Assembly: GCA_022843385.1 (NCBI GenBank)
Contig: JALHNT010000005.1
Location: 42,000-105,999 of the forward strand
Direction of reading: 5' to 3'
Origin: Anaerolineae bacterium
Lineage (GTDB): Bacteria > Chloroflexota > Anaerolineae > Aggregatilineales > Phototrophicaceae
Length of the DNA stretch: 64,000 nt
Positions 1 through 64,000 of this stretch are shown here, piece by piece (position 1 is the first letter of the stretch; the number at the start of each line of letters is the position of its first letter). The notes beneath the pieces are model-generated. The model ran no database searches. It saw only the letters and a list, made by a program, of their open reading frames with translations, and had not been told where the DNA came from. Position numbers and translations under genes: made by a program.

Positions 1-1197
1 GTGACGTTCCTCGTGCTATTGATCGCGGCTGGCGTTCGCACCGCCCCGACCATCATCATCGAGCCGCTGGAACGGGAATTCGGCTGGTCACGTGAGAGCA
101 TTTCGCTGGCGATTGGCATCAGCCTGTTCATCTTCGGCTTCGGCGGCCCGCTGGGTGGCACATTGATTGACCGCTTCGGCCCGCGCCGGGTGATGCTGGG
201 CGGGATGACGCTGATCGCGCTCGGTCTGGCCCCGCTGCTGCTGCTCGATAACCTGGGGCAGCTCTATGTGTTCTGGGGCGTGGTGGTCGGCATCGGCACC
301 GGTGCGCTGGCCGGGACGCTGGGAGCGACGGTGGCGCTGCGCTGGTTCAACCAGTATCGCGGCATCGCAGTGGGCGTCTTCGGCGCGGCCTCGGCTGCCG
401 GGCAGTTGATCTTTGTGCCAGGACTGATCGCGGTGGAAGAGCTGGGGGGCTGGCGTTCCGTCATTGGCCTGCTGGCGGCGCTGGCGGTCATCGTCCTGAT
501 TCCAACTCTGTTCTTCATGCGTAACCGTCCAGAAGACGTTAACCTCAAACCGCTGGGCGAAGCCACCCTGGCAACCCAGCAGGTGGATAGCCGTTCCACC
601 CCGCTGCGCGAGGCCATCCGCACCCGTGATTTCTGGCTGCTGGCGGCCAGCTTCTTCGTCTGTGGCTACACCACCAACGGACTGATCGGCACCCATCTGC
701 TGCCGCACACGCTGGAGCATGGCTTCGTCAAGGCCGATGTCTCGTGGGCGCTGGGCATTATGGGTCTGATGAACATCATCGGCACCACGCTCTCCGGTTG
801 GCTGAGTGACCGCTTTGATAATCGCAAGCTGCTGGCGACCTATTACGGTTTCCGCGCCCTGTCGCTGGCGGCGCTACCCTTCATCCTGGAGATGCAGGGG
901 ATGTTGATCTTCGCCATCGTCTATGGCCTGGACTGGGTCGCAACTGTCCCGCCGACCGTCAACCTGACGGCGCAGCGCTTCGGGCGCGGCTCGCTGGGGA
1001 CACTCTATGGCTGGATTTTCTGCTCGCACATGATCGGCGCGGGCATCGCGGCCTATGCCGGTGGGTTCTTCCGCGATCTGTTGGGGGATTACCACCTGAT
1101 CTTCATCTCCGCCGCCGTGCTAGGCATCATCGCTTCCGGCCTGGCGCTGGGCATCAGCATTCGCGGCAGCCGCAAACGTCCCGCGCCGGCCACCTGA
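1..1197 (+). CDS. MFS permease, 5' end cut by window
   Basis: Secondary transporter of the major facilitator superfamily, in the inner membrane. About twelve hydrophobic helices are visible. The loop 'GGTLIDRFGPRR' after the second helix is the MFS signature (G-x3-D-R-x-G-R/P-R), and a related 'LSGWLSDRFDNRK' follows in the second half, as expected for a 6+6 fold. The opening 'GVRTAPTIIIEPLEREFGWSR' resembles the start of oxalate/formate or monocarboxylate-type carriers. The reading frame is open at base 1 and the first helix starts at once, so a few N-terminal residues probably lie upstream and the GTG at base 1 is not necessarily the start. The substrate cannot be told. Confidence 0.85.
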   Translation: MTFLVLLIAAGVRTAPTIIIEPLEREFGWSRESISLAIGISLFIFGFGGPLGGTLIDRFGPRRVMLGGMTLIALGLAPLLLLDNLGQLYVFWGVVVGIGTGALAGTLGATVALRWFNQYRGIAVGVFGAASAAGQLIFVPGLIAVEELGGWRSVIGLLAALAVIVLIPTLFFMRNRPEDVNLKPLGEATLATQQVDSRSTPLREAIRTRDFWLLAASFFVCGYTTNGLIGTHLLPHTLEHGFVKADVSWALGIMGLMNIIGTTLSGWLSDRFDNRKLLATYYGFRALSLAALPFILEMQGMLIFAIVYGLDWVATVPPTVNLTAQRFGRGSLGTLYGWIFCSHMIGAGIAAYAGGFFRDLLGDYHLIFISAAVLGIIASGLALGISIRGSRKRPAPAT

Positions 1198-1393
1198 GCG
1201 ACAGACGAAGAAGATTTCACCACAGAGGCGCAGAGAACACAGAGCGGAATCAGAGGTCTTTTCCTTTCAACTCAGCACTTTGAACTCCTGAGCCCTATTG
1301 CCGCCGGCGGAACGACAATGGGGGTGGCGGAATGACGGGAGCGATGCGCCGGTGTTAACGCGACCTGTTTCAGAGAGGTGATGTCGCGTCGTT

Positions 1394-2046
1394 GATTCAC
1401 AACATTCGTCAGATTCGTCAGATTCGCATCACTCCTTTTTGCGATTCGTGAATCTGGTGCCACTGTTTTCCCTCAAACGTTGCAACTGTTGCAAGTGTTG
1501 CAACTGCATTCGACCCATTTTATGCAACTGCATTTTGTGTCGTCGTCGTCGTCGGACAGACAAAGACGGAAAGACGAACACAGAGGACACAGAGGACACA
1601 GAGCGAAAACGGAGTGAGCCTGCACAAGATTCTGCAAATGCTGCAACTGCGAAAGCTGTTTTTTTGCAGATTGTGAGTTAGTCGTCAGTCGATAGTCATC
1701 AGTCATCAGAATAGTCCGAGAGAACACATTGCCGAAAATTCGTCAAATTCGTCAAATTCGTCAAAGTCAAACGTGCATTTTGTGACATTTGGCGTTTGGT
1801 CAGTAACGAGCAACGAGCAATGAATCATGAGTCTTTCCTCTGTTGACTGACGACTGATGACTGGCGACTTCCTGTCCTCAGCATACGCCCATTCGCCCCG
1901 TTACGGGTGAACTTTTGGTAAACTTTTTGGTACGACTTAAGGCGAGTCGGCGTTAACCTTTCTGCGGGAACAGGTAGGTTAAGGATGTTGGTGCAGGGTT
2001 AGAGAAGGGTTGAGAAAAATCAGGGTTAAGGGAGCAGAAAAGGATG
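1394..2046. repeat. Modular non-coding repeat, copy A
   Basis: A ~650 bp gene-free stretch sharing ordered blocks with 17312-17850. The blocks are: GATTCAC...GTGAATC enclosing 9-bp repeats of ATTCGTCAG; a TTGCAACTG 9-bp repeat; TTTTGTG followed by a (CGT)n run and GGACAGACA; ACACAGAGG repeats; TTCGTCAAA repeats ending in GTGCATTTTGTG; and a well-conserved core at about 1892-2046. The core has a CCCGTTACGGG hairpin, AACTTTTGGTAAACTTTTTG and a TTAACCT/AGGTTAA stem (1953-1959 with 1976-1982). The short ORFs here are translations of low-complexity repeats and are not believed. Bases 1198-1393, also gene-free, hold only a CACAGAGG-type stretch. Confidence 0.8.
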
Positions 2047-2129
2047 AACGCTGGTCCGTGCTACAACGATGAGTATGGCTATATTTTTGCTCAATTCTGC
2101 ATACAATATCGATAACAATCGCTGTAATC

Positions 2130-2294
2130 AGGCAGTAGACTGCCTTGACAAGGGGTGTAGAATTTATATCTGGTCGAGACTTTCTTCTCTGAGTCCCCCG
2201 ACTGACTATGGGAGACTCAGAGTCTTTACCTGCACAGTCTACAGATGAATTTCAAGGTGTCTTTTGCAGGTCACCTTCTTCAGATGACCTGCAA
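2130..2294. repeat. Row of three perfect hairpins
   Basis: Three dyads follow closely. They are AGGCAGT-AG-ACTGCCT at 2130-2145, CTCTGAGTC/GACTCAGAG at 2187-2195 and 2214-2222, and TTGCAGGTCA/TGACCTGCAA at 2264-2273 and 2285-2294. They lie beyond the 3' end of the minus-strand csbD-like gene. None is followed by a convincing T-tract on either strand, so they are not simple Rho-independent terminators. Their role is unknown. Confidence 0.55.
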
Positions 2295-2353
2295 CTGTAT
2301 CCTGACAAGTATACAGGTTGAACTGTTGAGACAGTCCCACGAAACTGATGCAA

Positions 2354-2569
2354 CTAGGTCTTCAGTTTATCAGCCCACTCCTGGATCTGTTTGTTGGCTT
2401 CATCCTTGGTGATGCCGTACTTCTCCTGGATTTTGCCCGCCAGGATTTCACGGTTGCCGTTGGCCTCCAGGAGTTCATCATCGGTCAACTTGCCCCATTT
2501 TTTCTTCAGGTCGCCCGTGAATTGCTTCCACTGACCACTGACCTTGTCCCAGTTACCGTTTGTTGCCAT
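2354..2569 (-). CDS. CsbD family stress protein
   Basis: Small hydrophilic protein of 71 residues, of the size and sequence expected for the CsbD family ('WDKVSGQWKQFTGDLKKKWG', then 'DDELLEANGNRE' and 'KYGITKDEANKQI'). In Bacillus csbD belongs to the sigma-B general stress regulon; its biochemical role is not established. The start is the ATG of MATNGNW because AAGGA lies 8 bases upstream; the track start six codons earlier lacks such spacing. It is the last of three minus-strand genes (YflT-type, lmo0937-type, CsbD) that together look like a stress module, although gaps of over 100 bp separate them. Confidence 0.88.
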   Translation of the reverse strand: MATNGNWDKVSGQWKQFTGDLKKKWGKLTDDELLEANGNREILAGKIQEKYGITKDEANKQIQEWADKLKT

Positions 2570-2704
2570 GATCATTTTCCTTTCCATTCATCGACTAAAT
2601 CTTACAGGCAGATAGAGTTTGCCCGTTCGCTTGATAGCTAAGGAGGACATTCCCCGAAAGGTGAAACTGATGACGCGAGAGCAGATGTTGCTCTTCGCGC
2701 CCCA

Positions 2705-2854
2705 TCAGTTGATGCCGCGACCGCGGCTCAACAGGTTGAACGCAATCATAATCACCGCCACTACCAACAGGATATGCACCAACCCACCACCGATGCTTCC
2801 AATGAGGCCCAACGCCCACAGTACCAACAGTATGACAACAATTGTCCACAACAT
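2705..2854 (-). CDS. lmo0937-type small membrane protein
   Basis: A 49-residue, almost wholly hydrophobic protein starting 'MLWTIVVILLVLWALGL' and ending in a basic RGRGIN tail. This matches the two-helix lmo0937 (DUF5670) family. The true start is the internal ATG at 2854, which has AAAGGAG nine bases upstream; the longer track start adds an unlikely hydrophilic leader. The family is known as tiny membrane proteins often placed near stress genes, with no defined activity. Here it sits between a YflT-type and a CsbD-type gene. Confidence 0.85.
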   Translation of the reverse strand: MLWTIVVILLVLWALGLIGSIGGGLVHILLVVAVIMIAFNLLSRGRGIN

Positions 2855-3121
2855 GAGAATATTCTCCTTTGATTCTTGACTACACATTCTCTACCGATAA
2901 AAGTACCAGCGATGCTGACGCCAACATCGGTCAACAGCCCCTGCCATGACTGGTATCATCATGGTTGTTGTTCAGGCAGCAGTTCCAACAATTAACCACC
3001 CAGGTCGTCCCGTTTGTCGCATATCTACCCTCTTCACATGTCTGTACTTCCCCAAATCCGCAAAGGATTTATTCCCTGGCAGCGCAGCATGGATTATTCG
3101 CTGGGACCATCGATTGGCGAT

Positions 3122-3946
3122 TTAATATCCTACAAGTCCAGTATTCCTGTCTTCAGGATCAGATTCTTTTTCAATCACCAGCATGGCCGGCACGCCAGTT
3201 AGGGCAGCGGGAATTGCGGTAACGGGGACTTTCGTGTCGGTTGCAGGGATAGTTACCGCAATCGGAAGCGACACATCTGTATCCTCATCATCAAACTGAG
3301 GTTCTTCCTCAACCACCGGTACGACTGTTATCGGCCTGGTATTGCGGGTAATAGTGGAGAGATCCTCCGGAAGGGGTTGGGCTGTATCCTCGTTTTCGAC
3401 AGGATCGGCACCGAAACCTTTCCATCCATCCAGCCGCCACAGATTGATACGCTCATGTATGTTAGTTGAACCATTGCGATTCATAATATCCTCAGCGCGC
3501 AGGGTGTCAGAAGTCTGAATGCTGATCAGTGTCCCGCCGCGTCGGATGCCCTCGGCATAATATGGAGCTTCGTCTTCAGGTACGCCACTCTTGACGAGCG
3601 CACCTGCGATGCCGCCTGTAATTGCGCCGGCCACTATACCGGTTAGCGCACCTACAATTGGTCCGGCTGCTATGGCTAACCCGATACCTGGAATGGTCAA
3701 CGCTGCTGCACCAACCAGCAAGCCCGTCAATGCGCCGACTACCGATCCAAAGCGCGCACCCTCGCCAGCTGTAACGGCCTCTTCTTTGGGAGCATAGTCT
3801 TTGTCCAGATAGTGACTGTACTGATTGTGAGCATCGTTTGTGATCAGGCTGATTGAACTGCGTGCAAAATTGGCGTTTACCAGGTCTTCGACGACCTGGC
3901 GTGCCACAGCAATGTCATCGTACAGTGCGACAATGGTCTTGGTCAT
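3122..3946 (-). CDS. YflT-like stress protein with glycine-zipper membrane hairpin
   Basis: A 274-residue protein. The first ~60 residues ('MTKTIVALYDDIAVARQVVEDLV...FARSSISLITND') match the general stress protein 17M/YflT-like domain. Residues ~65-120 form a Gly/Ala-rich hydrophobic hairpin with repeated GA-L-TG- steps, typical of glycine-zipper membrane insertion. A segment with 'YYAEGIRRGGTLISIQT' follows, as in related proteins, then an acidic Pro/Val-rich tail. With CsbD and lmo0937-type genes downstream on the same strand, a role in envelope or osmotic stress is plausible but inferred. No catalytic motif is visible. Confidence 0.75.
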   Translation of the reverse strand: MTKTIVALYDDIAVARQVVEDLVNANFARSSISLITNDAHNQYSHYLDKDYAPKEEAVTAGEGARFGSVVGALTGLLVGAAALTIPGIGLAIAAGPIVGALTGIVAGAITGGIAGALVKSGVPEDEAPYYAEGIRRGGTLISIQTSDTLRAEDIMNRNGSTNIHERINLWRLDGWKGFGADPVENEDTAQPLPEDLSTITRNTRPITVVPVVEEEPQFDDEDTDVSLPIAVTIPATDTKVPVTAIPAALTGVPAMLVIEKESDPEDRNTGLVGY

Positions 3947-4732
3947 AGTTGATTCACTTTCTCGAAAGTCAGGGATGTTTATGGCACATGCCTGAAACAG
4001 GATTGTTGAAAGGATGGTTCGGAAAAGTTTTTTCAGTCGCTTTAAGTGGTGTACCGAACCGTCACGACACTTATTGAGGAATTGGCGACTTTCGGATCTC
4101 CCGACCTTAACCGATGGTGGTTTATAGCCTTAAGGGAGCTTATAACCAGTATACGACCTAGATCTCATCCAAACATCCTTCGCCGGGGGGATTTACCTTT
4201 AGTCCTTTCGGATGATGTTCATGCCTGAACGTAGCATTCCGCACACGGCAAGGACAAAGTAAAGTATGGCACTAGAGGATCAATACCTTCGCCAAAATTT
4301 TTAGTACCATTGTAGTTGCCATGCGAAGCCATTCTTGATAGGTTTTGGTAGTTTGATAACCTGTCTTAGCCCCTTGTATATTGGGGAGGGGTGGGGATGC
4401 ATTGATTAGGCATGTTCATTTCGGTTTATCCATTAGTATTGTCATGTGCAAAGTCAAGCTAATATCGTTTTTGCTCCCACTATAGTTATTCCGAAGATTA
4501 TCGGTCACGCCGCACACACTGACCGTCCCATCCTGGCGCAGCCACTCACGGTTTCCAGCGGCATTCGTCGAGCCGGTACTTGGTGACGACACCATTTCAG
4601 ATCTGCTGGAAGCCCAGTTTGCAGCCACAAAGAGTCGGAATCGTCTGGCTATTGATGGGACTCTCCTGCTGTGCGCCGTGCCACCTTTTGGCTACAGTGG
4701 GAGTAAATTGTTCTTGAAAGGTGGGGATGGGT
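3947..4732. other. Gene-free gap with a possible decayed fragment
   Basis: About 790 bp without a credible gene, noticeably AT-richer than the flanks. The minus-strand ORF at 4416-4628 contains a coding-like patch ('NREWLRQDGTVSVCGVTDNL') but has no ribosome site, a poor start and no continuation, so it may be a remnant of a lost gene. The left end must hold the promoter of the YflT-type gene and the right end the leader of the glycosidase; neither shows a clear -35/-10 pair. Confidence 0.4.
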
Positions 4733-6535
4733 ATGAAATCCTTTGATCTCTCCCAGGTGCGTCTGCTCGATGGTCCGTTCAAAGCGGCGCTGGAGCGTGA
4801 CGCAGCGTATCTACTGCAACTGGAGCCAGAGCGTTTACTCTACAACTTCCGGGTGAACGCCGGATTGCCAGCAACAGGAAAACCCTACGGCGGCTGGGAA
4901 GCGCCGGATTGTGAACTGCGTGGTCATTTCGTCGGGCATTATGTCTCGGCCTGCGCCCTGATGTATGCCAGCACAGGCCAATCCGTTTTCAAGGAGCGAG
5001 TGGGTGCGCTCGTCGCCGGTTTCGCTGAATGTCAGGCGGCGCTGCCATCACAGGGGTATCATCCCGGTTATCTGTCAGCCTTCCCGGAATCCTTCTTTGA
5101 CCGGGTCGAGGGCCGCAATCCGGTCTGGGCACCCTATTACACGTTGCACAAGATTATGGCCGGGCTGCTCGATGCTCATCTATACTGCGGCAATCCCCAG
5201 GCGCTGCCGGTGCTGGAAGACCTGACCGACTGGGTCCGGTTTCGCGTGGATAAGCTGAGCTACGAGCAGATGCAGATCACGCTGCTGATGGAGTTCGGCG
5301 GCATGAATGAAGTGCTGGCAAACCTGTATGGCGTGACGAAAAACCCTGACCACCTGCGGTTGTCGCTGGCCTTCAACGATGAAGTGGTGCTGGAGCCGTT
5401 GATGCGCGGCGAAGACCGCCTCAACCGCCTGCATGCCAACACGCAGATTCCCAAGCTAATCGGTCTGGCGCGGCAATACGAACTGACGGACGATACCCGG
5501 CTGCGCGATGCGGCGCGCTTCTTCTGGGAACGGGTGGCTTTTCATCATTCCTACGTCATCGGCGGTCACAGTGACGACGAACTCTTCTTCCCGCTGGATC
5601 GCTTCGCCGACCATCTCAGCTCGGTCAGCGCCGAGACCTGCAACACTTACAACATGCTCCGGCTGACGCGCCACATCTTCCAGTGGGAACCGTCGGCGCA
5701 GGCGATGGATTTCTACGAACGCGGCCTGTTCAATCACATCCTGGCCTCGCAGGACCCACACACCGGCATGATGCTGTACTTTGCCTCACTCAAGCCGGGG
5801 CATGTCAAGGTTTATAACTCGCCGGAAGAGTCGTTTTGGTGCTGCACCGGCACCGGCATCGAAAATCACGCCCGCTACGGTGAGAGCATCTACTTTCATG
5901 ACGAGGATGCCCTGTATGTCAACCTGTTCATTGCCTCAGAACTGAACTGGGCTGCACGCGGGCTGGCGTTGCGACAGGAGACTCGGTTCCCGGAGAGCGA
6001 TACCACACGCCTTACCCTGACTCTGAGTCAGCCGAGCCGCTTCCGACTGAACCTGCGTTATCCGGCGTGGGCGAAAGAGGCTCAGGTGACCATCAACGGC
6101 GCAGTCGAAACCATCCACGCCCAGCCAGGCAGTATCATCCCGCTCGAACGCGAATGGCAGAACGGCGATCAGATCGAACTGCGGCTGCCAATGCAGCTCC
6201 ACAGCGAGAGCCTGCCGGGTGCGCCGCATCTCGTGTCATTCCTGTATGGACCAATTGTACTGGCCGGGGCGCTGGGCGCTGCGGACATGCCCGATGTTTA
6301 CGTGCGTGACCCGAACACCCGTAACGCCGCCGTCAACTTCCTGCGGACGCCGCCTGTGCCAGGTCTGAACGGGACGCCGCAAATCGTCCTGTCACACATC
6401 GAGCCAGTCGCTGGTGAGCCGCTGACCTTCCGGTTGCAGGACGCGGATGCTGTAGGAATGATCGAACTCATTCCGTTCTATTGCCTGCATCATCAGCGGT
6501 ATACCGTCTACTGGTCGTGTGCCGCACCGGTCTAA
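4733..6535 (+). CDS. GH127/GH146-type beta-L-arabinofuranosidase (DUF1680)
   Basis: Predicted cytoplasmic glycoside hydrolase of about 600 residues with no signal peptide. It has the (alpha/alpha)6-barrel DUF1680 fold of beta-L-arabinofuranosidases. The family's Cys3-Glu zinc site is visible as Glu301 and Cys303 in 'SAETCNTYN' and Cys370-Cys371 in 'FWCCTGTG'; in characterised members one of these cysteines is the nucleophile. The start at ATG 4733 is chosen because AAAGGTG lies 8 bases upstream; GTG 4721 and ATG 4727 are too close to that site. Its role would be release of L-arabinofuranose from plant-type oligosaccharides taken up by the cell. No transporter is adjacent, so the substrate is inferred from family only. 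Confidence 0.88.
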   Translation: MKSFDLSQVRLLDGPFKAALERDAAYLLQLEPERLLYNFRVNAGLPATGKPYGGWEAPDCELRGHFVGHYVSACALMYASTGQSVFKERVGALVAGFAECQAALPSQGYHPGYLSAFPESFFDRVEGRNPVWAPYYTLHKIMAGLLDAHLYCGNPQALPVLEDLTDWVRFRVDKLSYEQMQITLLMEFGGMNEVLANLYGVTKNPDHLRLSLAFNDEVVLEPLMRGEDRLNRLHANTQIPKLIGLARQYELTDDTRLRDAARFFWERVAFHHSYVIGGHSDDELFFPLDRFADHLSSVSAETCNTYNMLRLTRHIFQWEPSAQAMDFYERGLFNHILASQDPHTGMMLYFASLKPGHVKVYNSPEESFWCCTGTGIENHARYGESIYFHDEDALYVNLFIASELNWAARGLALRQETRFPESDTTRLTLTLSQPSRFRLNLRYPAWAKEAQVTINGAVETIHAQPGSIIPLEREWQNGDQIELRLPMQLHSESLPGAPHLVSFLYGPIVLAGALGAADMPDVYVRDPNTRNAAVNFLRTPPVPGLNGTPQIVLSHIEPVAGEPLTFRLQDADAVGMIELIPFYCLHHQRYTVYWSCAAPV

Positions 6536-6536
6536 G

Positions 6537-6684
6537 GGTCCGCAAAAGAATAAGTTACTGCTGCGCCAAAACCCTCACCCTAAATCCCTCTCCCTCATGG
6601 AGAGGGACTTTTTCTCCCCTTCGCCCTGAGGGAGAAGGGGCTGGGGGATGAGGGTAAAACCGAAAGTTATTCTTTTACGGAGCC
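6537..6684. repeat. Palindromic CCCTCACCC element 1
   Basis: It begins two bases after the glycosidase stop codon. Outer arms GGTCCG(C)AAAAGAATAA and TTATTCTTTT(A)CGGA-GCC are inverted. Inside lie CCCTCACCC...CCCTCTCCCTCATGGAGAGGG and GAGGGAGAAGGGG...GGGGGATGAGGG, so the whole can fold into one long hairpin. It could act as a bidirectional transcription barrier. Two elements with the same core but different outer arms occur at 36917-37084 and 60305-60405. Confidence 0.75.
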
Positions 6685-6747
6685 TAAGCGCGCATCATCA
6701 GGTGGAAATGGGGGCGGGTGGAACAACCGGCCCGCCCGATTGAACGA

Positions 6748-7131
6748 TTACGAATGCACCTTCATCAGCTCGACCTGAAAGATCAGCGGCGCATAGGGTG
6801 GGATGACGCCGGGGATGCCCTGCGGCCCATAGGCCAGTTCAAACGGGATGTAGAATTCGTAGTGTGCCCCTTCGCTCATCAACTGCACACCTTCCGACCA
6901 GCCGGGGATGACCTGTGTCAGAAAGAACGAGATGGCTTGCCCCCGATCATAGGAGCTGTCGAACACCTTGCCATCGATCAGCGTGCCTTTGTAATGGACT
7001 TCCACTTCGCTCTGTCTGGACGGTTTCTTCCCCTGCCCCTCGCGCAGCACCTTGTACTGCAAACCGCTTTTCGTCGTCACCACGCCCGGCTGCTTGCCAT
7101 TAGCCGCCAGAAATGTGCGCCCTGCTTCCAT
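6748..7131 (-). CDS. FKBP-type peptidyl-prolyl isomerase
   Basis: A 127-residue FKBP domain that catalyses cis-trans isomerisation of peptidyl-proline bonds. The family core is clear: 'TKSGLQYKVLREGQG', 'VEVHYKGTLIDGKVFDSSYDRG', 'VIPGWSEGVQLM', 'YEFYIPFELAYG', 'IPPYAPLIFQVEL'. The N-terminal 'GRTFLAANGKQPGV' is the link seen before the domain in FkpA/FKBP22-type proteins, which lack their dimerisation helices here. The ATG at 7131 is preferred because AGAAGG lies seven to eight bases upstream; the track's longer version starts with an odd pseudo-signal sequence. Without a signal peptide it would be cytoplasmic. Confidence 0.88.
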   Translation of the reverse strand: MEAGRTFLAANGKQPGVVTTKSGLQYKVLREGQGKKPSRQSEVEVHYKGTLIDGKVFDSSYDRGQAISFFLTQVIPGWSEGVQLMSEGAHYEFYIPFELAYGPQGIPGVIPPYAPLIFQVELMKVHS

Positions 7132-7326
7132 CCGATTGCCTTCTTTCCTGTTGTGTTGCTCGATTAAAGGGTCGATTGTATGCCAGGTCGCGGGCTGAAT
7201 ACAAGCCGCCAGCGCCAATGAACTGGAGAGGAGCTTCAACTCCTTCTTCTTCAGCCCTCACGCTGAAGAGATTAGGGTTGATGACGGGGCTTCAGTTTCC
7301 TCAAATAACCGAGAAGGTAGATATGC

Positions 7327-8322
7327 TTACAGTCCGACGATCTTGGCAGCGACCTTAAGCTGCTTGGGCAGCAGCGGCAGGAAATCACCAAACTCCTTAT
7401 AGCGTCCGCTGTTGTAATCGTTCAGATAGCGTTTGAGAACGCTAATCATACCCGGCAACGTGGTCTTGCCAGCAGCCTTGCGCTCCATCAGTACATAAGC
7501 GTTGGCTTCGGACTTACTCACGCGCTCCTCAAGGTAGATGGCTGAAATCGCGCCGATATACAGGTTGGTGAACTGCTCCTGCCAGGTAGGATAACGGGCA
7601 CGGAACTGATCACTGACCGGCAGTGGAGTCTCGGAAGCCTGTGCTACCTTCTCGGCATGATGGCGCAGATAGTCGATCATCAGGATTTTGCAGTATTGTG
7701 AGAGCGCGACGCGCCGGATATAGGCCGGATCTTCGTCGAAGGGCCAGGGAGGGCTGTCCCCCCAGGCGAGGCGAGGCGGCGAAATACAGATGATACGATT
7801 GTCGAACAGCAGCGTGACTTCGGACTCGCTGGGATACGTTATGTTGGGGACGAATACGAGTTCCTGTTGCACCTCGCCGAAGAAGGGCTTGAGGGTTGGC
7901 TTGTAGGAGACTTCGCGGAAAGCGCGCTCGGCTTGGGCCAGCGCTGCCTGCCATTGAAATTCCTCATTCTTCCACAGCTTCTCCAAACCAGATTGGCTGT
8001 AAAAGTCACGCAGCAGCGCATTCCACCCCAGCGGCGCCCAGGTAGGCATCTGCTCAATTTCCAGGCCCGGCCAGGTCATGCGCAGGGCAAAATCGAACAG
8101 CGCTTCCATCGGTGCACCCTGGTCGAGAATATGCTGCATCCCCTGTACCGCAGGGTGCGCTTTCATCGGTTCAAGAAACTTGCGCGTGGCGCGGGCATGG
8201 GCATGCGTCCCATGTGGTTGGCGTTCCTGAGCTTTTTGCGGCCAATCGGTGATCGACAGAACCGCCGAGATCAGGCGAATTTGATCGCTGAGCTGAATCG
8301 TCACATCCTGCTGAATGGTCAT
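7327..8322 (-). CDS. Conserved-looking protein of unknown function
   Basis: A 331-residue soluble protein that I do not recognise. It has no signal peptide or membrane helix and is rich in aromatic residues (Trp/Tyr/Phe), with helical stretches near 'AQAERAFREVSY' and 'KILMIDYLRHHAEKV'. No HExxH or other standard catalytic motif is visible. It is transcribed divergently from glgB, with about 170 bp between them. Codon use matches the neighbours, so it is a real gene. Confidence 0.65.
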   Translation of the reverse strand: MTIQQDVTIQLSDQIRLISAVLSITDWPQKAQERQPHGTHAHARATRKFLEPMKAHPAVQGMQHILDQGAPMEALFDFALRMTWPGLEIEQMPTWAPLGWNALLRDFYSQSGLEKLWKNEEFQWQAALAQAERAFREVSYKPTLKPFFGEVQQELVFVPNITYPSESEVTLLFDNRIICISPPRLAWGDSPPWPFDEDPAYIRRVALSQYCKILMIDYLRHHAEKVAQASETPLPVSDQFRARYPTWQEQFTNLYIGAISAIYLEERVSKSEANAYVLMERKAAGKTTLPGMISVLKRYLNDYNSGRYKEFGDFLPLLPKQLKVAAKIVGL

Positions 8323-8491
8323 GCCTCACCCAATAAAGAGGGGAAAGAATTCACAATGGTTCAATTGTAAAGGGCAATCAAGGTTCGGGCAAGCGCCGCC
8401 AGTAAACGCAAGCCAATATGGAGTGGGTGAAAACCCGATCATCCTTTAGAATAAGATAGTGGAACCCAGTAGATGATGTGAGGGGATTGAG

Positions 8492-10687
8492 ATGAAGCCA
8501 CTGAACGCAGACTCGGTCTATGCCCTGGTGAGCGGTTCGCATGGCGCACCCGGCGACATCCTCGGCCCACACAAGACCGGCGCAGGACAGACCATCATTC
8601 GCGCCTTCCGCCCCAACGCCGTCAATGTGGCGTTGGTCAAAACCGCCAGCGGCGACCGTATCAGCATGACACGCCTGCGCGACGAGGGCTTGTTCGAAGT
8701 GATGCTAGACGGCGAGTGGAAGCCCAATGACTATTACTTCGCTGGCACCACCTTCAACGGTCAGGAGATCACCTTCGGCGATCCCTATGCCTTTGCCTCA
8801 CAGATGACCGACTTTGATATTTACCTGCTGCGGGAAGGCAAGCATCTCTACAGCTATGAGAAGCTGGGGGCGCATGTCACCACACTGGAAGGTGTCAGCG
8901 GCGTCAACTTCGCCGTCTGGGCACCGAATGCGCTGCGCGTCAGCGTCACCGGCAACTTCAATGGCTGGGATGCGCGGACGCACCCGATGCGCAAAGTGGG
9001 CGAAAGCGGCATCTGGGAACTGTTCATCCCCGGCATTGGCGAAGGCGAAATCTACCGCTATCATCTCAAATCCACCCTCAACAACTTTCAGATCGAAAAG
9101 TCCGATCCCTACGCCTTCTACAGCGAGATGCGCCCGCGCAATGCCTCGGTGGTGTATGACATCAATGGCTATGAATGGGGCGATGCCGGCTGGATCGAGG
9201 GGCGGGCCGCGCGCAACCCCCTGCTCTCGCCGATGTCGATCTATGAAGTTCATCTCGGCTCATGGAAACGGCGCAAGGACGGGACATTCTGCAGCTACCG
9301 CGAACTGGCCGATGAGCTGGTGGCCTACGTCCGCGACATGGGCTTCACCCATATCGAGCTGATGCCGGTGGCCGAACATCCGCTGGATGCGTCGTGGGGC
9401 TATCAGGTGACCGGATACTTCGCCCCCACCAGCCGCTTCGGCACGCCTAAAGACTTCATGTACTTCGTCGATCAGTGTCATCAGAACAATATCGGCGTGA
9501 TCGTTGATTGGGTTCCGGCCCACTTCCCCAAGGATGGGCATGGCCTGAGTTACTTCGATGGCACGCATCTGTATGAACACGAAGATCGACGACGCGGCGA
9601 ACACCCCGACTGGGGGACGCTGATCTTCAATTACGGGCGTAACGAGGTGCGCAACTTCCTCGTCACCAATGCCCTGTTCTGGATGAAGATGTATCACATT
9701 GACGGACTGCGCGTCGATGCTGTGTCCTCCATGCTGTATCTCGATTTCTCGCGCCAGTCGGATCAGTGGGTGCCGAACAAATACGGCGGGCGGGAGAATC
9801 TGGAGGCCATCGACTTCCTGCGCGAAGTCAACCAGGTCACCCACACCGAATTCCCCGGAACGGTCATGATCGCTGAGGAAAGCACTTCCTGGCCGATGGT
9901 GTCGCGACCACCCTATGTCGGCGGTCTGGGATTCACCTTCAAGTGGGATATGGGCTGGATGCACGACACGCTGGAGTACATCAAGAAAGATCCAATCTAC
10001 CGTCGCTATCATCACAACCAGATTACCTTCTCGATGTTCTATGCCTTCAATGAGAACTTCATCCTGTCGCTGTCGCATGATGAAGTGGTACATATGAAAG
10101 GCTCGCTCATCAACAAGGCGGCAGGCGACTGGTGGCAGAAGTTCGCCACGCTGCGGCTGCTCTTCGGCTATCAGTACACCCACAGCGGCAAGAAGCTCAA
10201 CTTCATGGGGCAGGAATTTGGTCAGTGGCGCGAATGGAGCGAGGCGCGCGGGCTGGACTGGACGCTGCTCGATCTGCCGACGCATCAGGGGGCGCAGCGC
10301 TGGATGCGCGATCTGAACCATTTCTACAAGTCACAGCCGTGTTTCTGGGAACGCGATCTGGACTGGCAGGGATTCCAGTGGGTGGATGCCAACGATGCCG
10401 ACAACAGCACTTTCAGCTACATGCGCTTCGCCCAGGATAAGCAGGATTTTGTGCTGGTGGCGATGAACTTCACCCCCATCCCACGCCAGCATTATCGCAT
10501 CGGCGTGCCGGAGCCGGGTAATTATGCTGAACTGCTCAACAGCGATGCCGCCATCTATGGCGGGAGCAACGTCGGTAACAGCGGTGGTGTGCTGAGCAAA
10601 CCGGAACCCTGGCGCGAATGGTCGCACAGCCTGGAGATCACCATCCCGCCGCTGGGCATGGTGGTGTTCAAGCTGAAGCGGGATTAA
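8492..10687 (+). CDS. glgB: 1,4-alpha-glucan branching enzyme
   Basis: GlgB forms alpha-1,6 branches in glycogen by cleaving and transferring alpha-1,4 glucan segments. The 731-residue length and architecture are normal. There are two N-terminal CBM48-like beta domains (~25-115 and ~125-225, the second with '[22 protein letters not shown]'), a GH13 barrel, and a C-terminal beta domain. The catalytic triad aligns with E. coli D405/E458/D526 at identical spacing: Asp409 in 'GLRVDAV', Glu462 in 'MIAEEST', and Asp530 in 'LSHDEVVH'. The start has AGGGG about seven bases upstream. No other glg genes are in the window. Confidence 0.97.
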
Positions 10688-10826
10688 GCGCACGTCTGTT
10701 ACGAACATGATCAACCTGCCGCGTCATACAGGCTGGTCATGACTGCCCTTTCCACTCCAGATCTGCCTCGGATTTTCGCTTCACAGCCCCTAATCTATGG
10801 GGGGTATAAGCCGACCAAATCCGTCG

Positions 10827-10832
10827 TATAAT
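10827..10832 (+). promoter_or_regulatory. -10 element of the NfeD/stomatin operon
   Basis: TATAAT lies 19 bases upstream of the GTG start of the NfeD-like gene, leaving a very short leader that contains only AAGGCGAG. No good -35 is seen at 16-18 bp, so the element may depend on an activator or another sigma factor. Confidence 0.45.
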
Positions 10833-10851
10833 CAAACATATAAGGCGAGTC

Positions 10852-11499
10852 GTGAGGTACAGTGCAGTGGTAGACCCAAATGTAGTGTATTTCCTGTTAG
10901 TGGTCGGGTTGTGGATTGCGGTGACAGCGGCCTATATCCCTGGCACCGGTGTCGTTGAAGTGGTGGCGCTGGTGGCGGTCGGCGCTGCGGTTTACATCCT
11001 GGCGAACATGCCGACCAACTGGGCCGGCGCGATCCTGTTGATGCTGGGTGTCCTCAGCTTCCTGCTCATCCCCTTCCTCAGTCAGCGCTGGGCGCGGGTG
11101 GCCGAGGCCGGTCTGCTGCTTCAGGTGGCCGGTGCCTTCACCCTGTTTCATGGGGTGCAGGTGTCGTGGTTGCTGATCGGTGTCACGGTTGGCTTGTCGA
11201 TCCTCTATCACCGGTTGGTGCTGCTGCCGGTGCTGGAACGCTCGAAAAAGCAGGTGGCCGTGATCGATGATACCACTCAGCTCGTCGGGGCCTATGGTCG
11301 CGTGGTCAAAGCCTCCAGCGCCGCCGGTCACGAGTTCGTCGGCAGCGTCAATGTGCGCGGCGAACAATGGACGGCCTACAGCGATCATCCGCTACAAATG
11401 GGCGAAGAGGTGGTGGTGGTCGAGCGTGAAGGGTTGCAGTTATTTGTGGAGAGCGTCAAGCATAAGCAGACGCCGCGTGAACAGATGGAGGGATCATAA
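10852..11499 (+). CDS. NfeD-like membrane protein
   Basis: A 215-residue protein with about four to five N-terminal hydrophobic helices (residues ~12-135) followed by a soluble OB-fold-like tail ('LVGAYGRVVKASSAAGHEFVGSVNVRGEQW', 'GEEVVVVEREGLQLFVE'). This is the layout of NfeD proteins. It lacks the N-terminal ClpP-like serine protease domain of long NfeDs. NfeD proteins act with stomatin/SPFH partners in membrane quality control or microdomains. The stop TAA shares its last base with the ATG of the SPFH gene, so the two are translationally coupled. The GTG start has AAGGCGAG just upstream. Confidence 0.85.
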   Translation: MRYSAVVDPNVVYFLLVVGLWIAVTAAYIPGTGVVEVVALVAVGAAVYILANMPTNWAGAILLMLGVLSFLLIPFLSQRWARVAEAGLLLQVAGAFTLFHGVQVSWLLIGVTVGLSILYHRLVLLPVLERSKKQVAVIDDTTQLVGAYGRVVKASSAAGHEFVGSVNVRGEQWTAYSDHPLQMGEEVVVVEREGLQLFVESVKHKQTPREQMEGS

Positions 11500-12464
11500 T
11501 GGAGAATCTGAGCGAACTGTTGGGGGGGACGCAGACGACGGCGCTGCTGGTGGTGGTGATCGTCCTGGTGCTGTTCTGGGTGCTGTCGCGGCTGATCCGC
11601 ATCGTGCCAGAGACCGAACGGCTGGTGGTGCTGTCTTTAGGACGCTACGCCGGAACGCGCGGGCCGGGCATCGTGATCATCCTGCCGGTCATCGAGCAGG
11701 CGCGCAAGGTCGATATTCGCGAGCGCTTCCTTGATATTCCCTCGCAGACCGCCATCACCAAAGACAACGCCCCGATTGACATCGACTTTCTGGTGTACTA
11801 TCGCGTGGTTGACCCGATGCGGGCGACGCTGCAAATCGACAACGTGGTCAGCGCGGCGGTCAACATCGCCACGACGACCCTGCGCGCCGTCATCGGTGAC
11901 ATCTCGCTGGATGATGTGCTGGCGAAACGCGAGCAGATCAACGACACGCTGCGGATCAAGCTGGATGAGATCACCGAGCGCTGGGGCATGAAAGTGACCA
12001 CCGTCGAAATCCGCGAGATCAAGCCGCCGCGCGAAGTGCAGGATGCCATGAACCGCCAGATGAGCGCCGAGCGCGAACGCCGCGCCATGGTGACTCGCGC
12101 CAGTGGTGAACGCGAAGCCTCGATTGCCGTGGCCGAAGGCGAGAAACAGTCCGCCATCCTCCGTTCCGAAGGTCTGCGCCAGTCGAAGGTGCTGGAAGCC
12201 GAAGGTGAACGGCAGGCGCAATTGCTGCGGGCGCAGGGTTTTGCCGCCTCGCTGCAAGCCATCAACGATCAGGCCAAGGATGCTGATACGCGCACAATGG
12301 CACTGCAATATCTCGATACGCTGCGCACCGTTGGCAGCAGCCCTTCGACCAAATTCGTCATCCCGATGGAACTGATGGGGCTGGCGCAGCAGTTCACCCA
12401 GACCATTAGCCAGGCCGCCTCACACGCGCCGGTCAGCAGCAACGGTCAGAACGAAAACGCCTGA
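11499..12464 (+). CDS. Stomatin-like SPFH/Band 7 protein
   Basis: Membrane-anchored scaffold of the stomatin/slipin group, 321 residues. A single N-terminal helix (~13-33) is followed by the SPFH domain ('VPETERLVVLSLGRYAGTRGPG', 'TKDNAPIDIDFLVYYRVVDP', 'ATTTLRAVIGDISLDDVL') and a long charged coiled coil ('ERERRAMVTRASGEREASI' to 'EGERQAQLLRAQG', about 195-265). The C-terminus is polar. Bacterial stomatins typically sit beside NfeD, exactly as here, and assemble into oligomers at the membrane. A strong terminator follows, closing the two-gene operon. Confidence 0.93.
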   Translation: MENLSELLGGTQTTALLVVVIVLVLFWVLSRLIRIVPETERLVVLSLGRYAGTRGPGIVIILPVIEQARKVDIRERFLDIPSQTAITKDNAPIDIDFLVYYRVVDPMRATLQIDNVVSAAVNIATTTLRAVIGDISLDDVLAKREQINDTLRIKLDEITERWGMKVTTVEIREIKPPREVQDAMNRQMSAERERRAMVTRASGEREASIAVAEGEKQSAILRSEGLRQSKVLEAEGERQAQLLRAQGFAASLQAINDQAKDADTRTMALQYLDTLRTVGSSPSTKFVIPMELMGLAQQFTQTISQAASHAPVSSNGQNENA

Positions 12465-12488
12465 CCCATCGTTCGACTTCTTTCCACG

Positions 12489-12518
12489 ACGGGGCGCTCA
12501 CATCTGACGCCCCGTTTT
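12489..12518 (+). terminator. Terminator of the NfeD/stomatin operon
   Basis: A perfect 8-bp stem ACGGGGCG/CGCCCCGT with an 11-base loop is followed by TTTT, 25 bases after the stomatin stop codon. Confidence 0.85.
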
Positions 12519-12720
12519 GATTCGCCCTATCGCTTCTATCATACAAGTCAAAAAGTGCGACTCTTGTTTCACGAAGCGATGCCAATGCGCCTGTTTCTGC
12601 GGACAGGATCAGGTAGAATGGAAATGTTGACCCATCAACTCATCTCAGAACCTTCTGACAGATGTTGGGTAATTGGCACCCTGCATTTGCAAAGGCGACT
12701 ACTCGAAAGCGACGAACCTG

Positions 12721-13830
12721 ATGCTGATCGACACCCCACGGCTGCACCAACTTCTTGAGCAACAGCAGATCGACTCGCTGGTGCTGCGTTTGGGCGAAAA
12801 TCTGTTGGCGACAACCGGATACTGGCCGGTAGCCGGGCTATCGTGTGCCATCCAGACGCATACGGGAGTCACGCTCGTGATCCCCCGCCGCGAACAGGAA
12901 TTCCTCCCGTCCGAATACAGCGGCGAGCTCTTCACCTTCGAACCAGAATATGTGCCCGATGCTGAGGCAGAGCTGGCTCGGCTGGTGCGCGAGCATCTGC
13001 CAGCCGGACGAGCAGGACACGACTTCGCCTATGGCCCGCTGGCAGCCAACAATACTGCTGGCGAACTGAGACTGCCGCCGAAAGACTGGTATGCCAGGGC
13101 AGTTGGCGAGGGCGTGGAATGCAGCGCGGCGCTGGCGGCATTTCGCGCGATCAAGACTCCAGCGCAGGTCGAGAGAATCCGCCGATCACAGCGCTTTGCC
13201 CTGCGCGGCATCCAGCGGGCATGTGAGGCACTGCTGCAACCGGGCATCAAGGAAATCCAGCTTGCGGCGCGCATCGAGGCCGAGATCGAAGGGCAGTTGG
13301 GCGACGAGGACTCGCAGCGGGTGCGAGCGTTCTGCTTCGTCCAGGCCGGACTCAACAGCGCCCTGGCTGGTGATACGATCAGCATCAGCGGCAGCAACCG
13401 GCTTCAGACCGGCGATCTAGTGGTGATCGAACTGGGGACGGTGGTCGATGGCTACTGGTCGGACATCACCCGCACGGTCAGCGTAGGCGCGTCGCCCCAT
13501 CAATGGCTGCTGGATAAAGTACGAGAAGCACAAGCGGCGGCTGTAGCAGCGCTGCGCCCTGGCATAATCGGCAAGGAAGCCGATCAGGCGGCGCGGGATC
13601 TACTGGGCGATCTGAATCCATATTATCATCACAACCTCGGTCACGGCGTGGGATTTGCCTATCACGAGCCGCCTTTCCTGGGACGTCGCAGCGAGGCGGT
13701 GCTGGCGCAGGGGCAGGTGGTGACAGTCGAACCAGGCGTCTATATCAAGGGACAGGCCGGAGCACGCTGGGAAGATAATGTACTGATTACTGCCGCTGGC
13801 GCAGAAGTGCTGTCACGATTGGATGAATAA
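12721..13830 (+). CDS. M24 family (Xaa-Pro type) metallopeptidase
   Basis: A 369-residue aminopeptidase-P/prolidase-type protein. An N-terminal creatinase-like domain (~1-150) is followed by the pita-bread catalytic domain with 'LVVIELGTVVDGYWSDITRT', 'HHNLGHGVGFAYHEPP', 'VTVEPGVYI' and 'WEDNVLI'. Four of the five metal ligands are standard (Asp248, the His of LGHG, and the two Glu). The first ligand, normally Asp, is Glu237, so metal binding may differ. The start is taken as ATG 12721, where homology begins; the track start adds a Cys-containing leader and has no ribosome site. No partner genes are adjacent. Confidence 0.85.
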   Translation: MLIDTPRLHQLLEQQQIDSLVLRLGENLLATTGYWPVAGLSCAIQTHTGVTLVIPRREQEFLPSEYSGELFTFEPEYVPDAEAELARLVREHLPAGRAGHDFAYGPLAANNTAGELRLPPKDWYARAVGEGVECSAALAAFRAIKTPAQVERIRRSQRFALRGIQRACEALLQPGIKEIQLAARIEAEIEGQLGDEDSQRVRAFCFVQAGLNSALAGDTISISGSNRLQTGDLVVIELGTVVDGYWSDITRTVSVGASPHQWLLDKVREAQAAAVAALRPGIIGKEADQAARDLLGDLNPYYHHNLGHGVGFAYHEPPFLGRRSEAVLAQGQVVTVEPGVYIKGQAGARWEDNVLITAAGAEVLSRLDE

Positions 13831-13945
13831 TCCCTTTCCAGACTGGGGCCTCGCCCCCGCCGAACACACGAGAATTAACTCCCACAGTCAATCAGAAGGT
13901 CCCGGCACATGGTAGCCGCGTATTTCCCATCCACCTCACCTTTGT

Positions 13946-13951
13946 TATAAT
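13946..13951 (+). promoter_or_regulatory. -10 element upstream of uvrC
   Basis: TATAAT lies 45 bases upstream of the uvrC start in an otherwise gene-free 165-bp gap. The candidate -35 at 17 bp is poor (TTTCCC). Confidence 0.4.
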
Positions 13952-13996
13952 CCGAACATCTATTCCGTTGGGCATCCAAGCGCACAGGTGATGCAG

Positions 13997-15880
13997 ATGA
14001 CGTTTCAACCCTCCGAACACATCCAGCACATCCTCGCCAGCCTGCCGATGAAGCCGGGCTGCTACCTGATGAAGGACAAGACCGGACGCATCATCTATGT
14101 CGGCAAGGCCAAGCGGCTGCGCAACCGCGTCCGCAGTTACTTCAATTCCAGCGCCGAGGGCAACGCCAAGACGATGCGGCTGCGCGAGAACATCGTCGAT
14201 ATTGAAGTCATCATCACCGAGACCGAGGTGCAGGCGCTCATCACTGAAGAGACGCTCATCAAACGTCATCAGCCCTTCTATAACATCAACCTCAAAGACG
14301 ATAAACATTACCCCTATATCAAAATCAACTGGCAGGATGATTACCCCAAAGTGGAAACCACTCGGCGGGTGGTCAAGGATGGCAGCCGCTACTTCGGGCC
14401 GTATGCGGCGATGTGGGCGGTGCAGAACACGCTGCGGACGCTGCGCCGTGCCTTCCCCTATCTGAGCTGTGACCGGGTCATCGATGGCAAGGATGAGCGC
14501 GCCTGTCTGTTCTACGACATCAAGCTGTGCAACGGCCCCTGCATCGGTGCCGTCAGCAAAGATGACTATCGTGCCATGATCAGCGAACTGATGGATGTGC
14601 TGAACGGTAAATCCGAAAGTGTCATCAAGCGCATGACCCAGGCGATGAACGATGCCGCCGAAGCGCTGCAATTCGAGCGCGCCGCCCAGTACCGCGACCA
14701 GCTCAGGGCCATCGAATACATCACCCAGCGCCACAAAGCCGTCAGCCCGACCATGACCGATCATGATGTGATCGCGTTGGCACGGGATAAGAATGATACG
14801 GCGGTGCAAATCCTGTTCATCCGCAACGGCAAGCTGATCGGCAGCGATGTCCGCATGTTGACCGGCGCGGAAGATGAGCCGGACGAGGTGGTGCTGGAGC
14901 AGTTCGTCACTCAGTTCTACAGCGATGTCGCGGAAGTGCCGGCGGAGATCATGCTGCCCAGCGAGGTGGATGGCGCGCGCATCATCGAGCAGTGGTTAAA
15001 GGACAAACGCGGCGGGCAGAAGGTGCAGATCACGGTGCCGCAGCGGGGCAACAAGCGCGACCTCATCAAGATGGCGCAGGAGAATGCCAGCGAAGGGCTG
15101 CGCATGATCCGCGAACAGTGGGAAGCGGATACCCATAAGCAGGAAGAGGCGCTGGCAGCGCTGCAGAACGAGCTGCATCTGACCACGCCGCCCAACCGCA
15201 TCGAGTGTTACGACATCAGCACCACCCAGGGGACAGCCATCGTCGCCAGCCGGGTGGTGTTCGTGCAGGGGGCACCGCGCAAGAGCGAGTACCGCCGCTT
15301 TAATATCAAGACCGTCAGCCATGCCGGGCCGGATGATTTCCAGTCGATGCGCGAAGCCCTGACGCGCCGTTTCAACCGCTGGAAGGGATCGCTGGAAGAC
15401 CCGACCCAGGTCGCCCCCGGCGCGACCGATCATGATGAGACATGGCGGTTGCTGCCCGACCTGCTGATGATCGATGGTGGCAAGGGACAACTGGGTATTG
15501 CGGTGGAAGTGCTGAAGGAATTTGATCTGTATGGCAAAGTGCCGGTGGTGTCGCTGGCGAAACAATTCGAGGAGATTTACTTCCCGGAACAATCAACCCC
15601 GCTGATCCTCAACCGTCGCAGTCCGGCGCTGTTTCTGGTGCAGCGGGTGCGCGACGAAGCCCACCGCTTCGCCATCACCAGCCATCGCAAGCAGCGCACC
15701 AAACAGGGCATGGCGAGCAAGCTGGAGCAGGTGCCGGGCATCGGCCCGACGCGGCGCAAAGCCCTGCTCAAAGCCTTCGGCAACTCGATTGATGCCATCC
15801 GCAGCGCGTCGATAGAAGACCTGATGCAGGTGCGGGGTGTGACGCAGGAGATCGCGCAATCGATCAAGGAGTTGGTGTGA
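13997..15880 (+). CDS. uvrC: Excinuclease ABC subunit C
   Basis: UvrC makes both incisions around a DNA lesion after UvrAB loading. The 627-residue protein has all family domains in order: GIY-YIG nuclease (~12-95, 'PGCYLMKDKTGRIIYVGKAKRLRNRV'), a UvrB-binding UVR segment (~200-240), the RNase H-like endonuclease ('IECYDISTTQGT', 'PDLLMIDGGKGQLG'), and C-terminal helix-hairpin-helix repeats ('LEQVPGIGPTRRKALLKAFG', 'VRGVTQEIAQSI'). The ATG at 13997 is chosen because AGGTG lies six bases upstream; GTG 13988 and ATG 13991 overlap that site. It is a single gene, with uvrA and uvrB not in the window. Confidence 0.97.
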   Translation: MTFQPSEHIQHILASLPMKPGCYLMKDKTGRIIYVGKAKRLRNRVRSYFNSSAEGNAKTMRLRENIVDIEVIITETEVQALITEETLIKRHQPFYNINLKDDKHYPYIKINWQDDYPKVETTRRVVKDGSRYFGPYAAMWAVQNTLRTLRRAFPYLSCDRVIDGKDERACLFYDIKLCNGPCIGAVSKDDYRAMISELMDVLNGKSESVIKRMTQAMNDAAEALQFERAAQYRDQLRAIEYITQRHKAVSPTMTDHDVIALARDKNDTAVQILFIRNGKLIGSDVRMLTGAEDEPDEVVLEQFVTQFYSDVAEVPAEIMLPSEVDGARIIEQWLKDKRGGQKVQITVPQRGNKRDLIKMAQENASEGLRMIREQWEADTHKQEEALAALQNELHLTTPPNRIECYDISTTQGTAIVASRVVFVQGAPRKSEYRRFNIKTVSHAGPDDFQSMREALTRRFNRWKGSLEDPTQVAPGATDHDETWRLLPDLLMIDGGKGQLGIAVEVLKEFDLYGKVPVVSLAKQFEEIYFPEQSTPLILNRRSPALFLVQRVRDEAHRFAITSHRKQRTKQGMASKLEQVPGIGPTRRKALLKAFGNSIDAIRSASIEDLMQVRGVTQEIAQSIKELV

Positions 15881-16081
15881 CGGCCTGACTCGCCCCAGTC
15901 ATCACAGCATGAGGGCAATCCTCCACAGAACCCTTATTGGATGTGACCCGCTGCGCCCATCCCCACGCAATTTCACAGCATAATTCATCATCGCAATCCA
16001 AATGCCGAGTCGTCAGCGATAAGGGTTGTAGATGGAATGCGCGCGCGTTCTCATCACCAATATTTATGAGGAGAGAATTGC

Positions 16082-17149
16082 ATGTTGAAGCTGCGAAATC
16101 TGGTGATCCTGTTATGTCTGGCTTTGCTCGTCACCCCGGCGCTGGCGCAGGATGCCCCGACGGTTGGGTTGATGAACACGGAAACTTACGGTGATATTCT
16201 GGTCGGGCCGAATGGCATGACGCTCTACACTTTCAGCCCTGATCCGCTGAATGGTAGTGTGTGTTCCGGGCGCTGCGCTGAAGCCTGGCCGCCGCTGACG
16301 GTCGAGAGCGCCGACGAACTGACCGCCGCCGAGGGCATCCCCGGGGTGCTGGGGACGTTCGAACGCGAAGATGGCACGCTCCAGGTGAGTTATAACGGAC
16401 TGGCGCTGTACTACTGGTTCCGCGATGAAGCGGTTGGCGATACCACCGGCCACCGCGTTGGACGCAACTGGTGGGTTGTCCCGCCGGCCACCGTATCGAT
16501 TGCGCCGCATCCAGAGCTGGGCAACATCCTGGTTGGACCGACAGGTATGACGCTGTATCTGTTCACCAACGATACCGAGAACACTAGCGCCTGCTATGAC
16601 CAGTGCGCTACCAACTGGCCGCCGCTGTTGGTCGAAAGCGCCGATGCCCTGGTGCCAGGCGTGAATCTGCCGGGGACCTTCGCTACCACCGAACGCACCG
16701 ATGGCACGCTTCAGGTGACCTATAACGGGATGCCGCTGTACTACTGGAAAGATGACGCGGCGATTGGTGATGCGACGGGTGAAGGCCGCGGCGATGTGTG
16801 GTATGTGATCGCGCCGGAAACGGTGGCGCTGGGCAGCAGCGATGAGCTGGGCGATTTCCTGATCTCGGCGGATGGCATGACGCTCTATATGTTCACCCGC
16901 GACACCGAAGGCGTGAGCAACTGTGCCGGCGAATGCCTGGAGAACTGGCCGGCCTACACCGTCAGCGCGGTCAACAAGCTGGTGGCTGGCATGGGCATCG
17001 AGGGCGAACTGGCGACTATCACCCGCGATGACGGCAGCCTGCAAGTGACCTATAACGGGATGCCGCTGTACTTCTGGAAAGATGACAAAGCCCCCGGCGA
17101 CGCCACCGGACAGAATGTTGGTGAGGTGTGGTTCGTCGTCGCGCCGTAA
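16082..17149 (+). CDS. Secreted COG4315-type protein, three repeat pairs
   Basis: A 355-residue secreted protein. A signal peptide (~1-22, ending ALA-Q) precedes three tandem units of about 110 residues. Each unit pairs 'GxxLVGPxGMTLYxFxxD...CxxxC...WPPL' with 'LQVxYNGxxLYYWxxD...GD.TG'. The Y-x-(F/W/Y)-x-x-D signature is that of COG4315 (PF03640 secreted repeat). Three CxxxC pairs (CSGRC, CYDQC, CAGEC) could form disulfides outside the cell. There is no lipobox Cys, so it is probably soluble or loosely attached. GAGGAGAG lies seven bases upstream of the ATG. Function is unknown for the family. Confidence 0.85.
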   Translation: MLKLRNLVILLCLALLVTPALAQDAPTVGLMNTETYGDILVGPNGMTLYTFSPDPLNGSVCSGRCAEAWPPLTVESADELTAAEGIPGVLGTFEREDGTLQVSYNGLALYYWFRDEAVGDTTGHRVGRNWWVVPPATVSIAPHPELGNILVGPTGMTLYLFTNDTENTSACYDQCATNWPPLLVESADALVPGVNLPGTFATTERTDGTLQVTYNGMPLYYWKDDAAIGDATGEGRGDVWYVIAPETVALGSSDELGDFLISADGMTLYMFTRDTEGVSNCAGECLENWPAYTVSAVNKLVAGMGIEGELATITRDDGSLQVTYNGMPLYFWKDDKAPGDATGQNVGEVWFVVAP

Positions 17150-17311
17150 AGCGCTAACCCTTTCCTTCACCGTTAGCGAGTATTGTTCGGCAGGGGCGCA
17201 CAGCCGTGTGTCCCTGCTGATCGCTGTCAATGCCGGCACATCCCTTTAGGGCGACTTCCCATCTATCTCATAAGCAGCCCTCTTTACGCGGTCAGTTGAA
17301 CACCCCAATCT

Positions 17312-17850
17312 GATTCACACGATTCGTCAGATTCGTCAGATTCGCATCACTCCATTTTTCAATTCGTGAATCATGGAGACCCGTTTTCCCTCAAATATTG
17401 CAAAAGTTAGAAATGTTGCAACTGTTAGAACTCCTTTTTGTGCAACTACCCGTTTTGTGTCGTCGTCGTCGTCGGACAGACACCGACAAAGACGGAAAGA
17501 CAAACACAGAGGACGCAGAGAACACAGAGAGAAAGCAGAGCAAATCTGCGTAAACTTCGTCAAAGTCGTCAAAGTCGTCAAAGTCGTCAAAGTCAAAAGT
17601 GCATTTTGTGAACATTTCGGTCAATCCTGATTCAGAACGATTGGGACGAACGATTGCGCGAGCGATTCGCGAACTGTCCCCACGACAAGCATATGCCCGA
17701 TTACCCCGTAACGGGTGAACTTTTGGTAAACTTTTTGGTACGACTTAAGCCGAGCCAGCGCTAACCATTCTGCGGGAGCGGGATGGTTAAGGCTGTCGGC
17801 GGGGGGTTAGAGAAGGGTTGGGGAAAATGGGGGTTGAGGGAGCAGGATAG
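17312..17850. repeat. Modular non-coding repeat, copy B
   Basis: Shorter copy of the element at 1394-2046 with the blocks in the same order. These are GATTCAC + ATTCGTCAG repeats + GTGAATC, TTGCAACTG, (CGT)n + GGACAGACA, CACAGAGG repeats, and a run of CAAAGTCGT 9-bp repeats ending in GTGCATTTTGTG. The core is at about 17697-17850. The core stem here is TAACCAT/ATGGTTA (17762-17768 with 17783-17789), while copy A has a T-A pair where this has A-T. The rest of the gap holds an inverted CGCTAAC/GTTAGCG at 17152-17178 just after the preceding gene. Confidence 0.8.
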
Positions 17851-17878
17851 TTGCGCCTTGCTTTACTTCATCTATACT
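17851..17878 (+). promoter_or_regulatory. Possible promoter of the TPR gene
   Basis: TTGCGC and TATACT are separated by 16 bp, directly after repeat copy B and 53 bases before the chosen start codon. The -35 matches the consensus at four of six bases only. Confidence 0.45.
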
Positions 17879-17931
17879 GATCGAAAGTGTAATCACCCAC
17901 CCGCATACGAGTGTCCTCCCAGGAGTCAGCG

Positions 17932-19734
17932 ATGTCCGACGCCTTCATCTCCTATTCGCGCAAGGATGCCGAATTTGTCCGCCGTCTGACCAACGCCTTC
18001 ATCAAAGCCAACTGCGTCATCTGGGTGGGAGTGCTGGGAATGTTGGCAGTGGCAGCTACAGGCTTTGCGGCACCAACGTCGATCAATGTCCTCAATAGCG
18101 ATGCCAGCTTAGACAATTGGGGCCAGGGCAACTACGCCGAAGCGCTGCAAGCGACAGCGACGCAGATCATGATTACAGTGACTGCCACTGTAACGCCACA
18201 AGGGGAAGCAACAGCAACTTTCGCCCCCTTTAGATTGACCAACTACGAGCTCGGCGAAATGTATTCGAGGTTGGGCAAGTATGATGAGGCAATTGCTGAA
18301 TTCACCCGCGCCATTGAATTCAATCCAGAGGATCACGATTCTTTTCTGGGTCGAGGATTTGCTTACGCTCAACTTGAGGACTATGACAAGGCCATTGCGG
18401 ACTACACCCGCGCCATTGAACTCGATCCCAATAATGCTATTGCTTATGGTAATCGTGGATTCATTTATCAGTTGCGGGGAGAATTCAGGTTAGCGGTTAG
18501 CGACATGACCCGTGCCATTGAGATAAACCCAAATGCGAACGGTTACTATCTGCGTGGCGCTTTCTATCTCGTCCTCCAAGAATATACGAAAGCAATTGCC
18601 GACTTCACTCGTGCCATCGAATTGAACCCCGACATGGCTGTTGCTTACTTCAATCGTGGCCTTGCTTATGCCAATATGGATCAGTACCCGGACGCCATTA
18701 CTGACTATTCACGGGCCATCAGGCTGGACCCCGACTATGCCGAAGCCTACAACAATCGCGGGTTTGCCCACTTTGTTTTGCAGCAATATGAGGAAGCCGT
18801 CGCCGACTTGACCACTGCCATCGAACTCGACCGCAGATATGCTCTTGCCTTCTTCAATCGCGGACTTACCTATGCCAGTATGGGCCAGTACCAGGACGCC
18901 ATTGCTGACTACTCACAGGCCATCAGGCTGAAACGTAACTATCCCGAAGCCTACAACAATCGTGGAGGTGCCTACCTCGATCTGGGTCAGTATGCGGAGG
19001 CCATCGCTGACTATTCCCAGGCCATTGAACAGCACAGTGATAACCCTATCTATTTGACCAATCGCGGGGATGCCTATAGGCTCTCCAGCCAATATGAGCT
19101 GGCGATTGTAGATTATAGTGCGGCCATTGCTATACAGCCGACGGCAGGGCGTTACAATCGACGTGGCTTATCGTATGTGGGACTGGTGGAGCATGACAAG
19201 GCCATTGCTGACTACTCACAAGCGCTTACAATGGAAACCGACCAACCGATCTATCTGACGAATCGCGGAGACGCCTATCGCTATTCGGGCCAGTATGACT
19301 TGGCGATTGCGGATTATGGCGCAGCGATTGCTCTGGAGCCTACCGCTTATCGCTACAACGGGCGTGGTCAGTCGTATTTCCGGCTCCAGGAGTATGATGA
19401 GGCCATTGCCGACTACTCACAAGCGATTGCACTGGACAGCGATGACCCCGTCTATTTCATCAATCGCGGTCTTGCCTATAGCATTCTCGAACAATACGAA
19501 CGAGCCAGCGCAGACTTCAGCAGTGCCATCGCGCTAAATCCACAGCTTGCCAATCCATACTGGGGACTTGGCAACATCTACTATGACCAGGGCGACTACA
19601 TTGAGGCGCTGGCGAGCTACCGGCGTTATGTGGAACTGGCAGGGAATAACCCGGCGGAGTTTGTCGTCAACCGGGTAGCGGAGTTGGAGGCGATGCTGGC
19701 AACCGGCACGCCCAGCCCGACGCCGAGGCGGTGA
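17932..19734 (+). CDS. TPR protein with truncated TIR N-terminus
   Basis: A 600-residue protein. Residues 1-32 ('MSDAFISYSRKDAEFVRRL' onward) match only the first strand and helix of a TIR domain. The remaining TIR is missing and a membrane helix (~33-50, 'WVGVLGMLAVAATGFAA') follows at once. A ~55-residue linker leads to 14 consecutive 34-residue tetratricopeptide repeats with the usual A-Y-xNRG and A-I-ADY-x-AI pattern, ending in a short TPSPTPRR tail. The start is fixed by AGGAG seven bases upstream of ATG 17932. It is predicted to be a membrane-anchored interaction scaffold whose TIR activity, if ancestral, has been lost. Copy B of the non-coding repeat lies just upstream. Confidence 0.85.
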   Translation: MSDAFISYSRKDAEFVRRLTNAFIKANCVIWVGVLGMLAVAATGFAAPTSINVLNSDASLDNWGQGNYAEALQATATQIMITVTATVTPQGEATATFAPFRLTNYELGEMYSRLGKYDEAIAEFTRAIEFNPEDHDSFLGRGFAYAQLEDYDKAIADYTRAIELDPNNAIAYGNRGFIYQLRGEFRLAVSDMTRAIEINPNANGYYLRGAFYLVLQEYTKAIADFTRAIELNPDMAVAYFNRGLAYANMDQYPDAITDYSRAIRLDPDYAEAYNNRGFAHFVLQQYEEAVADLTTAIELDRRYALAFFNRGLTYASMGQYQDAIADYSQAIRLKRNYPEAYNNRGGAYLDLGQYAEAIADYSQAIEQHSDNPIYLTNRGDAYRLSSQYELAIVDYSAAIAIQPTAGRYNRRGLSYVGLVEHDKAIADYSQALTMETDQPIYLTNRGDAYRYSGQYDLAIADYGAAIALEPTAYRYNGRGQSYFRLQEYDEAIADYSQAIALDSDDPVYFINRGLAYSILEQYERASADFSSAIALNPQLANPYWGLGNIYYDQGDYIEALASYRRYVELAGNNPAEFVVNRVAELEAMLATGTPSPTPRR

Positions 19735-19806
19735 CAGGTCGAGACAGTTGAGTGGATCATCATCCAGAAATATCTGTGATGTTGAGCGCCGTTAACGCAC
19801 TTCCAC

Positions 19807-20247
19807 TCAAGCCGCGACGGCCTGTAACCCGGCCCAGCCCAGCAAGCTGGCGGCTGTCAGTAAAATGCTCCAGACCAGCGCCCCCAGCGACATGCCCAGA
19901 TACAGACGGCGCGGCGGCACATTCAGCGCGATCCCCAGCCCGGCTCCGATCTGTGCACCAACCGTCATCGGCGACGCCAATCCCAGTCCGATGATGCCAT
20001 AGCGGCTGGCAATCGCCCGCAGACGATGATTGGACTGCTCGGCACGCCGCTGGAGGCGCTGGCGAAGCTTTTGACCGATGAGCAGCGTCAGGCCAACCCC
20101 GCAGCTATAGCTCAGACTGGTGGTGAGAACGACGATGACCGGGCTTAAGCCCAACGCCAACCCGGCAGGAATGGCCGGCCAGAATGAGAAGAAAGCCAGG
20201 GCAAAAATGCTGATCACTTTGGACAATTCGATCCAGACCTGATCCAT
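19807..20247 (-). CDS. Small multidrug-export family protein
   Basis: A 146-residue integral membrane protein with four hydrophobic stretches. The signature 'RYGIIGLGLASPMTVGAQIGAGLGIALNVPPRRLYLGMSLG' is typical of the 'putative small multi-drug export protein' family (PF06695). The family name reflects prediction; transport has rarely been shown. It is convergent with the TPR gene and has no obvious operon partner. Confidence 0.75.
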   Translation of the reverse strand: MDQVWIELSKVISIFALAFFSFWPAIPAGLALGLSPVIVVLTTSLSYSCGVGLTLLIGQKLRQRLQRRAEQSNHRLRAIASRYGIIGLGLASPMTVGAQIGAGLGIALNVPPRRLYLGMSLGALVWSILLTAASLLGWAGLQAVAA

Positions 20248-20379
20248 AATGCAGTTGTTAGTTCCTGGTTGTTAGTTGTTCGTTCAAGTCCGGTCTGTTC
20301 ATCATTGTTGATGCTGGCTATGACCTGTTGTGAACAGCTTTCTGGGGCGGGCAGTATCTGTTCACCTTGCTCTGATTTT

Positions 20380-20443
20380 CGGACGTGCCGTTGCACGTCC
20401 CTACGAAGTGCCTGCCGTGTAGGGACACCCAATGGGGTGTCCG
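20380..20443. repeat. Two-hairpin REP element, copy 1
   Basis: Two adjacent perfect hairpins, GGACGTGC-cgtt-GCACGTCC and GGACACCC-aat(g)-GGGTGTCC, are joined by CTAC...GTAG. A second copy with the same two-hairpin plan lies at 22025-22090. It is probably a REP-like mobile palindrome. It sits in the 450-bp gap between the small exporter and the TetR gene. Confidence 0.75.
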
Positions 20444-20621
20444 CGTGGCCGCCATCACGGATAGGTGAATAGATACGGCGGGCATTCAATCGGTTTCTCT
20501 GATCTTGCGATAAGTTCCCCCATCAAGCGTCGAGTCTACTCGAATGCAGTGACCGCGATCAATGACCATTTGGTTTCAGACGGGGCTGATGCATGTAGTG
20601 CGTCCGGGTGTCATTCACCCC

Positions 20622-20649
20622 TTGACACCGACCAGCTAGACGGTATACT
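20622..20649 (+). promoter_or_regulatory. Promoter of the TetR/GAP operon
   Basis: TTGACA and TATACT with a 16-bp spacer, a strong sigma-70-type promoter 48 bases upstream of the TetR start. A half-operator GACGGTATA (20639-20647) overlaps the -10. Confidence 0.85.
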
Positions 20650-20660
20650 GAGGATATAAC

Positions 20661-20682
20661 ATAAACCGTCTGGACGGTTTAT
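20661..20682 (+). promoter_or_regulatory. Palindromic TetR operator
   Basis: A perfect 10-2-10 dyad ATAAACCGTC-TG-GACGGTTTAT lies between the -10 and the ribosome site. The half-site GACGGTWTA recurs over the -10. Position and symmetry fit a TetR-family repressor controlling its own operon. Confidence 0.8.
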
Positions 20683-20696
20683 CATCAGGAGCAGGA

Positions 20697-21254
20697 ATGA
20701 ACAGTAAACAACAGGCCGCGGCGCAAACCCGTGCCCATCTGGTGGAGGCGGCGCTCGCCACCTTGCGCCAGCACGGAGCCAGCAATCTGACGCTGGACGC
20801 AGTGGCGAAAGCCAGCGGAGTCAGCAAGGGCGGGCTGCTGCATCATTTCCCCAACAAGGAAGCGCTGATGGATGCGCTGCTGCGGCAGCTCTTCACCGAT
20901 TTTGAGCAGCAGGTACAAGCCTGTTATGAACAGGAAGCCGCAGGAAACGGGCGCTGGCTGCGGGCGTATATCCGCGCCACTTTCGAGGAGGATGAGGCGC
21001 TGCCGCTGGATTTGCTGCTGCTGTTGTTCGCCTCGATCAGCGAACATCCCAACCTGCTGCGGCTGGTGCAGGATGACCATCAGATGTGGCAGGAACGGCT
21101 GCTGAGCGACGGGCTGCCAGCGGCGCGGGTGCGGGTCATCCGCATGGCGACCGACTCGTACTGGCAGGAACGGCTGATCGGCGTGGAAGCCAGCGATTCC
21201 GATGAACGAGGTGCTTTGCTGAATGAACTGCTGCACTGGCTGGAGGCACGCTGA
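20697..21254 (+). CDS. TetR family transcriptional regulator
   Basis: A 185-residue repressor. The N-terminal helix-turn-helix (~10-57: 'RAHLVEAALATLRQHGASNLTLDAVAKASGVSKGGLLHHFPNKEAL') is a textbook TetR domain, followed by an all-helical ligand-binding region. AGGAGCAGGA precedes the ATG. The stop codon overlaps the start of the downstream GAP-type membrane gene by one base, and a 22-bp dyad sits in the leader. It therefore probably represses itself and the exporter until a ligand binds. The ligand is unknown. Confidence 0.93.
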   Translation: MNSKQQAAAQTRAHLVEAALATLRQHGASNLTLDAVAKASGVSKGGLLHHFPNKEALMDALLRQLFTDFEQQVQACYEQEAAGNGRWLRAYIRATFEEDEALPLDLLLLLFASISEHPNLLRLVQDDHQMWQERLLSDGLPAARVRVIRMATDSYWQERLIGVEASDSDERGALLNELLHWLEAR

Positions 21255-21931
21255 TGACTGGTACACTGTTGTTGTCGATTGTCGGGATCGGGCTGGTGGA
21301 CAGCATCAATCCGTCGTTGTTCATCGCCCAGTTGTATCTGCTGACGACGGTGCGCCCGGTGCCGCGCGTGCTGAGTTACATCGCTGGCGGGGTGCTGGCC
21401 TACTTCATCGGCGGCGTGCTGATCCTGACCGGGGCGCGGGCTGTCATCAGTGACGGGCTGGCGCAGGCCTCGCCGACGCTGCTGTATGGGCTGCAACTGG
21501 CGCTGGGGCTGCTTTTTCTAGGGTTCGGCTTGTGGCTGAAGACCGACGCGCCGCTGGGCGAAGCGCGCAAGCCGCGGTCGCTGACGCTGTGGGCCAGCTT
21601 CGTGCTGGGTATCGTGGTGATCGGTAACGAGGTGACGACGGCCCTGCCCTACTTCGTCGCTATCGAGCAGATCGCCCAGGCGCAGATGGCGCTGCCGGAG
21701 AACCTGCTGGCGCTGGTGATCTATAATCTGGTGTTCAGCCTGCCGCTGTTCGCCTTCCTGCTGATCTTCGTGCTGTTCCGCCAGCAGTGGGCGGGGATCA
21801 TCGAGCGCATCAATCAAGGGGTGCAGCGCTGGATGCCGCGCATCATGAAGTGGCTGGCGATTGTGTTCGGCGCGGGATTGGCGCTCAACGCAGCCGTCTA
21901 TCTGCTGACGGGTACAGCGCTCCTTGGCTGA
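21254..21931 (+). CDS. GAP/Sap-type six-helix membrane protein
   Basis: A 225-residue protein with about six membrane helices, resembling the GAP/sulfolipid-addressing (Sap, PF11139) family, which is distantly related to LysE/CcdA-type transporters ('GIGLVDSINPSLFIAQLYLL' near the start, 'GNEVTTALPYF' in the middle). In mycobacteria, family members export cell-envelope glycolipids. Here, translational coupling to a TetR repressor suggests inducible export of a small or lipidic compound. The substrate is not deducible. Confidence 0.75.
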   Translation: MTGTLLLSIVGIGLVDSINPSLFIAQLYLLTTVRPVPRVLSYIAGGVLAYFIGGVLILTGARAVISDGLAQASPTLLYGLQLALGLLFLGFGLWLKTDAPLGEARKPRSLTLWASFVLGIVVIGNEVTTALPYFVAIEQIAQAQMALPENLLALVIYNLVFSLPLFAFLLIFVLFRQQWAGIIERINQGVQRWMPRIMKWLAIVFGAGLALNAAVYLLTGTALLG

Positions 21932-21960
21932 TCCGTCACAGACCACGAGTCCATCAAACC

Positions 21961-22196
21961 AAGGCTGTTCCAGGGAAACAATGCTCCCATAGATTGGCGT
22001 GTAGGGCGGAATATTGAAGTGTGGCGGACGTGTAACGGGCACGTCCCTACCCCATCGGTTCGTTCGTAGGGGCACCCCGTTGGGTGTCGGTTGGTTCGCA
22101 AATCACAATGCCGATTTGAGTAATCAACGGTCAATATTGCGCCCCGAGGGAAGAAAACCTTCCACCAGAGGTTAAACATTTTCCCTGCAACAGCCT
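21961..22196. mobile_element. MITE-like element, copy A (with nested REP)
   Basis: Terminal inverted repeats AAGGCTGTTCCAGGGAAACAATG and CATTTTCCCTGCAACAGCCT bound a 236-bp element with no coding capacity. Shared internal blocks with 60412-60525 include GTGTAGGGCG, ATTGCGCC and GGAAGAAAACCT. Copy A is about 120 bp longer because extra sequence, including a two-hairpin REP, lies between GTGTAGGGCG and ATTGCGCC. Its right end overlaps the stop codon of the penicillin-binding protein gene. Confidence 0.7.
22025..22090. repeat. Two-hairpin REP element, copy 2, nested
   Basis: It has the same plan as 20380-20443: GGACGTG...CACGTCC then CTAC...GTAGGGGCACCC-cgtt-GGGTGTC. It lies inside MITE-like copy A, at the point where copy B has no such sequence. 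Confidence 0.75.
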
Positions 22197-24438
22197 ACGG
22201 CGCTGCCGGCGGTGGGGGCATCCTGCCGAAGAAGAAGAAATTCATCACATCGCGGGTGATCGGTGCCGCCACGCCAGAGCCTTCGCCACTGTTCTCGACC
22301 ATGACGACAACAGCGATCTGGGGATTGTCACGCGGGGCATATGCGGCAAACCAGGCATGGGTGGTACGCGGCACATCCTGCGCCGTGCCGGTCTTCCCAC
22401 ACACACCGATGTTTTGCAGCTCAGGGTCATTGCGGAACTGGTACTCGGCGGTACCGGCCTGGGTGCTAGTGACATCGCACATGGCCTGCTGCGCCACCGC
22501 AATCACCTCGGCGCGGATGCCCATATCGCCCATCACATCGACTTCCATCTCATGCACCGGCACCTCGCCGAGAATGCCGGCCTTTTGTACTAACTGCGGC
22601 CGCAGCAGCGTGCCGCCATTGGCGACAGCGGCCACCATGCGCACCACTTGCAGCGGCGTGACCTGCACTTCGCCCTGCCCAATCGAGATATTCACCGCGT
22701 CGGAGAACGTCCAGTCATAGCCCAGCGTTCGCCGTTTCCAGTCGGGGTCCGGGATGAAGCCGGAATTCTCCGCCAGATCGGTCAGGCCGCTGCCGCTGCC
22801 GAAGAAACGCTGCTGATAACCCGGCAGCAGGTACGGATCAACCTGGTTCATCTGATAACCGACTTCGTAGTAGTAGGGGTTGCAACTGCGCGTGAGCGCC
22901 TGCCCCAACGTCACCCGGCCATGCCCACCGGCCAGCCAGTCACGGCGCACGATGTCGCGCGTCCACTGACCGCCACAGACGAAGGGCTGATCGAGGGTAT
23001 AGACGCCGGAGTCGGCGACGGCCAGCGTCGAGACAATCTTCATCACCGAGCCGAGCGGATACGCGCCCTGGGTCGGGCGGTTGAGCAGCGGACGGCGCGG
23101 GTCGGCCTGCAACTCGGCCACCATCGCGGCGGCCTGGCTGGCACCCATAATCGGGAAGGGCGCGAAGGCGTTGGCGTCATAAGTCGGGTAGCTGACCATC
23201 GCCAGGATCGCGCCGGTCTTGACATCGATGACGACGACCGACGCACCTTTCGACTCCGCGAACTGGAACTGCTGATAATACTGGGCAATGATCGTCTGGA
23301 TGGCGTTCTGCACATCGACATCAATTGTCAGCCAGACGCTCTGCGCGGGTTGAGCCGGCGTCCGCGCCACCTCGCGCAGCACCTGCCCACCCGGACTGAC
23401 GATCAGCAGCCGTCCGCCAGGCTTGCCACGCAGCGTGGTATCCCAGCTTTGTTCGATGCCGCTTTGGCCGATGATCGAGTCGCTGTTGAAACCGGCGGCT
23501 TCGACCGTTGCCACCTGTTCCGGCGAGGGATAGCCGACCGTGCCGACGATGTTGGCCGCCGAAGTCGAGTTGACATACTGGCGCACTGCGAAGCTCCGGA
23601 AGGTCGCGCCGCAGGTGATCTCCAGTTGAGTGCTGTTCTGGTTGTAGACTTCTGCTGCCATCTGACCGAAATCGACATTCCAGTCTGATGCCGATTGATC
23701 GTAGATGGCCTGTAAAACCTCGAGGCTGCGCCCGGTGGTGAAGGCCAGCAGATTGATGCAGGCCGCCCAATCCGGGATCGACTGCTTGACCGCGCTAACG
23801 ATCACCACTCGCCCGCTCTGGTCGGCCAGCACCTTGCCGTTCTTGTCATAGATATTGGCGCGGCTGGGCAGGTTGAGGTCCAGCCGCAGTTCAGCGCCGC
23901 CGGAAAGCTCGGCCAGAATATCGCCGGGCGTCCAGGCCACGCGCCAATCGCCTGCCTGGGGATCAAACACCAACTGCATATTGCGGCCGTTGTCGGCGAA
24001 TTCGCCCAGCAGCCGCGTCTGAAACACCACATTGTAATTGAAGATGACGACATCGCTGCGGTTCGAGTCACGGTAGAGCGAGTTGCCGGGGCTATACGTG
24101 ATGCCATCCAGCGTCATCTCAGACGCGGCACGCTGATAGATGCCGGCGAACGTTTCAAATGGCGAGGCTTCCCGGCTGGAGAAGCTGACCAGGTTATACA
24201 TGGCCTGATAATCGCCCAGCCGCCAGTTCTCCAGAAAGTTGATAGCAGCCGTGGCCGCGCTCTCAATCGAGGGCAGCGCTGTCGCCTGCGCATTCGCCAG
24301 CGTCGGCAGCGGTTCAGCCAGCGCCTGTTGTTCAGCCGGCTGGCAGGCAGTCAGCGCCAGCAGGAGCAGCAGCACCACCCCCAGCACACCGAAGCCCGAC
24401 CTGTTTCGGGATTGTTCGCTCACACGCCGCATCCTCAT
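22195..24438 (-). CDS. Class B penicillin-binding protein (MecA_N type), lipoprotein-like
   Basis: Peptidoglycan D,D-transpeptidase of 747 residues on the outer face of the membrane. A hydrophobic N-terminus ends in lipobox LTAC. An NTF2-like MecA_N domain (~60-190), a PBP dimerisation domain (~200-370) and a transpeptidase domain (~380-740) follow. Catalytic motifs are intact: Ser464-x-x-Lys467 ('GSVMK'), Ser518-Cys-Asn520, and Lys682-Thr-Gly ('CGKTGTAQ'). There is no glycosyltransferase domain, hence class B. A GTG at 24423 has better-spaced GAGG than the ATG used here and may be the real start. The stop codon lies within the end of a MITE-like repeat. Confidence 0.92.
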   Translation of the reverse strand: MRMRRVSEQSRNRSGFGVLGVVLLLLLALTACQPAEQQALAEPLPTLANAQATALPSIESAATAAINFLENWRLGDYQAMYNLVSFSSREASPFETFAGIYQRAASEMTLDGITYSPGNSLYRDSNRSDVVIFNYNVVFQTRLLGEFADNGRNMQLVFDPQAGDWRVAWTPGDILAELSGGAELRLDLNLPSRANIYDKNGKVLADQSGRVVIVSAVKQSIPDWAACINLLAFTTGRSLEVLQAIYDQSASDWNVDFGQMAAEVYNQNSTQLEITCGATFRSFAVRQYVNSTSAANIVGTVGYPSPEQVATVEAAGFNSDSIIGQSGIEQSWDTTLRGKPGGRLLIVSPGGQVLREVARTPAQPAQSVWLTIDVDVQNAIQTIIAQYYQQFQFAESKGASVVVIDVKTGAILAMVSYPTYDANAFAPFPIMGASQAAAMVAELQADPRRPLLNRPTQGAYPLGSVMKIVSTLAVADSGVYTLDQPFVCGGQWTRDIVRRDWLAGGHGRVTLGQALTRSCNPYYYEVGYQMNQVDPYLLPGYQQRFFGSGSGLTDLAENSGFIPDPDWKRRTLGYDWTFSDAVNISIGQGEVQVTPLQVVRMVAAVANGGTLLRPQLVQKAGILGEVPVHEMEVDVMGDMGIRAEVIAVAQQAMCDVTSTQAGTAEYQFRNDPELQNIGVCGKTGTAQDVPRTTHAWFAAYAPRDNPQIAVVVMVENSGEGSGVAAPITRDVMNFFFFGRMPPPPAAP

Positions 24439-24745
24439 GAGGCATACCCGCTGGCATACCGCACCATCTTATCGAGTGCTGTCATTGTAAACCCGTCTGG
24501 TGAATTGAGCCAATTGATCGGTACAATGAGAAGACGGTTGCTGTGGGCGAAGTTATCTGCGATCCGGTGTCCTCATCTCCAGCCCATTCGCCCAGAGGAG
24601 GGGATTTAGGTTGAGAGCTTGCGCGAGAAAGATTCTCTCAAACAGCGTCAAGCATATTGATGAAGTGGTGAGTTCAGTCTTCAGCATATGTAGAGATCAT
24701 GATCAGGCAGTGGTTAGGTTCGCTGCGTGGGAATAGTGGGGTTGG
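24439..24745. other. Divergent gap between PBP and FAD oxidoreductase genes
   Basis: About 300 bp containing both promoters, neither obvious. One nested hairpin is visible at 24611-24641 (TTGAGAG...CTCTCAA with GAGAA/TTCTC inside). Nothing else stands out. Confidence 0.4.
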
Positions 24746-26077
24746 ATGGCACAACAATTGAAGGTCGGCATCGTTGGCGCGGGGGTGGCGGGCATGGCTG
24801 CCGCCTGGGATTTGACGCGCGCCGGGCATGAGGCGCATCTGTTTGAGGCGGAAGGCAACGTCGGCGGGTTGGCGGCGGGCTTCCGCGACGAGGGCTGGGA
24901 CTGGTCGATGGAGAAGTTCTATCATCACTGGTTCGAGACCGATCAGGATATTCTACGGCTACTGGACGAAATCGGTCAGCGCGACAAGGTGCTGTTCCCC
25001 CGCCCCAAAACCAGCTATTGGATCGATGGACAGGTCTATCGTTCCGAGATGAATGCTTCGATGCTGCGGCTGCCACTGTCACTACTGGCGCTCTTCCGCA
25101 TGGGGCTGGCCGGAGTCTATCTGAAGTTCATCACCCAGGACTGGCAGGCGCTCGAACGCGAGAGCGCCGATGTCTGGATGCGGCGCTATATGGGCGAGGA
25201 GGCCTACAACCGGCTGTGGCGTCCGCTATTGATCGGCAAGTTCGCGGATCGCTATACCGAGGTCAACATGGCCTGGCTGTGGGCGCGGATCAAGACCCGC
25301 AGCCTGCGTCTGGGGATTTATCAGGGCGGCTTCCAGGCCTTTCTCGAAGCACTGGCGCAGGCCATCACTGCCAAAGGCGCACACATCCACCTCAACAGTC
25401 CGGTGCAGGGGGTGAGCCTCGAAGGCGGAAAACCGCAGTTGATAATCAACGGCGAGACCCGCACCTTCGACCGGATCATCAGCACGGCTTCACCCTCGCT
25501 CATGCTCAGGCTGACTCCGGCGCTGGCTGGCACGCCCTATGGTCAGCAGATGGCGGCGCTCAAGAGCATCGGTGCGCTGTGCCTGGTGCTGGCGCTCAAA
25601 CAATCGCTGCTGACCGATGGCACCTACTGGCTCAATCTACCGGCGACATCACCGGATAAACGCAGCAGCCAGTTCCCGTTTTTGGCGCTGGTCGAACACA
25701 CCAACTTCATGGATAAAGCGCATTATGGCGGCGATGTCCTGGTCTACTGTGGCGATTATGTGCCGGTGGAACACGAGTATATGCGGATGAGCGCCGAAGA
25801 GCTGCTGGAACGGTTTATGCCGGCGCTGGTGAAGGTGAACCCAGGCTTCAAACGGGAGTGGATTCGCAAGGCCTGGTTATGGCGCGCGCCGTACGCCCAG
25901 CCGGTGCCGGGGATCAACCACAGCCAGCATGTCCCGCCGCTGGCGACACCACTGCCGGGGGTGTTCTGGGCCAGCATGAGCCAGGTCTATCCCTGGGATC
26001 GTGGCACCAACTTCGCCGTCGAGATCGGGCGGCGGGTGGCCGGGCTGGCGATGAATCAGGCTATTCCAGAAAGCTGA
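24746..26077 (+). CDS. FAD-dependent oxidoreductase (amine oxidase-like)
   Basis: A 443-residue flavoprotein. 'VGIVGAGVAGMAAAWDLTRAGHEAHLFEAEGNVGGLA' is a dinucleotide-binding Rossmann motif with the GG doublet of the protoporphyrinogen oxidase/UDP-galactopyranose mutase superfamily. The central region ('FYHHWFETDQDILRLLDEIG', 'LLIGKFADRY') and the final 'DRGTNFAVEIGRRVAGLA' motif are also typical. Such proteins oxidise or desaturate small molecules or act in polysaccharide/carotenoid modification; the substrate is not clear. It is convergent with the next gene, with one base between stop codons. Confidence 0.85.
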   Translation: MAQQLKVGIVGAGVAGMAAAWDLTRAGHEAHLFEAEGNVGGLAAGFRDEGWDWSMEKFYHHWFETDQDILRLLDEIGQRDKVLFPRPKTSYWIDGQVYRSEMNASMLRLPLSLLALFRMGLAGVYLKFITQDWQALERESADVWMRRYMGEEAYNRLWRPLLIGKFADRYTEVNMAWLWARIKTRSLRLGIYQGGFQAFLEALAQAITAKGAHIHLNSPVQGVSLEGGKPQLIINGETRTFDRIISTASPSLMLRLTPALAGTPYGQQMAALKSIGALCLVLALKQSLLTDGTYWLNLPATSPDKRSSQFPFLALVEHTNFMDKAHYGGDVLVYCGDYVPVEHEYMRMSAEELLERFMPALVKVNPGFKREWIRKAWLWRAPYAQPVPGINHSQHVPPLATPLPGVFWASMSQVYPWDRGTNFAVEIGRRVAGLAMNQAIPES

Positions 26078-26078
26078 T

Positions 26079-26999
26079 TCAGCAAAGATTCCCGGCCCGC
26101 CCAAAGACCTTCAGCACCAGCAGATGCCCCAGCGTCAGCGTACCGCGCCATTCACGCTCGGCCTGTGCCCACGCCTCTGGCGAGACATCCCCCCAACTCC
26201 AGGCGGGTCCCCAGGTGCCATCCGCTCCCTGTTGCTCGATCAGGAAATCCAGATTGAGCGGAATTACCTCAGTGAACAATCCCGCGAACAGAGACTCCGG
26301 TGACTTGATGACTCCCAACGGCGGCAGCCCATACCCGCGCCAAGTATCCGGGTTGCGCTCGACCGTATGACTTACGACTGCTGTCAGCTTCTCCAGCAAC
26401 GGCTCACGTACCGCCTCCGACAGCGACTGAGTCTCCAACAATCGCAGACAGCATAGCAGATCGTGCATCTCCATTTCATCCGGCTGACTCAGCAGGTGTG
26501 TCACTACCGACCCAGTCAGTTGCTCACGCATCACCGCCGGGAAATGGGCAGCATAGTCGTAGACATAGCCCAGTATCTCGACACGCGGGTTAATCTGCTG
26601 CTCCATCAGCTCGCCATTGTATTGCCACCAAGGAGCGTGGGGGGCATCGTCAATGTGCGGCGGAATAATCGGCCAGTTGAGGTGGTCAGCGTGGTATTGC
26701 TCACGCAGGTAGCGGCAGCCGTTCACCACCAGCGGATGCTCTGCCGGTGTATCCAGTTGGCGCAACCATTGGAACGCCACCGTCGTAGCGATGACCGATG
26801 ACCCCGGCAGGCGAATATCGGCCTCCAACCCATGACCAAAACCCCCATCTGTGTTTTGAAACAGAGCCAGTTCCGTCCATACCCGTTCGGCTGGGCCGCC
26901 CTCAAAGAACCAGGCATACAGCGCCCCTTCCAGCGGATGTGCTTCGTTCTTCAGGAAAGCTGCTGCCTTTTGCCATTGTGCGCTTGTAACCGTCTTCAT
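26079..26999 (-). CDS. Alpha/alpha-toroid (terpene-cyclase-like) protein
   Basis: A 306-residue protein with repeats reminiscent of prenyltransferase/squalene-cyclase toroids: 'LALFQNTDGGFGHGLEADIR' near residue 45-65 and 'LIEQQGADGTWGPAW' near the C-terminus. The cyclase acidic motifs (DxDD) are absent, so enzyme activity is doubtful. AGGAG lies nine bases before the ATG. It is divergent from a WYL regulator, which is a candidate controller. Confidence 0.6.
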   Translation of the reverse strand: MKTVTSAQWQKAAAFLKNEAHPLEGALYAWFFEGGPAERVWTELALFQNTDGGFGHGLEADIRLPGSSVIATTVAFQWLRQLDTPAEHPLVVNGCRYLREQYHADHLNWPIIPPHIDDAPHAPWWQYNGELMEQQINPRVEILGYVYDYAAHFPAVMREQLTGSVVTHLLSQPDEMEMHDLLCCLRLLETQSLSEAVREPLLEKLTAVVSHTVERNPDTWRGYGLPPLGVIKSPESLFAGLFTEVIPLNLDFLIEQQGADGTWGPAWSWGDVSPEAWAQAEREWRGTLTLGHLLVLKVFGRAGNLC

Positions 27000-27100
27000 C
27001 AGTCCATTCTCCTTCGCTAATCACCATCTACTTTGACGATAAGTCAAAAGGCGGGCAGAATCCGCCCTCGTTTATTGACGCCTAGTGCCGAGGTCATCCT

Positions 27101-28066
27101 ATGGTCTATCACCCAACCGCTAAAGTGTTGGCCGTGCTTGAACTTCTGCAAACGCATGGGCATCTGAGCGGACGCGAATTAGCCCGACGCCTGGAGGTCG
27201 ATGTTCGCACCGTTCGCCGCTACATCACCACCCTACAAGACATCGGCATCCCCATTGAATCGGAGATTGGACGGCATGGGGGCTATGCGCTGCGACCAGG
27301 TTTCCGTCTGCCGCCGCTGATGTTCAACGACGATGAAGTGTTGGTGCTGACGCTGGGTCTGTTGCTGGCGCGGCGGTTGGCGCTGACCGATGCCGCCAGC
27401 GCGGTCGAAAGCGCCCTGGCGAAGATTGAGCGTGTGTTGCCGCACCCGCTGCGCGACCGACTGCGCGGCCTCACCCACTCGATGCGACTGGACGAGCCAG
27501 CCGAGGCTGTTCAGGTCGAGGGCGACATTCTGACCACCCTGAGCCTCGCCAGCAGCCTAGCGCGACAGGTGCGGCTGCGCTATGACTCCAGGGAAGGGGA
27601 AACCAGTCGCCTGTTCGATTCCTACGCGGTGCTGTTTCATCAGGAACGCTGGTACACCGTGGGCTACTGTCATCTGCGGGAAGGGCTGCGTGTCTTCCGG
27701 CTAGATCGGATCCGGGAAGCCGCCCTGACCGAGAGCCGGTTTGTGCCCCTAGCCAGCTTTGATGCTTTCACCTACATGCTCAACTCGTTTGAGGCCATCC
27801 CTGATGAGTGGGTTATTGAGGTGCTGCTGGAGACCCCGCTGGAGACTGCCCGCCAGATGATCCCCCGCTCACTGGCTACACTGGTTCAGGATGGCGACCA
27901 GGTGTGCCTGCGCGCCTCCATCCGCGATCTACATGAAATGGCATTGACCATCATCAGACTGGGTTGCCCCTTCACGGTCATTCAGCCGCCGGAACTGCGA
28001 GCAACTCTTCAGGCGATTGCCGCCTCGATTGCGCGGTGGGCTGGGGTCCCATTCAGCATGTTATGA
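27101..28066 (+). CDS. HTH-WYL (YafY-type) transcriptional regulator
   Basis: A 321-residue regulator. The N-terminal winged helix ('LAVLELLQTHGHLSGRELARRLEVDVRTVRRYITTLQDIGIPIESE') is of DeoR/YafY type. A WYL domain follows (~140-220, with 'RWYTVGYCHLREGLRVFRLDRI') and then a WCX-like C-terminal region. WYL domains sense nucleotide-like or other ligands and many regulate DNA damage or defence genes; here the only close partner is the divergent toroid gene. GAGGTC precedes the ATG. The stop codon overlaps the ATG of a short ORF. Confidence 0.92.
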   Translation: MVYHPTAKVLAVLELLQTHGHLSGRELARRLEVDVRTVRRYITTLQDIGIPIESEIGRHGGYALRPGFRLPPLMFNDDEVLVLTLGLLLARRLALTDAASAVESALAKIERVLPHPLRDRLRGLTHSMRLDEPAEAVQVEGDILTTLSLASSLARQVRLRYDSREGETSRLFDSYAVLFHQERWYTVGYCHLREGLRVFRLDRIREAALTESRFVPLASFDAFTYMLNSFEAIPDEWVIEVLLETPLETARQMIPRSLATLVQDGDQVCLRASIRDLHEMALTIIRLGCPFTVIQPPELRATLQAIAASIARWAGVPFSML

Positions 28067-28185
28067 CGGAGCTGGATCACCTGTTCAACGAGATCATCCA
28101 GCATGTTGTATCCAGCATCCGACACTCCTTTTGCCTGGTGATCGGTCGCCATACTTGGCTGGCGCGGGCGAGCCGCCCCCGGTAG
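28063..28185 (+). CDS. Possible 40-residue ORF coupled to the WYL gene
   Basis: An ATGA overlap with the WYL stop codon opens a 40-codon frame ('MTELDHLFNEIIQHVVSSIR' then a basic tail) with mainly G/C third positions, like real genes nearby. It is too short to recognise and could be the remains of a C-terminal extension. No domain is visible. Confidence 0.3.
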   Translation: MTELDHLFNEIIQHVVSSIRHSFCLVIGRHTWLARASRPR

Positions 28186-28340
28186 ACTGATACCATCATC
28201 CAAGCGAGTCTATCATACTGAGTGAACGGCAACTTGCTAAACTCTATCAGACCTTGTAGTCACTCCACCGAGTTTAGTTTTCTATCGTCGGCTCAGTAAG
28301 TACCGTCATTGATCCGCCTCTCTGAAAATGGAATGGGCAC

Positions 28341-28883
28341 ATGTCTGACCTGGAACGTTATTCCGTATTGTTCGCCCCGACCTTCTGGGAGTGGGGGCCA
28401 ATTCAGGCGCAGTTTGAACGTCTGACCGCGCCGCTGCCTGACGCGCTTATCACTAACATCAATATCATCCCTTTCGTCGGCGATCAGTGCGTCCTGACGC
28501 TGACGACCGATGACCGTTGGGAGATCATCGGCGGCACGCGCGAACCGGATGAGCCGATCATCGACACGCTGCGGCGCGAATTGATCGAGGAAGCCGGGGC
28601 GGACTACATCAACTTCACGCCGATGGGTGCCTGGAAATGTCACTCGTTGGCGGTCAAACCCTACCGCCCGCATATGCCGCACCCGGATTTCTACCGGCTG
28701 GTGGGGTATGGCGATGTCCGCCTGACCGGTCAGCCAACCAGCCCGGCCGGTGCCGAGCAGATCGCCTCGGTGCATGTGGTGCCAGTGGCGGAGGCGATCC
28801 GCCGCTACCGGTCAATTGGCCGCGATGATCTGGCCGATCTGGTGCGGTTCGCTCACGACCTGCGCCAGTCGCATTCGGGCTAA
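28341..28883 (+). CDS. NUDIX hydrolase
   Basis: A 180-residue Nudix protein hydrolysing a nucleoside diphosphate linked to another group. The full Nudix box G-x5-E-x7-R-E-x-x-E-E-x-G is present ('GTREPDEPIIDTLRRELIEEAG', residues ~65-87). The substrate-specific parts are not recognised. It is the first of four closely spaced plus-strand genes, but gaps of over 100 bp to the next gene leave operon membership open. Confidence 0.9.
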   Translation: MSDLERYSVLFAPTFWEWGPIQAQFERLTAPLPDALITNINIIPFVGDQCVLTLTTDDRWEIIGGTREPDEPIIDTLRRELIEEAGADYINFTPMGAWKCHSLAVKPYRPHMPHPDFYRLVGYGDVRLTGQPTSPAGAEQIASVHVVPVAEAIRRYRSIGRDDLADLVRFAHDLRQSHSG

Positions 28884-28996
28884 AGCGAGGCGTTCGAATT
28901 AACCGGGGCGAAATTGCTGCAAGGCCTTACTCGACCCTGTGGCGCTTTTCGTGTACACTTAGGCGGCTGTGACAATCGGAACAATCGGGAGGCCCT

Positions 28997-29398
28997 ATGG
29001 CAACGGATTCCCGGACCTGGTTCTATACCACGCCCGAACCACGTCCGTATTTCATCGAAGAACGAGTCAACCACACCCTGTGGCGCAACCGCCTGCAAGG
29101 TCTTTCGATGACCTGCACTCACTATACGACTCCCATCAAGCTCGAAGGAATCTGGAACGGGATGACGGTGGAATTCGAATTCCAGCCGGGCAAGTGGTTC
29201 ATCCTGCGCGCCGGACGCGAGGTGAAGGAACTGATCGGCGTCATGCGCCAGATCCTCTTCATCCGCCCCGCCTTCGCTTATACCGATGCCAACGGCCTGT
29301 TCTGTGTCGAGTGGCACACCGACAGCGGCGCGGAACGGTTCCGCGAATTGCAGGGCAACCCGGTGTATCAGGGTTTGAAGCGCCTGAAAAAAGACTGA
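28997..29398 (+). CDS. Small unknown protein
   Basis: A 133-residue protein, no signal peptide, rich in aromatic and basic residues. I do not recognise a domain; the middle ('IWNGMTVEFEFQPGKWFILRAG') looks like a small beta structure. A good GGGAGG site lies upstream of the ATG and codon use is normal, so it is likely real. It lies 46 bp upstream of the adenylate-forming-like gene and may share its transcript. Confidence 0.6.
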   Translation: MATDSRTWFYTTPEPRPYFIEERVNHTLWRNRLQGLSMTCTHYTTPIKLEGIWNGMTVEFEFQPGKWFILRAGREVKELIGVMRQILFIRPAFAYTDANGLFCVEWHTDSGAERFRELQGNPVYQGLKRLKKD

Positions 29399-29444
29399 TT
29401 GAACCGGGGCGATTCATCCATCGCCCCAGCTCTATTCATCATCC

Positions 29445-30578
29445 ATGATCCCTTTCCGCAACCTCCGCCAACTGCTCTCCATGCAGGCCAAAGCCTCGCC
29501 GGAAAAGCTATTTCTGGCGATTCACCAGCCCGGCAGCGAAACCCAGATCATCAGCTATGCCGAGCTGAACGCCCGCGCCCACCAGACGGCTAACCTGTTG
29601 CAGGATGGCTGTGGCCTGATGCCCGGCCAAACGCTGGCACTGATCGATGACCAAGCGGCAGATGTAGCGGTGATCCTACTGGCCTGCTGGCTGATCGGCG
29701 CGGTGGTTGTGATGGTGCCGCTGCATGATGAGGCACAGGTTGTCTCGCGGCTTGGAGATGAGGTTATCACAGTCGGCATCGTGCGCGGAGCCGAACGGAC
29801 AGCGCGCCTGCGGGCGCAGTTGCCGGATTTGCCGCTGTTACAGATCGGCGGAGCAGCGGTTGATGACTGGCACTTTGATAGTCTGGTAGCTCGCCTGTCC
29901 AACACCTTCTTCAATGATGCACCCGAACCGAGTCTGGAGTCGCCGGCGTTGCGGCTGGCAGGTCATATGCTCACCCAACGGGATGTGATCGAAGCGGCGC
30001 AAACCGTCGCCCAGGCACACGCCATCAGCGGCAATCAGAATCTCCTCAGCAGCACTGGACTGAGTGGCATGACCGGGCTGCTGCCGCTGCTGGTCGCGCT
30101 GCTGACCGGCAGTTCGCTCACCCTCGCGCTGCATCACGATCCCGCCGGGTTGTTTCGCCAGATCACGGCCGCGCGGGCGCATGTCGCGTTTGTCACAGGG
30201 AGCGAATTGGAACAGGCGGTTCAGTTCGGCGACGCCCAACAAACCGCCGGACGCGCCATCTACGGCGATGGTTTATATCAGCAGGACATCCGGCAGTTGC
30301 GCCATTTTTTCTGTCCACCGCATCACCTGACCACTGACCTGCTGCGACGCTTCACTGACCGCTACGGACAATTCATCCTGACCGGGGCGGTAGACGCTGC
30401 CGGACGGTATCAGACCCTGATGCCTATCGACTGGACGTGGGATGCCTATCGCCATTGGCTGCTGAAACACGCCCCGGCGCTGTGCCTGGGCTGCCCAGTG
30501 ACGCCAACTGTTGATGCAGCCGCCTATCACAGCGAGAGCGATGAGGCCGGGCGGCGCGTGGTGTACGCATCATCATGA
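29445..30578 (+). CDS. Degenerate, truncated adenylate-forming (ANL) protein
   Basis: A 377-residue protein resembling the large N-terminal domain of AMP-dependent synthetases ('LLSMQAKASPEKLFLAI', 'ISYAELNARAHQTANLL', 'DVAVILLACWLIGAVVVMVPL'). The ATP-binding TSGTTG-x-PKG motif, expected before 'GHMLTQRDVIEAAQTV', is missing. The C-terminal lid domain with its catalytic Lys is also absent, since the protein ends where that domain would begin. Adenylation is therefore unlikely. Its last four bases overlap the ATG of a sugar kinase (ATGA), so the two are translated together. It may be a decayed gene kept for coupling, or a binding protein. Confidence 0.65.
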   Translation: MIPFRNLRQLLSMQAKASPEKLFLAIHQPGSETQIISYAELNARAHQTANLLQDGCGLMPGQTLALIDDQAADVAVILLACWLIGAVVVMVPLHDEAQVVSRLGDEVITVGIVRGAERTARLRAQLPDLPLLQIGGAAVDDWHFDSLVARLSNTFFNDAPEPSLESPALRLAGHMLTQRDVIEAAQTVAQAHAISGNQNLLSSTGLSGMTGLLPLLVALLTGSSLTLALHHDPAGLFRQITAARAHVAFVTGSELEQAVQFGDAQQTAGRAIYGDGLYQQDIRQLRHFFCPPHHLTTDLLRRFTDRYGQFILTGAVDAAGRYQTLMPIDWTWDAYRHWLLKHAPALCLGCPVTPTVDAAAYHSESDEAGRRVVYASS

Positions 30579-32101
30579 GCCGTTTCATCCTCGGCCTGGA
30601 TGCCGGAACCTCGGTCGTCAAAGCGGCGCTCTTCACTGGCGAAGGTCGTGAACTGGGTGCAGTGGCTCGCCGCACCACGCTGAAAAATCCCCAACCCGCC
30701 TGGGCCGAAGTCAGCATGAGCGAAACCTGGGCGATGACCGTCAGCGCCATCGGCGACCTGCTGGCGCAGCAGGGCATTACCGGCGACCAGATCAGCATCG
30801 TCGGTATCACCGGCAACATGGTCGGTGCCTGGCTGATCGACGAGGCCGGGCAGCCAGTGCGCGACGCCATCCTCTGGGCAGATGGACGCAGCCAGGTCAT
30901 CATCGATCAGATGATGCAGCAGCAGCCGGATTTTATGTCGCGCATCTTCGCCGAGTCGGGCAGCGTGATGCAGCAGGGCTGCACCCTGCCAGTGCTGCGC
31001 TGGCTGGCGGATTACGAGCCGGCCAGCCTGGAACGTGCCCGTCATGTCCTGTGCTGTAAGGACTGGCTCATCTACAACCTGACCGGGATGCTCCAGATGG
31101 ACCCGACGGAGGCCTCGGTGCTGCCCGGCAGCGCTCGTCTGCGCGGCTTCAGCGATGCCATGTTTGAACTGATCGACGTTCAGAGGTATCGTCACCTCTT
31201 CCCGCCAGTCGTGCCTTCCGAGCAGATCGTCGGGACAGTTCAGGCGGAAGCAGCGGCGCTCACGGGATTAGCGGTTGGGACGCCGGTCATCGCCGGGGCA
31301 GGGGATGTGCCGGCGTCCTGCATCGGCGTGGGGGCGGTTGAGCCGGGAGTGGCCTGTTCGCTGCTGGGGACGAATTTCCTCAATTGCCTGATTACCCCCC
31401 AGCCGGTGTTCGAGCCGCCGGATGTCGGCGTGTTGTTCTGCATCCCCGGCGGCAACTGGATCAAAGCCACCATCAACGTCTCCGGCACCACCAGCCTCGA
31501 CTGGGCGGTGGAGCAGTTCTGTCAGCCGGAAAAAGCGGCGGCGCAGTCTACGGCTGAGTTATTCACCCAGGTGGAAGCGCTCGTCCAGCAGAGCGAAGCC
31601 GGCGCAGGCGGGGTCATTTATCTGCCCTATCTCAGCCCACAGGGCATCACCGCGCCCATCGCCGAGCCAGCGGCCCGTGCCGATTTCTTCGGACTGACCC
31701 ATGAGCACAGCCGCGCCGACCTGCTGCGGGCTGTCTACGAAGGACTGGCGCTCTCGATTCGCGATGGCTACGATGTCATCCCCACGCCGGTTCACGAAAT
31801 CCGGCTGTCGGGTGGCGCAGCCAAAAGTGCGTTTTTCTGTCAGTTGGTGGCGGATTGCACCGGACGGCGGGTTATCGTCCCGCAAGGCAGCGAGTTCGGG
31901 GCGAAGGGCGCGGCGCTGCTGGCCGCTGTCGCTGCCGGTCACTTCCCCAACGTCCGGGCTGCCGTCGCTGCCCAGACTGATCCGACCCAGGTCTACACGC
32001 CAGACCCGGCACGACAGGCAGCTTATGCCCACGTCCATGCCTTGTATACCCAACTGCGTCAGGCATTGCTGCCGGTGTGGCAGGCGGCGCGGAGTCGGTG
32101 A
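30575..32101 (+). CDS. FGGY family carbohydrate kinase
   Basis: A 508-residue ATP-dependent sugar or polyol kinase with the two actin-like domains of the FGGY family. 'LGLDAGTSVVKAALF' is the phosphate-1 motif, 'GITGNMVGAWLIDEAGQPVRDAILWADGR' and 'LGTNFLN'/'VSGTTSLDW' follow, and 'EIRLSGGAAKSAFFCQLVAD' is the C-terminal adenosine motif. It most resembles xylulokinase-type enzymes, but the substrate cannot be fixed. Translationally coupled to the ANL-like gene upstream. Confidence 0.9.
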   Translation: MSRFILGLDAGTSVVKAALFTGEGRELGAVARRTTLKNPQPAWAEVSMSETWAMTVSAIGDLLAQQGITGDQISIVGITGNMVGAWLIDEAGQPVRDAILWADGRSQVIIDQMMQQQPDFMSRIFAESGSVMQQGCTLPVLRWLADYEPASLERARHVLCCKDWLIYNLTGMLQMDPTEASVLPGSARLRGFSDAMFELIDVQRYRHLFPPVVPSEQIVGTVQAEAAALTGLAVGTPVIAGAGDVPASCIGVGAVEPGVACSLLGTNFLNCLITPQPVFEPPDVGVLFCIPGGNWIKATINVSGTTSLDWAVEQFCQPEKAAAQSTAELFTQVEALVQQSEAGAGGVIYLPYLSPQGITAPIAEPAARADFFGLTHEHSRADLLRAVYEGLALSIRDGYDVIPTPVHEIRLSGGAAKSAFFCQLVADCTGRRVIVPQGSEFGAKGAALLAAVAAGHFPNVRAAVAAQTDPTQVYTPDPARQAAYAHVHALYTQLRQALLPVWQAARSR

Positions 32102-32223
32102 ATCCCGTCGCGCGACTCGCAATATGACGAACATCATGTCTTCCCGCTACCGTCTGCAACTATCAGCACTATACAGAACAGGACACACTGACAATAAAGT
32201 GATTCTTGAAATGGGAGGTTATG

Positions 32224-32697
32224 ATGTCCAGCCGCAGGAAACGTGTACGCCGACCCTTTAGCCTGTATATCCTCACTGGCTGCCTGTTGTTTCTGGCGAT
32301 GGGTGCTTTGGGCGGTGGGGCATCCCTCATTGCTGATCCCAGTGGCAGCGCTATGCAGATGCCGTCGGCATGGTTGCAAGGAACACCCTTCGGCAGCTAC
32401 CTTGTCCCTGGCCTGTTTTTGTTTGTGATCTTTGGTGTAGGCAGTCTGGTCGCTGTCTATGCCCTGTGGATGCGCCCGAAGTGGACGGTATTGGCAGACA
32501 TCACCAGGGGTACCCATGAGCACTTTGCCTGGGTGACGACGTTTGTGATCGGAATTCTGCTGGTCGCATGGATTGTGGTGCAGTATGCGCTGCTACGCGA
32601 GTTCCATCCCTTCCAGGTACTGTTCGGTCTGCTGGGTGTGGTCATCGCTGGATTAGACATGCTGCCGGCCATGCGACGGTATTACGCAGTCAAATGA
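32224..32697 (+). CDS. Small membrane protein, unknown
   Basis: A 157-residue protein with a basic N-terminus (SSRRKRVRR) and about four hydrophobic segments, consistent with positive-inside insertion. No family is recognised. The start is the second of two adjacent ATGs because GGGAGG lies five bases before it. It stands alone between the FGGY kinase and a convergent HD gene. The following 240-bp gap to the HD gene shows no convincing feature. Confidence 0.6.
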   Translation: MSSRRKRVRRPFSLYILTGCLLFLAMGALGGGASLIADPSGSAMQMPSAWLQGTPFGSYLVPGLFLFVIFGVGSLVAVYALWMRPKWTVLADITRGTHEHFAWVTTFVIGILLVAWIVVQYALLREFHPFQVLFGLLGVVIAGLDMLPAMRRYYAVK

Positions 32698-32937
32698 GCG
32701 ACAGATAGGCCGTTGAAGTGTCCGACATCATTGCTCATTCCGAGTTCAGAATTGTCAGTTGATAGTTAAAGGAGGGTCTGTTTACAACTCTCCACACTTG
32801 TTATGATCCGTTATAAATACGGCTACTTTGATTCTTCATCAATGAGCTGGGCAGGGCACACCATCCCGATCAGGTTTAACCGTCGGGTCGTTAAGCGTTT
32901 ATGGGATTCACGCTGACGAAAAGAGGTCGGCAGCATC

Positions 32938-33459
32938 TTAATTGGCGTCGTCGGCCTGGCGCAAGCGCCCCAACTGAGCGAACAGGGGATGTCTGCTCCA
33001 TTGTTCCAGTGGCTCGGCATGATGCTCGACCAGCCAGATCGCCGCGTCCTCCGCCCCGGCCTGACGCAGCATTTCAGCGCTCCAGGCGGGGTGATGGACA
33101 TAGACCACACACGGACGCTGTAGGGGGTGGGCCGGATCGCCAGTGCTCCAGCGACGATAGCGTTCCGGCAATAGAGTCTTGAGCGTGACGGCCAGCGTCT
33201 TCTGCCAGACCGCGATGGGATAGCGCGTCTTGCCGACATCATGCAGCAGTGCCGCCACGGCCAGCGCCGGCGTGGGTTCGCCCCCTGTCAGGACGCTGCG
33301 CAGCACATTCAGGCTGTGAAGCTGTTCATCGCGCCGCATCGACCGGAATAGCGCCATCAGCGGCGGGCTGAGATAACGCTCGGCCAGCGCAAATTCCACC
33401 GGTTGGGTGAAGGCCAGCAGCGCCCGCGCGCCTTGCCCAAGACGATACACCAGGGTCAT
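32938..33459 (-). CDS. HD-domain phosphohydrolase-like protein
   Basis: A 173-residue protein with an HD metal-binding pattern: His48 in 'RRDEQLHSLNVL', His73-Asp74 in 'ALLHDVGKTRYP', and later histidines in 'VYVHHPAWS' and 'LVEHHAEPL'. This resembles HD hydrolases that act on nucleotides or cyclic nucleotides. The substrate is not clear. Its start codon lies three bases after the stop of the upstream site-2 protease gene, so the two form an operon. Confidence 0.8.
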   Translation of the reverse strand: MTLVYRLGQGARALLAFTQPVEFALAERYLSPPLMALFRSMRRDEQLHSLNVLRSVLTGGEPTPALAVAALLHDVGKTRYPIAVWQKTLAVTLKTLLPERYRRWSTGDPAHPLQRPCVVYVHHPAWSAEMLRQAGAEDAAIWLVEHHAEPLEQWSRHPLFAQLGRLRQADDAN

Positions 33460-33462
33460 CGA

Positions 33463-34074
33463 TCAGAACAACAGGAAGCGCAGCACCGATGTCACCGGCC
33501 CGCCGATCAGGATGTTGAGAATGTTCAGGTTGGGCGGCGCGACGAAACTGAGCAGAATCAGACCCCAGAAGACATAATAGCTGGTCTGCTGATTGCGCTG
33601 CCACCAGCTCGCCAGATCAGGCGGCAGCAGGGCCAGCGCCATGCTCCAGCCATCCAGCGGGAACAGCGGGATGATGTTGAAGAAGGCCAGCAGCACATTG
33701 AGCGAGATGATGGTGAACAATAACTGAGACACCACGCTATCGAAACCGAGCGAGGGCGTCAGGATGCGAAAGAAGATGGCGAAGACCACCGCTACCAGCA
33801 GGTTCGAGAAGGGGCCAGCGCCAACAGCAGCGAAGTAACCCCAGCGCGGATTGCGCATCCGGTACGGGTTGATCGGTGCCGAGCCGAGAATACCGAAGCC
33901 GATCAGCACACCCATCAGAAAGCCGATCGGGTTGATATGCACCAACGGGTTGAGTGTCAGACGCCCCTGGCTCGCGCCAGTGTTGTCGCCCATGCGGTAG
34001 GCCACATAGACGTGAGCGAATTCATGGATGGTCATGGCGATTAGCAGGGCAATCGCGCGGAGAAGAAGGTCCAT
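33463..34074 (-). CDS. Site-2 protease family (M50) membrane peptidase
   Basis: A 203-residue intramembrane zinc protease of the M50/S2P family. The active-site HEFAH (HExxH) sits in the first helix, and the third ligand is in 'NIIPLFPLDGWSM' (N/xPLDG motif). About six hydrophobic segments and no PDZ domain make it a minimal member. ATG 34074 is preferred over the TTG at the track start. Minimal S2Ps may release membrane-bound regulators; the target is unknown. It shares an operon with the HD gene downstream. Confidence 0.9.
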   Translation of the reverse strand: MDLLLRAIALLIAMTIHEFAHVYVAYRMGDNTGASQGRLTLNPLVHINPIGFLMGVLIGFGILGSAPINPYRMRNPRWGYFAAVGAGPFSNLLVAVVFAIFFRILTPSLGFDSVVSQLLFTIISLNVLLAFFNIIPLFPLDGWSMALALLPPDLASWWQRNQQTSYYVFWGLILLSFVAPPNLNILNILIGGPVTSVLRFLLF

Positions 34075-34193
34075 CGGGCTTGAGAATAGCAACGTAGACT
34101 CCAGTTCAATCGGGACGATGCGATTAACTCAAAAGTATAGCACAGGCTGTATCAACGGAACGTCGGCATCAGTTGAAGATTTGATGAGGGGCA

Positions 34194-35123
34194 TCACCCG
34201 GCAGCCACCGATTTGCGTCGGGCCTGGAGCGCTGCGCCGATCAGGCACACATCATCGCCCAGCGCTGCCAGCTTGAGCAGGTCGGGATGGTTGAAGGCCG
34301 GGTCGATCAGCAGCTCGGCCAGCACTGCCCGCGCCGGAGCCAGGATCAGTTCGCCCAGGTTGGTCACGCTGCCGCCAATCACCACCACCTGCGGGTTGAA
34401 GCAGTGCACCAGCGCCACCAGCCCCAGGCCGAGCCAGCGCCCGGCTTCCTGTACAACCGTCCGCGCCAGTTCATCGCCGGCCTGCGCCGCTTCGCCTACC
34501 GCTTTGCCATCCACCAGTGCCAGACCTCGCAGCGTTGATGGCATGTCACTGGTCGCCAACCGTTCCCGCGCCTGTCGTCCGATGGCGGTGCCGGAAGCCA
34601 GCGCCTCCAGGCTATAATAGCGCCCATCAAGCGCCATGAACTTGATGTGACCGGGTTCAATTGCCAGCCCACGCCAGCCGGTGAATAACTGGCCGTTGAG
34701 GATCGCCCCGCCGCCGATGCCGGTGCTGATGGTCAGGTAGAGCGCCGGGTCGCAACCCCGCGCCGCCCCCATCTGCGACTCGGCCAGCGCCGCCAGGTTG
34801 GCATCATTCTCCATGTGGGTCGGGGCGTTGCTGAAGGCTTCACTGATGCGCTGCGCCAGCGGCACCCGATCCCAGCCGGGCAGGGTGTTGGCGTGGAGGA
34901 TCAGGCCGGTATAGGCCTGTGGCCCAGGAGCACAGATGCCAATGGCCGCGGGTTTCTGACCGGGTGGGACAACGCGGCGCGCCAGATCAATCAAGCGCTG
35001 GATGACGGCCTCTGGCGCTTCATCGGTGTGCGACAGCCCTTCATCGCGCGTCAGCAGCGTCATCGAGTCGGAGAACCAGCCGACGCGGGTGCGCGTCCCG
35101 CCAAAATCAATCGAGAGGTACAT
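34194..35123 (-). CDS. ROK family sugar kinase-like protein
   Basis: A 309-residue ROK protein: 'SIDFGGTRTRVG' ATP motif, 'ENDANLAALAES' with the catalytic Asp, 'LTISTGIGGGAILNG', and 'IEPGHIKF' carrying the sugar-binding Glu and His. The zinc-binding CxCGxxGC cluster that normally follows is absent ('ALDGRYYSLEALASG' instead), so it is a divergent, zinc-free member. No DNA-binding domain is present, so it is likely a kinase rather than a repressor. It follows the YdeI-like gene by only five bases. Confidence 0.87.
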   Translation of the reverse strand: MYLSIDFGGTRTRVGWFSDSMTLLTRDEGLSHTDEAPEAVIQRLIDLARRVVPPGQKPAAIGICAPGPQAYTGLILHANTLPGWDRVPLAQRISEAFSNAPTHMENDANLAALAESQMGAARGCDPALYLTISTGIGGGAILNGQLFTGWRGLAIEPGHIKFMALDGRYYSLEALASGTAIGRQARERLATSDMPSTLRGLALVDGKAVGEAAQAGDELARTVVQEAGRWLGLGLVALVHCFNPQVVVIGGSVTNLGELILAPARAVLAELLIDPAFNHPDLLKLAALGDDVCLIGAALQARRKSVAAG

Positions 35124-35128
35124 AGGCC

Positions 35129-35713
35129 CTACTGCCGGTAATGATTGGCTTTGATATTTTGCTCAGCCAGCCGCACCGTCTCTTCGACCCGCTTGGCACG
35201 GGTTTCCGGGCGTTTGGCGCTCTCGATCCACCACAGGATGTTCTTCTTGGAGGAGGGCGGGAAGGCTTCGAAATGCTGGCGGGCGGTTTCGTTGGCGGCC
35301 AGCGCCAGCGCCAGATCCTCCGGCATCGCCAGTTCTTCGATCGCATCATAAGCCGTCCACGAGCCATCCTGCTGGGCGGCTTCGATCTTGGCGAGGCCGG
35401 CGGGGGTCATCAAGCCCTGCTGGATGAGCATCTCTACCCGCTGCTTGTTGAGCTTCGACCAGGGGCTTTTAGCTTTGCGCGGCGAGAATAACTGCATATA
35501 CCGTTCGTCATCAATCGCGTTGGGGCGGCTGTCCACCCAGCCGAAGCACAGCGCTTCTTCCACCGCTTCATCATAACTGACGCGCGGTTTGCCGCTTTCC
35601 TTCTTGTAGTAGATCAACCAGATGCCAGCTGAAGTGGCATGATTCGCTTGCAACCACGCGCGCCATTCCTGACGGTTGGCCGCATACACCGTTTCGATCT
35701 CAGGCATTGTCAT
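35129..35713 (-). CDS. YdeI/OmpD-associated family protein
   Basis: A 194-residue protein matching the YdeI family: 'RQEWRAWLQANHATSAGIWLIYYKKESGK', 'EEALCFGWVDSRPNAIDDERY', 'LFSPRKAKSPWSKLNK', and a C-terminal OmdA-like segment ('AFPPSSKKNILWWIESAKRPETRAKRVEE'). The family is widespread, with reported links to peptide resistance but no known reaction. It is part of a tight minus-strand run ending in the ROK gene. Confidence 0.88.
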   Translation of the reverse strand: MTMPEIETVYAANRQEWRAWLQANHATSAGIWLIYYKKESGKPRVSYDEAVEEALCFGWVDSRPNAIDDERYMQLFSPRKAKSPWSKLNKQRVEMLIQQGLMTPAGLAKIEAAQQDGSWTAYDAIEELAMPEDLALALAANETARQHFEAFPPSSKKNILWWIESAKRPETRAKRVEETVRLAEQNIKANHYRQ

Positions 35714-35728
35714 GCAGGCGGTTCTCCT

Positions 35729-36112
35729 CTAATGCGGTTCGATGGGCTGGCGCGGCACAGAAGCAACGCCAGTAGTAGTTTCATCGACAACGAAGAAAAG
35801 GCGGTCAAAATCCTGAAGGCGATGGTCGAGCGTAAAAGTAATCCCTTCCGCCTCCAACAGCTCGCGCTGCGTCGCACCAGAAGCAGTTGCGCGGACTCGA
35901 TCCAGCTTCCCCTGGTCATTGACCACGCGATGCCAGGGTATATCTTCCTTTTCCGTGTCAGTGAGCTGTGACAGAATATAGGCTACATGCCTGGGCATGA
36001 CATCCAGATGAACGCCGATGGCACGAAAGGAGGTCACCCGTCCCGGCGGGACAGCCTCAATAACGGCCAGAACTGCGGCCTTGATGCGGATGAAAGCGGG
36101 TGACTTGGGCAT
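35729..36112 (-). CDS. Alkyltransferase-like protein (ATL), Cys replaced by Trp
   Basis: A 127-residue protein with the MGMT C-terminal DNA-binding fold: 'IEAVPPGRVTSFRAIG', 'RHVAYILSQL', 'DIPWHRVVNDQGKL', and the final 'RELLEAEGITF'. The active-site PCHR of methyltransferases is PWHR, which defines ATL proteins. They bind O6-alkylguanine without repairing it and hand lesions to nucleotide excision repair (uvrC is elsewhere in this window). ATG 36112 has GAGGTG six bases upstream; the track start adds 27 doubtful residues. The gene overlaps the end of the STAS-like paralogue by 11 bp only if the stop-start geometry is counted; they are effectively adjacent. Confidence 0.9.
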   Translation of the reverse strand: MPKSPAFIRIKAAVLAVIEAVPPGRVTSFRAIGVHLDVMPRHVAYILSQLTDTEKEDIPWHRVVNDQGKLDRVRATASGATQRELLEAEGITFTLDHRLQDFDRLFFVVDETTTGVASVPRQPIEPH

Positions 36113-36122
36113 GAATAGCACC

Positions 36123-36503
36123 TCAACGCTGCCGCTGCTGACGGACGATTGCGCGAGCTTCGTCAAGCGTCTGAGTGGTGAACAGTCGATCACGGTTCTC
36201 CGGATTCATCTGCTTGAGCGTATCAACCATGACACGGACGAAGGTGCTGGCAATGACGACAGCAATGCCATAGTTAGCTGGGCGGGCACGAAGCAGTGCA
36301 TTGGCATGGGTTATCGCTCCGCCGCCGGACGGTAGCTCGGTGGTGCGGGTATCGGCAATGATGTCCACTGGATAGGGCAACACAGCGATAGTCGCATAAC
36401 AATCCTGAATTGCCTGATCGAACTCATTCCAGGTCCAATTCCCGCTGAACGTTATGAGATAGATGGTCTGCCCTTCGTCATCCCAGCACCCGGTAATCGG
36501 CAT
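36123..36503 (-). CDS. STAS-like small protein, paralogue 1
   Basis: A 126-residue soluble protein, one of four related proteins in the window. Shared pattern: a first strand, W-x-W-(D/N)-E, then VD(V/I)IAD-x-R-x-x-x-LP-x-GG, a helix with RPxNxG, a hydrophobic strand, and a final (L/M)DEA-x-x-I helix. The alternation suggests a SpoIIAA/STAS-like fold, which is an inference. Its ATG follows directly on the TAA of paralogue 2, with AGGA eight bases upstream, so the two are co-transcribed. Function unknown; other STAS-like proteins act in partner switching or membrane association. Confidence 0.75.
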   Translation of the reverse strand: MPITGCWDDEGQTIYLITFSGNWTWNEFDQAIQDCYATIAVLPYPVDIIADTRTTELPSGGGAITHANALLRARPANYGIAVVIASTFVRVMVDTLKQMNPENRDRLFTTQTLDEARAIVRQQRQR

Positions 36504-36884
36504 TTACATTTCCTGCTGCTTTTCAATGATCTGATAGGCTTCGTCCAGACTCTTCGCGCCGAACATCATGGTCCGCATTTCAGTGTTCATCTGTTTGAAA
36601 ATATCCAGCATGACTTTGATGAAATGATTGGTGACAATCACGAGGAGGCCATTATTGGCGGGACGGTTGCGCAGCGCGGCGCTGGCACTCGATAGTGCAC
36701 TTCCCCCAACCGGCAGGCTGCTGGTGCGCATATCAGCAATCACATCAACACGATGTGGCTGCTCAGCGATTTCAACGTAGACCTGACGGGCCGAAGCGAA
36801 ATATTCATCCCAACTCCAGCGCCCTTCATAGGAGATGCGTATGATAGTACGTTCCGGGTTATCCCATTCGTGATGAATTGGCAT
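36504..36884 (-). CDS. STAS-like small protein, paralogue 2
   Basis: A 126-residue paralogue of its neighbours ('MPIHHEWDNPERTIIRISYEG', 'WSWDEYFASARQ', 'VDVIADMRTSSLPVGG', 'LRNRPANNGLLVIV'). The start MPI is chosen to match paralogues 1 and 3; the GTG of the track lies inside a direct repeat. AGGAAAG is about twelve bases upstream, rather far. The gene is immediately followed by paralogue 1. A palindromic element separates it from paralogue 3 upstream. Confidence 0.75.
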   Translation of the reverse strand: MPIHHEWDNPERTIIRISYEGRWSWDEYFASARQVYVEIAEQPHRVDVIADMRTSSLPVGGSALSSASAALRNRPANNGLLVIVTNHFIKVMLDIFKQMNTEMRTMMFGAKSLDEAYQIIEKQQEM

Positions 36885-36916
36885 GTGAACAACGTCTTTC
36901 CTATATGACACAGCCC

Positions 36917-37084
36917 CTAGAGCGTGTTATGAACTTCGCTCTCGTATTGCCCTCACCCCACGCTACGCAGCCCTCTCCCACGGGGCGAGGGGCTTAAAAG
37001 CACTAGGTTAACCACATCGCCTCTTCTCCCAGTGAGAGAAGGGGCGGGGGGGATGAGGGCTAAAAAGTGCATAACAGCCCCTAG
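36917..37084. repeat. Palindromic CCCTCACCC element 2
   Basis: Inverted arms CTAGAGCGTGTTATGAACTT and AAGTGCATAACAGCCCCTAG enclose the same CCCTCACCCC...CCCTCTCCC / GAGAAGGGG...GATGAGGG core as elements 1 and 3. A 12-bp direct repeat ACAGCCCCTAGA flanks it (36910-36921 and 37074-37085). It lies between STAS-like paralogues 3 and 2, within what would otherwise be one operon. Confidence 0.75.
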
Positions 37085-37139
37085 ACTCAGCGTTACCGTT
37101 TAATAGATCAAAAAGGCAGCGGCACCCAAAACCACATGC

Positions 37140-37523
37140 CTACCGTGGTTGGCGCGCGCGTTCGACTATCTCACGAGCGTCTTCCATGCTTCTGGCAGGG
37201 AACATCATTTTTCGCGCATCACTATTCAACAACCTGAACATATCCAGCGTGGCTTTAATCAGCGGATTGGTGATGACCACCAGGACACCATAATTGGATG
37301 GGCGCGTTCGCAGCGTGGCATTGCCATGTGCCATGACTCGACCACCTTTGGGTAAACCGCTGGAACGCAGATCAGCAATCACATCCACGCGATGAGGCTC
37401 TGTCGCAATGTCAGCAAATACCTGAGCGACTGAAGCATAATAGTCGTCCCATGTCCATTCGCCGAAGTAGATAATGTGCATAATGGTGTGTTCAGGATTA
37501 CCCCACTCATGCCGAATTGGCAT
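37140..37523 (-). CDS. STAS-like small protein, paralogue 3
   Basis: A 127-residue member of the same family ('MPIRHEWGNPEHTIMHIIYFGEW', 'VDVIADLRSSGLPKGG', 'LRTRPSNYGVLVVITN'). It resembles paralogue 2 more closely than paralogue 1. MPI at 37523 is taken as start by comparison; an ATG three codons earlier has GAAGG too close. It begins 18 bases after the stop of the membrane gene upstream, so the two are probably co-transcribed. Confidence 0.75.
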   Translation of the reverse strand: MPIRHEWGNPEHTIMHIIYFGEWTWDDYYASVAQVFADIATEPHRVDVIADLRSSGLPKGGRVMAHGNATLRTRPSNYGVLVVITNPLIKATLDMFRLLNSDARKMMFPARSMEDAREIVERARQPR

Positions 37524-37541
37524 TGCCGCCATAACCTTCGT

Positions 37542-38111
37542 TTAGGGTGTAGCCGCCAAACTCTGAGTCACCGTTTGAAAGATCAAAAAAGCACCGGCAC
37601 CCAAGACCAGAATGCCACCGATGACGATGAAATACATAGCAATCCGCACCACACGGAATATCTGGCGCAGGGCAAAGCGCAGAGCGATGAACCCAGCAGC
37701 ACAGGCCGGCACCACCAGCAGCAACATCCACCATTCCCAGGGTTGTTGCAACACAAAGACGGTGAAAGCCCACAGGATCGCGCCGATGACCGCGCCGACG
37801 ATGCCATCCACCACCAACCCGTAATTTTCCATCCGCAGCAGGTAGACCACCACGAAACTCAGCAACCCCGCGGTGAAAACCGTATTGCTGAGGACATCGG
37901 TGATGATAGCGCGCAAATCGGTCTGTTGTCCATTAACAGCCGCGCTGGCACCGGCGAATACCGCCGCAACTGCGATCTGGGAAAATCCTTCAGGGAGCTT
38001 GCCCTGCGACCCGCTGTACAGCGCCCGCAGCAGCGCGGCTATCGGCAGCATGTATTGTCCACCCAGTTGGAGGAGCGAGGCCAGGGTGGCGCTGTCAATC
38101 GTCAGGTTCAT
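37542..38111 (-). CDS. Multi-helix membrane protein, unknown
   Basis: A 189-residue protein. An amphipathic N-terminal third contains a hydrophobic patch ('IAVAAVFAGASAAVNGQQTDL'). Four to five membrane helices follow ('VFTAGLLSFVVVYLL', 'GIVGAVIGAILWAFTVFVL', 'WMLLLVVPACAAGFIAL', 'IAMYFIVIGGILVLGAGAF'). AAAGGA lies just upstream of the ATG. No family is recognised. It heads the minus-strand run that contains the STAS-like paralogues and may anchor or partner one of them; this is speculation from adjacency only. Confidence 0.6.
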   Translation of the reverse strand: MNLTIDSATLASLLQLGGQYMLPIAALLRALYSGSQGKLPEGFSQIAVAAVFAGASAAVNGQQTDLRAIITDVLSNTVFTAGLLSFVVVYLLRMENYGLVVDGIVGAVIGAILWAFTVFVLQQPWEWWMLLLVVPACAAGFIALRFALRQIFRVVRIAMYFIVIGGILVLGAGAFLIFQTVTQSLAATP

Positions 38112-38231
38112 AGCACATCCTTTGATTGATGAATGTGGTACTCATTATACAGGGATTCGGTTTAGCGTTCGCGTGATGATGCCCAATATGACTATAATGC
38201 TGACTAGCATTTACTGGTTCAGGAGTGTCTG

Positions 38232-39542
38232 ATGAAGACCCGATGCATGTGGATCCTGGTATGTCTGATGCTGGCGTTCGGCTTATCCGGCGGGGTCAGC
38301 GCCCAACCGGACTCACCGCTGCTGCGGATGCTGGCGCGGACGCCGGACATCCCACAAAATCGTGGCGAGATCTATTTCAATGATCGGCAGGCCATCGCCC
38401 TGGCCTATCCACCGGCCCAGATGCCCGGGGACTGGGATGAGTTTGCCCTTTTAAGCCCGGAAGCGGCTGATGATCCAGACTTGTTCCCATTGGAGGTCTG
38501 GTGGCGCGTGCTCATCAATTATCGTTCATCGCTGACGATGCGGAATTTTCAGGCTTACACGGATATGCCGGCTGTCGTCGGCTTCGATTTCTTTCAGATT
38601 GACCGCGAATTGAATGTGGGTCAGCCACCTGGCACCATCACCCAGTTCGAAGGACGCTTTGATCTGGAACGGGTTCGGGCGGCCTTACAGATGCAGGATT
38701 ATGCTCTGGAGCCGGATCTAGCTGGCGAGATCTGGTGTGGATCAGACGGTTGTGATGACGGTATGATGACCAACATGGAGAATAGAAATCCAGCTAATCC
38801 CTTTGGCGGTGAGATCGGACGATCTCAACCCATTCTGCTGGCAGATGGGATGATCGCCAGTTCCGCCAGCATCGACAATGTGCAGGCTCAGGCCGTCGTC
38901 ATGAATGAGAATAGGGGAAGTCTAGCGGAGTTGCCCCCGTATCAGGCAGCAGTCGAAGCCATCAGTCAGCAGGGGGTTCTGCTTCAAGCCTATTTCTGGG
39001 ATGGCGACCTGCTGCTGCAAATGAAGGAACCTACCTTTATCGATCCTCGCCTGTCGCCCGATCAGGCGGGTGAAATCTTCCGACGCCTGCTGGATGCTGA
39101 TTTTCAAACACTACCCCAGTATGAACTGCTGGCATTCGCTGATATTGTGACCGAGACCCATCAGGTGGGACGAATTGCCCTTGTCTATTCATCCGACGCC
39201 GATGCTAAACAGGCTGTTGGGCTGCTTCCAGAGCGCATCAGTGGTTACATCAGCTTTGCCCAAAATCGTCCCCTCAATGAGATGCTGGCAGACCGCAAGG
39301 TAGATGCTGTTGACGTAGAAGTGGTCAAAGCGGCCGGGCGATATGTTGTCCTGGTGAGCTTCGCCACCCCCAAAGCCACCCCAGAGCAAATCGTCCAGTT
39401 GACAATGACCAATCCTGATCCACCGGATGTGACCGCGCCGGGACGGGTGTATGCCCTTCTCACTGATATGGCAATTCGGGCTGATCTCGGCTGGCTCTCG
39501 ACAGTAACGCGCGAGGAACTGGAAACACTGGCGGGAGAGTAG
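38232..39542 (+). CDS. Secreted protein of unknown function
   Basis: A 436-residue exported protein with a clear signal peptide ('MWILVCLMLAFGLSGGVSA', cleavage before QPDS). The mature part alternates strands and helices without a domain I recognise; one disulfide-like pair (CGSDGC) lies near residue 170. No membrane helix or lipobox is present. It is divergent from the membrane gene at 38111 and convergent with fructose-1,6-bisphosphatase. It may be a lineage-specific protein. Confidence 0.65.
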   Translation: MKTRCMWILVCLMLAFGLSGGVSAQPDSPLLRMLARTPDIPQNRGEIYFNDRQAIALAYPPAQMPGDWDEFALLSPEAADDPDLFPLEVWWRVLINYRSSLTMRNFQAYTDMPAVVGFDFFQIDRELNVGQPPGTITQFEGRFDLERVRAALQMQDYALEPDLAGEIWCGSDGCDDGMMTNMENRNPANPFGGEIGRSQPILLADGMIASSASIDNVQAQAVVMNENRGSLAELPPYQAAVEAISQQGVLLQAYFWDGDLLLQMKEPTFIDPRLSPDQAGEIFRRLLDADFQTLPQYELLAFADIVTETHQVGRIALVYSSDADAKQAVGLLPERISGYISFAQNRPLNEMLADRKVDAVDVEVVKAAGRYVVLVSFATPKATPEQIVQLTMTNPDPPDVTAPGRVYALLTDMAIRADLGWLSTVTREELETLAGE

Positions 39543-39687
39543 GACAGCAGCGCCAATGAAGTTCATACTTTGGGCGGATGGCGTGAGAATGTCGTCCGCC
39601 TATACTACAGTCACATACAGTATTCGGTTAAGAGATGATCGATTGATAGCGTGAATGGGCGAGCCCCACCGCCCGCCCCGGTTGAGA

Positions 39688-40755
39688 TTACGGTGTAAAC
39701 ATGGGTTGACGGTCGCGAATAGGCCGATAGGCGTCGCACCATTCCTGATCGTATTGTTGAATGTACTGCTCTGCTTGTTCCACCAGTTCCCGATTGCCGA
39801 TGAACATCGGCACCCGCTGATGCAGGTCATGGGGTCGAATATCCAGGATATTGCCCAGCCCGTCCGAGGCATACCCACCGGCCTGTTCCACCAGGAAGGC
39901 CATCGCCTGCGCCTCGAACATCAGCCGCAACTTGCCCTGGGGTTTGGCCGGGTTCTGTAGATCACCAGGATAGAAATAGATGCCCCCTTTGAGAAGATTG
40001 CGATGAAAATCGGCCACCATCGTGCCGATATAGCGCTGACCCAGCGGTTTGCGCCCTTCACCCTCGATCCCTTGGAGCCATTTATGGTAACGCCGCACAC
40101 CGGGCGTCCAGTATTTCTCGTACCCCGGATTGCAACTGTAATAGGTCGGCGTCGCCGGGATGCGGATGTTGTCGTGGCTGAGGAAGAATTCGCCTACGGT
40201 TCGATCAAGCGTGAAGCCATGCACCCCCTGGCCGGTACTGTAGACCATGATGGTGCTGGAGCCATAAATCACATACCCGGCAGCCGCCAGACTGCGCCCC
40301 GATTGCAACATGTCGGTCATGGTGCCATGCGGCCCCTCAGTGATTTTGCGATGAATGGCGAAGATCGTCCCCACCGGCGCATCGACATCGATATTCGATG
40401 AGCCATCCAGTGGATCATAAAGCAGGATGTATTTGCCGCTGTCGAAATGGGGTGGAATCTGGATGATATCCTCGTGTTCTTCCGAGGCCATGGCGCACAG
40501 ACGTCCGGTGTGGTCATTCAGCTTGAAGATGGTTTCATCGGCGAAGACATCCAGCTTTTGCTGCTGCTCACCATAGACATTCTCTTCACCGGCTGCGCCC
40601 AGGATGTCGATCAGCCCGGCACGCAGGATTTCGCGTGAGATGAGTTTGGCCGCCAGCGCCATATCGTAGAGGAGATTGGTAAAAACGCCGGTGGCACCGG
40701 GATACTTCTTCTGCTTTTCCAGAATATGCCGCTCGATGGTGACGATCTTGTTCAT
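39688..40755 (-). CDS. fbp: Class I fructose-1,6-bisphosphatase
   Basis: Hydrolyses fructose-1,6-bisphosphate to fructose-6-phosphate in gluconeogenesis. The 355-residue length is normal. Metal and substrate motifs are visible: 'ASEEHEDI' (Glu of the metal site), '[13 protein letters not shown]' (DPLDGSS signature), '[10 protein letters not shown]', '[25 protein letters not shown]', and '[13 protein letters not shown]'. The ATG at 40755 has GGGAGGTG a few bases upstream. It appears monocistronic. It could supply hexose phosphate for glycogen made with GlgB. Confidence 0.96.
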
Positions 40756-40901
40756 GCCCACCTCCCTGTTTCAGCTATTCTGTATTTCACCCCATTGTAT
40801 GCCAGGATGGGCGGTGGAATGCATTGACGAGTATCACCCTTTATCCATGCGATGCGCATCCTTTACAGAGTTTAGGCAGGTTTTTTAGGCTGCCCTTGAA
40901 C

Positions 40902-40917
40902 TATCCCAATTGGGATA
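40902..40917. promoter_or_regulatory. 16-bp perfect palindrome upstream of fbp
   Basis: TATCCCAATTGGGATA is self-complementary throughout and lies in the 300-bp gap between the ABC-F gene end and fbp, about 150 bases upstream of the fbp start. It could be an operator, but no promoter is evident around it. The rest of the gap shows only a weak GGCAG/CTGCC hairpin near 40875-40893. Confidence 0.35.
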
Positions 40918-41060
40918 TTTTCCCCTGCCCTGTTAGCTGGTAACGCGGGTGTTGGCTTATCATGCCGGACCTTTTACGATCAGTCTTCACCCCCCTATAC
41001 CCGTTCTGCTCTCCCCTAAACAATCTTTAACACTCCCCTGCCCTGAGATGAAATTGGGTA

Positions 41061-42959
41061 TCACTCCGCCAGCGCCCCCCACTCGTCCATCGCCGCATCG
41101 AGCGCCAGTTCGGTTTCGGTGTACTGTTCGCCCAGTTGGTGCACCCGCATCCCATCGCCGGCAGCGCTGGCCTTTTCGATCTGCGCCGTCAGGTCTTTGA
41201 GCTTCGTTTCCAGGTTGTGAATATCGCTCTCCAACTGGGTGATGCGCTTCTCCAACTGGTAAGGGTTCAGCCCATGCTTCTTGCGCGAGACCGGCGCCGC
41301 TTTCCCATTCTTGCTAACCGGCGCGCTCTCGCTGACCTTTTCTGCCGGGGGTGCCGCCGCGCTCATCCGTGATGCCAGGAATTCCTTATAGCTCCCCTCA
41401 AACACCTCCATCTTGCCGGCGCTGGCCGCCCAGATCTGTGTCGCCAGCGCTTCCACCAGATAGCGGTCATGGCTGACAAGCAGGATGGTGCCGTTGAAGT
41501 TCGCCAGCACATTCTGCAAAATCTCCTGGCTGTCGATGTCGAGGTGGTTGGTCGGCTCATCCAGCAGCAGCAGATTGGCCCCGCTCAACGCCAGCTTCGC
41601 CAGCGCCACCCGCCCCCGTTCGCCGCCGGAGAGCGTCTCGATGGGGCGGAAGACATCATCGCCCTGGAACAGAAATGGCCCCAGAAAGTTGCGTGCTTCC
41701 GCCGGAGTCATGGCTTTGGCGCTGGTGATCTCGTCGATGATGCTGTTGCGCGGGTTGAGCAGTTCGTGCGCCTGAGCGAAGTAACCGATCCTGACCGAGG
41801 CACCGATGCGTGACTCGCCGGCCAGCGGTTGCAGATCGCCGATGACGGTTTTGAGGAAGGTGCTTTTGCCAACGCCATTGGGGCCAATCAAGGCCGCCAC
41901 TTCGCCGCGCCACAGGGTGATGTCCGGCGACCTGAACAGCGGCTTGCCCGGATAACCCACGCGCAGGTTTTGCGTCATCAGCACCTTGTCGCCGCTGCGA
42001 TTGGTCTGGGCCATTTGCAGCCGCATATTCTGGCGGATGCGCGGACGGGTCAGCAGCCGCCCGTTATTCTTCATCGTCTCCAGCCGGCGCAGCTTGCCTT
42101 TGGCCTGGCGCGTATTCTGCCCGGCGATGTTGCGGCGGATGTATTCCATCTCCTTCGCCAGAAATTCCTGCTGCGTCTCGTACTCTGTCAGCCGTCGTTC
42201 GTAGCGCTCCTGGCGCTGGTTGACATAGGCGCTGTAATTGCCGCGATAGCTTTCCAGCGTGCCGAAGTCCAGTTCCCAGATGGTCGAGGCGAACTCATCC
42301 ATGAAATAGCGATCATGGCTGACGGCCAGCACCGCGCCGGGGAAATCCTTCAGAAAGCTCTCCAACCACTCGACGGCATTGATGTCGAGGTGATTGGTCG
42401 GTTCGTCCAGCGCCAGCAGGTCGGGCGCATCCAGCAGCAGCCGCCCCAACAGCACCCGCGTTCGCTGGCCGCCGGAAAGCTGCGTCAGGGAGCGGTCATA
42501 ATCCTGCGGTGTGAAGCCCAGGCCATGCAGCACCTGCTTGATGCGGCTTTCATAGGTATAGCCGTCCTGCGCTTCGTAGCGATGCTGGAGTTCGCCATAC
42601 TGCGCCAGCGCCGCATCATGTTGAGATGGATCGGCCAGCGCTTCTTCCAATTGTTTGAGCTTGCTCTCGATGCGCCGCAGCTCGCTGAAGGCATTCAGCA
42701 TCTCCTGCCAGATCGAGTGATCGCCGGCCAGTTCCGGGCGTTGCGGCAGAAAGCCAATCCGCAGCCCTTTGGCCCGGCTGATATTGCCAGCGCTGGGTGT
42801 ATCCAGCCCGACCAGCAGGTTGAGCAGCGTTGTTTTGCCCGCGCCATTCGGGCCAACCAGTGCGATGCGCGCCCGGTGCGGAATTTCCAGATTGATGTCG
42901 TCGAAGATGTCGTCCGGTCCGAACGACTTGCCGAGATGAGTCCCCGTCAGAAGTGACAT
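41061..42959 (-). CDS. ABC-F family ATPase
   Basis: A 632-residue soluble protein with two ABC ATPase domains and no membrane segments, the ABC-F plan. These proteins act on the ribosome, relieving stalls or protecting against antibiotics. Walker A 'GPNGAGKTT' and 'GPNGVGKST', signatures 'LSGGQRTRVLL' and 'LSGGERGRVAL', and two 'LDEPTNHLDI' Walker B motifs are intact. The P-site linker (~240-310) is long and charged. The C-terminus (~540-632) is a Lys/Glu-rich coiled coil like that of Uup. No nearby resistance genes suggest a drug. Confidence 0.95.
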   Translation of the reverse strand: MSLLTGTHLGKSFGPDDIFDDINLEIPHRARIALVGPNGAGKTTLLNLLVGLDTPSAGNISRAKGLRIGFLPQRPELAGDHSIWQEMLNAFSELRRIESKLKQLEEALADPSQHDAALAQYGELQHRYEAQDGYTYESRIKQVLHGLGFTPQDYDRSLTQLSGGQRTRVLLGRLLLDAPDLLALDEPTNHLDINAVEWLESFLKDFPGAVLAVSHDRYFMDEFASTIWELDFGTLESYRGNYSAYVNQRQERYERRLTEYETQQEFLAKEMEYIRRNIAGQNTRQAKGKLRRLETMKNNGRLLTRPRIRQNMRLQMAQTNRSGDKVLMTQNLRVGYPGKPLFRSPDITLWRGEVAALIGPNGVGKSTFLKTVIGDLQPLAGESRIGASVRIGYFAQAHELLNPRNSIIDEITSAKAMTPAEARNFLGPFLFQGDDVFRPIETLSGGERGRVALAKLALSGANLLLLDEPTNHLDIDSQEILQNVLANFNGTILLVSHDRYLVEALATQIWAASAGKMEVFEGSYKEFLASRMSAAAPPAEKVSESAPVSKNGKAAPVSRKKHGLNPYQLEKRITQLESDIHNLETKLKDLTAQIEKASAAGDGMRVHQLGEQYTETELALDAAMDEWGALAE

Positions 42960-43150
42960 GATGCTGCACCCAAACCCATTCCTGTTACCCGGCGCATTAT
43001 AGCACGGGGGAGATGGCCGACTCAGGCCAGATTTGCCTGTTCACGGGCAGAACAGCATCGCAGCCAGTCAAGGTCACTTTTCTAAAGGAAAAACAGATTT
43101 GCAACGCCAGATAGCTGGATCGTATCCATGTTATCTGCCCCGCACGGATC

Positions 43151-43846
43151 TCATGGCGGATATTTGTAAGCCACAAGGTCGTTAATCACCTGGTGGATTT
43201 CGTTGCTGCTCGTATCAGCGAGTAAAACAGGAGCATCAACCTTGAAGCCACCGAATTGTGATGACAAAGTGAAGCCAGCTTCCTCAAAGACTTCAGTACA
43301 CATCAGCCGTAACGAATCGCATCGATAGAGGTAGTAATCAATCAATTGCCAATCCGACGTATCATGGTTGTAATAAGCCACGAGATATCGATTCTGGTCG
43401 AAGTCCACTTCGCTAATAACCGCCCAGCGACCAAACGGCGATCCAAACCGTTCTGGAACGAACCAAAACGACAACCAATTTGCCGCAGGTATTGCCATAG
43501 CAGCTATGATGATGGTTATCGACCTAACCGCCTTATTCATGTCCTCGATGATGTCCTCGATGGGTTCAGTTTTCATTTCGGCGATGTACCCGGCTGCAAT
43601 GAGGTTGATGAACAGCATGACGCCGCTGACAATCCATAAGCAAAATGTACCCAGAAGCACCTGTGATTCTAACGGCGTAAAGACAATCGGATAGAGTATG
43701 CGATCATTTGCCGGACCAAACAACGCAGTCAGGCCAATGAGCACAATCGAGATCGTTAACGAAGCCAGGGCTGCAATCCGAATAAGCCGATTGAGGAATT
43801 CAACAACAGACTTCAGCCCAGACTTTCTGGTAATCCCCTCACTCAA
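43151..43846 (-). CDS. Membrane protein of unknown function, coupled to metG
   Basis: A 231-residue protein with three hydrophobic helices in the first ~130 residues ('IAALASLTISIVLIGLTAL', 'VLLGTFCLWIVSGVMLFINLI', 'SITIIIAAMAIPAANWLSFWF') and a soluble, probably external tail with two Cys ('YRCDSLRLMC'). No family is recognised. Its start codon overlaps the end of metG by eight bases, so it is the last gene of the nucleotidyltransferase-metG operon. Its GC content is lower than that of metG. Confidence 0.6.
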   Translation of the reverse strand: MSEGITRKSGLKSVVEFLNRLIRIAALASLTISIVLIGLTALFGPANDRILYPIVFTPLESQVLLGTFCLWIVSGVMLFINLIAAGYIAEMKTEPIEDIIEDMNKAVRSITIIIAAMAIPAANWLSFWFVPERFGSPFGRWAVISEVDFDQNRYLVAYYNHDTSDWQLIDYYLYRCDSLRLMCTEVFEEAGFTLSSQFGGFKVDAPVLLADTSSNEIHQVINDLVAYKYPP

Positions 43847-45668
43847 TCGCCCGTTCCTCGCGTGGTTGACCGAGCTTGCTCCGTTCCTGTTCGATGATCT
43901 CCGGCTCCAGCTTGACGATCAGCGGCGCGGGTTCGCGCAGCGCCTGACCCGGTTGCAGCGCACTCTTCTCCCACTTGCCAATCGCCGGGCGCCCATCATA
44001 GACCAGCGCCTTGTGGCTGCGACTGGCTTCGCTGTATTCGACGATGTTGAGGTCGCCGAACAACTGACCGTCATAGCCCAGGAACTCATGCACCTTCTGC
44101 GAGGTGAACGGCAGATACGGCGAGAGCAGCACCTTGAGGTTATCGATCACTCGCAGCACGGTATAGACCGCCAGCGCCGCATCCGCCGGATTCTCCTTGA
44201 TGGTCTTCCAGGGGGCGCGCCGATCCAGATAAGCATTGGTATCGCGCACCAGCGTCATGGCTGTCACCAGCGCTTCTTTGAGTTTGACGCCATCCAGCAG
44301 CTTGCCGATGACCTCGAAGGCGTCCTCGCTGCGGGCCAGGATGGCCTTGTCCTCATCCGTCAGATCGGCCAGATTGACCAGCGGCACTTTGCCTTCAAAA
44401 CGCTTGTAGGCAAAACTCAGCATCCGGTTCGCCAGGTTGCCCCAGGCCGCCAGCAGCTCGCCGTTGACGCGGTTGAAGAACCCCTCCCAGGCGAAGTCCG
44501 AGTCCGCGCTTTCGGGGAACGTGGCGGCGGTGTAGTAGCGGATGGCGTCGGGCTGGTAGCGTTCCAGAATATCCGGCAGCCAGATGGCCCAGTTGCGGCT
44601 CTTGGAGAACTTATCCCCCTCGATATTCATGAACTCGTTGGCCGGAACATCATAGGGCAGTTGCAGCGGTGCCTCAACGCGCTGACCGATGGTATCCTCG
44701 TCGCTGTTGTACAGCCCATCCACCCCCAGCAGTTCGGCCTGCCAGATGATGGTATGGAACGGGATGTTATCCTTGCCGATGAAGTTGTAGATTTCCGCCT
44801 GCGGGTTATACCACCACTGCTTCCAGGCATCCGGCTGACCGATGTTGCGCGCCCATTCGACGCTGGCCGAGAAGTAGCCGATGACCGCCTCGAACCACAC
44901 ATAGAGCTTCTTGTCATCCCAGCCCTCCAGCGGCACCGAAACGCCCCAGTCAATGTCACGGGTGATGGGACGCCCTTGCAAGCCACCGGCGACGAAATTG
45001 CGGCTGAAGCGCACCACGTTGGCACGCCACTGCGCCTCATGTTTGCCCAGATATTCCAGCAGTTGCGGCTCGAAACGACCCAGATCGAGGAAGAAGTGTT
45101 CGCTCTCGCGCACGATCAGCTTGTCGGTCGGATTGTTGCGGTTGCGCGGGTTGATGAGCTGGGTCGCCTCCAGCAGGTTGCCGCAGTTGTCACACTGGTC
45201 ACCGCGCGCGTTGGCGTAGTGGCAGATATAGCACTCGCCCTCGACATAACGATCGGGCAGGAAGCGCTTCTCCTGCTCGCTGTACATCAACTGCTGCCGT
45301 TCCTTATACAGACAGCCATTTTCCAGCAGCTTGAGGAAGAAATCCTGTGAGACTTGGTGATGACTCTCGGTATCGGTGTGGGTGAACAGATCGTAGCTGA
45401 TGCCGATCTTCTGCTGGGTTTGCAGGAATCGTTCGTGATAATGCTCGAACACCTGCCGCGCCGAGATGCCGCGCTTGTCGGCTTCCACCGAGATCGGCGT
45501 ACCATGACTATCCGAGCCGGAGACCATCAGGACGTGGTTGCCCTTCATGCGGTGGTAGCGGGCGAAGATGTCGGCGGGGAGATACGCGCCAGCCAGATGC
45601 CCGACGTGCAGATCGCCATTGGCATAAGGCCAGGCTACCGAAACATGGATGAATTTGGGGTCCGTCAT
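43839..45668 (-). CDS. metG: Methionine-tRNA ligase
   Basis: Charges tRNA-Met for initiation and elongation. The 609-residue protein has the class I signature H21-V-G-H24 (HIGH variant in 'DLHVGHLAGAY') and K353-F-S-K-S (KMSKS variant). A zinc knuckle lies around residues 140-165 ('CYICHYANARGDQCDNC'), followed by the helical anticodon-binding domain. The C-terminal dimerisation EMAP-like domain is absent. ATG 45668 has AAGGAG upstream. It is second in an operon behind a nucleotidyltransferase-like gene whose leader carries a terminator. Confidence 0.96.
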   Translation of the reverse strand: MTDPKFIHVSVAWPYANGDLHVGHLAGAYLPADIFARYHRMKGNHVLMVSGSDSHGTPISVEADKRGISARQVFEHYHERFLQTQQKIGISYDLFTHTDTESHHQVSQDFFLKLLENGCLYKERQQLMYSEQEKRFLPDRYVEGECYICHYANARGDQCDNCGNLLEATQLINPRNRNNPTDKLIVRESEHFFLDLGRFEPQLLEYLGKHEAQWRANVVRFSRNFVAGGLQGRPITRDIDWGVSVPLEGWDDKKLYVWFEAVIGYFSASVEWARNIGQPDAWKQWWYNPQAEIYNFIGKDNIPFHTIIWQAELLGVDGLYNSDEDTIGQRVEAPLQLPYDVPANEFMNIEGDKFSKSRNWAIWLPDILERYQPDAIRYYTAATFPESADSDFAWEGFFNRVNGELLAAWGNLANRMLSFAYKRFEGKVPLVNLADLTDEDKAILARSEDAFEVIGKLLDGVKLKEALVTAMTLVRDTNAYLDRRAPWKTIKENPADAALAVYTVLRVIDNLKVLLSPYLPFTSQKVHEFLGYDGQLFGDLNIVEYSEASRSHKALVYDGRPAIGKWEKSALQPGQALREPAPLIVKLEPEIIEQERSKLGQPREERAIE

Positions 45669-45678
45669 GATAGCTCCT

Positions 45679-46512
45679 TCAGGGTAAAGAACGCTGGGCG
45701 TCGGGCATAATTTCAGCATCACGATAAAAATACTGCTGCGCTTCGATCAGGTCGATAGCCGCGCGGATGACCGGCTGATGTTCCGGGTTGATAATGGCGT
45801 GGAGTTCCAGCGCCGTCAACAGATACAGATTCAGCGCGAAGAAGGCGCGCATCGAGACGCTGACCGGCTCACCGGCAATCGTCACGGTCAGGCCGCTAGC
45901 GGCACAAAAGCAGCGCGTCCAGTCGGCATGAGACTCAAAAAGCTGGAGCACCTGGGCGAAGTAGCGGTTCTCGCTCTCGATGAACAAGCCGCGCTGCACG
46001 CTGACGACGCGGGCGATCCCCAGCACCAGCCCCAGCGTGCCATAGGCCATCGCCGAGAGATCATTCCGCAGCAGCGCCCCCATGATCTTGTGGGCTTCTT
46101 CCGCCAGCCCCATCAGCTCACGGCTGGCATAGGCATCGGCGGCTGATTGAAACAATTTCCAGTTGAAGGGATCGACATCACGTTTGAGCGCCGCCAACTC
46201 GCCGCGTTTGTCCAGCAGCACCCGCATCTGCCGCAGCCCCGGCACCGCCCAGATCAGCGTCTCCGGTCGGGTGATCTCGGCGCGTTTGGTTTTGATGCTG
46301 GTGACGCTGATGCTGACCAGATGCTCATCCACCCGCCGCAAGGTATAGTGATCCTCATCCCGTTCCGGCAGATTCGTGACGAAGACATGCATATCAACAT
46401 CACTGTAGGGGGAAGCGGTGCCGCGCGCGTGGCTGCCGGTCAGCCCGATGGCCGAGACATCCTCCCGATCCAGATCGGCGATGAGCCGTTTCAGAAACTC
46501 GATTGATGTCAT
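45679..46512 (-). CDS. Nucleotidyltransferase-domain protein upstream of metG
   Basis: A 277-residue protein. The N-terminal pol-beta type nucleotidyltransferase motif is intact: 'GLTGSHARGTASPYSDVDMHVF' (G-S-x(7-9)-D-x-D). The helical C-terminal half resembles that of aminoglycoside- or kanamycin-type nucleotidyltransferases, but the substrate is unknown. AGGTAGAGG precedes the ATG. metG begins ten bases after its stop, so the two are co-transcribed; a role in tRNA or translation control is possible but not shown. Confidence 0.8.
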   Translation of the reverse strand: MTSIEFLKRLIADLDREDVSAIGLTGSHARGTASPYSDVDMHVFVTNLPERDEDHYTLRRVDEHLVSISVTSIKTKRAEITRPETLIWAVPGLRQMRVLLDKRGELAALKRDVDPFNWKLFQSAADAYASRELMGLAEEAHKIMGALLRNDLSAMAYGTLGLVLGIARVVSVQRGLFIESENRYFAQVLQLFESHADWTRCFCAASGLTVTIAGEPVSVSMRAFFALNLYLLTALELHAIINPEHQPVIRAAIDLIEAQQYFYRDAEIMPDAQRSLP

Positions 46513-46558
46513 CCTCTACCTGTTCCCATCTGTGATGCTGTCTTCGTGAGCCATAAAT

Positions 46559-46591
46559 AAAAAACCGCCTGTCGATATGGGACAGACGGTT
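46559..46591 (-). terminator. Attenuator-like terminator in the nucleotidyltransferase-metG leader
   Basis: Read on the minus strand: AACCGTCTGTC-ccatatc-GACAGGCGGTT, an 11-bp stem with one U-G pair, then six T. It lies ~45 bases before the start codon of the nucleotidyltransferase gene and ~105 bases after the likely transcription start, so it would stop the operon's own transcript unless antiterminated. Confidence 0.85.
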
Positions 46592-46692
46592 GGTTGTTGC
46601 TGGTCAGGGCGACCATGACGCGCGGCACCTACTCCAATCTGTCCGAATGGAAGCTGCACATCGTCATCAAAAACGTGTCGCCAGTAATCATA
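46592..46692 (-). ncRNA. Structured leader, possible T-box-like regulator
   Basis: The segment between the promoter and the leader terminator holds GGAGTAGGTGCCGCGCG (minus strand, 46635-46619). This is reminiscent of the T-box sequence GGGTGGTACCGCG but has AGGT where UGGN is expected. GGCGAC near the 5' end can pair with GTCGCC further on, competing with a TGGTC/GACCA hairpin. About 100 nt is too short for a classical T-box stem I, so the class is unsettled; a different attenuator or protein-binding leader is equally possible. Confidence 0.4.
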
Positions 46693-46698
46693 AACGCG

Positions 46699-46727
46699 AG
46701 TATAGTAGAAGCATGGAAGCCCGTCAA
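46699..46727 (-). promoter_or_regulatory. Promoter of the nucleotidyltransferase-metG operon
   Basis: On the minus strand, TTGACG and TATACT with a 17-bp spacer. Transcription would begin near 46692, giving a leader of about 180 nt. Confidence 0.85.
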
Positions 46728-46746
46728 GAGAAGAGGGGAAACCAAG

Positions 46747-47406
46747 ATGGTCGCACTGCGCGCCGAAACCCTGGCCGCGCCGCCCGCTGAAGAACGTCAG
46801 CAAATCACTTTTGAAGACTACCTGAAGCAGTACAGCAGCCGCGAAGGAAACCAGAGCGAGTGGCTGGCGGGAGAGGTGGCGCTTTACCCCATGACCAACA
46901 ACGTCCTTCACCAGAACATCATCTTTCTGCTCTCGTTCGTGCTGCACTATTTTGTCACCAGCCGTGCCCTGGGTCGGGTGATTCAGGCCAATGTGCCGAT
47001 GAAGTACAGCGACGAGAAACCAGCCCGTGAACCAGACTCGATGGTCATCCTCAACGCCCATATCGAGCGCATCCGCCCGACCTATGTCGATGGCATCGCT
47101 GATATTGTGATCGAAGTCCTCTCGCCGGAGAGCGACGCTCGTGACCGGGGCGATAAGTTCGTCGAGTACGAAGCCGCCGGGGTGCCGGAATACTGGCTGT
47201 TCGATCCCATGCGTCAGGACGCGCTGATCTACGGGCGCGGCGAGGATGGCTACTATCATCTGCTGCCGCGTGACGAGCAGGGACGGCTGATCTCGCAGGT
47301 GCTGCTGGGGTTTGCGCTATCACCGGATGTGTTGTGGCAGGAGGCGCTGCCCTCTGGCCCGGATATGGTGCGGCTGGTCGAAGGGATGGAGACAGCCGAA
47401 TCCTGA
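46747..47406 (+). CDS. Uma2 family endonuclease-like protein
   Basis: A 219-residue protein of the Uma2/DUF820 family, which has a PD-(D/E)XK-type nuclease fold. Visible are 'ITFEDYLKQY', 'EWLAGEVALYPM', 'REPDSMVIL', 'DIVIEVLSPESDARDRGDKFVEYEAAGVPEYWLFDP' (E-V-L-S-P and the catalytic D..E..K region). These genes are abundant in Cyanobacteria and Chloroflexota; their target is unknown. ATG 46747 has GAGGGG upstream; the earlier ORF start overlaps the divergent promoter. An unexplained 40-codon open frame continues in register after its TGA stop. Confidence 0.85.
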   Translation: MVALRAETLAAPPAEERQQITFEDYLKQYSSREGNQSEWLAGEVALYPMTNNVLHQNIIFLLSFVLHYFVTSRALGRVIQANVPMKYSDEKPAREPDSMVILNAHIERIRPTYVDGIADIVIEVLSPESDARDRGDKFVEYEAAGVPEYWLFDPMRQDALIYGRGEDGYYHLLPRDEQGRLISQVLLGFALSPDVLWQEALPSGPDMVRLVEGMETAES

Positions 47407-47415
47407 TGCTCTGCA

Positions 47416-47529
47416 TTGCCAGAGATCATCACCAGCCAGCCGAAAGACTATTCGCCTGACTTTGCCCCGTCACCATCGGTTGTTGAGCGCGCCCGCATTA
47501 TCGCTGATGAATTGAAAGGCAAGAGTTGA
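47416..47529 (+). CDS. Possible 37-residue ORF in frame behind Uma2
   Basis: After the Uma2 TGA the same frame stays open for 40 codons with coding-like composition ('PEIITSQPKDYSPDFAPSPS', then an Arg/Ala helix ending ELKGKS). A TTG start is available but no ribosome site. It could be a C-terminal extension lost by a nonsense mutation, a readthrough product, or a tiny gene. No match is recognised. Confidence 0.3.
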   Translation: MPEIITSQPKDYSPDFAPSPSVVERARIIADELKGKS

Positions 47530-47551
47530 ATTGTCTACGGTTATTTTGTGC

Positions 47552-47578
47552 TATAATAATCTAATCAAGATTTGATTA
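47552..47578 (+). promoter_or_regulatory. -10 box and operator-like dyad before acyl-CoA dehydrogenase
   Basis: TATAAT (47552-47557) is followed by the perfect 7-3-7 dyad TAATCAA-GAT-TTGATTA (47562-47578) over the likely start of transcription. A TTGTCT at 15 bp upstream may be the -35. The layout suits repression by a TetR/MarR-like regulator not encoded next door. Confidence 0.65.
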
Positions 47579-47595
47579 TTGAGGAGAGGGACATC

Positions 47596-48768
47596 ATGGT
47601 TGACCGTGTGATGGAACAGACCGGGGTTTCTTTTGAACTGAGCGCCGAACAAAAAATGTTACAGAAGATGGCGCGGGAATTCACAGCGAAGGAGATCATC
47701 CCCGTCGCCGCTGAATATGACGAACACGCCAAATTCCCGGAGGACATCTTCCACAAAGCCCGTGAGCTGGGTCTGGTGAACATGAACATTCCAGCAGAAG
47801 TGGGCGGCGTTGGTGCATCAGTATTCGAGGAATGCCTGGTGGCGGAAGAACTGGGCTATGGCTGCACCGGCATCAGCACCAGCATCAGCACCAACAACCT
47901 CGGCTCACTGCCCATCATCCTCTCCGGCAACGATCAGCAGAAGCAGTACTGGCTGGGCGAACGGCTGATGGAAAATGGCGAATTCGTGTCGTATTGCGTC
48001 ACTGAAGCGGCTGCCGGTTCCAACGTGGTCGGGATGCAGACCCGCGCCGAGCGCAAGGATGGCTACTACCTCATCAATGGCTCCAAGATTTTCATCACCA
48101 ACGCCAGCCATGCCAACTTCTTCACGGTGTTCGCCAAGACCGACCCGGATGCCGGGCATCGTGGCATCAGCGCCTTCGTGATCGACCGCAACACGCCAGG
48201 TGTCAGCGTCGGCAAGAAGTTCGATAAGATGGGCCAGCGCGCCAGCGACACCGCTGAAATCGTCTTTGAAAATGTCGAAGTGCCGGTCGAGAATCTGCTG
48301 GGCAAGGAAGGTCAGGGTTTCTACACCGCGATGAAGGTGTTCGATTACAGCCGTCCGGGCGTGGCCGCCGCAGCAGTTGGGTTGCAGCGCCGGGCGCTGG
48401 ATGAGAGCGTCAAGTATGCCCGCGAGCGCGAAGCCTTCGGCGTGCCGATCTACCAGCATCAGGCCATCGGTCACAAGATTGCTGATATGGCGATCAACTA
48501 CGAAGCCTCACGGCTGCTGGTGTGGCAGGCGGCCTGGATGGTCGAGAGTGGTCATGCCAACGCCAAAATCGCCGCTTATGCCAAAGCCTTCGCCGCTGAT
48601 ATGGCGACCCGCGCTGCCGTCGATGCGGTGCAGGTCCTGGGCGGCTATGGCTTCATGAAGGAATACCCGGTGGAGAAGCTGCTGCGTGATGTAAAGATCT
48701 TCCAGATTTACGAAGGCACCAGCGAAATCCAGCGCAACATCATCGTGCGCGAATTGTTCAAGTCGTAA
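47596..48768 (+). CDS. Acyl-CoA dehydrogenase
   Basis: FAD-dependent alpha,beta-dehydrogenation of an acyl-CoA ester in fatty-acid or branched amino-acid breakdown. The 390-residue protein has all three family regions: helical N-terminus, the beta domain with 'YCVTEAAAGSNVVGMQTRAER', and helical C-terminus with 'AREREAFGVPIYQHQAIGHKIADM' and 'QVLGGYGFMKEYPVEKLLRD'. The catalytic base is Glu373 in 'YEGTSEIQR', the short-/medium-chain position. GAGGAGAGGG precedes ATG 47596. No electron-transfer flavoprotein or thiolase genes are nearby. A terminator follows directly. Confidence 0.95.
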   Translation: MVDRVMEQTGVSFELSAEQKMLQKMAREFTAKEIIPVAAEYDEHAKFPEDIFHKARELGLVNMNIPAEVGGVGASVFEECLVAEELGYGCTGISTSISTNNLGSLPIILSGNDQQKQYWLGERLMENGEFVSYCVTEAAAGSNVVGMQTRAERKDGYYLINGSKIFITNASHANFFTVFAKTDPDAGHRGISAFVIDRNTPGVSVGKKFDKMGQRASDTAEIVFENVEVPVENLLGKEGQGFYTAMKVFDYSRPGVAAAAVGLQRRALDESVKYAREREAFGVPIYQHQAIGHKIADMAINYEASRLLVWQAAWMVESGHANAKIAAYAKAFAADMATRAAVDAVQVLGGYGFMKEYPVEKLLRDVKIFQIYEGTSEIQRNIIVRELFKS

Positions 48769-48788
48769 CCAGCGCCTTCTGGCACGGA

Positions 48789-48816
48789 ACCGGGGGACTA
48801 TCACCCCGGTTTTTTT
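48789..48816 (+). terminator. Terminator after acyl-CoA dehydrogenase
   Basis: ACCGGGG/CCCCGGT stem with an eight-base loop and a seven-T tract. The ATG of the next gene directly follows the last T. Confidence 0.88.
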
Positions 48817-49893
48817 ATGCGACTTCCAGTGCATTTCTTCTGGCTGTTCCTGCTCATGCTGTTGGGCTGCGCTGCACCAGAGGATGTGCTGCCGACGCAG
48901 GCCGTGCTGCCGACGGTTAATTCGCCGGTTGCCACCGTGCGGCCGACTGATCCGCCGACTCCCCCACCCCCCAGCCCAACAGCGACCGCCTCGGCCCGGC
49001 CCACCCTGACCGCTGCTCTAAGCGCAACAGCCACTGCTAGCCCGACCCTAACCCTAACGCCGACCCCCAGCCCGACGCTGCCGCCGCTGGAGATTGACTT
49101 TGAGGCGGTCTACAGCCTGATGGTGGAGCTGCGAGAACCGCTGCGGCAAGCGCTGGAAGCCGATCAGTCGCTGCTTTACCCGGCGTATCGCTTCACAGTG
49201 ACCGCCTTCCGCGAGCGCGATGGCTGGGCCAAGATCACCTTAGCACCTACCGAATTGGTCGAGAATGGCTGGCAGCGGGTTGAGGATTACCGCGACCGCT
49301 GGGTGGAGGTGCTGGCGCGCCAGACCGATGACCGATGGCAGATGTGGCTGATGGGCAGCGCCGACAATCCCCCTGTCCCAGGTAATTTTGTGAACCTGGA
49401 GGCTACTCCACCGCCCTTAGCCGGAGGCTATCGCTTTCCCTGGCGCGCCGGACAGAGCTGGTGGTCCATTCAGGGTTGGCACGAGGGCAACGCGCTCGAT
49501 TTCCAGCCACAGCCGGAGGGTAGCCATGCAGTGCTGGCCGCCGAGTCAGGTTTGTTGAAAGAGGTGTGCAGCGATGGCTATCAGAGCCTACTGCAAATCA
49601 CTCATGCCGATGGTCGAGCGACCTATTATCTGCATGTGACACTGGGACAGCGGGTACGAGAGCGCTGGCTCGATCAGCCGGTACCGCAGGGTCTGGTGCT
49701 GGGGCAGCTTTACCGTCGCGTCCGTTACCGCACCGCCTGCGGTCAGGGCTACAGCCGGCATCTGCATTTCGCTGTGAGTGACCGAAGTCTCACAATCGAT
49801 GGCTACCTTCTGGCAGACATTGCGGCTGTGGCAAGCTGCTGCACCCGCCCGCCGTCCTTCACCTCAACCAACCAACCCGTTTCACCGGAGTGA
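48817..49893 (+). CDS. Lipoprotein with Thr/Pro linker and M23-like peptidase domain
   Basis: A 358-residue exported lipoprotein. Lipobox LLGC at ~15-18 is followed by a ~70-residue Thr/Pro/Ala linker typical of cell-wall-spanning spacers. After a ~100-residue unknown domain comes an M23-like domain: His and Asp in 'GWHEGNALDFQP', 'AESGLLKEVCSDGYQSLLQITHADGRATYYLHV', and 'HLHFAV' (HxH). M23 enzymes cut peptidoglycan cross-links. The Cys-rich insertions and a spread-out motif leave activity uncertain. The ATG abuts the T-tract of the upstream terminator, so there is no room for a ribosome site; leaderless translation or a downstream start is possible. Confidence 0.78.
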   Translation: MRLPVHFFWLFLLMLLGCAAPEDVLPTQAVLPTVNSPVATVRPTDPPTPPPPSPTATASARPTLTAALSATATASPTLTLTPTPSPTLPPLEIDFEAVYSLMVELREPLRQALEADQSLLYPAYRFTVTAFRERDGWAKITLAPTELVENGWQRVEDYRDRWVEVLARQTDDRWQMWLMGSADNPPVPGNFVNLEATPPPLAGGYRFPWRAGQSWWSIQGWHEGNALDFQPQPEGSHAVLAAESGLLKEVCSDGYQSLLQITHADGRATYYLHVTLGQRVRERWLDQPVPQGLVLGQLYRRVRYRTACGQGYSRHLHFAVSDRSLTIDGYLLADIAAVASCCTRPPSFTSTNQPVSPE

Positions 49894-49924
49894 GTGCCGA
49901 TCGAGAAACGTGGCTCTGCGACCA

Positions 49925-50539
49925 CTAACCCATAGACCGGGCGCGGGCATAGTGACGGCGGGCTTTGGCGCGATTGCCACAATCCTCCATATCGCACCAG
50001 CGGCGGCTGTGATTGCGGCTGGTATCCAGGAAGAGCCAGCTACAATCCGGGCTGGCGCAGTGGCGAAGCTGTTTGAGCGCCGGCGATGTCAACAGATCAA
50101 GGGCTGATTGCAGGAGCGGCCAGCCCAGCCAGGTCAGGTCATCATCCGGTTTCAGCCATGCCCAGGCGAAGCCAGTCGCCGTTGGCAGCAGGCGGCGCCA
50201 GGTTTGCGCGATCTGTGCCAGCTCATTCAGACGTTCCAGATCAGCCGCATCCGGTTGGCGCTGTTCGGAAAGCGCCGTGAAGATGCGATACAACAGGCTG
50301 CGCAGCCCTTTGATCTCGTCCAGCGCTGCCACAGCCCGTTGCGGATGCTGGTGTGCCCGTTCGATCATCCGCCCCAATTCATCCAGTTGGATCAGACCGG
50401 CCAGCCGTGACCAGAGCAGCAGCCCTTCGACGCTTTCCAGCCACTCGACATCCACCGCGCCATCCACCCATTCGAGCGTATTGACAAAATCTAGGCAGAG
50501 ACTGCCGCCAGCAAACTTAAAGGTCTCAACACCGACCAT
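49925..50539 (-). CDS. ABATE/CGNR zinc-finger protein
   Basis: A 204-residue protein. An N-terminal ABATE domain ('ETFKFAGGSLCLDFVNTLEW') is followed by a C-terminal CGNR zinc finger: 'HCASPDCSWLFLDTSRNHSRRWCDMEDCGNRAKARRHYAR', with four Cys and the CGNR tetrad. These proteins are thought to be stress-linked DNA-binding regulators. ATG 50539 has AAAGGGG eight bases upstream. It is divergent from a DMT exporter, and a dyad lies between them, so control of that exporter is likely. Confidence 0.9.
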   Translation of the reverse strand: MVGVETFKFAGGSLCLDFVNTLEWVDGAVDVEWLESVEGLLLWSRLAGLIQLDELGRMIERAHQHPQRAVAALDEIKGLRSLLYRIFTALSEQRQPDAADLERLNELAQIAQTWRRLLPTATGFAWAWLKPDDDLTWLGWPLLQSALDLLTSPALKQLRHCASPDCSWLFLDTSRNHSRRWCDMEDCGNRAKARRHYARARSMG

Positions 50540-50561
50540 CAATATAACCCCTTTAATCAAT

Positions 50562-50621
50562 TTGACAGGTTAGCCCGAATCAACTATGCTTATAACCAGT
50601 AAAAAGCATTTAGCTGGTTAT
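50562..50621 (+). promoter_or_regulatory. Promoter and operator of the DMT transporter gene
   Basis: TTGACA (50562-50567) and TATGCT (50585-50590) with a 17-bp spacer, followed by the dyad ATAACCAG (50592-50599)/CTGGTTAT (50614-50621) at the start of transcription. Both genes then have AGGGGTTAT ribosome sites. The only regulator adjacent is the CGNR protein, whose own leader is on the other side. Confidence 0.8.
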
Positions 50622-50635
50622 GTCAATGAGGGGTT

Positions 50636-51556
50636 ATGGTTGCTGTTCGTGAATTCTCGCCAGTGGTCATCCGCCAGGCCATCCTCGCCATGATCGCCTC
50701 TGCCGCCTGCTGGGGGCTGGGGATGGTGATGAGCAAGTATACCGTCAGCGCTGTCCCGCCCGTGACGCTGCTGGTGGTTCAGTTGCTCGCCAGTGTCAGC
50801 GTACTATGGCTGATGACAGCGCTGCGTCGGATGCCGATCACGTGGAGCTGGGGAACACTGCGCAAGGGAATGACCGGTGTGCTGGAACCGGGGCTGGCGT
50901 ATCTGGCGGGACTGATCGGCTTAACCATGACCAGCAGCAGCAGCGCCTCGCTCATCAGCGCGATGGAACCCTTCATGATCGCCGCGCTGGCCTGGGTGCT
51001 GCTGCGTGAACGCATCACCCGGCGTGCCGGCCTGCTGATGCTGCTGGCGGTGTGCGGTGTGGTTCTGGTGACTGGGGCGGAAAGCGGCGGCGCAGGCCAG
51101 ACATCCTTGCCGGGTGATTTGTTGATCCTGTTGGGGACAGGTTTTGCCGCACTGTATGTCATCAGCAGTCGCAGGAGTGTATTGGGTCTTGATCCGCTGC
51201 CGCTGGCCGCTTTGCAGCAGAGTTTTGGTTTGCTGCTGGCCTTGCTGGCGCTGCCCTGGGCATTGACCCTGGGCGGGGAGCAGACACATATCGCCCAGGT
51301 GCCGCTCTCGGCCTGGGGCTGGTCGCTGCTGACCGGCGTGGTGCAGTACGCGATGGCTTTCCTGCTCTATCTGAACGCGCTCAAGGTTTTGCCAGCCACC
51401 CGCGCTGCTCTGTTCCTGACGCTTATCCCGCTGTTCGGTGTGGGTGGATCGGCGCTGTTTCTGGGCGAAGCCCTGACTGCTGTGCAGATCACGGGCGGCG
51501 GATTAATCCTACTGGCGCTGATCGGGCTTCGCACAGGCGCAACCCATACGGACTAA
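50636..51556 (+). CDS. EamA/DMT family transporter
   Basis: A 306-residue permease with ten predicted helices in two EamA halves. First half: 'ACWGLGMVMSKYTVSAVPPVTLLVVQLLAS' and 'SASLISAMEPFMIAALAWVLLRERI'. Second half ends 'ATRAALFLTLIPLFGVGGSALFLGEALTAVQITGGGLILLALIGL'. The paired 'EP/IP...GE..T..Q..G' motifs are standard for drug/metabolite exporters. GAGGGG lies upstream of the ATG. Substrate unknown; control by the divergent CGNR regulator is likely. Confidence 0.92.
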   Translation: MVAVREFSPVVIRQAILAMIASAACWGLGMVMSKYTVSAVPPVTLLVVQLLASVSVLWLMTALRRMPITWSWGTLRKGMTGVLEPGLAYLAGLIGLTMTSSSSASLISAMEPFMIAALAWVLLRERITRRAGLLMLLAVCGVVLVTGAESGGAGQTSLPGDLLILLGTGFAALYVISSRRSVLGLDPLPLAALQQSFGLLLALLALPWALTLGGEQTHIAQVPLSAWGWSLLTGVVQYAMAFLLYLNALKVLPATRAALFLTLIPLFGVGGSALFLGEALTAVQITGGGLILLALIGLRTGATHTD

Positions 51557-51630
51557 CGTCCGTTTCTCACCGTCTATTCATTATTTTCTCATACAACCGC
51601 TGATCGTCTGGGTTACACTCCTCCTGATTT

Positions 51631-51655
51631 CACTTCCGAATGGGAAGTGTACAAT
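51631..51655 (+). promoter_or_regulatory. Dyad and -10 before the ScyD-like gene
   Basis: CACTTCC-gaatg-GGAAGTG (51631-51649) lies directly upstream of TACAAT (51650-51655), in the spacer position. The -35 is weak. An activator or repressor dyad is possible. Confidence 0.45.
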
Positions 51656-51684
51656 CGTTGGGATATTTATGGAGGAGTCGATTT

Positions 51685-52743
51685 ATGAATCGTCGTTTGC
51701 TAGGACTGGTACTGCTTCTGGTCGGTCTGCTGAGTCTGTCATCGGTCGCTTTCGCTCAGGATGCTGAGCCGATTGCCACCGGACTGAACAACCCGCGCCA
51801 CATCAGTTTTGATGCCGATGGTAACCTCTATATCGCTGAAGCCGGACAGGGTGGCGATACGGATGGCATCGGTCCTTTTGGCGCGGCCAAGTTTGGCGAA
51901 ACCGGTCAGATCACGGTTGTCTCAGCCGAAGGCGAACAGTCCGTCCTGATCCCTAACCTGCTCAGTCTGGACGCCGGTTTCGGTCAGATTGAAGGCCCAA
52001 TGGCGGTTTATGTCACCGATGACAGCTACTGGGTGGTTGTGGGCATTGGCCCGCAGGAACTTGGTGAAGGCCAGCATGTCGAAGCCCTGGTACAGTATGA
52101 TAAAGAAACCCTAGAAGTGGGCGCGGTGATTGACATCGGCGCTTATGAAACCGAGAACAATCCTGACCAGACCGAAGAGCTGGTGGCGAACCCCTCGGAT
52201 ATTGATGTCAGCGCCGATGGCGTGGTCTATATCGTTGATGCCAGCGGCAACGCTCTGTATAGCTGGACAGAAGCCGATGGACTGAGCGAATTCGCTGTGT
52301 GGGTGCCAACCGAAGGTTCAGCCCAGGCCGTACCAACTTCGGTCTCGGTTGGGCCAGATGGCGATGTCTATGTGGGCTTCCTCAGCGGTTTCCCCTTCGC
52401 CAAAGAGAGCGCCGTGATCGAACGTTACAGCGCCGATGGCGAGCTGAAGGAAACCTACACCGGCTTGTCCTATGTCACCGATGTCGTAGTGACCGATGAT
52501 GGCACCATCTACGCCGTCGAATTCGCGGCTGGCTTTGGTGACTTCGGCTGGGAAAGTGGTGGGCGCGTGGTCGAGGTCAGCGCTGATGGCGTCGAAGCGA
52601 TTGCTGAAGGACTGAACTTCCCCTACGGCTTGGCGATCAATGCCGACGGTGAGATGTTCGTCAGCGTTAACACCTACGGTATTACCGCGGAAGGCGCGCT
52701 CATCCTCGATGAAGGTGCCGTCATTCCAGTGGGCGGTATGTAG
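51685..52743 (+). CDS. ScyD/ScyE-like secreted beta-propeller protein
   Basis: A 352-residue exported protein. The signal peptide 'LLGLVLLLVGLLSLSSVAFA' is followed by NHL-like propeller repeats ('GLNNPRHISFDADGNLYIAEAG', 'NPSDIDVSADGVVYIVDASG', 'VPTSVSVGPDGDVYVGFLSG', 'YVTDVVVTDDGTIYAVEFAAG'), matching the ScyD/ScyE family. In cyanobacteria these genes sit in scytonemin clusters; here no such cluster exists, so that pathway is not implied. GGAGGAG precedes ATG 51685. A terminator follows. Confidence 0.85.
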   Translation: MNRRLLGLVLLLVGLLSLSSVAFAQDAEPIATGLNNPRHISFDADGNLYIAEAGQGGDTDGIGPFGAAKFGETGQITVVSAEGEQSVLIPNLLSLDAGFGQIEGPMAVYVTDDSYWVVVGIGPQELGEGQHVEALVQYDKETLEVGAVIDIGAYETENNPDQTEELVANPSDIDVSADGVVYIVDASGNALYSWTEADGLSEFAVWVPTEGSAQAVPTSVSVGPDGDVYVGFLSGFPFAKESAVIERYSADGELKETYTGLSYVTDVVVTDDGTIYAVEFAAGFGDFGWESGGRVVEVSADGVEAIAEGLNFPYGLAINADGEMFVSVNTYGITAEGALILDEGAVIPVGGM

Positions 52744-52800
52744 AGAATACCCTAAGAACTTGCTGAGGAATTGTGTAGAACAGTCCTCATCCTCACTCAA

Positions 52801-52830
52801 CCCTCTGCTATCATGTGGCAGGGGGTTTTT
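52801..52830 (+). terminator. Terminator after the ScyD-like gene
   Basis: CCCTCTGC/GCAGGGGG stem with one T-G pair and a nine-base loop, then TTTTT. Confidence 0.82.
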
Positions 52831-52856
52831 CATGAAGGCATAATTCTGGAGGCCGA

Positions 52857-54590
52857 ATGTCACGTCGTAACCTGAATATTCTCGGTATTCTGATCCTGAT
52901 GGGGATCACCTCTGTCGTCAGCGTTGTCGGTTTCACCTTTGTCACCGGCGGATCAGGCGAAGCCAGCGCACCGATCAGCGCACCGACGCTTGATCTGTCC
53001 ACCGCCACGCCCAATGGCCCTGCCACGCAGATGGCTGAACTCTCGGCTCAGGGCGAAGCGCTGCAAGCGACTAATGACGCACTCAGCACCCAGGTCAATG
53101 CGCCGCCGGACACCTCGGCTCTGGATGAGGCTTCAACTCAGGTGGCTGTCCTGCAAGCGACCAACGACGGGTTGAGCGCCCTGGTTGCTAGCGGCGCTGA
53201 TCAGGTTGCCAGCCTGGAAGCCGTCAATGCCGCTATGAGTACTGCTGTTGTGGATGCCGCCGGCGCTGTTGCCGAAGCGACCTCTATTGCAATGGTCGCC
53301 GCGACCGCCAGTGCCATGCCGACTCATACAGCGACACCACTCCCGACCAACACCCCCGTTCCACCGACGCCGACCCCGGTACCGCCGACAGCCACACCAG
53401 TCCCGCCAACCCCGACCACTGCCCCGGCAGCGGCACAGTCCGCCCAACCGGCGACGCTGTATCGCATCGTGCCGGAAGAGTCGCAGGTGACATTCAGCAT
53501 CTTTGAAGAGCTGCGCGGCGCTCCGGTGACCGTGCTAGGAACGACCAATCAGGTCGCAGGCGATATTCTGGTGGACTTTGCCAATCCCGCAGCCTCACGG
53601 GTGGGTATCATCCGCATCAACGCCCGTTCGCTGACCACTGACAACGAGTTCCGTAATCGGGCTATCCGCAGCGAGATTCTGGAGTCCGCCCGCGATGAGT
53701 ACGAGTTCATCGACTTCACCCCGACGGCTATCGAAGGGATGCCGGGGTCGGTGGGACTGGGCGAGACGGTGACCTTCCAGATCACCGGCGACCTCAAGAT
53801 CCGCGACATCGTGCAGGTGGTGACGTTCGAGGTGACGGCCACAGCCACCGCTGACCGGTTGGAAGGCACAGCCACTACCACCGTAACCCGCGCTCAGTTC
53901 AACCTGCAAATCCCCAGCGTGCCGGGTGTTGCCAATGTGGCTGACGAAGTGCCGCTGGAAATCCGCTTCGTTGCTGCGGCGGTGGATGCGCCACCAGCCG
54001 AAGCCAGCGCGGAAGCCACTGCTGAGGCGGCGGCTGATGTCCCGGCTTCGACGCTGTATCGCATCGTGGCGGAAGAGTCGCAGGTGACGTTCAGCATCTT
54101 TGAAGAACTGCGCGGCGCACCCGTGACCGTCATTGGGACGACCAATCAGGTGGCCGGCGATATTCTGGTGGACTTCGCCAACCCAGCGGCCTCACGGGTA
54201 GGCATCATCCGCATCAATGCCCGCACGCTGGCGACTGACAATGAATTCCGCAACCGGGCTATCCGCAGTGAAATCCTCGAATCCGCCCGTGATGAGTATG
54301 AATTCATCGACTTCACGCCGACAGCCATCAGCGGAATGCCGGAGTCGGTGGCGCTGGGCGAAACGGTGACCTTCCAGATCACTGGCGACCTGAAGATTCG
54401 TGACATCGTGCAGGTCGTGACATTCGAAGTATCAGCAACCGCGACGGCTGACCGGCTGGAGGGTCTGGCGACCACCACCGTGACCCGCGCCCAGTTCAAT
54501 CTGCAAATCCCCAACGTGCCGAGCGTCGCCAACGTGGCCGACGAAGTGCCGCTGGAAATCCGCTTCGTGGCGACAGCAGTGCCGCAGTAA
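52857..54590 (+). CDS. Membrane-anchored protein with two near-identical YceI domains
   Basis: A 577-residue protein. A single N-terminal helix (~7-30) anchors it; an Ala/Ser/Thr-rich helical stretch (~40-150) and a TPTPVPPT linker (~155-195) follow. Two YceI-like domains of about 175 residues come next (~200-375 and ~400-577). Each begins 'TLYRI...ESQVTFSIFEELRGAPVTV' and ends 'VADEVPLEIRFV'. The domains are nearly identical in both protein and DNA (offset about 597 bp), so the duplication is recent. YceI proteins are lipocalin-like barrels that bind polyisoprenoids or similar lipids. Here they would face outward. Confidence 0.9.
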   Translation: MSRRNLNILGILILMGITSVVSVVGFTFVTGGSGEASAPISAPTLDLSTATPNGPATQMAELSAQGEALQATNDALSTQVNAPPDTSALDEASTQVAVLQATNDGLSALVASGADQVASLEAVNAAMSTAVVDAAGAVAEATSIAMVAATASAMPTHTATPLPTNTPVPPTPTPVPPTATPVPPTPTTAPAAAQSAQPATLYRIVPEESQVTFSIFEELRGAPVTVLGTTNQVAGDILVDFANPAASRVGIIRINARSLTTDNEFRNRAIRSEILESARDEYEFIDFTPTAIEGMPGSVGLGETVTFQITGDLKIRDIVQVVTFEVTATATADRLEGTATTTVTRAQFNLQIPSVPGVANVADEVPLEIRFVAAAVDAPPAEASAEATAEAAADVPASTLYRIVAEESQVTFSIFEELRGAPVTVIGTTNQVAGDILVDFANPAASRVGIIRINARTLATDNEFRNRAIRSEILESARDEYEFIDFTPTAISGMPESVALGETVTFQITGDLKIRDIVQVVTFEVSATATADRLEGLATTTVTRAQFNLQIPNVPSVANVADEVPLEIRFVATAVPQ

Positions 54591-54601
54591 GATTGACGAG
54601 C

Positions 54602-54628
54602 ATGGGGCAGCCCTCCTCGCTGCCCCAT
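54602..54628 (+). terminator. Hairpin after the YceI gene, likely terminator
   Basis: Perfect 9-bp stem ATGGGGCAG/CTGCCCCAT with nine-base loop, 12 bases after the stop codon. Only a short, interrupted T-rich stretch follows, so efficiency is uncertain. Confidence 0.6.
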
Positions 54629-54775
54629 TCGATAATTCCATCTGCCCTTTTTCGATAAACACAATCGGTTTTCCCAACAGACACCGTGCTGACGAATCTG
54701 CGGTTGCGAACGGGTGTTCCATCCGCTATACTGTGCGATAGTCCTTTTTGCCTTGATAATCACAGGGAACCGATC

Positions 54776-55975
54776 ATGAAACCACTGACGCAGGCCGGAG
54801 TGCGCGCCATCATGCTGGCCGCCCAGGGTCTCACTGAACCGGCCACGCCTGCCACCAAAGCCGATGTACAGGCCATCATCCGCCGCATGCATGTGCTGCA
54901 GATCGATACCATCAACATTGTTGCCCGCAGCCCTTATCTGGTGTTGTGGAGCCGGTTGGGTGATTATGATCCACGCTGGCTCGATCAATTGCTGGCAGAA
55001 GGCAAGCTGTTTGAATACTGGTCCCATGCCGCTTGCTTCCTGCCAGTTGAGGATTTTGCCCTCTACCGGCCGGAAATGCTGGCGCAATTGGAGGAAGGCT
55101 CACGGGCGCAGCGCTGGTTGGGCCAACACGCCGGGGTAGCCGAGCAAGTGCTGGAGCATGTGCGGCAGGTTGGCGCTGTCCGTTCAGCCGATTTTGAACG
55201 TACCGATGGCGAGAAAGGGTCATGGTGGAACTGGAAAGCGGAGAAAGTGGCGCTGGAGTATCTGTTTTATGCCGGAGAACTGATGATCCGTGAGCGGCAC
55301 AATTTCCAGCGTATCTATGATCTGCGCGAGCGCATCATGCCCAACTGGACAGATGACCACTTGCCAAGCCAGGCCGATATCCACGATCAGTTCGCCCTGC
55401 ACACGATCAAGGCGTTGGGCGTGACTAAAGCCGAATGGATTGCCGATTACTTTCGCCTGAAGAAAGCTCCGGTTCAGGCTGCACTCAAACGCTTACAGCA
55501 GCGCGGCGCAGTGCTGACCGTGCCTGTGGAAGGCTGGGGGCATCCCGGGCTGGCACATCCCGATCATCGTCCGATGGTGGAAGCGGCTGCCGATGGCGTG
55601 CTGCCACAGGCGCGAACTACGCTGCTCTCCCCGTTTGATCCGATTGTATGGGATCGGGCGCGGGCGCTCGATCTGTTCAACTTCGATTATCGCATCGAGT
55701 GTTACACGCCGGCTCCCAAACGCCAGTATGGTTACTTCACGCTGCCGGTGCTGTGTCGCAACCGGTTGGTGGGGCGGCTTGATCCCAAAGCTCATCGCCA
55801 GGATGGGATATTTGAAGTAAAGGCCTTTCATCTGGAGCCGAATGTGCTGCTCGAGGATGATGAGATCGAGGATGTAAAAGCAGCGATCAAAGCCTGCGCC
55901 ACCTGGCATAAGACGCCACAGGTTGTCGTCCGCTATACCACACTGCCAGAACTGGCCGAGCGACTGGCAGATTAG
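54776..55975 (+). CDS. YcaQ/AlkZ-type DNA glycosylase (HTH_42)
   Basis: A 399-residue winged-helix protein of the HTH_42 family, whose studied members (YcaQ/AlkX, AlkZ) unhook alkylation damage and interstrand cross-links. The start 'LTQAGVRAIMLAAQGL' and the catalytic-loop motif Gln42-Ile-Asp44 in 'HVLQIDTINIVARSPYLVLWSR' are as in that family (QxD subtype). 'YWSHAACFLPVEDFALYR' and 'LLSPFDPIVWDR...FDYRIECYTPAPKRQYGYFTLPVL' complete the match. ATG 54776 has AGGGAA upstream. It makes a second DNA-repair gene with uvrC in the window, but they are far apart. Confidence 0.9.
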   Translation: MKPLTQAGVRAIMLAAQGLTEPATPATKADVQAIIRRMHVLQIDTINIVARSPYLVLWSRLGDYDPRWLDQLLAEGKLFEYWSHAACFLPVEDFALYRPEMLAQLEEGSRAQRWLGQHAGVAEQVLEHVRQVGAVRSADFERTDGEKGSWWNWKAEKVALEYLFYAGELMIRERHNFQRIYDLRERIMPNWTDDHLPSQADIHDQFALHTIKALGVTKAEWIADYFRLKKAPVQAALKRLQQRGAVLTVPVEGWGHPGLAHPDHRPMVEAAADGVLPQARTTLLSPFDPIVWDRARALDLFNFDYRIECYTPAPKRQYGYFTLPVLCRNRLVGRLDPKAHRQDGIFEVKAFHLEPNVLLEDDEIEDVKAAIKACATWHKTPQVVVRYTTLPELAERLAD

Positions 55976-56027
55976 GCTGCGGTAGAATAGGGAGATGATC
56001 CGGGTGTATCACAACGAATGAAACGTG

Positions 56028-56372
56028 ATGTCCACACAAGCAACAATAGAATGGGATGATTTTGACAAGGTCGAGATGCGGGTCGGGCGCGTGCTGACAT
56101 GTGTTCCCAATCCCGAAGCGAAAAAGCCCGCCTATATCCTGACCATCGATTTCGGCGTCGCCGGCGTGCGAACCAGCTCAGCCCAGTTGACGCGCAATTA
56201 TCAACCGGATGACCTGATCGGGACACAAGTTGTGGCCGTGCTAAATTTCCCGGTCAAGCGTATCGCCGGGGTCAAGTCTGAGGTACTGGTGCTGGGCGCC
56301 CTATCTGAGGCTAACGATGTCGTGCTGCTGCGCCCCAGCATGGATGTCGAGAATGGGTCGCGCATCGGTTAA
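56028..56372 (+). CDS. csaA: CsaA-like tRNA-binding protein
   Basis: A 114-residue protein made of one tRNA-binding OB domain, as in CsaA and the C-terminus of MetG. 'WDDFDKVEMRVGRVLTCVPNPEAKKPAYILTIDFG', 'RTSSAQLTRNY', and 'VVAVLNFPVKRIAGVKSEVLVLGA' are characteristic. CsaA is described as a chaperone with tRNA affinity; its true role is open. ATG 56028 is used; no good ribosome site is visible for it or for the GTG before it. MetG in this window lacks this domain, so the two could complement each other. Confidence 0.9.
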   Translation: MSTQATIEWDDFDKVEMRVGRVLTCVPNPEAKKPAYILTIDFGVAGVRTSSAQLTRNYQPDDLIGTQVVAVLNFPVKRIAGVKSEVLVLGALSEANDVVLLRPSMDVENGSRIG

Positions 56373-56749
56373 AGACGGCCAGCGCGGGCGCGAGCAATGA
56401 TGCGGTACGCTTCAGCCTCGGTGCGGGCGGGGCGGGAATGTTCGCCGAGCTGGGGTATCAAGCGCACCAGAACCATACCCAATGTATGAAGTATCTCATT
56501 ATGAGACACCACTGCCATCATCCCCATGCGTGGATGCATCATGGCGACTGCACGCCGAAAAAAAGACAATGCATTGAGCGGCAGCCGCTGAACGTCGCTG
56601 TAGTCCGCGATGACATCGACAGTGTAGGGAAGGGTATCTAAAAGCCGGTTGAATACGTCTACCTGAGCGAAGTATTCATCCCATGTCCAGGGATCAGCCA
56701 CCGTGATTCGCATGATGGTTTCGTCCGCGCTATCCCAGCCAAAAGCAAT
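56369..56749 (-). CDS. STAS-like small protein, paralogue 4
   Basis: A 126-residue, more diverged member of the family at 36-37.5 kb: 'WDSADETIMRITVADPWTWDEYFAQ', 'VDVIADYSDVQRLP', then a looser C-terminal half with Met-rich helices and a final 'EAYRIIARARAG'. The internal Met at 56749 is taken as the start to match the others in length; a longer ORF upstream adds 33 residues without a ribosome site. It overlaps the end of csaA by four bases (convergent). Confidence 0.65.
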   Translation of the reverse strand: MAFGWDSADETIMRITVADPWTWDEYFAQVDVFNRLLDTLPYTVDVIADYSDVQRLPLNALSFFRRAVAMMHPRMGMMAVVSHNEILHTLGMVLVRLIPQLGEHSRPARTEAEAYRIIARARAGRL

Positions 56750-56885
56750 CATGGTCTCAACTTTGCCGCAACAATTCACGCATTCGAACGTCATCTGTGT
56801 ACAGAATTCTACAGCAGATGGCGCATCACTGGCGAATGACTGGACCAATCCTGTTCTGCGGACGAGTTAAAGACGATCCTCCAAG

Positions 56886-57692
56886 CTATGCATCGGTCGT
56901 ATGCTGCCCCTCATCTGCTTCCAGCAAGCGAATGATTTCCGCCGTCTCCTGTTCGTCTACATAATGGGTAATCCCAGCATGAAGATAATCAGGCAAGTCA
57001 GCGTGGAATTGCTGAAAATTGGCAATGAACGCCGGATCGCTATGGTAAAGTTCACCCAGACCGCGGAGTATGTCCAGCGTTGGCGTGTAAAAATGCTCAA
57101 TATGTCGATGCCAGCGTGTCAGGATAGCCTGGACCGCTTCGTCCTGCGGCGGTGTTCCAGACACCAGTGCCGCCGCCAGATCGCTGTAGATGGTGCCGCC
57201 TTCGGCCATGATGGCATCCTTTTGCGCCTGGGTATAGCCGTTCCACCGCCTGACTGACTCATTGACATGTTCCGGCCCATACTGCAAGCGAGCTTCGCGC
57301 TCATATTCCTTCTGCTGTTCCGGGCTGAAGCCGGCAAACAACTGCTTCTTGCTCATATCATGTTCTCCCGCCAGATGCAAAATCGTCGCGTCTACTGTAT
57401 CGATCAGGTTCTTCAGACGTTCCCGCTGGGTCTCCAGCGCCACACGATGGAAACGCAGCGCGGTCAGCACATCAAAGTCCGGGTCATCCAGCACTGTCCT
57501 GATCTGTAGCAGTTCCAGCCCCAGCTCCCGATAAAACATGATCTGCTGAAGCCGTAGCAACGCTGCATCGTCGTAATAGCGATAACCGTTCCCGCCTACC
57601 CGCGTTGGACTCAACAGCCCGATTTCGTGGTAATAATGCAGGGTACGCACGCTGACCCCAGCCAGTTCTGAAAGCTGCTTGACGGTATACAT
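56886..57692 (-). CDS. MerR family regulator with TipAS domain
   Basis: A 268-residue protein. The MerR helix-turn-helix is complete ('YTVKQLSELAGVSVRTLHYYHEIGLLSPTRVGGNGYRYY'). A dimerisation coiled coil (~75-115) and a C-terminal TipAS domain follow ('EREARLQYGPEHVNESVRRWNGYTQAQKDAIMAEG' onward), which in TipAL binds peptide antibiotics covalently or tightly. It therefore probably activates transcription on sensing a drug-like ligand. AGGAG lies nine bases before the ATG. Its own promoter has the long spacer typical of MerR targets. Confidence 0.93.
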   Translation of the reverse strand: MYTVKQLSELAGVSVRTLHYYHEIGLLSPTRVGGNGYRYYDDAALLRLQQIMFYRELGLELLQIRTVLDDPDFDVLTALRFHRVALETQRERLKNLIDTVDATILHLAGEHDMSKKQLFAGFSPEQQKEYEREARLQYGPEHVNESVRRWNGYTQAQKDAIMAEGGTIYSDLAAALVSGTPPQDEAVQAILTRWHRHIEHFYTPTLDILRGLGELYHSDPAFIANFQQFHADLPDYLHAGITHYVDEQETAEIIRLLEADEGQHTTDA

Positions 57693-57717
57693 CCTTCGAT
57701 CTCCTGATACATTGCTT

Positions 57718-57748
57718 ATCCTAAAGGATCACGTTACGTCAGAGTCAA
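57718..57748 (-). promoter_or_regulatory. MerR-type promoter of the TipA-like gene
   Basis: On the minus strand TTGACT and TAGGAT are 19 bp apart. The spacer contains the near-dyad TGACGT-A-ACGTGA. A 19-bp spacer with a central dyad is the hallmark of promoters that MerR proteins untwist, so autoregulation is likely. Confidence 0.8.
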
Positions 57749-57798
57749 GGGGTGCATCGTCTTTCCGTTTAGTTGCACTGCGACCCTCAATTGGATGG

Positions 57799-57857
57799 TT
57801 GACAATCAACAGCAGACACGTTAGATTAGTAATGCGTATTAGTAAAGCGAATTAGTC
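57799..57857 (+). promoter_or_regulatory. Promoter and 13-bp repeat operators of the LacI gene
   Basis: TTGACA (57799-57804) and TTAGAT (57821-57826) have a 16-bp spacer. The -10 runs into direct repeats with 13-bp period: ATTAGTAATGCGT, ATTAGTAAAGCGA, ATTAGTC (57825-57857). TAATGCGTATTA within them has the CpG-centred, near-symmetric look of LacI-family sites. Confidence 0.65.
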
Positions 57858-57863
57858 TTGTTG

Positions 57864-58910
57864 ATGAAACCCCGTCGCATTACCAGCAAACAGGTTGCTG
57901 CACGAGCCGGCGTCTCGCAGACGACCGTTTCATTTGTCCTCAATCAGGTTCGAAACAGCAATATCAGTGAAGAAACCCGGCAGCGCGTTTTTGAGGCGGC
58001 GCGCGAATTGAATTATGTGCCGGACGTAGCGGCGCAGGCATTGGCGCGGGGGCGCAGCAACAATCTGGCGATGATCCTGGTCAACCCCCACCGGCAGGTC
58101 TTCGCCGATCCATACATTCCGAATATCATCACCGGTTTCAATCAGGTCGCCAAAGCTCAGGGATTCCGCATCCTGCTAGAACGGATCGATCAGGCGGATG
58201 AACCAAGTCATGTCGCATTGATTGCCCAACTGCTGCGCGGCGGGGAAGTGGCAGGAGCCGTCATCTCTGGCTGTACGCCTGCGCTGGAAGATGAAGTGCA
58301 GCGACTGGCGCAGGAAGGCTATCCACTCGTCTTTCTCGATGTCCCTGCCCTCGCTGACTCCATCCCGTTTGTTACCATCGACCATGTAGCCGGTGTACAG
58401 GCCGTCATCCAACATCTGATCAATCTTGGGCACCAGCGCATCGGCTGCATCACTTATGCGCCGATGGCAGATTCGCATGTGACCAAACGTCTGGCGGCAT
58501 ACCGGGAAACACTGGAACGATCTGGCATCCTTTACGATGAGGAGCTGGTGCGGCTGGGGGCATATGACCCGGAAAGCGGACGACTGGCGGCGCGCTCCCT
58601 GATGGAACAACCGCATCCCCCGACGGCGATATTCGGGATGAATGATCTGATGGCACTGGGAGCGCTGGCAGCCATTCACGAGCGTGGCTGGCGCATTCCA
58701 CAAGACATAGCGGTGGTCGGGTATGACGACATGCGTTTCTCGCCCTTCACCCACCCACCGCTGACGACTGTCCACGCCCCTGAAATCGAACTGGGAGAAC
58801 ATGCGGGAATGCTGCTGTTCAATCTGTTGAGCAGGAAGCCGCGAAAATTGTCATCACATCTGATGATGCCGCAATTGGTGATACGGTCATCATGTGGCGC
58901 GGCACCATAA
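57864..58910 (+). CDS. LacI family transcriptional regulator
   Basis: A 348-residue repressor. The N-terminal LacI helix-turn-helix and hinge helix are clear ('ITSKQVAARAGVSQTTVSFVLN', 'RVFEAARELNYVPDVAAQALARGRSN'). A periplasmic-binding-like effector domain follows ('HQRIGCITYAPMADSHVTKRLAAYRETL', 'PTAIFGMNDLMALGALAAIHERGWRIPQDIAVVGYDD'). ATG 57864 follows two TTG codons. It is 93 bp upstream of a GH4 glycosidase on the same strand and would sense a related sugar. Confidence 0.93.
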   Translation: MKPRRITSKQVAARAGVSQTTVSFVLNQVRNSNISEETRQRVFEAARELNYVPDVAAQALARGRSNNLAMILVNPHRQVFADPYIPNIITGFNQVAKAQGFRILLERIDQADEPSHVALIAQLLRGGEVAGAVISGCTPALEDEVQRLAQEGYPLVFLDVPALADSIPFVTIDHVAGVQAVIQHLINLGHQRIGCITYAPMADSHVTKRLAAYRETLERSGILYDEELVRLGAYDPESGRLAARSLMEQPHPPTAIFGMNDLMALGALAAIHERGWRIPQDIAVVGYDDMRFSPFTHPPLTTVHAPEIELGEHAGMLLFNLLSRKPRKLSSHLMMPQLVIRSSCGAAP

Positions 58911-59003
58911 ATCATCCCCGGAAGGGGGTTAGCCTGGTTTTTACTGGCGAGGCATTTGGCTCGCCATTCTTGCCTGTACAATCTTGTTGGAGAAAGGTCT
59001 GAT

Positions 59004-60299
59004 ATGTCCAAGATCACTTTCATCGGCGCTGGCAGTACGGTGTTCGCCAAGAACCTGCTGGGCGACATCCTCAGCTTCCCTGAACTGGCACAGTCCGAGA
59101 TTGCCCTGTTCGACATCGATGCCGAGCGGCTGAAAACCTCGCACATCGTAGCTCAGCGGGTGGCCGAAGCGGTCGGCGCAAATCCCACCATCAGCGCCAC
59201 CCTCAACCGGCAGGAAGCGCTCAAGGGTGCGGACTACGCCATCTCCATGATTCAGGTGGGGGGCTATAAACCCAGCACCGTCGTTGACTTTGAAATTCCC
59301 AAGAAATACGGTCTGCGCCAGACGATTGCCGACACGCTCGGCATCGGCGGCATCATGCGCGGGTTGCGGACGATCCCGGTGCTGCTGGAGATGTGCCACG
59401 ATATGGAACAGCTTTGCCCGGATGTGACCTTCCTTCAGTACGTCAATCCGATGGCGATGAACTGCTGGGCCATCAGCCGCGCCAGCAGCATCAAGACCGT
59501 CGGCCTGTGCCACAGCGTACAGGGGACTGCCGAGCAGTTGGCGCATGACATCGGCATCCCGCTGGAAGAAATCAACTATGTGGTCGGCGGCATCAACCAC
59601 ATGGCCTTCTACCTGAAGTTCGAACGCAATGGCGAAGACCTCTACCCGCGCATCCGTCAGGTGCTGGAAGCCGGCCGCGCCCCGGACTGGAACCTGGTGC
59701 GTTATGAGATGTTCAAACACCTCGGTTATTTCGTCACCGAGAGCAGCGAACACTTCAGCGAATACGTCCCCTGGTTCATCAAGCGGGATCGCCCGGAGCT
59801 GATCGAACAGTTCAACATTCCGCTGGATGAATACATCCGCCGCTGTGAGCATCAGATCGCTGAGTGGGAGAAGCAGCGCAAAGAGCTGGAAGGCGGCGCA
59901 CCGCTGACCATCCATCGCAGCGTCGAGTACGGCAGCGGCATCATCCACAGCATGGAGACCGGGACGCCGCGCGTGGTGTATGGCAATGTCCCCAATCGCG
60001 GCCTGATCGATAACCTGCCGCAGGGCTGCTGCGTCGAAGTGCCGGTGCTGGTAGATAAGAACGGCCTGCTGCCCACCAAAGTCGGGACGCTGCCGCCCCA
60101 TCTGGCGGCACTGATGCAGACCAATGTCAATGTGCAGTCGCTCACGGTAGAAGCGGCGCTGACCGGCAAGCGCGAACACATCTATCATGCTGCCATGCTC
60201 GACCCGCACACCGCCGCCGAACTCTCGCTCGATCAGATTGTGGCGCTGGTCGATGACCTGATCGAAGCGCATGGCGATTGGCTGCCGAAATATCATTAA
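59004..60299 (+). CDS. GH4 family alpha-glycosidase (alpha-galactosidase type)
   Basis: NAD+- and Mn2+-dependent glycoside hydrolase of family 4, 431 residues. 'KITFIGAGSTVFAKNLLGDIL' is the NAD site. 'DFEIPKKYGLRQTIADTLGIGGIMRGLRTIPV' and 'YVNPMAMNCWAI' follow, and the metal ligands are Cys in 'GLCHSVQGT' and His in 'GGINHMAFYL'. The CHSVQ form fits alpha-galactosidase or alpha-glucosidase members (MelA/AglA type) rather than phospho-glycosidases. ATG 59004 has AAAGG upstream. It forms an operon with the LacI gene, and the sugar is probably an alpha-galactoside or alpha-glucoside. Confidence 0.92.
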   Translation: MSKITFIGAGSTVFAKNLLGDILSFPELAQSEIALFDIDAERLKTSHIVAQRVAEAVGANPTISATLNRQEALKGADYAISMIQVGGYKPSTVVDFEIPKKYGLRQTIADTLGIGGIMRGLRTIPVLLEMCHDMEQLCPDVTFLQYVNPMAMNCWAISRASSIKTVGLCHSVQGTAEQLAHDIGIPLEEINYVVGGINHMAFYLKFERNGEDLYPRIRQVLEAGRAPDWNLVRYEMFKHLGYFVTESSEHFSEYVPWFIKRDRPELIEQFNIPLDEYIRRCEHQIAEWEKQRKELEGGAPLTIHRSVEYGSGIIHSMETGTPRVVYGNVPNRGLIDNLPQGCCVEVPVLVDKNGLLPTKVGTLPPHLAALMQTNVNVQSLTVEAALTGKREHIYHAAMLDPHTAAELSLDQIVALVDDLIEAHGDWLPKYH

Positions 60300-60304
60300 G
60301 AACC

Positions 60305-60405
60305 TATCCGTAAACTTTTTCGCTTACCTCATCCCCCGACCCCCTCTCCAATGGATTGAAGAGGGGGAGTCGAGCAAAGCGAGGCGGGGGTGAAGTTTAC
60401 GGATA
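60305..60405. repeat. Palindromic CCCTCACCC-type element 3
   Basis: Perfect 13-bp outer arms TATCCGTAAACTT and AAGTTTACGGATA enclose a shortened core (CCTCATCCCCCGACCCCCTCTCC ... GAGGGGGAG ... GCGGGGGTGAA). It starts six bases after the GH4 stop codon and could end that transcript. It is separated by six bases from a MITE-like element. Confidence 0.75.
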
Positions 60406-60411
60406 GATACT

Positions 60412-60525
60412 AAGGCTCTTCCAAGAATACAATGCTCACATCGATTGTCGTGTAGGGCGCAACCTATTGCGCCACTACGGAAGAAAACCTGTCGCTATAG
60501 GCTAAACATTCTTCTGGAATAGCCT
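60412..60525. mobile_element. MITE-like element, copy B
   Basis: A 114-bp element with imperfect inverted ends (AAGGCTCTTCCAAGAATACAATG ... CATTCTTCTGGAATAGCCT). It shares ends and internal blocks GTGTAGGGCG, ATTGCGCC and GGAAGAAAACCT with copy A at 21961-22196 but lacks the ~120 bp insertion. No clear target duplication. Confidence 0.7.
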
Positions 60526-60593
60526 GAGTGACGATCACCGAGGAACTGTCTCAGCACCAGCCAGTGTGCCGCTGCGCCAGGATGCCATTGCCA

Positions 60594-60623
60594 GGCAGGG
60601 GTGTTCATCATGTCACCCCTGCC
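60594..60623. terminator. Hairpin beyond the 3' end of the spermidine-synthase-like gene
   Basis: Perfect 10-bp stem GGCAGGGGTG/CACCCCTGCC with a ten-base loop, twelve bases past the minus-strand stop codon. No T-tract follows on either strand, so it may stabilise the mRNA end rather than terminate by itself. Confidence 0.5.
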
Positions 60624-60634
60624 ATCACAACCGA

Positions 60635-62164
60635 TTATTCCCCACGCAGGCGATTCGCAATCCAACCAGCGCTGATTTGCAGCACGATGTCCATCGAGTC
60701 GAGCGTGATGGGGCGGGCATCCCCCACCAGGCTCGCGACGGCTGACCATTGGTAGAGGGTGTAATCGGCTTCGCCGTTAGCGTCCAGCGCCTGCTGTAAC
60801 TGAACCATATCGAAGGGAAGATCGCGCCCGGCGAAGGCATAACTGAGGCGGCTGGAATTCGATGTCACAACGATTACCTCATCGAATACCGTGAGCAGCG
60901 AGGCAGTGATGCGCCGGGCAACCTGATTATCCTCCGTCAGCCGCGCCGTCAGATTGACGACCAACACACCCTGAGGTGTGAGGCGCTGGGCGATCTGTTC
61001 ATAAAATGGCACCGAGTAGAGCGTCGCCGTCTGAATCGAGAAAGCCGCCGGAACATCAGTCGCGATCAGGTCAAAATGCTCATCGGTGGTGGCGACAAAG
61101 TGTTTGCCATCATCGATGACAACACGGCGGTTGGTAAGCTCCCCCATCCGATTGACTTCGCTCAGATAGGTCGAGCTGGCCTGCACCACCACTGGATCAA
61201 GTTCAACAGTGGTGACGAGTCCACCGCGTTCGGCGATGAAACGCTCCATCTCCATTGACCCGGCACCGATGACCAGACTGGATTGAGGCTGGAGAAGATC
61301 CGCCGGCACTGATCCCATGATGACATTGAGGCGGCTCCAGCGGTTGGTGCCATAATGCAGCAGGCTGTCGAGATACAGATAGCGGTTGCCAGCCGAGTCT
61401 TGCAGCACATCGACCTTTTGATAAGCGCTGTAGGCGGTGAACAGCGTCACCGTCCCTGGGGGCAGGTCATGCAGCGCTTCATACCAGCGCGCATTGCTCC
61501 AGCCATTGAGCGACGGGAACAACGCCAGCCATGCGCCGCAGGCGAGGGCTACGCCCGCGACAGCCCGCCAGGGGAACCGCAGCGCCAACAGGATGAGCAG
61601 CAGATTGATCGTGTATAGCAGGTAAACTAATGGCAGTCCCAGCTCGCCGAGGATGAGCAGTGCCAGCACCCCGGCGGCAGAGCCAAGCACTTCGATGGCA
61701 TACAGCCGGGGCAGTTGCCCCAGATCGCGATCCACCAGCAGCGGCAGAAACAAGCTGTAAAAGGCAGAAATGACGAAGGGTGTCAGGAGCGGCAGGAGGA
61801 GGAAAGCCGCCCAGTAGACCTGTGCTGAAGCCAGACCGCCGACCAGCAAACGAAACCAGATCGGCAGGCTGAGGTGGAGCGCCAGCATCAGCAGCGCAAT
61901 CGGTGTCAGCCAGCGGACGGGAATCGAGCGGGAGATCAGATAACCCAACGACAGGCCGGTGAAATAGGCCACGCTGACCAGCATCACGACCAATTCCGTA
62001 CCCATCAGCAGTGCTGTCAGTTCGCGCACCAACACCCACTGAATCAGGATCAAGTTGATGCCGCTCAGGAAGACCAGCAGCAACGGCGCGTGAAACACCC
62101 GGTTGATGGCCGAATGCTCCACACGGTGCGCCATCCTCGGTAAGGCGGGTGCCAGCTCGGTCAT
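60635..62164 (-). CDS. Membrane-embedded spermidine-synthase-like protein
   Basis: A 509-residue protein. The N-terminal half (~25-230) has seven or so hydrophobic helices; the C-terminal half is a spermidine-synthase-like Rossmann methyltransferase fold ('SSLVIGAGSMEMERFIAERG', 'VTTVELDPVVVQ', 'VVIDDGKHFVATTDEHFDLIATD'). The aminopropyltransferase residues (LDG-x-Q and DE-YHE) are not conserved: the matching stretch is 'LDSLLHYGTNRW'. Polyamine synthesis is therefore unlikely; the reaction is unknown. The internal ATG at 62164 is taken as the start, with AGGCGGG upstream. Confidence 0.78.
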   Translation of the reverse strand: MTELAPALPRMAHRVEHSAINRVFHAPLLLVFLSGINLILIQWVLVRELTALLMGTELVVMLVSVAYFTGLSLGYLISRSIPVRWLTPIALLMLALHLSLPIWFRLLVGGLASAQVYWAAFLLLPLLTPFVISAFYSLFLPLLVDRDLGQLPRLYAIEVLGSAAGVLALLILGELGLPLVYLLYTINLLLILLALRFPWRAVAGVALACGAWLALFPSLNGWSNARWYEALHDLPPGTVTLFTAYSAYQKVDVLQDSAGNRYLYLDSLLHYGTNRWSRLNVIMGSVPADLLQPQSSLVIGAGSMEMERFIAERGGLVTTVELDPVVVQASSTYLSEVNRMGELTNRRVVIDDGKHFVATTDEHFDLIATDVPAAFSIQTATLYSVPFYEQIAQRLTPQGVLVVNLTARLTEDNQVARRITASLLTVFDEVIVVTSNSSRLSYAFAGRDLPFDMVQLQQALDANGEADYTLYQWSAVASLVGDARPITLDSMDIVLQISAGWIANRLRGE

Positions 62165-62277
62165 CGACCCGCCTGGCACGGTTCGAGGAGATGAGAGGAA
62201 CAAGGGATGGGGGCGCGACCGGCAGCGCCCCGCATCAAGATTGGCATTAGTGGTGGTTCGATAAGCCGTGAGCGCAT

Positions 62278-63519
62278 CTAGCCGCCCATGCCGCCGCTGT
62301 CATCGCCGCCCATGCCACCGCTGTTATCGCCGCCGCTGTTGTCGTTGTTGTTGCCACCGTTATCGTCGTTGTTGTCGTTGCCATTCCCGTTATCATCACG
62401 ATTGTCATTGCCGTTGCCATTATCATCGCGGTTGTCGTTGCCATTGCTGTTGGCATTGCCATTCTGGTTGTTGTCATCGCCAGGCCGGTCAATCGTCAGG
62501 ATGACACCGCTCTGCGCATCAATGTTCAGTTCGATGCGGTTGCCGATCTTCACTTCCCAGACCAGCGTACCGCCGAATTTGGTGGTCAGCTCGATGCTGC
62601 GAATGGTTGTGGTGGGATACACACCCAGCACGATGTCGATGGCCTGCTGGGCACTGATGGCGGTGCCAGCGCTAGTGTTGTCGTTGCCATTGTCATCGGC
62701 ATTGTCGTTACTGTTGTCGGCGGCATTGTCATTGCCGTTTTCAGCAGCGTTGTCGTTGCTATTTTCATTGGTGTTGCTGTTATCGGCGGCGTTGTCATTG
62801 GCGTTGGAGTTATCATCCGCACCGGTCACAGCATTCTCAACTTCGCGGGCGGTGAGCTGCCCATTGACGACGCTGACGTGAATCTTGACCAGCGTCCCCA
62901 GCACCAGCGGGTCATTGATTTCAGCGCTGCCGATGCTGATGGTCTGTCCGGCGACGACGATCACACCGCTGCCGATGCTATCCAGCGTACCGGTGACTTC
63001 AAATTCGCCCGCAACCGGTTGTTGTGAACTATCATCAACAGCCTGGAACAACTCGACCTGTCGCGCCTGCCAGATATTGGCGCCGCTTGCGATCCCGTGA
63101 ACCTTGACAGTTTCACCGACCACCACACCGGCCTGGACTTCAGCCGCCGATATATCAATCGTCTGACCATTGACCACCAGGGTGCTGCCGCTCATGCTTT
63201 CCACCACGCCGACCAGTTCAGCTTCGCCGGGTTGGAGGCCATCGGCTACAGCATTGACTTGCCGCGCCACGATCACGCCGCCTTGCAGCGCGCCCTCCAC
63301 CTTAACGATGGCGCCAACTTCCAGCGCCGTGTTGATTTCGGCAGCGCTAATGTCCACCGTCTGTGAATTCACGGTAATGGTGTTGGACGACATACTTTCA
63401 ATTGCGCCCACCAGTTCGACGATGTTGGTGATCTGGGCGGATACACCTGGAAGCAGCGACATCAAAGCGATGAGCGCGATCAGAAAGACGGTAATCCGTC
63501 GAAGAAATTGATGAGACAT
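62278..63519 (-). CDS. Secreted protein with three DUF5666 repeats and PepSY domain
   Basis: A 413-residue exported protein. A signal peptide ('FLRRITVFLIALIALMSLLPGVSA') is followed by three DUF5666-like beta repeats of ~65 residues ('GAIESMSSNTITVNSQTVDIS', 'GVVESMSGSTLVVNGQTIDIS', 'GTLDSIGSGVIVVAGQTISIG'). An Asn/Asp/Glu-rich linker leads to a PepSY domain ('AQQAIDIVLGVYPTTTIRSIELTTKFGGTLVWEVKIG') and an Asn/Asp/Gly tail ending in GGMGG. GAGGAG precedes ATG 63519. The acidic tails could bind calcium or take part in surface assembly; this is inferred. Paralogous tail and PepSY occur in the next gene. Confidence 0.85.
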   Translation of the reverse strand: MSHQFLRRITVFLIALIALMSLLPGVSAQITNIVELVGAIESMSSNTITVNSQTVDISAAEINTALEVGAIVKVEGALQGGVIVARQVNAVADGLQPGEAELVGVVESMSGSTLVVNGQTIDISAAEVQAGVVVGETVKVHGIASGANIWQARQVELFQAVDDSSQQPVAGEFEVTGTLDSIGSGVIVVAGQTISIGSAEINDPLVLGTLVKIHVSVVNGQLTAREVENAVTGADDNSNANDNAADNSNTNENSNDNAAENGNDNAADNSNDNADDNGNDNTSAGTAISAQQAIDIVLGVYPTTTIRSIELTTKFGGTLVWEVKIGNRIELNIDAQSGVILTIDRPGDDNNQNGNANSNGNDNRDDNGNGNDNRDDNGNGNDNNDDNGGNNNDNSGGDNSGGMGGDDSGGMGG

Positions 63520-63634
63520 AACCTTTGACTCCTCACTTGGTATTGGAAACTGACTGGTGGTGAATTGCCACACATGAACTCAGTCCGCCATGCGAAGAAA
63601 AGGTTGCGGTGAGTTTTCAAAGTTGCTGCAATAC

Positions 63635-64000
63635 TCAATCGCCGCCCATGCCGGAGCCGCTGGAATTGTCATCTGACCCCATGCCGCCGCTATCATCACT
63701 ATTGTCATTGCTGTTCTGGTTATCGCTGCTGTTCTGATTGCTATTGTCGTTCTGATTGCCACTGCCGTTGCTATTGCTGTTGCTATTCAGATTGTCATTG
63801 TCGTTCGAATTGTCACTGCCTCCCCCCCCCATCTGTTCGATGGTGAGGATATCGCCACACGCCACATCAATCGTCACCTCGATGCGATGGCTGGTCTCAA
63901 CAACCCAGACTAAGCGATCACCAAACCGAACGTCCTGCCTAGTGCGGGTGATGGTGGTGTTGGGATAGATCGCCAGCACACGATTGATAGCATCCTGCTC
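63635..64000 (-). CDS. PepSY protein with Asn/Asp/Ser/Gly-rich tail, 5' end beyond window
   Basis: The frame is open to the last base of the window; the track start (GTG 63979) is internal, since the residues just before it (EQDAINRV) continue the PepSY motif. The visible 121 residues are a PepSY end ('AIYPNTTITRTRQDVRFGDRLVWVVETSHRIEVTIDVACGDILTIEQM') and a ~65-residue Asn/Asp/Ser/Gly tail ending 'SGSGMGGD'. It parallels the C-terminal half of the gene at 62278-63519, so the two look like a tandem duplication. N-terminal content is unknown. Confidence 0.7.
   Translation of the reverse strand, partial: EQDAINRVLAIYPNTTITRTRQDVRFGDRLVWVVETSHRIEVTIDVACGDILTIEQMGGGGSDNSNDNDNLNSNSNSNGSGNQNDNSNQNSSDNQNSNDNSDDSGGMGSDDNSSGSGMGGD

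Follow-up and report, generated by a model that had tools for sequence, protein, structure and literature searches.

A modular non-coding repeat with two copies in the window

A modular non-coding repeat occurs twice in the window, that is, in the whole stretch of 64,000 nucleotides of Anaerolineae DNA that was analysed, and the locus raises the question of what is conserved in it and why. The preliminary description had pointed to selection on RNA or DNA structure, based on a core hairpin that kept its pairing between the two copies (A and B). By direct reading, both copies were confirmed at the positions given below, with their common block order and the 9-bp units ATTCGTCAG, TTGCAACTG, ACACAGAGG, and TTCGTCAAA. 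A 29-mer common to the copies, TGAACTTTTGGTAAACTTTTTGGTACGAC, occurred exactly twice in the window with 0 expected (100 shuffles), and the similarity is therefore far beyond chance. The core part ended abruptly at 2035 (GGGAGC) in copy A and at 17843 in copy B. The features, all on the plus strand, are as follows.

1394..1454, plus: copy A head hairpin module, GATTCAC..(ATTCGTCAG)n..GATTCGTGAATC (read from sequence; a 19-mer of the module is found 106 times in the genome)
1480..1768, plus: copy A mosaic of 9-bp tandem modules, TTGCAACTG, GTC(GTC)n, ACACAGAGG, and TTCGTCAAA (read from sequence; like modules lie upstream of about 60 of 80 genomic copies)
1880..1886, plus: copy A left conserved motif AGNNTAC (A, G, T, and A invariant in 80 of 80 copies)
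1905..1934, plus: copy A near-invariant 30-bp core GGGTGAACTTTTGGTAAACTTTTTGGTACG, half-sites with T-tracts between (copy search, alignment, and locus-pair constraint test)
1935..2035, plus: copy A right part, TAACC...GGTTAAG and repeated GGTT motifs, with a sharp 3' end GGGAGC (80-copy alignment; sharing falls to zero beyond)
17312..17372, plus: copy B head hairpin module (sequence and count of the module 19-mer)
17373..17660, plus: copy B 9-bp tandem modules (sequence; modules upstream of genomic copies)
17688..17694, plus: copy B left motif AGNNTA (80-copy alignment)
17713..17742, plus: copy B 30-bp core, same as that of copy A (shared 29-mer and genome core search)
17743..17843, plus: copy B right part with GGTT motifs and 3' end GGGAGC (80-copy alignment)

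By eye, a gene for a CsbD-like small stress protein adjoins copy A on the minus strand (window 2360-2570).

About 80 copies of the element in the host genome

The host assembly (G000) comprises 7.85 Mb in 117 contigs, with 95.7% completeness and 7% contamination. A 24-mer of the core had 81 matches in it when up to 3 mismatches were allowed, including 68 exact ones, and the reversed control gave 0. The two copies first described are thus members of a family of about 80; the search beyond the window returned many copies but not the additional covarying pairs that the preliminary description had named as support. The head module ATTCGTCAGATTCGCATCA occurred 106 times in the same genome.

An alignment was made of eighty host copies, each taken with flanks of at most 8 kb. 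Read in the orientation of the element, most copies followed the order of head, invariant AGNNTA, 30-bp core GGGTGAACTTTTGGTAAACTTTTTGGTACG, and right part. The head, present in about 60 of the 80 copies, spanned about 400-750 bp and combined 9-bp tandem units with small hairpin modules, while the right part read GAGTCGGCG-TAACC...GGTTAAG...GGGTTAGA.AA.GGTT...GGGTTGAGGGAGC up to a sharp 3' end. The element is asymmetric and 160 bp long, with a precise 3' end and a mosaic 5' end; no ORF was found inside it and no conserved gene adjacent to it. The core carried about 2 bits per column and the flanks far less, neighbouring positions varying by 10-25%. It can be read as half-sites GTGAAC, GGTAAAC, and GGTACG with 4-5 T between them. 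The GTT motifs of the right part had spacings of about 11, 16, and 20 bp in the host, compared with about 9-11 bp in relatives, and a spacing of about 11 bp would amount to roughly one helical turn.

The core is constrained at single loci

In some copies the homology did not stop at the element but took in the sequence downstream of it (WD40 or TIR-TPR genes, RHS fragments), indicating that such loci arose by duplication. We compared 13 locus pairs with homologous flanks of 67-87% identity, not all of them independent because they have members in common, and found 0-1 changes in the 30 core positions; the chance of zero core change at the flank rate was 5e-6 to 0.013 per locus pair. Using a profile of the right part on 1.27 Mb of host sequence, we recovered 82 copies with an intact core, 4 of type 2, 1 of type 4, and two 3' fragments; none of the full-length copies had a decayed core, in a sample biased by the fact that most loci had been picked for their core. 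As judged from sequence comparison, the diverged flanks around an unchanged core and the lack of decayed copies speak for maintenance at each locus.

RHS-repeat-like gene fragments of varying length were also seen by eye to abut the 3' end of the element and to stop inside it (L062, L067, L079, L094, L096, L104, L116, and L125).

Related species carry their own cores at shared sites

The host core was absent from 60 relatives at up to 3 mismatches, but diverged elements with other cores were present. At least six congeneric species carried 25-98 copies each with their own core or cores (98 in G003, 88 in G004, 86 in G015, 75 in G010, 28 in G001, and 25 in G011). The core was homogeneous within each related species and its own even at orthologous element sites; in G015, 57 of 86 copies were exact, and one core type was common to G003 and G004. 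With a sequence model, the family was found in 9 of the 17 genomes of the genus and was absent or unrecognisable in the other 8, and 81 other genomes of the taxonomic family gave two borderline hits only.

Between species, 26 orthologous site pairs were identified; the cores differed in 23, and three were G003-G004 pairs. Half of the sampled G010 sites (8 of 16) were orthologous to G015 sites, and at one of these pairs (L366 in G010 and L271 in G015) 42 of the 45 bases just left of the core were equal and 5 of the 30 core bases differed. Host and G015 had only 2 of about 79 sites in common. At most shared sites, similarity in the non-core part was not clearly higher than at unshared ones, which means that replacement at fixed sites also happens, and recurrent insertion at hot spots fits this result as well.

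The named genomes with the family are Anaerolineae MAGs, except for one labelled Bacteroidetes. This MAG, JAPUDW01 (L348, L350, L366, L368, L370, and L372), contains the Anaerolineae repeat family together with syntenic loci, and its title is therefore probably wrong. The core was absent from IMG/VR, and a viral origin was rejected.

Genes and GC skew around the elements

By neighbour clustering and Pfam scans, the elements of G015 were surrounded by ordinary housekeeping genes, and the host neighbours showed some enrichment of WD40, TPR, and TIR, at least in part due to gene duplicates carrying the element along. Cargo or an adjacent partner gene was rejected on these grounds. Within 8 kb, no second partial ends were detected other than neighbouring full copies and short matches to the 3' end.

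In G015 (L285-L344), GC skew on the element strand rose from about 0 before the element to +0.054 after it, over at least 7.5 kb (paired p about 2e-6), and this step was independent of gene strand. The skew was mildly positive on both sides of the element in the host, and the element strand agreed with the local skew in both genomes. A replication-strand marker was considered and rejected: the G015 skew flips over tens of kb, and the element is therefore not a simple replichore marker.

A proposed docking platform for a putative DNA-binding protein

We favour the explanation that these dispersed DNA elements form a multi-site docking platform for a putative sequence-specific DNA-binding protein, with a probability of roughly 0.55. 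Such a platform is in keeping with the linear invariance, the constraint seen at individual loci, the homogeneity specific to each species, and the half-sites with helical spacing. The protein would recognise the 30-bp core through inverted half-sites of the GTGAAC/GTTACC type separated by A/T tracts of 4-5 bp, and the right part would offer further helically spaced GGTT sites. Its specificity would differ between the species of the genus, and within a genome almost every site would have a core that matches it. Sites would stay at their locus over speciation and be gained and lost across longer times, and the family may also spread as a non-autonomous repeat with slow turnover. Very short-tract gene conversion could be an alternative homogeniser of the cores. 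We infer the protein, and with it any identity and role, from its sites; no protein binding the core was found, which counts against this explanation, as do the 8 genus genomes in which the family is absent or unrecognisable and the small number of sites common to distant species. As a first guess by analogy, its role may be chromosome organisation or segregation, as for the sites of Noc or MatP.

The matS sites of MatP are chromosome-organising sites, tens of which are scattered over the chromosome for one protein. The NBS of Noc are dispersed specific sites for one DNA-binding protein, and the specificity of ParB/Noc can switch in evolution (PMC7383237). The present elements resemble both in that one chromosome carries tens of specific, dispersed sites, and the switchable specificity of ParB/Noc is a further likeness. 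However, NBS and matS are short single palindromes, whereas the element here is 160 bp long and combines several half-sites with a repeat-rich head, and its protein is putative. A palindromic core of the Noc/MatP kind was looked for: the 81 host copies had half-sites around A/T tracts, and a simple palindrome, GGGTGACCAWWTGGTACG, was seen in G001 only. The STRR and LTRR of cyanobacteria are short intergenic tandem repeats of fixed length. In Beggiatoaceae, the TAACTGA repeats also consist of short intergenic tandem units of fixed length (PMC4679880). The heads with 9-bp units and the tails with 7-bp units found here are comparable, but those arrays have no invariant core attached.

A possible non-autonomous mobile repeat

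The same family might be a non-autonomous mobile element, MITE- or REPIN-like, whose core is recognised by a transposase acting in trans and which has no host function. We regard this as possible but somewhat unlikely. It would account for the spread of tens of intergenic copies restricted to one genus and for their turnover, distant species having largely different sites; the precise 3' end, the mosaic head, the existence of 3' fragments, and the strand bias relative to GC skew in the host flanks also agree with it. A purely selfish repeat does not explain the lack of decay, since decayed full-length copies were nearly absent (in the core-biased sample), the core stayed constrained after locus duplication, and sites persisted between related species. 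Neither an internal ORF nor a conserved neighbour gene was found, no terminal inverted repeat was seen, and, with the 5' end not fixed, no target duplication or empty site was shown.

A REPIN consists of two short palindromic REPs in inverted orientation, which form a hairpin beside a RAYT gene (PMC3116915). In being dispersed extragenic repeats in genome-specific families, with an inferred co-evolution with a trans-acting protein, the present elements are similar to the REPIN/RAYT system (PMC3116915). They differ in being 160 bp long and asymmetric, with no conserved hairpin (-1.71 kcal/mol; helices not kept), and no stand-alone Y1/RAYT transposase or RAYT adjacent to the core was found in the host. 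Y1_Tnp matched only once in the host, within a frame of 863 aa at C6:138764 that is 11 kb away from the closest core. An IS200/RAYT-type transposase was rejected because similar large Y1 frames occur in genomes with and without the element, with no correlation. Such large frames, with a Y1-transposase domain and lengths of up to 1474 aa, as at G000:C6:138764-139057, are conserved in the genus and seen in nearly all of its 17 genomes. The mobile repeat and the docking site are compatible if the element is a repeat that spread and was then retained.

Possible transcription control at gene ends

The elements could instead control transcription, either as terminators or protein roadblocks at gene 3' ends or as promoter operators of one regulon. 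Of 60 genes upstream of the element in G015, 45 are oriented towards it, and the left boundary of the element often lies just past a stop codon. In the host, however, the orientation of neighbouring genes was mixed (26 +-, 16 -+, 13 ++, and 12 --), the downstream genes in G015 had no family in common, and no consensus hairpin with a U-run was present. We therefore consider this explanation quite improbable.

No covariation in the named helices

The stem first described, TTAACCT (1953-1959) with AGGTTAA (1976-1982) in copy A, was read at these positions, and the change from T1959-A1976 in copy A to A17767-T17784 in copy B was present, so that both sides had indeed changed between the copies. 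However, the corresponding alignment pair (88-105) was a standard pair in only 20 of 72 copies, and the covariation between two copies is a coincidence at a highly variable position. A second hairpin, CCCG/CGGG, was likewise found in both copies (CCCG-TTA-CGGG at 1897-1907 in A and CCCG-TAA-CGGG at 17705-17715 in B), but the two named helices showed no excess covariation. Over 72 host copies, 73.4% of their cells were paired versus 73.1% in shuffles, with 4 pairs changed on both sides versus 2.6 +/- 0.9 in shuffles and a covariation score of 0.057 versus 0.053. RNAalifold gave -1.71 kcal/mol and no consensus RNA fold, and mutual information revealed no column pair in the core with a stem signal. 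The Rfam search had no match up to E=1, in line with the statement that the repeat belongs to no known RNA class. With Rfam, mutual information, RNAalifold, and pair counting all negative, RNA structure was rejected for the named stems.

The preliminary description had itself named a many-copy alignment with no excess of covariation as refuting its reading, and by that criterion the RNA-structure reading is refuted. Its claim of selection rather than mere duplication held for a multi-copy non-coding element under selection, but not for RNA or hairpin structure as the signal; the conserved feature is linear DNA sequence. A structured non-coding RNA, to which short inverted repeats in individual copies still point, is thus extremely improbable given 72 copies with no covariation, no consensus fold, no Rfam match, and a core invariant in its linear sequence.

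Other core types and their distribution over contigs

In the host, heads not followed by the core described above (type 1) led to type 2, GGTGAACTTTTGGTAAACCTTTTGTTCTA, type 3 with TAGAACAAAAAGGCTA, or type 4, GGTTACCAAAAGGTACGACTTA. Type 1 and other types occurred on one contig in 11 pairs, versus 34.8 +/- 4.6 in label shuffles, and in 9 pairs, versus 28.9 +/- 4.0, when only contigs of at least 90 kb were counted. The contigs in this split (type 1 versus types 2, 3, and 4) are C2, C15, C20, C22, C26, and C29 against C1, C5, C23, and C27 of G000. Several contigs carried both type 1 and other types, GC was equal, and no near-identical duplicate loci were seen. Contamination as the source of several core types was rejected on this basis, and co-binning of two genomes is unlikely for the same reasons. 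The split hints at chromosomal territories.

Extending the docking platform, we tentatively propose a chromosome-marking system with about 80-100 long asymmetric sites per genome, in which the specificity of the protein and nearly all cores would have switched between sister species and the other core types would mark territories; as a whole this proposal is rather unlikely. A 30-bp sequence that is near-constant at 80 unlinked loci and differs by sister species would be a natural genome-wide record of a switch in protein-DNA specificity. Identification of the protein would make it testable whether selection, conversion, or replacement lets dozens of sites change in concert. The territories, unless produced by the assembly, would suggest a system of chromosome organisation in this phylum, Chloroflexota, for which to our knowledge almost none have been described. 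Core type 3 (L193, L195, L199, and L200) reads TTGTTAAGTTGCACGGGGAAAC...GTTTCCCA...TAGAACAAAAAGGCTAYC..TGTCAAGCCCC and is a distinct element with LexA-like GAAC half-sites.

Follow-up and report, generated by a model that had tools for sequence, protein, structure and literature searches.

The attenuators of the E. coli amino-acid operons and pheST combine a short ORF rich in cognate codons with mutually exclusive antiterminator and terminator structures, and they act on either an amino-acid operon or a synthetase gene. The same features can be recognised in the leader described here, which precedes metG, the methionyl-tRNA synthetase gene, in a genome of 7.85 Mb that belongs to Anaerolineae, a class of Chloroflexota. 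Unlike the classical E. coli attenuators, the Anaerolineae leader uses the Met codon, and its message is seemingly leaderless. The position of the stop codon is also different: it precedes the antiterminator strand in trp, whereas it lies downstream of this strand in the metG leader. The leaderless poly-Cys short ORFs of mycobacteria sense a single amino acid, as the metG leader would. The term for these mycobacterial ORFs occurs in PMC9031893; they differ from the metG leader in their Cys codons and in having no evident intrinsic terminator (PMC1262725).

Classical attenuators have been predicted for trpS and leuS of Streptomyces (PMC1262725). They share with the metG leader the position ahead of a synthetase gene outside Proteobacteria but contain Trp or Leu codons and belong to Actinobacteria, in which this survey reported no conserved RNA structure for the upstream regions of methionine operons (PMC1262725). 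Before the work on Firmicutes hisS, Proteobacteria and Actinobacteria were the only groups with demonstrated leader-peptide systems (PMC2965389). The His leader peptides of hisS and hisZ likewise replace a T-box at a synthetase gene; they differ in phylum and codon (Firmicutes, His; PMC2965389). The hisS leaders of the genus considered here are the closest parallel to them. The T-box (RF00230) performs the same physiological task, and the same genome carries T-boxes at valS and trpE; however, a T-box senses tRNA by direct RNA binding, and the metG leader does not match it. Leaderless genes account for 4–6% in some Chloroflexi (PMC3160421). A literature search with partial coverage found no Met-codon attenuation of metG and no leader peptides in Anaerolineae or Chloroflexota.

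The window, i.e., the whole stretch of DNA that was analysed, is 64,000 nucleotides long. The leader and its genes occupy the following positions in it:

46699–46727, minus strand: promoter TTGACG-17-TATACT, with 10 of 12 consensus bases; the promoters of relatives are similarly placed.
46629–46691, minus strand: leader-peptide ORF MITGDTFLMTMCSFHSDRLE with its stop codon, read from the sequence; a Met-rich, apparently leaderless ORF is found at the equivalent place in 61 other leaders.
46659–46667, minus strand: putative regulatory Met codons 9 and 11 (ATG ACG ATG); the last Met is 18 nt ahead of the antiterminator core, as in relatives.
46634–46644, minus strand: predicted 5′ strand of the antiterminator, GGACAGA-U-UGG, within the 3′ part of the ORF; it is indicated by the duplex with the terminator 5′ arm and by folds with a ribosome at Met.
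46563–46591, minus strand: intrinsic terminator of 11 pairs, whose 5′ arm CCGUCUGUCC is common to the antiterminator; relatives keep the terminator.
45679–46512, minus strand: gene of a nucleotidyltransferase-domain protein (PF01909), the first of the operon, found in some relatives only.
43839–45668, minus strand: metG, methionyl-tRNA synthetase (TIGR00398, 478 bits), the conserved putative target.

The −35 box (TTGACG, 46727–46722) and the −10 box (TATACT, 46704–46699) are separated by a spacer of 17 nt, and the ATG of the ORF is located 7 nt past the −10 box, so that the message is probably leaderless, judging by the sequence. The ORF contains 20 codons and a stop (ATG ATT ACT GGC GAC ACG TTT TTG ATG ACG ATG TGC AGC TTC CAT TCG GAC AGA TTG GAG TAG, 46691–46629). 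The distance from the stop codon to the terminator stem is 37 nt, the U run of the terminator reaches 46559, and the ATG of the nucleotidyltransferase gene (46512) follows the terminator after about 46 nt. The promoter and the terminator before the first gene had been reported in an earlier note on this DNA, and both are present on the minus strand, with the promoter-to-terminator distance given there. A divergent gene of the Uma2 family begins at 46747. A search of the leader against its own genome revealed no second copy. The nucleotidyltransferase contains a GSHARGTASPYSDVD motif, and its similarity to the ANT(4′) and MntA families is weak.

It is highly probable that this leader controls metG (here, the nucleotidyltransferase-metG operon) by ribosome-mediated attenuation of transcription, with Met as the regulatory codon. 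This reading is based on the elements found in the sequence, on how they are conserved, spaced, and able to pair, and on the enrichment in Met codons; we infer the transcription start, the translation of the ORF, the direction of the response, and charged tRNA-Met as the signal. Transcription would begin at or beside the AUG of the 20-codon ORF, and the leaderless 5′ end would allow a ribosome to load there. A shortage of charged elongator tRNA-Met would make the ribosome pause at Met codon 9 or 11 with its leading edge a few bases short of GGACAGAUUGG. The exposed GGACAGAUUGG would then pair with the emerging CCGUCUGUCC, the terminator would be blocked, and metG would be made. With plentiful Met-tRNA, the ribosome would run over GGACAGAUUGG as far as the stop codon, letting the terminator hairpin form.

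Codon usage was analysed in a clean set of 62 distinct leaders, from which 15 loci with an uncertain start or promoter were excluded (77 in the unfiltered set). The start codon of each leader was assigned mostly on promoter score, ATG being favoured by half a point, and Met content was not used. Internal Met codons make up 198 of 1662 codons (11.9%), compared with 54.7 ± 6.7 and a maximum of 76 in dinucleotide-shuffled versions of these ORFs, and ATG occurs only 16 and 18 times in the other two frames; such counts are inflated by kinship of the leaders, which are not independent, though the ORF sequences are strongly diverged. In the unfiltered 77 leaders, Met constitutes 10.8% of codons, and 65 of them have at least two. 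In the window leader, just two of the 19 internal codons are Met. Leader peptides of relatives are exemplified by MNTKRLFFTLGMMSMRDPRRDGRRALCHA, MKFTSAFPMVPMTMAMQMEMFTCAKWKA, and MNFLLLVSPAGMVISMMRMMMDMRHRVRERAVLRRRYA. All 62 leaders start with ATG; the distance between the end of the −10 box and the ATG is 6–7 nt in 56 of them, 9 nt in five, and 12 nt in one. The stop codon lies 19–44 nt ahead of the terminator in all but one.

The 3′ part of the ORF is complementary to the 5′ arm of the terminator. In the window, the energy of this duplex is −17.0 kcal/mol, which was equalled by 3 of 100 shuffles. For the ORF ends and terminator 5′ arms of the 62 leaders, the mean is −17.2 kcal/mol, compared with −12.3 after shuffling and −13.8 when the partners were swapped between leaders; at most 5 of 100 shuffles were as good in 35 of the 62. 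By this measure, the antiterminator is not significant in, e.g., L070, L071, G030, and G034 among the more distant leaders. The terminator arms vary by clade (CGTCTGTC, GGCTGTCCA, and others), and each pairs best with the ORF ends of its own clade (−19.6 versus −10.7 and −12.9 for other clades; −14.4 versus −12.0 and −12.3; −14.4 versus −10.6 and −12.5). The helix extends past the core toward the terminator loop by 1.70 bases with the leader's own loop side and by 0.88 with permuted ones (0/2000). The pairings GGCGAC/GTCGCC and TGGTC/GACCA pointed out previously do exist; however, the one that matters would be that of GGACAGA-U-UGG (46644–46634) with CCGUCUGUCC.

The last Met codon, measured from its first base, lies exactly 18 nt ahead of the start of the antiterminator core in 29 of the 35 leaders in which this spacing could be measured, including the window leader; kinship of the leaders inflates this count as well. 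A ribosome that has the last Met codon in its A site shields some 12–13 nt ahead, so that the strand of the antiterminator would be left barely exposed. The stop codon is 17–23 nt past the core in most relatives; the leader of the window, a shorter variant, has it 5 nt past the core.

Folds with a placed ribosome were computed on RNA made as far as the terminator loop. In the window leader, the predicted sequestration of the terminator 5′ arm is 0.83 when the ribosome sits on Met 9 or 11, and 0.28–0.36 when it sits on the stop codon. For the 62 leaders, the values are 0.76 (Met) and 0.35 (stop) if the RNA behind the ribosome is treated as unavailable, but the contrast shrinks to 0.76 versus 0.70 once the RNA may also pair across the ribosome. 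In most relatives, a ribosome at the stop codon would not cover the core, because the stop lies 17–23 nt beyond it. As a stop-stalled ribosome leaves the core uncovered, the off state would need either a ribosome lying between both strands, with no pairing around it, or kinetics. Many leaders favour the antiterminator as free RNA, too (0.67), and untranslated leaders may therefore allow high basal readthrough. This ability of the antiterminator to hold in free RNA, together with the existence of alternative structures, would also suit an attenuator run by a bound protein, e.g., MetRS itself, or by a small molecule, with an incidental ORF. An incidental ORF, however, does not account for in-frame Met codons that exceed the shuffle expectation more than threefold and keep a constant spacing to the antiterminator, and Rfam gives no riboswitch match; we consider control of this kind scarcely credible.

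The earlier note had also proposed a minimal or divergent T-box. In such a leader, the RNA itself would bind uncharged tRNA-Met, and this binding would stabilise an antiterminator. A terminator-bearing leader ahead of an aminoacyl-tRNA synthetase gene would fit this proposal, and the genus does have T-boxes. Nevertheless, RF00230 does not match the leader even at E ≤ 5, nor the leaders of relatives' metG: the best Rfam hit of the window leader is a subthreshold GlmZ (E 0.23), with no riboswitch, T-box, or sRNA family matched, and a search of 18 relatives' loci around metG found no RF00230 or riboswitch match in the leaders. In genomes G000, G005, and G014, the same model scores 127.7, 116.3, and 105.6 bits at valS and 121.1, 120.8, and 118.6 bits at trpE, which makes its silence at metG informative. 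No stem I with a specifier and no UGGN-type antiterminator bulge were recognised: there is no full-model match, and AGGTGCC stands in place of UGGN. The T-box-like GGAGTAGGTGCCGCGCG is indeed present, but its TAG directly ahead of AGGTGCC (46631–46629) is the stop codon of the short ORF, which had been overlooked. The sensing element appears to be a translated ORF with Met codons rather than a specifier loop. Conservation is seen in the reading frame, with its Met codons, as well as in the leaderless start and in the complementarity of segments 2 and 3. T-box identity was therefore rejected on the contrast with the 105–128 bits of the valS and trpE leaders, and we regard a divergent T-box as extremely improbable. 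A SAM or other Rfam riboswitch was rejected as well, with no family match in the window or in relatives' metG leaders. The classic T-boxes of the genus are located upstream of valS and trpE (L126:1187-1410; L125; L127; L231, L232, L233).

Among congeneric genomes, 14 of the 16 assessable ones have the promoter, the Met-containing ORF, and the terminator ahead of metG or of a gene inserted before metG. The element is absent from G012 and G016; G008 was left outside this count with its metG at a contig end. A DNA search found the terminator hairpin again in G009, G010, G011, and G014, always upstream of metG. With the whole leader as the query, relatives were matched in the terminator part only, because the ORF sequence diverges yet keeps its Met codons and spacing. 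The nucleotidyltransferase gene adjoins metG only in G000, G001, G011, and G015; in G003, G004, and G010, it is replaced by an acetyltransferase-like gene (identified by reading, not by a family search). The remaining congeners have no gene between the leader and metG and keep the element without the nucleotidyltransferase gene. This pattern points to metG as the likely target.

The promoter, ORF, and terminator are complete in themselves, and the element-less G012 has a TATAAT box near metG; hence they could constitute an independent small gene or sRNA, complete with a terminator and placed upstream by chance, while a separate promoter drives metG. However, the element tracks metG regardless of the inserted gene, no Rfam sRNA family exceeds its threshold, and the enrichment in Met, the 18-nt spacing, and the covarying antiterminator would be left unexplained. 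We consider a chance neighbour of this kind very unlikely and retain the attenuator of metG. The conservation of the leader upstream of orthologous operons, in the genus and in the class Anaerolineae, together with the conserved antiterminator, also backs two earlier suggestions, namely that readthrough is regulated, as implied by a terminator within the leader of the operon itself, and that the leader may be an attenuator other than a T-box.

Judging by genome contigs, the arrangement recurs through the class Anaerolineae. In a sample of the phylum, the element was found in 11 of 16 other Anaerolineae; it was not found in any of the 53 genomes of other classes whose metG could be identified with confidence. 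One of these 53 genomes, G182 (L184), has a strong terminator 42 nt upstream of metG and an ORF with ATG ATG CAC ATG (MMHM) but no clean promoter; possibly, this is an independent Met attenuator. The leader peptides of G095, G104, and G120 (L149, L155, L164) have in common an insert similar to TLAPGASAG that keeps the frame; it looks as though a short repeat had invaded the ORF without disrupting it. Two records titled Pleurocapsa minor and Bacteroidetes bacterium (L063 and L043) contain Anaerolineae-like metG loci and are probably mislabelled or mixed assemblies.

The hisS gene of the genus appears to be preceded by a leaderless-looking His leader peptide and a terminator analogous to those of metG. 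In G000 (L228:1121-1260), TTGTCA-17-TATACT is followed after 7 nt by the ORF MNTTMHHHTQLHKR (ATG AAC ACA ACA ATG CAT CAT CAC ACC CAA CTG CAT AAG CGT TGA), with a terminator 22 nt on. ORFs with His runs (MFHHHGLPKYY, MLHHHDLTKYC, MNLQRHHHAIVERG, and others) are located ahead of terminators at the hisS of relatives (L249, L250, L251, L252, L256, L259, L260, L262). A leader scan revealed no leaderless cognate-codon ORF before a terminator at ileS, valS, leuS, thrS, trpS, tyrS, or pheS. Short ORFs were noted on the gene strand at ileS (L124 about 1326–1390, L123, L122), with GGAGGTG, a GTGATG start, and Ile codons such as ATA, and at leuS (L132, L131 about 1247–1310), with a conserved ATCGAGGTGNNCCGCTCTTCTCTT. 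Both lack terminators and are possibly translational leader peptides.

As a tentative and rather doubtful extension, leaderless leader-peptide attenuators could be a standing alternative to T-boxes for certain synthetases in Anaerolineae (those for Met and His, and perhaps, translationally, those for Ile and Leu), and the Met sensor could be double. The start AUG may read charged initiator tRNA-Met, while the internal AUGs may read elongator tRNA-Met. With such a double sensor, severe starvation would stop ribosome loading, giving a non-monotonic response.

If the attenuator is real, Met joins the amino acids sensed via leader-peptide attenuation. Leader-peptide attenuation on a leaderless message would be placed in Chloroflexota, for which our partial coverage of the literature yielded no earlier report. 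Met is a special case: every peptide starts with it, so the sensor would need Met-tRNA both to begin and to proceed. T-boxes at valS and trpE would stand beside leader-peptide attenuators at metG and hisS in one genome, which would make a gene's choice between the two directly testable.
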